A stretch of DNA of 21,678 nt from a virus, in the IMG/VR virus record IMGVR_UViG_3300037485_001705, positions 1 through 21,678 of that record; one strand, given 5' to 3'. Within the stretch, counting starts at the first letter, position 1. The number at the start of each line of letters is the position of its first letter. Both the position numbers and the translations under genes were made by a program. Of the stretch, positions 1-21,678 are shown one piece after another. The notes under the pieces were generated by a model. It was given only the letters and a program-made list of their open reading frames with translations. It made no database searches and had not been told where the DNA came from.

Positions 1-319
1 TTCTATAAGAATCTACTCCTAACCCTGCTTGTACTCTTCCTTGAGGAACTATATATTTGAAGTCTTTAAATAGATTGTAAATAGAATCTTCATTTAATAT
101 ATCTCTATGTCGTCCATATTGTGATAGTTTATTCCAAGTTGGTGGTGCAGTATCTTCTATTGTTGTGACATATTTCTCTTCTATTCTTGCAAACTCTTTA
201 GCCATCCTACGATGCATCTGATCGTAATGAGTCTCTCCTTCTGCTGCATATTTACCTTTCCATACAGAAATTGCCAGTTCATCACCATCGAACATCTCTT
301 TTGTTTTCTCCTCTATCAT
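1..319 (-). CDS. Ribonucleotide reductase large subunit, N-terminal part (cut by window edge)
   Basis: Reading from the ATG at 319 the frame stays open to base 1 (106 codons), so the C-terminal bulk lies outside the window. Visible landmarks are ISVWKGKYA near residue 17, EGETHYDQMHRRMAKEFARI near residue 27, and VPQGRVQAGLGVD near the edge. This layout (aligned WxxKYA segment, then a PxGR segment) is typical of the N-terminal region of ribonucleotide reductase catalytic chains, especially phage class II-like enzymes, which reduce ribonucleotides to deoxyribonucleotides for DNA synthesis. The start overlaps the stop of the upstream gene as ATGA (316-319), suggesting translational coupling. 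The class (I or II) cannot be decided because the active-site cysteines and glycyl/cobalamin features lie outside the window. Confidence 0.75.
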   Translation of the reverse strand, partial: MIEEKTKEMFDGDELAISVWKGKYAAEGETHYDQMHRRMAKEFARIEEKYVTTIEDTAPPTWNKLSQYGRHRDILNEDSIYNLFKDFKYIVPQGRVQAGLGVDSYR

Positions 320-558
320 CCGTTATATTCTATTTCCGTTGTCTCAAAATTCGTATTCCTGATACCCTTACCATAATAGGATCTACTTAGATTACCAAGT
401 CTATCTTCCATCTCTGCGATATCATTGTTCTTATATCCTACTGATTGTAGATGTTCTTCTGTACTCTCGTACTCATCATCATCCTTCTTTCTGTTTTTCA
501 TACGATTGTCCATATTCTTGTTTTCCATTACCCCATATTGCTGTCCATCCCATTTCAT
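316..558 (-). CDS. Small acidic/charged hypothetical protein
   Basis: I do not recognise this protein. The longest reading is 80 residues, highly charged, with a KNRKKDDDEYE stretch and no membrane segment. Its first Met (558) gives an 80-nt overlap with the preceding gene, which is unusual here; in-frame Met codons at 525, 510 and 498 would shorten the overlap, and 498 leaves only about 20 nt. The true start is probably one of these. Its stop overlaps the ribonucleotide reductase start as ATGA, supporting real translation. No function can be assigned. Confidence 0.5.
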   Translation of the reverse strand: MKWDGQQYGVMENKNMDNRMKNRKKDDDEYESTEEHLQSVGYKNNDIAEMEDRLGNLSRSYYGKGIRNTNFETTEIEYNG

Positions 559-772
559 TGGATAGTTCCATTACTTCTACTGTACTCTGACCATCATTGT
601 CTCTCGTAAGCATCTGTTCTGCTGTATCATATAGATAACCTTCACAATATGAAGATACGATCTCTCCCTGTTTTATCATTTTATACAATTGTTCAGGAGT
701 TACATCATCTTCTACTTCATACTCATCACGATGCCATACAGTCTCTTTTGTATCTACTTTATATATTTTCAT
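479..772 (-). CDS. Hypothetical protein, 97 aa
   Basis: Unrecognised 97-residue protein. It opens with MKIYKVDTKETVWHRDEYEV, a short strand-like segment, followed by DDVTPEQLYKMIKQGEI, which reads like an amphipathic helix, and ends in a Gly/Gln/Lys-rich tail. No membrane segments, cysteine clusters or known catalytic motifs are visible. It overlaps the preceding gene by 14 nt and the next one by up to 80 nt, in the tight overlapping style of the whole block. Being next to nucleotide-metabolism genes (MazG-like, ribonucleotide reductase) does not by itself give it a function. Confidence 0.6.
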   Translation of the reverse strand: MKIYKVDTKETVWHRDEYEVEDDVTPEQLYKMIKQGEIVSSYCEGYLYDTAEQMLTRDNDGQSTVEVMELSNEMGWTAIWGNGKQEYGQSYEKQKEG

Positions 773-968
773 CCTTACTTTTTAAATCATAAATACTATT
801 GTCTTCTCCACTTTCTGTAAGTATCATACCATTGTTACGTGCCAGTTCATCTAATACGGTTATACAGACACCATAGGTTTCCTCATCTCTGAAGATTCCT
901 ATGAGTTCTGCATATCTACCATCAGATGTACTACCATCTTTAGTTGTCTCAAAATATACCTTTACCAT
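759..968 (-). CDS. Hypothetical protein, 69 aa
   Basis: Unrecognised small protein. The sequence MVKVYFETTKDGSTSDGRYA suggests a beta-strand start, and DEETYGVCITVLDELARNNG reads as an amphipathic helix, so a small mixed alpha/beta fold is plausible. Its start overlaps the end of the DUF3310-like gene by 7 nt and its end overlaps the next gene by 14 nt. The pattern resembles small accessory proteins of phage early regions. No function is assigned. Confidence 0.6.
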   Translation of the reverse strand: MVKVYFETTKDGSTSDGRYAELIGIFRDEETYGVCITVLDELARNNGMILTESGEDNSIYDLKSKDENI

Positions 969-1216
969 TGTGAAGAAGAAGCTTTGAGTTCTTTAGCTTT
1001 ATCAAGATACCACTTTTCTTTTTCAATATCTCTTTCGATTGGTTGATCGGGTTTAGTACCCATTCTCATACGATATTTAAAAGCATTCATTTCACAGAAT
1101 GTTATTGTAGCTTCTTTACCCCAAATATCTTCCATCATAACAATAACTTCTTTAGAATAATTATTATAGTGTTTAGAATTATTTACGTGTTCATACTCTG
1201 TTTCTTCACATTTCAT
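962..1216 (-). CDS. DUF3310-like phage protein
   Basis: The 84-residue protein has the hallmarks of the DUF3310 (SaV-like) family common in phage replication and nucleotide regions: an early His-Tyr followed by KEVIVMMEDIWGKEA, then FCEMNAFKYRMRMGTKPDQP, then a D-x-x-K-x-K-W-Y-L-D-K-A-K-E-L ending. The family has no firmly established biochemical role, although some members are loosely called nucleotide kinases in databases. Its start shares one base with the stop of the MazG-like gene (TAATG at 1214-1218), so the two are probably co-translated. Length is normal for the family. Confidence 0.8.
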   Translation of the reverse strand: MKCEETEYEHVNNSKHYNNYSKEVIVMMEDIWGKEATITFCEMNAFKYRMRMGTKPDQPIERDIEKEKWYLDKAKELKASSSQW

Positions 1217-1731
1217 TACACTTCCTCATTTACAGTTAATCTACTTGTGATAGCACTGAAATCAGGTTCTTTGAAATTAATACTCTTCATCACCTTATTA
1301 TCAGAATTTCTACGGATAATATAAAGATCTCCAACTTGTTCATAATGAGTAGCTATCTGTACACCCATCTTAGAGGGATGTTTACCTGTTGCATATGCTA
1401 CAATGGTATCTTCAACTTCTTCAACTGTCTTACAGAACTTACTCATATTACTATTGAATCCTGCAAACAACAGTTCATTGATATTGATGCCATTCAACAT
1501 GGCTGCTTGAGTAATCACCCATAGAGCATCAAAGTAACCATCACATGTTTCTGTGAAGTCATTATTCTTCATTGCTGTAAGAAGTTCAGTTACTTCTTCG
1601 TTTATGAGTTTCATATTGAAATCTCTCACTTCATCACTCATCATTTCTGGTTGAGTGGGTTTTTGTTGACCTATAGTTGTCAACCATACTGTTACCATTG
1701 AATGTAATGGTAATGGATTATTATTTTTCAT
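1216..1731 (-). CDS. MazG-like nucleoside triphosphate pyrophosphohydrolase
   Basis: A 171-residue protein with the all-alpha NTP pyrophosphatase signature: NEEVTELLTA (E45, E46, E49) followed by CDGYFDALWVITQAA (D64, D68), the metal-binding ExxE plus ExxD-type arrangement of the MazG/dUTPase-2/PRA-PH superfamily. GFNSNMSKFC in the middle is typical of phage and cyanobacterial members. The family hydrolyses (d)NTPs to monophosphates and pyrophosphate, which fits nucleotide-pool control alongside ribonucleotide reductase. The stop shares a base with the DUF3310-like start and the start forms an ATGA overlap with the preceding gene. The exact substrate cannot be read from sequence. Confidence 0.8.
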   Translation of the reverse strand: MKNNNPLPLHSMVTVWLTTIGQQKPTQPEMMSDEVRDFNMKLINEEVTELLTAMKNNDFTETCDGYFDALWVITQAAMLNGININELLFAGFNSNMSKFCKTVEEVEDTIVAYATGKHPSKMGVQIATHYEQVGDLYIIRRNSDNKVMKSINFKEPDFSAITSRLTVNEEV

Positions 1732-1970
1732 AATTCTGTTATATCTATATTATTATTCTCTATTATGGAATAGATTTCTTTAAATACATAATCTATTCCT
1801 TCAAAAGCATCATAATCATGTATGAGATCATTTTGAAATCTTTGAACACATTTCTTTTTTAAATTATGGGTGATTTCAAATAGAATACTTGCCATTTCAT
1901 CAACTGCCATATGTCTTTTAATAGCATCTGATTCTGTTTCTGTATCAAATGTCAATGTGAACGTTCCCAT
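1728..1970 (-). CDS. Conserved small phage protein
   Basis: The 80-residue protein starts with a short hydrophobic strand (TFTLTFD) followed by DAIKRHMAVDEMASILFEITHNLKKK. That layout, an aliphatic/aromatic strand, an acidic residue cluster, then a helix ending before a basic run, recalls a widely distributed small phage protein with no assigned function that often sits near DNA metabolism genes. No catalytic motif is obvious. ATGA overlap (1728-1731) links it to the MazG-like gene. The family resemblance is from memory only and is not strong. Confidence 0.6.
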   Translation of the reverse strand: MGTFTLTFDTETESDAIKRHMAVDEMASILFEITHNLKKKCVQRFQNDLIHDYDAFEGIDYVFKEIYSIIENNNIDITEL

Positions 1971-1972
1971 AT

Positions 1973-2239
1973 CTAAACTTTTACTATATTAAATGTTTCC
2001 AATCTCTCTTTTGCTTTCTCCAATGTATTGACACTCCATGCCCATACACCAAAAGAGTTTGAATTGGGATATGATATACAATTGAATTGTGTATTCTCTT
2101 TACGTTTGAATACCTCATAATGGGTTACACCCTCTCCTATTACGGAGTAGATGTAACCATTATCAGTCTTTTCAATCTGCTTGAACTCAAATCCTCTTAC
2201 TTCTCCTCTTCCTATAAAATGTTCACTCAGTTCTTTCAT
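1973..2239 (-). CDS. Hypothetical protein, 88 aa
   Basis: Unrecognised 88-residue protein. It contains VRGFEFKQIEKTDNGYIYSV, THYEVFKRKENTQFNCISYP, then a Trp-containing SFGVWAWSV segment and a helix LEKAKERLETF. This pattern of strands followed by a C-terminal helix suggests a small alpha/beta domain of the kind common in Bacteroidota phages. It overlaps the DUF7666/nucleotidyltransferase-like gene by 17 nt. No function is assigned. Confidence 0.6.
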   Translation of the reverse strand: MKELSEHFIGRGEVRGFEFKQIEKTDNGYIYSVIGEGVTHYEVFKRKENTQFNCISYPNSNSFGVWAWSVNTLEKAKERLETFNIVKV

Positions 2240-2999
2240 GTTTTATCGGTTTGATCATCAATGTCATAATATCATCTTTATGTTTCTCATTACCTTGTAT
2301 AGCATATCTTAATTTAGCCTCAAGAGTAGTAAACAGATCACATATTTTAAAATCATAACCTTTAAAATTAACAGTTTCATATTTTTGACTTGGGGCAATT
2401 CTTATATCACACTTAAGAAATCTTCCATCTTTTGTAGTAATAGCAAAAGTAGATGAAAAATCATTTCCAGAAGATTTAGCATCAAATTCTTCAATACCTT
2501 CTATAAGAGAATCTTTAGGAAAATCCTTTTCTGACATCTTTTGATAATAAGGCATTATAATATCAAAATCAACTTTTTTTCGATATAAATGATATCCCAT
2601 AAGATATAGAGAAACACTTCCTCCTATCATAAAATTATATTTAGATTGAAGTTCTTTTACCACATCAATACAAAATACTTTCTTTTCTGTATGCTCTGAT
2701 TTTTCTATTCGGATAATTTCCTCAATTTCGTCATAAGAAAGTTCTTTTATTATGGTTAACTCATTAGAACATAATTTATCACCTCCATTTTTTATCTCTC
2801 CTGATGGTTTTACGATTGCAAATCTATGTGTACTATTTTTACCATGTGCATAATACGAAAAAACATTTTGTAAAGAAGAGCAAAAGTGAAATCCTCTATA
2901 GCATAACTTTAACTCTCCGTCATGCTTATAATCTTTACCTATTTCATATTGAAATCCTCTACATTTTAAATCTTTATCAAATCCTTTATAATATACCAT
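2223..2999 (-). CDS. DUF7666-like / nucleotidyltransferase-like fusion protein
   Basis: A 258-residue two-part protein. The N-terminal ~60 residues (KGFDKDLKCRGFQYEIGK, then LCYRGFHFCSSLQNVFSYY) match the pattern of DUF7666, a small domain seen in phage proteins and of unknown function. From about residue 120, YNFMIGGSVSLYLMGYHL followed by KKVDFDIIMP (G126-G127-S128, D144, D146) looks like the GGS...DxD core of minimal nucleotidyltransferases. A later KCDIRIA could supply the third acidic residue. The gene is visibly richer in A/T runs than its neighbours, a possible sign of recent acquisition. The transferase call is inference; the substrate and whether it is active are unknown. Confidence 0.6.
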   Translation of the reverse strand: MVYYKGFDKDLKCRGFQYEIGKDYKHDGELKLCYRGFHFCSSLQNVFSYYAHGKNSTHRFAIVKPSGEIKNGGDKLCSNELTIIKELSYDEIEEIIRIEKSEHTEKKVFCIDVVKELQSKYNFMIGGSVSLYLMGYHLYRKKVDFDIIMPYYQKMSEKDFPKDSLIEGIEEFDAKSSGNDFSSTFAITTKDGRFLKCDIRIAPSQKYETVNFKGYDFKICDLFTTLEAKLRYAIQGNEKHKDDIMTLMIKPIKHERTE

Positions 3000-3001
3000 A
3001 T

Positions 3002-3790
3002 CTATATACTTACTGTTAAACTATATCTACTATCATCAAGAATATACTTATTATAGAATGTCTCTCTCTCCATATCAATTGATGAACGCAATTCTGCATT
3101 ACTATGTATCTTTACTGATAGTCGTTTCTCAAGCTCATTCTTAAGTATAGGATTCCTGTACAATTGTAGTTTTATCTTATTATTATCATCCTGAATATTA
3201 TGGAATGCTAAGATCCTTCTTTTAGCTCCTTCAGTTATCTTAGAAAACTTACTTTGAAGTATGAGATCTGCATCATTCCTGAATTCTTCAGGGATAAGTA
3301 ATGTGAACATCTGATATTCAGTACCTATGATCTCTTCACTTATGAACTCATCACATTCTCTCAGTATGTTACATACTTCCACAAATTTCCTATCATTCTG
3401 TGACGGAACTCTCATCAATATCCATATACGGTCATTATCATCATGATCTTCTCTGAATGAGAATGCATTCACAAGATATTCAGTCCAACACAGTTCTTTA
3501 CGGGTACTTCCGTTGAACGGTAGTATCAACATTGCAGTATCACTTCTTTCCATTACTATTGCAGTGTATAAAGTATGTTCATCATATGTACCTGCTATTG
3601 TGATATTGTTCAACTGATACCATCCTTTATCCTTACAGAATATGAGATCTTTCTGCCATATCAATCTATTGCCTCCATATTTGACACCTGAGAGACTTTC
3701 TCCATCAAACTGATGTTCTACCTCATTATGTGTCTTGAATTGAAGAACAAACGCATTAATAAAGCGAATGTCATATATCTCGTTTTTCAT
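3002..3790 (-). CDS. Conserved hypothetical protein, 262 aa
   Basis: Unrecognised 262-residue protein without signal peptide or membrane segments. The middle part (RIWILMRVPSQNDRKFVEVC) and the C-terminal part (KIKLQLYRNPILKNELEKRL) recall hypothetical proteins common in phages of gut Bacteroidota, but I know no function for them. Its start overlaps the preceding 62-residue ORF by 20 nt and it ends three bases before the next gene. It belongs to the operon downstream of the PD-(D/E)XK exonuclease. Confidence 0.65.
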   Translation of the reverse strand: MKNEIYDIRFINAFVLQFKTHNEVEHQFDGESLSGVKYGGNRLIWQKDLIFCKDKGWYQLNNITIAGTYDEHTLYTAIVMERSDTAMLILPFNGSTRKELCWTEYLVNAFSFREDHDDNDRIWILMRVPSQNDRKFVEVCNILRECDEFISEEIIGTEYQMFTLLIPEEFRNDADLILQSKFSKITEGAKRRILAFHNIQDDNNKIKLQLYRNPILKNELEKRLSVKIHSNAELRSSIDMERETFYNKYILDDSRYSLTVSI

Positions 3791-3959
3791 CGTCTAATTC
3801 TTCATTATCAATTAATTTAGAGCAACAATATAATTCTATTCGCTCTCCCTCAAAGAATTCAGTCACTTTATCTATAAGATCATCATATTCTTTTTCTGTA
3901 AAATCAGAATGATCTCCTTTCATTAATACACAATCAAGTGTTATAGTATCATTTTTCAT
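3771..3959 (-). CDS. Hypothetical protein, 62 aa
   Basis: Unrecognised small acidic protein. DFTEKEYDDLIDKVTEFFEG reads as an amphipathic helix, followed by a strand (RIELYCCSKLI) and an acidic C-terminus. The start lies one base after the exonuclease stop region and the end overlaps the 262-residue gene. The tight spacing on both sides supports it being a real gene. No function is assigned. Confidence 0.5.
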   Translation of the reverse strand: MKNDTITLDCVLMKGDHSDFTEKEYDDLIDKVTEFFEGERIELYCCSKLIDNEELDDEKRDI

Positions 3960-3960
3960 A

Positions 3961-5022
3961 TCATTCTGTTTTTAACATATCCCATACATCCACATAATCA
4001 AATAGATCTGAGATCATCATACCATTGTCATCATAAACTTGTTTACGATACTCCCATAGACCAGTTTCCATATGCCACTTATAATCATTGAGTAGTCCAA
4101 TGATACCTCTTACAGGTTTTCCATTGTACTCTCCTCCACCGATAGTTATACTGATGTCTTTATTACTAAGAACATAGATCATTGGTGCAAAGGTACAACT
4201 TTTTTCCACAAAAACAAATCTGAATGGAAGAATTGCATATCCTTCATAATGAACATCTCTCCACTTCTCAAGCCCAAGAGTATAGAATCCACCTTGATAA
4301 GCATAATCATACTTCAGAATACTTCCATCAAAGTAATGTCCTTTATTAGCAGTAGTTTTCAGATCAATAGGAATTATCACCTTTCTATCATGATCAACTT
4401 CAATGATATCCAACATTGCTTTACATTCAACACCTTCCTGCTCCCATAGAATTACTTTCTGATAGATCAGTGTCTTACCATCTTTCTCATAAGTATCCTG
4501 TCCTTTAATAGGATTTTCAATAAACCAATGGTTTACAAACTGATTATCAAGTAGTTGATACTTCATTGTAGTTATTTGAACATATTGTTCCTGTGTAAGT
4601 GTAGGTTTTTCTTTTGATATTCTCAATTCCTCAAGATAATATTGCCCTCCACCTAATTTGAACTCTTCTCTTACATTGTCTTCATTTGAAGTCTTTGTTT
4701 TAACATCTTCATATGCTACTCCATATATATCATTAAAAGTCTCATCAAGATCTAACAGTTCAATACATCTGTTCATATATTTACCAATGAATGTACGACC
4801 ATCACCAAATGGGTTATTACGTGTCATTATATGAAACTTCTCATCAAATTCTTCTTGCCCATTGAACATGAGAGTATCAAAAGCATCTCCAATTAGGAGA
4901 GCTTCTGATTCCTCATTACTACCATATTCCATCATACTCTTAGCGTACTTTGGATGATCCTTCAATGCTACAAGAAGACTTCTTGATACTGCATCATGTG
5001 CAAAATATTCTTTTCTTGTCAT
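3961..5022 (-). CDS. PD-(D/E)XK exonuclease (RecB/Cas4-like)
   Basis: A single-strand-handling or double-strand-resecting exonuclease, probably for phage recombination. Visible motifs (numbering from the start chosen here): a SRSLLVALKDHP and ALLIGDAFDTLMF N-terminal region typical of phage PD-(D/E)XK exonucleases, then CKAMLDIIEV (D205), PIDLKTT (D220-x-K222) and YQGGFY (Q243, the QxxxY-type element). The longest reading starts at 5079, but an overlapping 53-residue ORF ends at 5024 and the ATG at 5022 opens directly into the conserved N-terminus, so 5022 is preferred (353 residues). The enzyme follows the ubiquitin-like cassette in the same transcription direction. A functional pairing with the Sak4-like ATPase and SSB upstream is likely but inferred. 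Confidence 0.85.
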   Translation of the reverse strand: MTRKEYFAHDAVSRSLLVALKDHPKYAKSMMEYGSNEESEALLIGDAFDTLMFNGQEEFDEKFHIMTRNNPFGDGRTFIGKYMNRCIELLDLDETFNDIYGVAYEDVKTKTSNEDNVREEFKLGGGQYYLEELRISKEKPTLTQEQYVQITTMKYQLLDNQFVNHWFIENPIKGQDTYEKDGKTLIYQKVILWEQEGVECKAMLDIIEVDHDRKVIIPIDLKTTANKGHYFDGSILKYDYAYQGGFYTLGLEKWRDVHYEGYAILPFRFVFVEKSCTFAPMIYVLSNKDISITIGGGEYNGKPVRGIIGLLNDYKWHMETGLWEYRKQVYDDNGMMISDLFDYVDVWDMLKTE

Positions 5023-5023
5023 T

Positions 5024-5185
5024 TCAATAATATATTTTACGATAACATTCTTCTCCACTATCATTCTTATACTTCTCACATAGATCTACTATTGTATGAT
5101 GTTCTTTTAGTATCTTAGTTACCTCATATACTATCTTACCTCTATACCTTAGATCTGTTTTCCTTGCACTATACTTGTCTGTCAT
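5024..5185 (-). CDS. Small basic hypothetical protein, 53 aa
   Basis: An ATG at 5185 opens a 53-codon frame ending in TGA at 5024. The protein begins MTDKYSARKTDLRYRGKIV and continues with a helix-like KIVYEVTKILKEHHTIVDLC. It fills what would otherwise be a gap between two genes. Its start forms an ATGA overlap with the upstream 139-residue gene (5182-5185) and its stop lies one base before the preferred exonuclease start. That fit with the local packing style is the main support. I do not recognise the protein. Confidence 0.6.
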   Translation of the reverse strand: MTDKYSARKTDLRYRGKIVYEVTKILKEHHTIVDLCEKYKNDSGEECYRKIYY

Positions 5186-5601
5186 ATCAATTCTATATTA
5201 AGTTGTCTTTCAATAATAAGATGCTGAAGAAGTGTTTCCTTTGCATCTGCTTTCAACTGCTGTTCTTTAGCTTGCTTTTCTGGAAATGTTGTATAATAAG
5301 CATCTCTTGAGAATTTTACAACTGTTATCAGATCATCAGGAACTTCAAATCTTTCTATATAATCATCTTTAGCTTTCTGTATAATTTCTTTTACAATGTC
5401 TATTGAATCATTATCTATGAATGCTATTTGTAATACTCCACTTCGTATCTTAAGGAAATCTTCATTAATATTTCTCAATTGCTTATCACCCATCATTATC
5501 TGATAGATTGATGTTTTACCTTGTACAGGAGTTATCTGAACAATAGGTTTATTATCTATGATCCATTTAAGATCACTTGGTTCATAACGTTCTATTATCA
5601 T
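5182..5601 (-). CDS. Hypothetical protein directly after the E1-like gene, 139 aa
   Basis: Unrecognised 139-residue protein. An N-terminal strand-rich part (WIIDNKPIVQITPVQGKTSIYQIMMG) is followed by long charged helices, including KQAKEQQLKADAKETLLQHL near the C-terminus, which is coiled-coil-like. No catalytic motif or membrane segment is seen. It is coupled by ATGA overlaps both to the E1-like gene (5598-5601) and to the next small gene (5182-5185). Co-translation with the E1-like enzyme makes it a candidate accessory or target of the ubiquitin-like cassette, but this is inference from position alone. Confidence 0.65.
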   Translation of the reverse strand: MIIERYEPSDLKWIIDNKPIVQITPVQGKTSIYQIMMGDKQLRNINEDFLKIRSGVLQIAFIDNDSIDIVKEIIQKAKDDYIERFEVPDDLITVVKFSRDAYYTTFPEKQAKEQQLKADAKETLLQHLIIERQLNIELI

Positions 5602-6278
5602 AATATCTCAATTCTCTGTAATACCATATCTTCCCTGAATTTAAAGGGAACTTCTCTCATTGGGATACCTGTTGCAACATTTGCAAGGTGATTAGTGAAT
5701 ACTGACATCATACGTCCCGCTATAAGGAATCCTGTATGTGTAGTATTCTTCAATGAACATATCTGATCAGGTATTTCACTGTCATCAAATAATGTTTCTT
5801 CATATCGCTCTATCATATCAGGTGTCACTGAATATACTTCATAACTCTCAATGGTCATACGTCCATCTATGAATATCTCCTTGTTATCAAGTTTTTTCCA
5901 GTTATTGAACATCTCCTTACGAGCTTTCATATTATCAAAACATGAGAAGCATACAGGACTTACATAAGTACCATCTTCTATACGTGAAGTGAATACATGT
6001 ACATTACGATCAGATATCTCTGTGAATGATAGCATTAGATCCCTTACTACAATAGCCTTATGTTTACCAAGGTCACTTAGACTGAACATCTGTCCTGATA
6101 GATTGACAATATCAATGATATCATCATCATACAACAGGATAGTATGTTCTGCACTTCTTGCAAGTGGTATGGCAATATTACTGCCGATGGTTCCTACACC
6201 ACCGACAGTAATTTCCCTTGTTTGACCTGCCCATTCAATACTACTGAATCGACTTCTACTTTCTATTACGTTACTCAT
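5598..6278 (-). CDS. E1-like (ThiF family) ubiquitin-like activating enzyme
   Basis: A 226-residue adenylating enzyme of the ThiF/E1 superfamily, expected to adenylate the C-terminus of a ubiquitin-like protein. Landmarks: the nucleotide-binding ITVGGVGTIGSNIA (glycine loop 26-32), the acidic strand end LLYDDDIIDIVNLSGQ, then FSLSDLGKHKA, the usual D-x-G-x-x-K segment. C174 in QICSLKNTTHTG is the best candidate for a thioester cysteine. Odd point: the usual N-L-x-R-Q segment reads N-L-S-G-Q (59-63), so the conserved arginine is replaced by glycine. The gene is coupled by ATGA to the JAB gene (6275-6278) and the 139-residue gene. It is shorter than free-standing E1 proteins with extra domains but normal for a bare ThiF domain. 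Confidence 0.88.
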   Translation of the reverse strand: MSNVIESRSRFSSIEWAGQTREITVGGVGTIGSNIAIPLARSAEHTILLYDDDIIDIVNLSGQMFSLSDLGKHKAIVVRDLMLSFTEISDRNVHVFTSRIEDGTYVSPVCFSCFDNMKARKEMFNNWKKLDNKEIFIDGRMTIESYEVYSVTPDMIERYEETLFDDSEIPDQICSLKNTTHTGFLIAGRMMSVFTNHLANVATGIPMREVPFKFREDMVLQRIEIL

Positions 6279-7078
6279 GCTACAGGTTCTTCTTCTATTA
6301 CATACTCTGAATATTCAATAGCTGCCTCAAATATTTCATTCAGCTCATTGATGACATCTTTCCAAAGGGTCACATTATTATAAGTATTCAACAGTTTATG
6401 TGTTTCCTGTAATGCTTCAGTGAGTTTGTCATATCCGAACATATCAATGGTCATCAAATGAACATTCACTTCAATATCATCAAACAGTCCTTCTCTCTCC
6501 TTCTCAGGCATCTTGAACATATCAGCAAGTATTCTTCCTGTCTCCTTCTTATTTTCACTATCAAGTGTCAATATCTGGTTGAGATTCTTTCTAATAGTAG
6601 TAGGATTTATCTTATATGGTTCTTCCCACGTTTCAATTTTACCATTACCACTTTTGTGAAAATCATTCCACTCATCACCCCATAATGAGTTTTGAAGAGG
6701 TCTATTCATTTGATGTTGTTTACCATTAATGGTCTGTGTTGTCACTACTTTAGCGGCTTTAGCTTTCGCTTGCTCTTCAAGTTCATGAAGTCTGTTCATC
6801 AACTCCTTATCTTCAGGAGCATTTTCAATCTCAATATTCAGATCCATCATGAACATCATTTGTTTTGAGAATGTTTTGATACTACCTCTGTCAGTACCCT
6901 CTTCTTCAATTGGAATATTAGTTTCTGGAACTTCTATCAGTTTAACTATCTTAGCTACATACTTCTCTTCAAAATTAACAATAAGTGAAAGATAATAACT
7001 ACCATTCTTACTATAATTCTCAACATTGGTATGCAATTCATCAAGATCTTCTCCTGAGAACCATGCTCTCATATTATG
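6275..7078 (-). CDS. JAB/JAMM peptidase of the Ubl cassette, exon 2
   Basis: Second exon of a split 379-residue protein. It supplies the end of the JAMM motif: HNMRAWFSGEDL gives S120 and D123 when joined to H110-S-H112 of exon 1. The rest (about 250 residues) is a mixed charged extension of unknown role, with a helix rich in EEQAKAKAAK and a Trp/Glu-rich middle (WGDEWNDFHKSG), ending in an acidic YVIEEEPVA tail. Apparent in-frame Met codons from 7117 down to 7079 lie inside the intron and are not the true start. Its stop overlaps the E1-like start (ATGA). JAMM peptidases cleave isopeptide or C-terminal peptide bonds of ubiquitin-like proteins with a zinc ion. Confidence 0.85.
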   Translation of the reverse strand, partial: HNMRAWFSGEDLDELHTNVENYSKNGSYYLSLIVNFEEKYVAKIVKLIEVPETNIPIEEEGTDRGSIKTFSKQMMFMMDLNIEIENAPEDKELMNRLHELEEQAKAKAAKVVTTQTINGKQHQMNRPLQNSLWGDEWNDFHKSGNGKIETWEEPYKINPTTIRKNLNQILTLDSENKKETGRILADMFKMPEKEREGLFDDIEVNVHLMTIDMFGYDKLTEALQETHKLLNTYNNVTLWKDVINELNEIFEAAIEYSEYVIEEEPVA

Positions 7079-7556
7079 CAATTTGTTACCGTATAGACTC
7101 TTTATCCTATACATCAATATGTTTCCATATTGTTCGGACTATATCATCATCTACAGCATTATCTGTTTAGATGTTGGACGCTCGTGTTCCTATTATATTC
7201 TACTTTCGTAGTTTCAAGGATTAGTCTCTGAACCTGCTAAGAGTATTTAACTCTTAGATTGGCTGCTGATTAACTTATTAAAATAATGATGGTAGTGATT
7301 TGTCACGAGGCGGGCTTGATTTACCCTCCATGTTTTCATTCTTGATCGTAACCTCATCCCTTAAGGGCTTTTTTTACGTGAATAGTCACACTACATGAAA
7401 CAATTTATTGCAATTATAGAGGTTAGCTTGCAACTGCTTATTTCTACACCTCTGATAGCGTTTACCTATTCCGCCACATCATTAAATTAACTTAGTCTTC
7501 CAGACAATTCATCCAATATTTATAATCAACTATTTCTAATTGACCGCACCAATTTA
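7079..7556 (-). ncRNA. Group I intron in the JAB gene (478 nt, no ORF)
   Basis: Boundaries come from protein continuity and group I rules: exon 1 ends in T at 7557, the intron ends in G at 7079. P1 can be drawn: exon UCGCAU pairs with intron GUGCGG shortly after the splice site, with the required G-U pair at the junction. The core carries AATCAGCAGCC (P4 side), GGTTCAGAGACTA (P7 5' strand) and GATATAGTCC (P7 3' strand, GACUA/UAGUC). Near the 3' end are a GAAA-capped hairpin CAATATG/CATATTG (P9) and GTATAG/CTATAC (P9.1). No reading frame of useful length lies inside, so it lacks a homing endonuclease. The core resembles the polymerase intron, suggesting common ancestry. Confidence 0.88.
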
Positions 7557-7892
7557 ATGCGAATGTACCAGACCGGTACGTGATGTCATATAAGCATCTA
7601 CTCTATCTGCCATTGTAAGAAGTTCTTCTCCCTCAAAGTTGAATTCAGTATATCCCGATGTACCTTTATTCATAGGATAGATATCTACCACTTCAGCTAC
7701 ATAAGTAGAAGGATCACTTATACTTCCTTCAAGTTTGTTGTAGAACAATACTCCTGACCATTCAAGATTACCGAATGTCTTATGAATGATGTCTATCTTC
7801 TTCTTTACATTCTCACGAATGATCAATTTACCTACTCCCTCCATTTTGAGGACAGGATACTCCTTCTTTATTGCTTTTGTTATATTTGTCAT
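7557..7892 (-). CDS. JAB/JAMM peptidase of the Ubl cassette, exon 1
   Basis: First exon, 112 codons, starting at the ATG at 7892. It carries the JAB/MPN core: a hydrophobic strand with IIRENVKKKIDIIHK, then NLEWSGVLFYN with E44, the metal-activating glutamate, and a final GLVHSH with H110 and H112. Without splicing the frame stops three bases later, giving a peptidase missing the Ser and Asp of its motif. With exon 2 the motif is E44, H110-x-H112-x7-S120-x2-D123, a perfect JAMM. The family cleaves ubiquitin or ubiquitin-like tails. Here it would be the maturation and/or removal enzyme for the Ubl encoded at 9146-9718. It follows the E2-like gene after 11 nt. Confidence 0.88.
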
Positions 7893-7903
7893 AATTATTG
7901 TAT

Positions 7904-9082
7904 TTAAAATGGTAAAGATGATACAGGTACTTCTTCACCATTTATGATGATAAATTCTTCTTCATCTTCAAAAATAATAGGTTCTTCTATTGGTACTTTA
8001 ACTATTTCTACCTCAACTATTTGTCTCCAAGGATTATCAGTAAGTATAGTTGTGAACTTATCACTTAATTGTTTTAATGTTGAAGTGTTATAAGAATTGA
8101 ATACTGTATCAGTAAGTGCATCATGTTCTTCTGTGGTAGGAATGATATTTATCACTACATTCTTTCCTCTAAAATAAGTTGATTCACATGTTATGGAAGA
8201 ATTTTCACTATATTCATTCCACCAATTATCTTTTTTTACTGATGATGAATTAGGAAGTGTCTTCTTTATATTAAGGTTCTTTATTACTGCTTCAGCTATC
8301 AGATTCTCTGGTATCTTCAGATCATATGGAGTTAATAATATCTCAATATCCATATCATTCACTACTTCTATCATAATCTCACTTGGTATATCCTCTTTAA
8401 CAGATGTTGATATTTTAGTGTAGAGATCGGTTATTTTGAAATAAGGTCCTCCCTCTAAACTCTCCCATCTGATGAATGAATCAATATACATGAGTAGTCT
8501 ATAAACATCAAAGTTCTTCATTGATACTCTTCTTGTCATGAATATTCTTTTCAGGTCTGATTCTCCTATACACACTCTATTGAAACCGGTTACATATGAA
8601 TCTTTTGGTACATGAGAATGAATGTGACCATTAGTTTTCTCAAAATCAGTATAAATGTCTCTCAATATTTGAAAATTTCTCATGATAACAGTTCCTGATC
8701 TACCTATTGAAAGTGATGCTTTAGTATATATTCCCAATATAGGATGTTTCTGATCATTGGAATTGGTTATCTCAATATCTCCCCATCTTGTTACTATTCT
8801 CACATCATATCTTCCTGAATAATGATCAAATGATAGATCAAGATCATCCATTCCATTAGGTAGCATTTGTTTTGCACTTATACAGATATGTGTAAGGAAT
8901 GATACTATTCTCTGATAAGGTAGACTCTCTATACTGAATGCATCTTCTGTATTGATATCTGTAACTATTACATCTCCTATTATAGGAACATATTCATCCA
9001 TCAACTCATAACAGTTCCGTGTAACTCTTTCTAATAGATATATGTCATTATCTTCTATGGTTATCTTGAATATTATCGGCAT
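7904..9082 (-). CDS. E2-like (prokaryotic ubiquitin-conjugating fold) protein
   Basis: A 392-residue protein between the Ubl and JAB genes. Around residues 151-174 it has NGHIHSHVPKDSY followed by FNRVCIGESD, that is H155/H157 and C171. This is the pattern of bacterial E2-like proteins (Prok-E2 families, PRTRC protein B-like), in which a HxH segment precedes a C-(I/L)-G catalytic cysteine. The N-terminal half has strand-rich segments (RYDVRIVTRWGDIEI) consistent with a UBC-like fold. The C-terminal ~200 residues do not match anything I know. Function is inferred as Ubl transfer via C171. Position, directly after the Ubl terminator and before JAB and E1 genes, supports it. Sequence support alone is moderate. 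Confidence 0.7.
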   Translation of the reverse strand: MPIIFKITIEDNDIYLLERVTRNCYELMDEYVPIIGDVIVTDINTEDAFSIESLPYQRIVSFLTHICISAKQMLPNGMDDLDLSFDHYSGRYDVRIVTRWGDIEITNSNDQKHPILGIYTKASLSIGRSGTVIMRNFQILRDIYTDFEKTNGHIHSHVPKDSYVTGFNRVCIGESDLKRIFMTRRVSMKNFDVYRLLMYIDSFIRWESLEGGPYFKITDLYTKISTSVKEDIPSEIMIEVVNDMDIEILLTPYDLKIPENLIAEAVIKNLNIKKTLPNSSSVKKDNWWNEYSENSSITCESTYFRGKNVVINIIPTTEEHDALTDTVFNSYNTSTLKQLSDKFTTILTDNPWRQIVEVEIVKVPIEEPIIFEDEEEFIIINGEEVPVSSLPF

Positions 9083-9094
9083 TGTATATTAGTT

Positions 9095-9141
9095 ATAAAA
9101 AGTAAAAATGGGGCTATGATCACTATGACCACAGCCCCATT
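9095..9141 (-). terminator. Intrinsic terminator between Ubl and E2-like genes
   Basis: On the minus strand a 9-bp perfect stem (AATGGGGCT / AGCCCCATT, bases 9107-9115 and 9133-9141) with a 17-nt loop is followed by a U-rich tract (TTTTTACTTTTT). It begins a few bases after the Ubl stop codon at 9146. It would end most transcripts after the Ubl gene, leaving only read-through for E2-JAB-E1, and could give Ubl a higher dose than its enzymes. It is one of very few clear intrinsic terminators in the window. Confidence 0.85.
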
Positions 9142-9145
9142 GATA

Positions 9146-9718
9146 TTATGCTACTGTCTTGTATTCAGCATTCAATTCAGCAAGTGTAGTTCCACCGTAT
9201 GAATCTTCACCTTTGATCACGAGTCTTCCGAGAACATTCAATGCATTTACTGCATTCTGAAATGCTGCTCGTACATTCTGCATCTCTTCAGTCTCTTCTA
9301 CTGTTGAAACAGTTACTGATGAAGTTGCTGAAGACGATGTTCGTGAACTTCTATAATTGGACAGTCGATCCAACAATATTGCTGTTGATGTCTGTGATGC
9401 ATTACCGAAGTAAGCACGAGCACTACCACCATCGGCAGCTACAATTGCACGTACCCGTGAAAGTACTTCACTACGAGATGCTGCTCCACCCTTCTGCTTC
9501 TGTGGTACTACAAAGATCATCACTGGTCCTTCAGCAGGGATGAATGCTCCTGCATCCACAAGATCCACTTTACTTCCTTTTACCCTTACTACACTATTAT
9601 CCCAAGATACTTGACCTTGAGTAGCTGCTTTCAATTCTCCAAATGTCTGTCCTTCAAACATTACCTTCAATGGTGCACTATTACCATCTGACTTGATATA
9701 TACTTCTCTTGCTTGCAT
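9146..9718 (-). CDS. Ubiquitin-like protein with C-terminal extension (PRTRC-C-like)
   Basis: A 190-residue protein. Residues ~1-74 read as a beta-grasp fold: strands at REVYIKS and LKVMFEG, a helix at FGELKAA, then VVRVKGSKVDLVDAG and AEGPVMIFVVP, like ThiS/MoaD/ubiquitin and PRTRC protein C. The domain ends in PQKQKGG, with Gly-Gly at 77-78, and then runs on into 112 residues: a predicted helix, a Ser/Thr-rich linker (RSSRTSSSATSSVTVSTVEE) and a last alpha-helical part. A Gly-Gly inside a precursor is the classic processing point for Ubl maturation, and a JAB peptidase is encoded two genes later. A strong terminator follows. The Ubl assignment is by fold pattern and context; processing at Gly-Gly is inference. 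Confidence 0.75.
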   Translation of the reverse strand: MQAREVYIKSDGNSAPLKVMFEGQTFGELKAATQGQVSWDNSVVRVKGSKVDLVDAGAFIPAEGPVMIFVVPQKQKGGAASRSEVLSRVRAIVAADGGSARAYFGNASQTSTAILLDRLSNYRSSRTSSSATSSVTVSTVEETEEMQNVRAAFQNAVNALNVLGRLVIKGEDSYGGTTLAELNAEYKTVA

Positions 9719-9719
9719 T

Positions 9720-9983
9720 TTAATTGTTTTTATCTATTAATTTATTATAATCATTCATAAAAAGATTGTACGTTTCCTGTATGTTACCGTACTCTTCTAT
9801 TTCTTCACCATTTATATATAACTCTAACACACTATCGAATATACTTCCATGATACATATCATAGAGCACTTCAAGTTCATGCCTTAGAGTATCTATATTC
9901 GATATTTCTATCTTTTCTCTGTCGAGACTTATCACTTTACTTAAAGCTGATATTGTCTCTTCACTCAATTGTTCTCCGAACAT
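9720..9983 (-). CDS. Small acidic hypothetical protein, 87 aa
   Basis: Unrecognised acidic, helix-rich protein (GEQLSEETISALSKVISL, TLRHELEVLYDMYH). Its stop overlaps the AT-rich leader of the Ubl gene, two bases before the Ubl start region, so both are likely on one transcript. No catalytic motif, cysteine cluster or membrane segment is seen. Whether it belongs to the Ubl system or to the lysis-like gene before it cannot be told. It overlaps that gene by 19 nt. Confidence 0.6.
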   Translation of the reverse strand: MFGEQLSEETISALSKVISLDREKIEISNIDTLRHELEVLYDMYHGSIFDSVLELYINGEEIEEYGNIQETYNLFMNDYNKLIDKNN

Positions 9984-10357
9984 TTTCTAATTGTTATTTC
10001 TTCAAACCTGTTCATAGTGGAATCCTCATGTACCAGAAGATCTACTCTCTTCTTCCATCTTCTGTTCATCCTATCAGCCACTATCCACTTACCATCATAA
10101 CCATCTGTTCCTTCAATGATCACACTATCTCCTTTATGGAACATCTCTTCAAGATCCCTACTTACAGCAAGATATCTATGTTCAGATGCACTATCAGGAT
10201 TTATATGATATCCGAATGCAGTTATCGTAGGGTCACTATCTGTCTGTTCTTCAACAGCATTATATACAGTGACCGTTACGATGTCACTTTCTATGATCAC
10301 AGGATCATTTACCAAAAGTATCAATGGTAACAGCAGTAATATTATTGTCAGTTTCAT
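9965..10357 (-). CDS. Exported 3D-domain protein (cell-wall related)
   Basis: From the ATG at 10357 the protein is 130 residues and begins MKLTIILLLLPLILLVN, a clear hydrophobic signal sequence. An upstream Met at 10405 would bury this signal behind a basic leader, so 10357 is preferred. The body carries the 3D-type double-psi beta-barrel pattern: VYNAVEEQTDSDPTITAFG with the first Asp cluster, then YLAVSRDL, then GKWIVADRMNRRWKKRVDLL with the DRM...D segment. Such domains occur in peptidoglycan-acting proteins (MltA-like, stationary-phase survival and endolysin-associated). It is out of place inside a DNA-replication block. A role in envelope remodelling or lysis is inference. Confidence 0.75.
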   Translation of the reverse strand: MKLTIILLLLPLILLVNDPVIIESDIVTVTVYNAVEEQTDSDPTITAFGYHINPDSASEHRYLAVSRDLEEMFHKGDSVIIEGTDGYDGKWIVADRMNRRWKKRVDLLVHEDSTMNRFEEITIRKCSENN

Positions 10358-10706
10358 GTGTCTTTGATATAAGTGTGATAAAATCTTCAAGATGCATATG
10401 TACATATTCTCCCTTCTTCATGAATCTACCGCTTGTTGGATGCTTCCTTGTCTGTCTGTCAAATATGACATTCATCTGTCCTTTTTCGTTAGGCATCTCA
10501 TCAAGTACTTCATCATATTTGATAGGTTTTGAATAATTCTTACATTGTACATTTAAATTTCCAGTGTGGCAAAGGTCTACTTTCTGATTATCTCTATTAC
10601 GACTTTCTGAACGTGATGTACATGCTTTTGGAAACAGTGGTTTCAATAATTTTACACTATCACGTTCTAAGTTTGACCCTGCCACCCTATTCCTTCCTCC
10701 TCCCAT
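10305..10706 (-). CDS. Holliday-junction-resolvase-like PD-(D/E)XK nuclease
   Basis: A 133-residue nuclease-like protein. It reads GRNRVAGSNLERD (E14), PKACTSRSES (a typical TSR-E segment), then QKVDLCHTGN (D44) and LNVQCKNY (Q54-x-K56), the E...D...QxK order of archaeal Hjc-like and phage PD-(D/E)XK resolvases. Such enzymes cut branched DNA made during recombination and replication, fitting its place next to primase, SSB and Sak4-like genes. Length is normal for the family. The stop falls inside the signal-sequence region of the next gene. The role as resolvase rather than another DNA-end nuclease is inferred from motif spacing. Confidence 0.75.
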   Translation of the reverse strand: MGGGRNRVAGSNLERDSVKLLKPLFPKACTSRSESRNRDNQKVDLCHTGNLNVQCKNYSKPIKYDEVLDEMPNEKGQMNVIFDRQTRKHPTSGRFMKKGEYVHMHLEDFITLISKTHETDNNITAVTIDTFGK

Positions 10707-10707
10707 C

Positions 10708-11649
10708 TCATCTTATTAATTCCTTCATCATTATTCTGGCACTCTCTTTTCCATACTTCTTAGCATGATCTGTGATGTCCTTGGTGTCACAGGTATTCTT
10801 TATAGGGGTTATTCCATATTCAGATACATGTCTCTCCATGAATCTATCTCCTGCATTATCAGGATCTCCCCAAATGAACACCTTGTCAAACCTATTGAGA
10901 ATACTCTCCATCTCTTTTTTAGGAACATCAACACTCTCTGCCTGTGGTGCGAATGATGGAATATCGAACTCATGCAACAACAGCACATCCTTATAGGACT
11001 TCTGTATGATGCATACTTCACCTTTATCAGGTAATAGTCGATATCCCTGCAATGCAGTTCCTCCTGCAATGAACCGTAGTCTTTCTTCATGTGGTCTATA
11101 TATCTTCCACTCTGTAAACAGATCATATGCGTATGATGGGGTCCGACACCCATATACATTATCACCTATCCAGAATTTAGATATCGGAGTAACTCTTCCC
11201 CAATTAAGGGTTGATCTACTTATTCCCCATGATTCCCAAAACTCGATATCATTCTCTCTTACCACCCTCTTTTTTACAAGTATCTTTGGAAATACATTGT
11301 GCTTCTTCACTTGTTTCTTTACACCATAGGAAAAATAGGGAAGACCTTCACAATGAAGATCCTCCCATATTCTTTCCAACAGTTCTCCATATGTCATATA
11401 TGGATATATCTGTGAAACAAGATCAATTATTCCTCCTTTCTGACCAGTGCCGTAATCAACATATCTCAGATATCCACCGTTTGAATAATATAGTCTGAAC
11501 GAAGGATCACTATCTCCACTTCTTAAAGGGGAACTTATCATCTGCTTTACCTTCACATCATTGCCTATATATCTTCTATAGATATCCAATTCACTTACCT
11601 TATTGAGTATCATCTCAAGGGAAAGCTGTTTTCTTACTTTTATGGTCAT
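10708..11649 (-). CDS. DnaG-type primase with TOPRIM domain
   Basis: A 313-residue primase-like protein. The N-terminal part (SPLRSGDSDPSFRLYYSNGG, then YVDYGTGQKGGIIDLV) matches the zinc-ribbon-side fold of bacterial primases but has lost the usual cysteines. The TOPRIM part reads EVCIIQKSYKDVLLL near 211-225 and VFIWGDPDNAGDRF near 257-270, keeping the DxD...G pair. The usual TOPRIM glutamate of the first motif is replaced here (QKS-Y-K-D), a variant I recall from phage primases with a (T/Q)KS(Y/L)KD motif. It makes RNA primers in the replication complex with the DnaB-like helicase encoded upstream. Support is motif-based. Confidence 0.82.
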   Translation of the reverse strand: MTIKVRKQLSLEMILNKVSELDIYRRYIGNDVKVKQMISSPLRSGDSDPSFRLYYSNGGYLRYVDYGTGQKGGIIDLVSQIYPYMTYGELLERIWEDLHCEGLPYFSYGVKKQVKKHNVFPKILVKKRVVRENDIEFWESWGISRSTLNWGRVTPISKFWIGDNVYGCRTPSYAYDLFTEWKIYRPHEERLRFIAGGTALQGYRLLPDKGEVCIIQKSYKDVLLLHEFDIPSFAPQAESVDVPKKEMESILNRFDKVFIWGDPDNAGDRFMERHVSEYGITPIKNTCDTKDITDHAKKYGKESARIMMKELIR

Positions 11650-11660
11650 ATGGAATTATT

Positions 11661-12506
11661 TTACCAAGGAAGTTCGTCCTCTCCTGTGATACTGTCAATA
11701 CTACTTGTTGCAGTAGCACCTTCAGTTACATTCACAGTTGTAGGAGAATACACTTTCCATTCAGTGCTTCCCTGATAATCACGATCCCATGTTCCATAAG
11801 GATCATTGAGTTCTTCTGTGAACTTAGCGTTCAGATCATCATAAGGTCGGAAGAATGCCTTTGTATATACATCTTGATAACGCTTAGTGCTACCATCATC
11901 CTGTGGTACAAGTCGTACTCCGAACATCAACCCTACAGTATTCGGTTCACCTTGATTACATGCTGTCAACACTTCATTCAATTGAGTGAAGTTTCCTGCA
12001 AATAGTTTAGTGAAATCAAATGTTGCATTATCACCTTCTTTACCTGTCTTAAGGTTAGCCCATGCCTGAATGAATGATACAAGTTTCTCTTCTCCCTGAT
12101 AAGCTACACGTAGCCCTTCAGTATTGAAGAATTTTGCTTGATTCTCAGGAACTGCTACTGGTTGTCCACTTGGAGGTACTGGAAAGTAACTGAACTGTCC
12201 GTGAGCATTGGTGTATTGCTTCTTCAGACCATCCTTAGTTGCTGTCTCAGCATCACTCAGAAATATTGAGAACTTCTGTACTGTCTCAGTTCCCGTAGGC
12301 TTTACATGGATATCAAGTCGTACATTAGGATTACCATTGTTATCCTTACCTACATACGCTGAAGGTTCACGTACATCATCACGATCATAGATCACCTTCA
12401 ACTCCTCTACAGTAGGATTGATCGCTACTACAGATGCTGTATGAGCACCTGTCATCAATGTGAATCCTCCTGCAATCTTTTCGCTACTATCTCTTACTGT
12501 GATCAT
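11661..12506 (-). CDS. ssb: Single-stranded DNA-binding protein (phage type)
   Basis: A 281-residue protein ending GEDELPW, an acidic, Trp-terminated tip like the protein-interaction tail of SSB proteins (DDDLPF type). The body shows strand-rich segments consistent with an OB fold and a FIQAWANLKTGKEGDNATFD segment common in phage SSB-like proteins. It would coat single-stranded DNA during replication and recombination. It is larger than bacterial SSB and lacks their obvious DNA-binding motifs, so the fold is inferred rather than read. It is encoded between primase and the Sak4-like ATPase and shares a base with the preceding stop (TAATG). Confidence 0.75.
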   Translation of the reverse strand: MITVRDSSEKIAGGFTLMTGAHTASVVAINPTVEELKVIYDRDDVREPSAYVGKDNNGNPNVRLDIHVKPTGTETVQKFSIFLSDAETATKDGLKKQYTNAHGQFSYFPVPPSGQPVAVPENQAKFFNTEGLRVAYQGEEKLVSFIQAWANLKTGKEGDNATFDFTKLFAGNFTQLNEVLTACNQGEPNTVGLMFGVRLVPQDDGSTKRYQDVYTKAFFRPYDDLNAKFTEELNDPYGTWDRDYQGSTEWKVYSPTTVNVTEGATATSSIDSITGEDELPW

Positions 12507-12868
12507 TATACTGTTTCAAAGTTAGTTACTGTTACTTCTGCATCATCTATATATCCTACTGTTGTTGTAGAAGGTGCTGCTGTTTCTGTCACTGTAGTAG
12601 TAGGCTCATCCAGATCTACGATTAGGAATGGCAATACTTTAGGAGTGATCGTCTTTGCTTTCTTCAACTTAGGATGTTGGAACAATGCTTTCATCTGTGC
12701 ATTTGCGGTCATGATACTGTTATCCACAATACCATAATGTTGTTGAATACTACCGATGTTAGGATCATATCCTGTACTTCCCCAACCTTCTGGTGTACGG
12801 GTATATCCTTGTGCCATCAATTCCAATACTTCTTGGATTACTATTTGTTTTTTACTTTCGTTACTCAT
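12506..12868 (-). CDS. Conserved hypothetical protein, 120 aa
   Basis: Unrecognised 120-residue protein. N-terminus: IQEVLELMAQGYTRTPEGWG, a helix followed by a Gly-rich turn; middle: SIQQHYGIVDNSIMTANAQM and LFQHPKLKKAKTITPKVLPF, then a Thr/Val-rich tail. This pattern, including LFxHPKLKxxKT, seems to recur in phage replication regions but no function is known to me. The start is preceded by AAAACAATTAAAATG, a leader shared with the Ubl gene. It is co-transcribed with the SSB-like gene. Confidence 0.65.
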   Translation of the reverse strand: MSNESKKQIVIQEVLELMAQGYTRTPEGWGSTGYDPNIGSIQQHYGIVDNSIMTANAQMKALFQHPKLKKAKTITPKVLPFLIVDLDEPTTTVTETAAPSTTTVGYIDDAEVTVTNFETV

Positions 12869-12906
12869 TTTAATTGTTTTAAATTAACTGTTTTTGTCGG
12901 ACTTAT

Positions 12907-13740
12907 TTAATCTACATAGATCTTATCCCAATGTACTTTGGAATAATCATTTATTGTTTTATCCCACTCTCCTACAAGAATATCCTGTCCAGTAAGATGT
13001 TTACTTCTACTTCCCTCTGCTACTAACTCTCCTGCATTGAAGCTAAGATAAGTATTACCATCAGCCCCTCTGTGAAGATAACCGATAGTATCTACGAAAG
13101 ATGTAGTGATAGACTTTAGTTTACCGGTGAGATCTATGTCTCTACCTAATACTTGATCACCTGCTTTACTTTCAATATACTTATCTTTAATGTGTGCTAT
13201 AAAGATCTTTCTGCAATTAGGAATTCTTTTCATTCTCAAGAACCATCTCTGATAAGATTCTCTTGACCAACGATATCCATAACCCTGTCCTAAAGTATGT
13301 ACAGACTCAAAACCATCTTTACCCGGTGGAAATTGTTTTCCTAATTTATTTTGAGGAGCTAACCCATCATCTATATGCTTTTGAGTAACTCTGTTAAATG
13401 CTTTCCCCTGAGTACTATTCATGTAAGCTAATGTACCTTCAACCTCACACCATTCTTCCAAACGAGTCATTGTATCAAATGCTACATATTTATATGGATT
13501 TTCAGTTTCTAACCAAGTAAGTACCTTATCAAGTTCATCAAGATTGTTTATATCATGTACATAACCATTTACATAATTAGCACCTCCCTCAAGTTCAATT
13601 ATACCACAATCTTCAATTCTACTTACCAGATCGGTTTTGCCGATTTTTGGCTTCGAGTAGATGAGTATCTCATCAGGGGATTGTGATTTCACTGTCGTTT
13701 TTTCTTTTTTGAATGTAATTACTTTATTTCCTTCAGCCAT
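12907..13740 (-). CDS. Sak4/RecA-like ATPase (recombination)
   Basis: A 277-residue AAA/RecA-fold ATPase. Walker A: YSKPKIGKTDLV (G34-K35-T36). Walker B-like: YKYVAFDTMTRLEEW, with D89 ending a hydrophobic strand. Later segments GYRWSRESYQRWFLRM and IAHIKDKYIESKAG fit phage Sak4/AAA_24 single-strand-annealing ATPases, which load recombinase activity on ssDNA during phage recombination. The short N-terminal extension has no RecA multimer motif. A 167-nt neighbourhood with SSB supports a recombination role. It lacks the DNA-binding loops of full RecA, so annealing rather than strand invasion is likely. Confidence 0.82.
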   Translation of the reverse strand: MAEGNKVITFKKEKTTVKSQSPDEILIYSKPKIGKTDLVSRIEDCGIIELEGGANYVNGYVHDINNLDELDKVLTWLETENPYKYVAFDTMTRLEEWCEVEGTLAYMNSTQGKAFNRVTQKHIDDGLAPQNKLGKQFPPGKDGFESVHTLGQGYGYRWSRESYQRWFLRMKRIPNCRKIFIAHIKDKYIESKAGDQVLGRDIDLTGKLKSITTSFVDTIGYLHRGADGNTYLSFNAGELVAEGSRSKHLTGQDILVGEWDKTINDYSKVHWDKIYVD

Positions 13741-13814
13741 TATTTAAGATTGTATTTCTTTATTAGACTTCATAAAAGCCTTTAATTCATTTTCTCTGTT
13801 CATTCTATTTATTT

Positions 13815-14957
13815 TTACTCATACAATCTTCTTACTTTCTCATACACTTTATTCATCTCAGGATCCTTAGCTGATGGAAGCTCTCTAAAAAAGTTTACAG
13901 CACCATCAAAATATAGTGGTACTCTCGTGTTGGCTTCTCCATCTCTACTCTTAAGAGTAATAAGCATTCTGAAATGATCCTGCATCTTAAGTATATCATA
14001 ACCATGATATTCTTCTATCTGATATCTATCAGGTGCAAATAGTCCAAATACATTATCAGCATTTCTTGCAGTCTCACGGTTCCCTGCCATACCGTCAAGT
14101 GATGGCTCCAATTTCTCAATTATAGAAGTTCCCTTAATGGTAAATTGTTTTTCTTGACTTGCCGCGTTTAACTGTTGAACATCTATGATAATAGCATTAT
14201 ACTTATTACGTAATTCTACTGCATATCTGCTACTCCATAATCCCATAGTTTCATGTAAAGTAAGTCTTCTATCTTCCATTTTTTCTGGACTCATTAAACC
14301 TACGTGATCCACTATGCACATACAATAAAGCTGTTCATTATTATGTATGAATTTATCTCTAATGGATTTAGGTTTACCCCCAACTTCAATATCCTTATAT
14401 GTCCAATGCCCTTGTGTTTCTAAATATTCTTGTACTGTTTTAAAAAATCCAGTTGGATGACGTATTTCATCATGCACTGTAACATACTTAGAAAGATCTT
14501 TAAAATGATCTCTTGCAGCTTCTATTTTATCTAATGTATCTTGAGGAAGATAATACCCTACATTACCAACAGATCGCAAATCCTTGATACTTACCCTTAA
14601 TTTATGATTTATATAAAGATAATGAGATATTATGGACATCATGAACTTCTCTTTAGTTTCCTCAAGAGAAAAGTAAAATAACTTCCATTTAATATCTAAT
14701 TGAGAGTTATTCTTTAGGAAATCATATACTGATATTATATGTATATACCTTACAATCTGCGATTTTCCGACACCCGTTCCCGCAATATATTGATTGTATG
14801 TTCCCCTTTCTGTGCCGGGAAAGCCCCGGGACGCTCTCTCAAAAGGTAAAGGTATACAATTCAATTGTCCTGTAGCTGCTCTTTCCTGACGTTTCTTTAT
14901 TTCAGCTAACGTACTATCAAACAGTTCTTCCCCATTGTGCTGTTTGTTTTCCTCCAT
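13815..14957 (-). CDS. DnaB-like replicative helicase
   Basis: A RecA-core hexameric helicase. From the ATG at 14957 (380 residues) Walker A is IAGTGVGKSQIV (60-66). Then come YFSLEETKEKFMMS (DnaB motif 1a-like), a Walker B-type hydrophobic strand at MCIVDHVGLM, and AIIIDVQQLNAA (DnaB motif 3-like). The N-terminal primase-binding domain of cellular DnaB is missing, as in many phage helicases. Upstream ATGs at 14966 and 15005 give larger overlaps with the preceding gene, so 14957 is chosen. It unwinds the fork with the primase and polymerase of this window. Confidence 0.85.
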   Translation of the reverse strand: MEENKQHNGEELFDSTLAEIKKRQERAATGQLNCIPLPFERASRGFPGTERGTYNQYIAGTGVGKSQIVRYIHIISVYDFLKNNSQLDIKWKLFYFSLEETKEKFMMSIISHYLYINHKLRVSIKDLRSVGNVGYYLPQDTLDKIEAARDHFKDLSKYVTVHDEIRHPTGFFKTVQEYLETQGHWTYKDIEVGGKPKSIRDKFIHNNEQLYCMCIVDHVGLMSPEKMEDRRLTLHETMGLWSSRYAVELRNKYNAIIIDVQQLNAASQEKQFTIKGTSIIEKLEPSLDGMAGNRETARNADNVFGLFAPDRYQIEEYHGYDILKMQDHFRMLITLKSRDGEANTRVPLYFDGAVNFFRELPSAKDPEMNKVYEKVRRLYE

Positions 14958-15477
14958 CTTCTTCATTGTAAGCATCACATAATGAGGCCAACATTGACTC
15001 ACCATCCTTGAATATGAGATACTCTGACATTTTCATGAAAGTGTAACCTTCCTTTGCTTTCTCCTTGATGTATTTTTCAGTTGCCTTTAATATAAGGTCA
15101 TCACTGTAATCAGGATATTTGCGTTTAAAGAGTTCCATCTTACGCTCAATATTCTTAATATTACCTCTGACAGGTAGATTACCTGTCTTCACATTCACTG
15201 GAAATAATTCTCTGTATCTCAAACTGACATCTGTGACATCCTCCTTATTGGTAGGTGTCGTGTTGGTCTTTATCGGTAGAAATACATTCTTAATAAGATC
15301 CTTTCCAAGATCTGTAAGCTCACTTTTCGTATTAATATATCCTGCTTGCTCAAGAAAATTCATATTTGAATTATTCTTCCAATTCTCCTCTCCCCTGCTT
15401 CTGCTCCATAAGTAGAAAGCTTCGTTAGGTGTTACACCACCTACTCCCATCTCTTTTACATTAATACCTATTATCAT
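14917..15477 (-). CDS. Conserved phage replication-region protein, possibly helicase loader
   Basis: A 186-residue protein. The C-terminal half, YRELFPVNVKTGNLPVRGNI, then MELFKRKYPDYSDDLILKAT, then GYTFMKMSEYLIFKD and SMLASLCDAYNEED, matches a conserved protein found next to DnaB-like helicases in several phage groups. Its function is not established to my knowledge. Its overlap with the helicase gene suggests a partner, such as a loader, but that is inference from position. The N-terminal half is unremarkable. Confidence 0.65.
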   Translation of the reverse strand: MIIGINVKEMGVGGVTPNEAFYLWSRSRGEENWKNNSNMNFLEQAGYINTKSELTDLGKDLIKNVFLPIKTNTTPTNKEDVTDVSLRYRELFPVNVKTGNLPVRGNIKNIERKMELFKRKYPDYSDDLILKATEKYIKEKAKEGYTFMKMSEYLIFKDGESMLASLCDAYNEEDGGKQTAQWGRTV

Positions 15478-15478
15478 T

Positions 15479-15706
15479 TCATTTATTCTTCTTTTTTATA
15501 TCTCTCTCCTTAATATAATCAATTTTCTTTTGTTTAATACTTTTTATTTCTAAATTGATTATTTCTTTTTCTACTTCTACCCAATAATCACCTAACTCTT
15601 TTGTATCATTTGCGATACACATCATTATTTTAGTTTCAGCTATCTTTTTACAATACCTGAAATTATATTGAGAAGTTAGGATTGCTGCTTTCTCTACTGC
15701 TATCAT
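15479..15706 (-). CDS. Small basic hypothetical protein, 75 aa
   Basis: Unrecognised 75-residue helical protein with a strongly basic C-terminus (KSIKQKKIDYIKERDIKKKNK). It ends one base before the next gene and starts three bases after the FmdB-like stop. The basic tail might contact nucleic acid but nothing more can be said. Confidence 0.55.
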   Translation of the reverse strand: MIAVEKAAILTSQYNFRYCKKIAETKIMMCIANDTKELGDYWVEVEKEIINLEIKSIKQKKIDYIKERDIKKKNK

Positions 15707-15709
15707 CCT

Positions 15710-15880
15710 TTAAGTATTTGATTTTCTACCTCCTGTATTAGCACCATGAACAGCAGGTGCTGTACCTAAATATTTCTTCATAGCACTGTCACAACACACA
15801 TAACTCGGTGTGTCATTGATACCATGAAACTTCTCTTTTATTTTCTTGCACTTAGTGCATTGATAATCATATGTTGGCAT
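15710..15880 (-). CDS. FmdB-like zinc-ribbon protein, 56 aa
   Basis: Too short to stand out, this frame starts at the ATG at 15880 and ends with TAA at 15710. It begins MPTYDYQCTKCKKIKEKF, the classic start of FmdB-type single-zinc-ribbon proteins (CxxC at 8 and 11), with a second pair as C29-C30 rather than a clean CxxC. It shares a base with the stop of the next upstream zinc-ribbon gene (TAATG). The FmdB family is of uncertain function, perhaps regulatory. The degenerate second knuckle could mean altered metal binding. Confidence 0.75.
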   Translation of the reverse strand: MPTYDYQCTKCKKIKEKFHGINDTPSYVCCDSAMKKYLGTAPAVHGANTGGRKSNT

Positions 15881-16062
15881 TATTCCTCATAATATAATCC
15901 ATCTTTTTCATCAGCTTTCATTATATCAATAATAGCTTGTTTCTGTTTCTTCTTAGAAACATGTTCTCTTACACCACAATTAGGACATTTAGTACCTAAA
16001 GATACTATTTGAGCATCACATTTAGAACACCATACTTGTCCTCTTTTAGATTTACCTTTCAT
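15880..16062 (-). CDS. Small zinc-ribbon protein, 60 aa
   Basis: From the ATG at 16062 the protein reads MKGKSKRGQVWCSKCDAQIV and then KCPNCG, giving two CxxC knuckles (C12, C15, C26, C29), followed by a basic/acidic helix. An in-frame Met at 16080 would lie inside the helicase gene, whereas 16062 makes an exact ATGA overlap with the helicase stop and is preferred. The tandem of two zinc ribbons after the helicase suggests nucleic-acid binding but not a specific job. Confidence 0.75.
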   Translation of the reverse strand: MKGKSKRGQVWCSKCDAQIVSLGTKCPNCGVREHVSKKKQKQAIIDIMKADEKDGLYYEE

Positions 16063-17165
16063 GTTAATAACTTCAAACATTCATCAATACCATTACACTC
16101 AATTACATTGAATTCTTCCATTGGAAACTCATCTATGATCTTTTCATACCAAGTAACTTCTTGGCTACCTTGAGTTACAAACATGAATACATTTCCTACT
16201 TTATCACCATTTACTCGCAAACGACCAAGTTTTTGAGTATAGGATCCTGCATTTGAATAATAACTCATCATTATCACATTATCCAGTTTTTTAAGATTAG
16301 CCCCTTGTTGAAGGATCTTAAATGATCCTATCGTTCTTATATGCCCATCATCAAATTTCTGTCTTAATATAGTATTGATCTCATCCTGTTCCTTCTTACT
16401 TCTACCGTGTCTTGGTGAACTCACTACATTAGGAGTTACCTTCTCAAGTGCATCAAAATCATTATTGAACACTACTGTTTTACCACTAATTGCTTTAAGA
16501 AGCTTCTTACAGGCATCTATTTTAGAAGGTAATGAATATAGCATTTTAGCTCTTTTAGCCATTGCTAACTTTACAAGTCCCTCTTTCTTACTGTAAACTC
16601 CCTGATAGAATAGTCTCTCGTAATAATCATACATCTTTCGTTCAGTGGTCATGAAACGATTCTTCTGATTACCACCTTCCAGATTCTTAGTAACACCATC
16701 AAGATAATGTCTTATGATATAGATATTCAATTTCCTACCTATACCATCCTTCTGTGCATCAGCAATGCCGTATGAGTACACTACAGGGGCTATTTTCTTC
16801 ATCAAAGCCATTTTTGATACTTCCATACCATCAATGACATAAACTCTCTTAGATCTCACTGTAGCACTTAGTCCGAGAAGTCTATCGTAAGTATTCTTCT
16901 GATGATACTTAAAGTACTCACTGGAAAAATTATCATGGGCCTCATCCAGTACCGCTAACGCATGATGTTTTCCTTCCCATCTATAAGCAGATTGATAACA
17001 TGCAAACTCAAAATCAACATGAGATAGAGGATTGATACCAAAGAATTTTTGATATTCCAAAGCATCTTTCCTTACATCCATCTCACGTTGATTTGTCTCT
17101 GCAAGGAATAGAACCTTACTACCTTTGGGAAGATCTATCATTGCATCAAATGCTATGAACGTCTT
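16059..17165 (-). CDS. SF2 DEAD/DEAH-type helicase, exon 2
   Basis: Main part of a superfamily 2 helicase. Joined to exon 1 it makes a 401-residue protein. Exon 2 opens with KTFIAF, finishing Walker A, then VLFLAETNQRE (motif Ia region), LAVLDEAHDNF (DEAH, 107-110), LLGLSATVRS (SAT, 133-135), VVFNNDFDAL (motif IV), and IGSFKILQQGANL to YTQKLGRLRV (motifs V and VI, 344-350). Phage helicases of this type act in DNA replication, recombination or repair. A Met at 17141 looks like a start but lies eight codons into the exon. Stop and next gene overlap as ATGA (16059-16062). Confidence 0.88.
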   Translation of the reverse strand, partial: KTFIAFDAMIDLPKGSKVLFLAETNQREMDVRKDALEYQKFFGINPLSHVDFEFACYQSAYRWEGKHHALAVLDEAHDNFSSEYFKYHQKNTYDRLLGLSATVRSKRVYVIDGMEVSKMALMKKIAPVVYSYGIADAQKDGIGRKLNIYIIRHYLDGVTKNLEGGNQKNRFMTTERKMYDYYERLFYQGVYSKKEGLVKLAMAKRAKMLYSLPSKIDACKKLLKAISGKTVVFNNDFDALEKVTPNVVSSPRHGRSKKEQDEINTILRQKFDDGHIRTIGSFKILQQGANLKKLDNVIMMSYYSNAGSYTQKLGRLRVNGDKVGNVFMFVTQGSQEVTWYEKIIDEFPMEEFNVIECNGIDECLKLLT

Positions 17166-17408
17166 CAGTTTTGTTATCCTATAGGCTTTTTATCCCATAG
17201 TTCTTACAGTTCATTTCCTGCAAGCTCAGCATATATTTTCACCTTCAACTTAATGGTAAGGTGGAGATCACTCGTGGAGATATTTTATTCTATATTTTAA
17301 ACAATATAGTTTCAATCTCTATGCGTTACACTGATTCAGAATTATTATTTTCTGAATTTAGCACGGTATTAGGAGTCTCACCCTTCACCGTTTTTGATCC
17401 CTTATAAT

Positions 17409-18230
17409 TCAAGAAATTTCTCTCTCGAACGGCAATTTAATATAATTTTTTGTGTAATATATATCGTAATCTTCGTATAAACAATGTTCTTGATCTCTTA
17501 TTTTCTTGTAATAAAAACTTTTATTTTTACGTAAAAACTTACACAGAGCAGTTTTACTCAAAAAATAATAAATCTGATCATTATGTTTTACAATCAAATA
17601 TTTATCCTTATGATCTTTAAAATAATTTTTATATATATAATTTCTTATATCAAAAGTCTTTTTAAACTTAGTTATAGAAATAATAAATTGGTTTTTTGTA
17701 ATTCCATGTTCTGTATCAGGAAACCCTTTCATGTTTAAAAATTCCAAACATTCTTTTCTATTCCTACAACCCTTTATTAATTTGAAATTATATATATCGT
17801 AAACAAAATGTTTCTTCCAAGCATGTGTTTGTCTATAACAATCAATGATCCCTTCTTTGTATTTTAATTTTAATGTCTCACTAATTCGTTCTCTTACCTC
17901 TTGAGTTGGAGAATACCCTGTCATAGCAATAACATTTAAAACTTTATTATATTCAGGCTTCAATTTTGTTATATAGTATTGTTCTCTCGCAAATTGTTTC
18001 TCTAAATCACAAAATTCAATTACTTCATGTTCAAAACTATCTACTCCATATTTATTATATGAATATTGTAGATGTTTATTATGATGTCTGTTGTGTTTTA
18101 ATTCAAAGAAATGAGAATGCAATCTATCATATATATTCTTGGAAGATCCTATATAGATCTTATTATTTGTTTTATTGATTATTTTATATACCCCACAATT
18201 TTCATTTAGTAATCTATGATTTATTTTCAT
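17409..18230 (-). CDS. GIY-YIG homing endonuclease in the helicase intron
   Basis: From the ATG at 18230 (273 residues) the protein opens with NCGVYKIINKTNNKIYIGSS, the GIY (GVY) and YIG motifs, followed by KNIYDRLHSHFFEL with the catalytic-helix arginine, and NKYGVDSFEHEVIEF. A later TQEVRERISETLKLKYKEG is a NUMOD3-like DNA-binding repeat. A longer frame from a TTG at 18257 would use the promoter's own -7 element as codons, so 18230 is preferred. It would cut an intronless copy of the helicase gene near the insertion site and spread the intron. It has its own Bacteroidota promoter. Confidence 0.85.
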   Translation of the reverse strand: MKINHRLLNENCGVYKIINKTNNKIYIGSSKNIYDRLHSHFFELKHNRHHNKHLQYSYNKYGVDSFEHEVIEFCDLEKQFAREQYYITKLKPEYNKVLNVIAMTGYSPTQEVRERISETLKLKYKEGIIDCYRQTHAWKKHFVYDIYNFKLIKGCRNRKECLEFLNMKGFPDTEHGITKNQFIISITKFKKTFDIRNYIYKNYFKDHKDKYLIVKHNDQIYYFLSKTALCKFLRKNKSFYYKKIRDQEHCLYEDYDIYYTKNYIKLPFEREIS

Positions 18231-18246
18231 TTTATTTGTATTTCTA

Positions 18247-18278
18247 CAAATATACAAAATTTTTCACAGATTTCCAAA
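18247..18278 (-). promoter_or_regulatory. Bacteroidota-type promoter for the helicase-intron endonuclease
   Basis: On the minus strand TTTG (18275-18278) is followed by exactly 20 bases and TATATTTG (18247-18254), the -33/-7 form of primary sigma factor promoters of Bacteroidota. The ATG lies 16 bases downstream of the -7 element, giving a short leader. It lies inside the intron, so the endonuclease can be expressed without the helicase transcript. Confidence 0.75.
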
Positions 18279-18297
18279 TATTATATTAATTTTAGTC

Positions 18298-18396
18298 ACC
18301 TCCCCCGGTATTTAATTCGATAGTTCCGCGATAACCCTTATCTCTCCATGCTTTACCTGCCTCAAGTTGTACTTCTCTTTTTCTGTTATCCAACAT
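18298..18396 (-). CDS. SF2 helicase, exon 1 (33 codons)
   Basis: The first exon is easily missed because it is only 99 bases. The ATG at 18396 begins MLDNRKREVQLEAGKAWRDK and ends with LNTGGG, leading straight into KT of exon 2 (Walker A TGGGKT). On the raw sequence the frame runs only two more bases of sense before a TGA-type halt, so without splicing the helicase has no ATP-binding loop. The start overlaps the metallophosphoesterase stop by 11 nt. An upstream in-frame TAG confirms this is the only ATG. Confidence 0.88.
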
Positions 18397-19093
18397 GATG
18401 ATCTACTTCTAACCCTACATTACGGATATTCATTATACTCTTAAGTTCATGATATGAATATGGTCTGAACTCTTTGTGAGTGTCAAAACCAACATCCATA
18501 GTCCTATAACTCTTAATATAATACTGATCTCCTATCCATTGTGGGTTTGATATTTCAGGGGTCATTTGATCTAAAGTCCCATGAGAATGACCGTATAACA
18601 TCCATGCACCCTTATGACTATTATGCCATACTCTCATTGCATAATGAGATAATACTATATTCTGCTTATGAGGACTTACTCCACGTTCGATAGGAGATTC
18701 TTCAATAATGAACAATTCCTTATATTCACTTACAGAAGAGAATATCTCTTGAACATTATCTTCATTCCTTCGGATCTCCTGATCATGATTACCCATTATC
18801 AAATGAACATTCTTACACTTGATATTATTTCTAAACTTACGGATATTGGTAACAGCTTCATTATCTTTATAGTTTCCAAAAGACCAATCTCCTAAACAGA
18901 ATAATATATCATTTGAACATACCGTATTGTTTATGTTATTCACCAATTGAGCATCATGTGCTACAAGAGTATCAAAAGGTCTACAACTACGTTTATTTTC
19001 CCAATTGAATGTTCCTCTGACTATTCCTGCATGTCCATAATGCGGGTCACTACAAAAGAATACATTTTGATTTTTACTTAATTGTATTTTCAT
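18386..19093 (-). CDS. Calcineurin-like metallophosphoesterase
   Basis: A 235-residue metallophosphoesterase with the whole motif set: CSDPHYGH (D16, H18), LGDWSFG (68-72), MGNHDQE (101-104), LSHYAMR (149-150) and YGHSHGT (168-171). These residues hold two metal ions in the calcineurin-like phosphoesterase fold. The family acts on phosphoesters of nucleotides, nucleic acids or proteins; the substrate cannot be told. In phages such genes are common in DNA-metabolism blocks. It is coupled to the polymerase gene by ATGA (19090-19093) and overlaps the helicase exon 1. Confidence 0.87.
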   Translation of the reverse strand: MKIQLSKNQNVFFCSDPHYGHAGIVRGTFNWENKRSCRPFDTLVAHDAQLVNNINNTVCSNDILFCLGDWSFGNYKDNEAVTNIRKFRNNIKCKNVHLIMGNHDQEIRRNEDNVQEIFSSVSEYKELFIIEESPIERGVSPHKQNIVLSHYAMRVWHNSHKGAWMLYGHSHGTLDQMTPEISNPQWIGDQYYIKSYRTMDVGFDTHKEFRPYSYHELKSIMNIRNVGLEVDHHVG

Positions 19094-19690
19094 AATTTCT
19101 CTAATATCTTGTTACATTCGTTTATATAATATTTGTAATTGATGTCATAAGGCTCTTCAAATTTCCTATTGAACATGGTCACATTATGACCTGCTTCAAT
19201 ATAGGATATTCTTTCCTTATCAACCGATACATCTTCTGTAATATCAAATATGCTCATTTGATTTGGAAACTTCTGCTTATGTTTTTCAACAGTACTCATC
19301 ATATCGGTATCAGGTGGTAATATCTTACGCATTCTTACACCTTTATTTGATACGAAATATCTATTGGTCTTTGGTAATGGAGTTATTGTATGAACACCAT
19401 TTATTACCTGTTCAGTATCATAACGAGCACCACCTCTTGCACGTTTAGTTCCGCAGAAATCAAATATACCATATGATATACATGGTTTTCCATCTATCAT
19501 AAGATCATCATATTGATCAACATTAAGATGATCCATAATGGTATCTTTAGGTGATATACCATATAGACAAGCTCTTGCTACTGCAATAGGTACTATTCTA
19601 TGAGAATGATCCTTATGCCACATCTTATCTATTTCAAAAGATCCTTTGAACTTACAACTTCCTTTAGTAGTTACAGCCATATAATTATTA
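19090..19690 (-). CDS. Family B DNA polymerase, exon 2 (C-terminal)
   Basis: Joined to exon 1 after the codon GT|T, the reading is KDVNNYMAVTTKGSCKFKG, the K-x-x-N-Y motif found after motif C in family B polymerases, followed by FEIDKMWHKDHSHRIVPIAV and the thumb region. A Met at 19680 looks like a start but is three codons after the true join. The exon ends at 19090 with an ATGA overlap to the phosphoesterase. The C-terminus lacks the extra domains of cellular polymerases. Confidence 0.87.
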
Positions 19691-19729
19691 CTATTTGTTC
19701 CTCAATTTCTTAAGGATACGGACTATATC

Positions 19730-20353
19730 TTAAAGTCGTATTCTTTCTACAATCATTTCTTTATAAGTAACAACATCTTGTTTTTTTCTATGAAAAGATG
19801 AGTAAACTGCTGTCCAACCTTTTTCTTTCAACTCTTGGTGTGAATATCTTATACCATTTATATTATAAATATAACGAGTAAGAGTTTTAGAAAAAAGTTT
19901 AGATTGCGTTTGTCGATCTCTGTTTTTCCAAGATTTTTTTAACTTATCACTATGTGTATCACGTTTTCCTTCAGACCATTCTTTTTTTAAACGATCTGAA
20001 ATCTTTTTTCGTGTTTTTTCATGACAAATCATACCTGTTTTAGAATCGAGACGAAGATTATACCCTTTATTTGTGCTATCATAGAATTTTATCCAATATA
20101 ACTCACGTTGGGCAATTAGTGTCTCATTAAAATCAAGTTGTTCAAGAATATCATAATCAAAAGAATCTCTACCATATTTATTCCATGAATTTTGCAAATA
20201 AGCATTTTCTGCTTTTTTATTATTTTTCATATGATAAATGTGTTGATGAATTCTTTTATAGATATTTTTTGATTTACCTATATAGTATTTACCGTTTATT
20301 TTATTGATAATTCGATAAATTCCACAAAATTGATGTTTTGGATTTGCTTTCAT
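19730..20353 (-). CDS. GIY-YIG homing endonuclease in the polymerase intron
   Basis: A 207-residue endonuclease. It opens FCGIYRIINKINGKYYIGKS, the GIY and YIG motifs, then NIYKRIHQHIYHM with the catalytic arginine. A KTRKKISDRLKKEWSEGKRD and DKLKKSWKNRDRQTQS stretch follows, NUMOD3-like DNA-binding repeats. It cuts intronless polymerase genes to spread the intron. The start ATG follows its own -7 promoter element by only three bases, so its mRNA may be leaderless. Confidence 0.87.
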   Translation of the reverse strand: MKANPKHQFCGIYRIINKINGKYYIGKSKNIYKRIHQHIYHMKNNKKAENAYLQNSWNKYGRDSFDYDILEQLDFNETLIAQRELYWIKFYDSTNKGYNLRLDSKTGMICHEKTRKKISDRLKKEWSEGKRDTHSDKLKKSWKNRDRQTQSKLFSKTLTRYIYNINGIRYSHQELKEKGWTAVYSSFHRKKQDVVTYKEMIVERIRL

Positions 20354-20357
20354 ATTG

Positions 20358-20389
20358 CAAATATACGCAATATAATTATTAAAAGCAAA
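20358..20389 (-). promoter_or_regulatory. Bacteroidota-type promoter for the polymerase-intron endonuclease
   Basis: Minus strand TTTG (20386-20389), 20 bases, then TATATTTG (20358-20365). The same boxes and same spacing are seen in the helicase-intron promoter although the two introns differ. The ATG follows almost at once, pointing to a very short or absent leader. Confidence 0.75.
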
Positions 20390-20644
20390 TCAAATACGAA
20401 CTTTCCTTGCGTTTCCAGACAAATTTAACAATTTGTTAACATTTGAATGTACTCTACTCCTTTCCACAATAATTATTGTGTAGTTTCGATAGTCTCTGAA
20501 CCTTATCCATTTCAGGATCTTGGCTGCTGATTGTCCAATCTTTTTATTTTTTTAACTTTCAAGCTTATCTTTTCAGATTACTTTGTAGTATAAAAAGTTC
20601 TAAGGAGTTTCCAGCAATTAACAAGGTTAAGACGCTAACAATTA

Positions 20645-21678
20645 ACGTCTTTAATAAACATACTCTTATAGTAAGCATCTTCTAATTCCAATGATGTCAT
20701 CTTTTCCCACTCAGAGCGTATGATATTTATTTCATCAGCATACTTCCTTGATACAAGTACTGTTACTCCATCTGTATTTGCCTGTAGTAATTGAGCATCA
20801 GTACGTAATAGTATCATTTCAGTAAGCATTGTAAGTAACAACTGACCGTTCACTGTAATGAACATAGTGAACTGTGGATCATAAAGATATGAATATACAT
20901 CATTACTCCGTCCATAAACACAGTTAAGTGCAATCTTAATTCCATAATTCTCAGGAGTACCCTTTGCATATTGTGCTCTTTGGTCATACAAATTCTCATA
21001 TACCTCATAGAATGCTTTACCTAAATGTTGTGGAGCTTTCTTATTGCGTATTGCAAGATTCGGATAAAATGATTTTACGTCTAAATCGAGGATCATCTTA
21101 TTCTCAGTATCATGATATGAACCACTATCTATACAAGCATGTATTCCACCAGTTCCATATTCATATGTTATACTTTTGAACTGTTGTTGAAAATCAATAT
21201 CTCCTTTAGTATTATTGACAATGGTATTCTTAAATTTATCTAATACATTATTGAATTCTTGAGTATTAAAATGAACATATGGTAATATTTGACTTTTAAG
21301 ATCAATACCTTTTCTATGTGTACGTAATTTCTTTATTTCCCATTTTGGGATATCCATCTTTTGATCAATAAATTTCAATACAATATCAGAACCCATCTTA
21401 GCATCACTTGCATTGATAAGATCTAACTTATATGCTTTAGATAATCCAATACGCATACTGATCTCACTTTTAGATGCTTCATAGAACAATTTAGTAGCTC
21501 TGACATCATGATGACAATAATCTACTATTTCTCTTACTTTATCAGCAGTTACATATTCATCAGGGGGATATGGTAGATCTTCTATTGAATCCATTCTCAA
21601 TGCAACCTCTATATGTTTGAGCGAGGTTCTCCGTGCCACATTTCCGAAGTGGAATATTTGAAATAGATCCAACTGAGG
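20645..21678 (-). CDS. Family B DNA polymerase, exon 1 (5' end outside window)
   Basis: The frame is open to the window end (reading PQLDLF before the Met at 21672), so the N-terminal exonuclease half is mostly missing. Visible, numbered from that Met: exonuclease ExoIII-type VDYCHHDVRATKLFYEAS (50-67), YGTGG linker (172-176), motif A LDLDVKSFYPN (D198), motif B KIALNCVYG (246-254) and motif C QANTDGVTV (D301). Motif C reads NTDG instead of the usual DTDS, with the first acidic residue replaced by Asn. This replicative enzyme copies the phage genome. The frame runs only a codon or so past the 5' splice site before a stop, so splicing is needed for the complete protein. Confidence 0.88.

What the first reader, a model, noticed from the sequence alone, without database searches (positions are those of the whole stretch)
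5598..9718. Phage-encoded ubiquitin-like conjugation cassette (Ubl, E2-like, JAB, E1-like) inside a replication module
Four consecutive genes give the parts of a ubiquitin-like pathway: a beta-grasp Ubl with Gly-Gly, a protein with a HxH...C-I-G E2 pattern, a JAMM peptidase and a ThiF/E1 enzyme. Seen in sequence: the JAMM motif, the ThiF glycine loop and the Gly-Gly. Established: plasmid PRTRC and bacterial Ubl systems (e.g. Bil) share this gene set, and PRTRC has a similar order. Inference: this phage cassette conjugates Ubl to a target, perhaps DNA-replication proteins it is co-encoded with, or a host defence or virion component.
Basis: partly seen in the sequence, partly recalled or inferred. 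Interest (0 to 1): 0.92.

Follow-up and report, generated by a model that had tools for sequence, protein, structure and literature searches.

The report
Phage ubiquitin-like cassette with split peptidase
A crAss-like phage carries, next to its DNA primase, a four-gene set that looks like a small ubiquitin-tagging pathway (tag, activating enzyme, carrier enzyme, tag-cutting peptidase), and the peptidase gene is interrupted by a self-splicing intron exactly inside its active-site motif; the gene set is conserved in over a hundred related phage sequences, but tagging has not been shown by experiment.

Summary
The cassette is real. On the minus strand lie Ubl (9718-9146), E2-like (9082-7904), JAB and E1 (6278-5598) genes. 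The same order Ubl-E2-JAB-E1 is found in 159 of 177 related loci (PhiCrAss001, DAC15, Flavobacterium Fpv phages, environmental contigs), with a primase upstream in 143. Splicing gives a 379-aa protein with an exact HxHx7SxxD. Nine JAB genes carry inserts at four sites, all in the JAMM codons. The Ubl has a ubiquitin-like fold (VIA Z 8-10); over 101 homologues one column is invariant, Gly78 (window KGG, usually KSG). No homologue ends at that Gly; eight end one residue after it, so the Ubl looks like a pro-protein matured by JAB. E1 and JAB are secure by sequence; E2 rests on an invariant His/Cys motif, topology and weak structural matches. Gene order equals PRTRC plasmid operons, but PRTRC profiles are failed. 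Best reading: a phage-core Ubl conjugation pathway; target unknown.

The parts
9146..9718 (-). Ubl gene, 190 aa: ubiquitin-like domain (residues 1-78, ...KQKGG) plus a helical C-terminal extension (79-190)
   Evidence: AlphaFold2 model pLDDT 86.9; Foldseek prob 1.00 to DIX, DWNN and ubiquitin; VIA Z 8.0-9.9, rmsd about 2-2.5, about 70 residues; G78 invariant in 101 homologues
9485..9487 (-). codon of invariant Gly78, predicted end of the mature Ubl
   Evidence: only invariant column of 101 Ubl sequences
7904..9082 (-). E2-like gene, 392 aa; putative active site H155-S-H157...C171-I-G173
   Evidence: 98-sequence alignment with H157, C171, G173, E207, S208, G211, P213 invariant; model pLDDT 77.8 with helix-4 strands-Cys loop-helices; UBC E2s at VIA Z up to 5.0
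7557..7892 (-). JAB exon 1 (112 codons), ends in ...GLVHSH
   Evidence: Prok-JAB 0.0025 for the spliced protein, all 10 family members match, best 1.1e-6
7079..7556 (-). group I intron, 478 nt, without an endonuclease ORF; splice boundaries inferred
   Evidence: Rfam RF00028 79.5 bits, E 5e-19; exon 1 ends in T, intron ends in G, frame and JAMM spacing restored; blastn matches to introns of other phages end at its last base
6275..7078 (-). JAB exon 2 (starts HNMRAWFSGED), 267 codons plus stop; stop codon overlaps the E1 start (ATGA)
   Evidence: spliced protein 355.7 bits against the JAB profile, of whose training set it is a member
5598..6278 (-). E1/ThiF-like gene, 226 aa; glycine loop at 27-33, NLSGQ at 59-63, K74, D115, candidate catalytic C174
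   Evidence: Pfam ThiF 7.4e-11; profile match to UBA5, MccB and ThiF structures, E from 5e-13; family alignment
10708..11649 (-). neighbouring DNA primase-like gene, the conserved upstream neighbour
   Evidence: primase homologue upstream of Ubl in 143 of 159 four-gene loci
3961..5079 (-). neighbouring PDDEXK (exonuclease VIII-like) gene
   Evidence: Pfam DUF3799 3e-9, PHROG exonuclease VIII 1.8e-25; homologue downstream of E1 in 85 of 159 loci

Best explanation
The cassette is a phage-encoded ubiquitin-like conjugation pathway that belongs to the core replication module of crAss-like phages. The Ubl is made as a precursor. The JAB peptidase, after the intron has spliced out of its mRNA, cuts behind Gly78 and frees the mature C-terminus. 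The ThiF-like E1 adenylates that Gly and passes it, probably through a Cys, to Cys171 of the E2-like protein, which attaches it to a lysine of a target. JAB also reverses the attachment. Shown here: the genes, their conservation, the JAMM motif after joining the exons, the invariant Gly with trailing residues, the predicted ubiquitin-like fold and the E1 domain. Inferred: splicing, precursor cleavage, adenylation, thioester relay, conjugation. Guess from location only: the target is a replication or recombination protein.
For: Order Ubl-E2-JAB-E1 in 159 of 177 loci, the rest lacking one or more detected genes, often at contig ends; E1 domain; JAMM HxHx7SxxD in 102 of 104 unsplit JAB genes and restored in all nine split ones; invariant Gly in 101/101 Ubls, 0/101 ending at it, 8 ending one residue after it and 6 ending 2-6 after it, as ubiquitin-family precursors do; ubiquitin-like fold; invariant His and Cys in the E2-like protein; same gene order as plasmid PRTRC operons Ubl(C)-F-E2(B)-JAB(A)-E1; primase upstream in 143/159. 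The known bacterial operon class 6d of Iyer et al. 2006 (PMC1779556) has the same four components.
Against: No biochemical evidence. The E2 fold is not established: Foldseek found no PDB match and UBC matches are below Z 8. The E1 lacks the Arg of the NxxRQ motif; it is Gly (NxxGQ in 84 of 96, and none of the three regex NxxRQ hits lies at that site). Most Ubls have SG, not GG. 85 of 101 Ubls carry over 30 residues after the Gly, so the extension may have its own function and may not be removed.
Confidence: 0.72

Rival explanations
1. Sulfur-carrier pathway: the Ubl is a ThiS/MoaD-type sulfur carrier, E1 thiocarboxylates its Gly, JAB exposes the Gly, and sulfur goes to a nucleotide or nucleic acid modification, without protein conjugation.
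For: E1 also scores with ThiF/MoeB profiles; JAB-ThiS pairs exist in sulfur operons (PMC1779556); the neighbourhood is nucleic-acid metabolism.
Against: No rhodanese, SirA-like or sulfurtransferase gene is annotated as a constant neighbour in the relatives; the fourth constant gene has an invariant His/Cys motif and the order is that of E2-containing operons.
Confidence: 0.12
2. E2-independent conjugation (Urm1/SAMP-like) in which the 392-aa protein is an adaptor or substrate receptor and not an E2.
For: No sequence or strong fold match to E2; non-E2 folds outrank E2s in the structural list.
Against: Invariant Cys in a CxG motif after an invariant His, in the place where UBC enzymes carry their Cys; Rad6, UBC-7, Pex4 and Cdc34 align over 129-134 of about 150 or more residues.
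Confidence: 0.2
3. Counter-defence: the cassette tags or untags a host defence component, or competes with host Ubl defence such as Bil or CBASS.
For: Ubl pathways act in phage-bacterium conflict (CBASS; PMC10097602, found); BilD and CBASS E1-E2 profiles match the E1 weakly.
Against: The cassette is nearly universal and fixed in position in its phage group, near the primase, unlike typical accessory counter-defence genes; no Bil or CBASS partner genes seen.
Confidence: 0.15
4. In this phage the JAB gene is broken, because the insert is not removed.
For: The window intron carries no endonuclease gene, and unspliced mRNA would make a 112-aa fragment without S and D of the motif.
Against: Complete group I core above the Rfam gathering score, restored frame and motif, no stop in exon 2, T before the intron and G at its end.
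Confidence: 0.07

Closest known systems
PRTRC plasmid operon (class 6d-like operons of Iyer et al. 2006, PMC1779556)
   Same: Ubl, E2, JAB and ThiF/E1 genes in the same order in Burkholderia, Polaromonas and Sphingomonas plasmids; E1 aligns over 200 columns (hhalign 98.3%, 1.8e-14), JAB aligns at the JAMM motif (70%, 4e-5); Ubl (protein C) with a conserved C-terminal Gly
   Different: No ParB, PRTRC_E or F in the cassette; E2 and Ubl do not align; E1 29.7 bits against a cut-off of 144.75; NxxGQ in place of NxxRQ; Ubl mostly extended beyond the Gly; phage core module near the primase
Bil and related bacterial Ubl conjugation operons (antiphage)
   Same: Ubl, E1, E2 and JAMM peptidase functions (from general knowledge)
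   Different: E1 similarity is weak (BilD 21 bits for the PhiCrAss001 E1); carried by the phage and linked to replication genes
[quoted passage not shown]
   Same: Phage Ubl followed by more sequence after a conserved Gly, with a JAB that may cut there
   Different: No E1 or E2; tail module instead of replication module
ThiF and metalloprotease genes annotated in PhiCrAss001 (crAss001_76, _77)
   Same: They are members of this cassette
   Different: Annotated singly as thiamine biosynthesis and metalloprotease; neighbours crAss001_78 and _79 left hypothetical
Group I introns in crAss-like phages (Yutin et al. 2021, PMC7886860)
   Same: Group I introns in core genes are reported for delta and zeta groups
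   Different: That paper does not mention JAB, ThiF or ubiquitin; here the inserts sit inside the JAMM codons at four sites

Membership tests
Prokaryotic Ubl conjugation system (Ubl+E1+E2+JAB operon) | beta-grasp Ubl with C-terminal Gly | tested here: met
   fold and invariant Gly, but followed by 1 to many residues
Prokaryotic Ubl conjugation system (Ubl+E1+E2+JAB operon) | E1/ThiF adenylating domain | tested here: met
   Pfam ThiF over cut-off; PDB profile match; Arg of NxxRQ replaced by Gly
Prokaryotic Ubl conjugation system (Ubl+E1+E2+JAB operon) | E2/UBC fold with active Cys | tested here: inconclusive
   invariant Cys; VIA Z up to 5.0 to UBC enzymes
Prokaryotic Ubl conjugation system (Ubl+E1+E2+JAB operon) | JAMM peptidase with HxHx7SxxD | tested here: met
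   after joining exons; 102/104 unsplit relatives
Prokaryotic Ubl conjugation system (Ubl+E1+E2+JAB operon) | covalent Ubl adducts | not testable with these tools
   needs biochemistry
PRTRC system | matches PRTRC profiles (ThiF, A, B) at curated cut-offs | tested here: not met
   PRTRC_ThiF 29.7 vs 144.75 bits; PRTRC_A 12.6 vs 101.8 bits for the PhiCrAss001 JAB; no PRTRC_B match
PRTRC system | gene order Ubl-(F)-E2-JAB-E1 | tested here: met
PRTRC system | ParB and protein E in the operon | tested here: not met
   none seen between or beside the four genes in the window or as annotated in relatives
Bil system | Bil profiles for the components | tested here: not met
   only a weak BilD hit for one E1 (2.5e-5, 21 bits), none for Ubl or E2
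Group I intron | Rfam RF00028 core above gathering score | tested here: met
   79.5 bits against 50
Group I intron | U before the 5' splice site, G at the 3' end of the intron | tested here: met
Group I intron | self-splicing | not testable with these tools
   needs RNA work

The most novel reading that the evidence does not exclude
crAss-like phages run an essential Ubl conjugation cycle on their own replication proteins, with a precursor Ubl, and in intron-bearing members the peptidase that matures the Ubl can be made only after RNA splicing of its active-site codons, so that tagging is gated by splicing.
Probability: 0.1. Interest if true: 0.95.

Novelty: new variant of a known kind. Interest (0 to 1): 0.78.

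Why it matters
Complete Ubl-E1-E2-peptidase sets are known from bacteria, where they serve in antiphage defence or sit on plasmids. A complete set fixed in the replication module of a large phage group, including cultured PhiCrAss001, DAC15 and Flavobacterium phages, would mean that phages themselves use ubiquitin-like tagging, and it offers tractable laboratory systems in which to find the target. The Ubl precursor pattern gives a direct, testable substrate for the JAB. Nine inserts at four sites inside the JAMM codons, with a natural plus/minus pair (Fpv1 and FpV4), show a recurrent homing hot spot in an enzyme active site.

Tried and rejected
A single-protein scan with the window E1 found no viral relatives; alignment queries were needed. 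tblastn of the window Ubl in phages gave nothing; the family was found through synteny. Pfam, NCBIfam and PDB profile searches gave no meaningful match for E2 or Ubl. Foldseek against PDB failed for the E2 model; its viral library returned mostly unnamed or uncharacterised phage proteins at the top, some of them crAss-like. hhalign did not join phage E2 or Ubl to PRTRC B or C, though only 6-7 PRTRC sequences were used. Rfam misses the inserts of L007, L024, L132, L152 and L173; they are called group I from P7-strand motifs and from blastn similarity to one another and to the Rfam-confirmed introns, which is weaker evidence. Literature searches found no paper in the held library joining crAss-like phages with ThiF or ubiquitin-like conjugation; subscription papers are not covered. 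I considered the 280-aa ORF as a separate gene and rejected it, because it is JAB exon 2.
Full report
What is in the window. The window is a 21,678-base virus record. Its DnaB-like helicase and its E1 are most like those of Crassvirales (Steigviridae) phages, and the E1 also like those of Flavobacterium phages. On the minus strand, in gene order: primase-like, RusA-like and small genes, then Ubl (9718-9146), E2-like (9082-7904), JAB (7892-6275, split), E1 (6278-5598, start overlapping the JAB stop as ATGA), a 139-aa gene and a PDDEXK exonuclease.

The JAB gene is split by a group I intron. ORF 7892-7554 stops directly after GLVHSH, half of the JAMM motif. Rfam finds a group I intron at 7568-7115 (79.5 bits, gathering score 50). 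Requiring intact JAMM spacing and a terminal G places the intron at 7556-7079 (478 nt) and joins the exons in frame to a 379-aa protein with HSH-HNMRAWF-S-GE-D. Blastn matches of this intron to Staphylococcus and Peptoclostridium phage DNA end at its last base, which agrees with the inferred 3' end. The spliced protein matches Prok-JAB (0.0025), as do all ten family members (best 1.1e-6); the family profile reaches CSN5 (5.5e-4) among solved structures.

Recurrent insertion in the JAMM codons. Among the related loci, eight further JAB genes (counting the Fpv1-type phages once) are split, always at profile positions 103-111, where HSH is 105-107. By inspection there are four sites: before IHSH (Fpv1), after the first His (L055), after the second His (window, L024, L132, L152, L173), and after HSHxxMA (L088, L167). 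In all nine the 5' exon ends in T, the insert ends in G, frame and motif are restored, and a GATATAGTC strand is present. The boundaries were chosen to restore the motif, so the T and G are supporting, not independent, evidence. Rfam confirms the window, L055, L088 and L167 as group I introns; the others rest on motif and blastn similarity. All inserts except those of the window and L055 hold endonuclease-like ORFs, often antisense; three were checked with Pfam and are LAGLIDADG. FpV4 lacks the Fpv1 insert, and their E1 tblastn scores are identical. E1 genes are split too, at the glycine loop and at the IDGR motif; the joint set for L114 was mis-offset in my script and did not give an open frame. 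The detection needs both halves to match a profile, so inserts near gene ends could be missed.

Conservation. Scans of viral contigs with E1 and E2 profiles plus annotated phages gave 177 loci (some contigs appear twice; 96 E1 clusters at 85% identity among the contig loci). 159 have Ubl-E2-JAB-E1 in that order. A primase homologue lies upstream of Ubl in 143 of 159, an exonuclease downstream of E1 in 85, and a uracil-DNA glycosylase downstream in 72 or upstream in 21. In 84,980 bacterial and archaeal species genomes the E1 pattern scan found only two short MAG contigs.

The Ubl. The model (pLDDT 86.9) has a ubiquitin-like domain in residues 1-78; VIA gives Z 8.0-9.9 to DIX domains, ISG15, ubiquitin and SUMO over about 70 residues. 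These matches stand as one consistent fold class. Over 101 homologues the only invariant column is Gly78. None ends there; eight end one residue later, six 2-6 later, two 7-30 later and 85 more than 30 later. That pattern is what a precursor cut by a peptidase would show; it is an inference.

The E1. It carries the glycine loop, aspartates, K74 and D115 of the E1 family and one invariant Cys, C174, which hhalign places at the conserved Cys of PRTRC ThiF. The Arg of NxxRQ is Gly in this family. What this does to catalysis is unknown.

The E2-like protein. H157, C171, G173, E207, S208, G211 and P213 are invariant in 98 homologues. The model has helix 57-73, strands 81-88, 91-107, 112-126 and 131-141, then the Cys loop and helices, which is the order of a UBC domain (from general knowledge). 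UBC enzymes appear in the structural list at Z 4.3-5.0 with 129-134 aligned residues, below CapZ at 6.6. I call it E2-like: probable, not proven.

Compared with known systems. Gene order equals that of PRTRC operons, C(Ubl)-F-B(E2)-A(JAB)-ThiF. E1 is related to PRTRC ThiF over its length and JAB at its motif, but E2 and Ubl do not align and PRTRC cut-offs are not met. It works like PRTRC-type operons are predicted to work, but is not shown to be a member. Class 6d of Iyer et al. 2006 describes this four-gene theme in bacteria; the passages read there describe phage Ubls only in tail modules (PMC1779556). The held open literature shows no report for crAss-like phages.

Verdict. A phage Ubl pathway is the best reading (0.72). 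The target is unknown; the primase linkage favours replication or recombination proteins, which is a guess from location. The new points are the fixed, near-universal cassette, the precursor-like Ubl, and the intron hot spot in the peptidase active site.

Noticed in passing
L064:3322-4257 (and L011:1864-2790, phage cr126_1): The Ubl is followed in the same protein by a ribosomal protein L7/L12 C-terminal domain (Pfam 3.1e-10 and 5.1e-12), reminiscent of eukaryotic ubiquitin-ribosomal protein fusions.
   Followed up: partly
L152:3625-4631: Two Ubl genes in tandem before E2.
   Followed up: no
L013:1381-2653 (phage cr106_1): The Ubl gene is split around an annotated HNH endonuclease gene, just past the Gly region.
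   Followed up: no
L114, L119, L135, L143, L173: E1 genes split by insertions at the glycine loop (GGIG/S), at IDG/R and, in L173, at profile position 80; L119 holds an Rfam group I intron.
   Followed up: partly
window 17409-18257 and 19730-20353 (-): Two GIY-YIG endonuclease genes (Pfam 1.9e-12, 3.5e-11), one directly upstream of a helicase ORF (17141-16059) that matches only Helicase_C; possibly more mobile elements in core genes.
   Followed up: no
L167:260-493: A second group I intron (62.6 bits) upstream of the cassette in the same contig.
   Followed up: no
window 6092-6106 (-), E1 residues 59-63: NxxGQ replaces the E1 motif NxxRQ throughout the phage family; catalytic meaning unknown.
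   Followed up: partly
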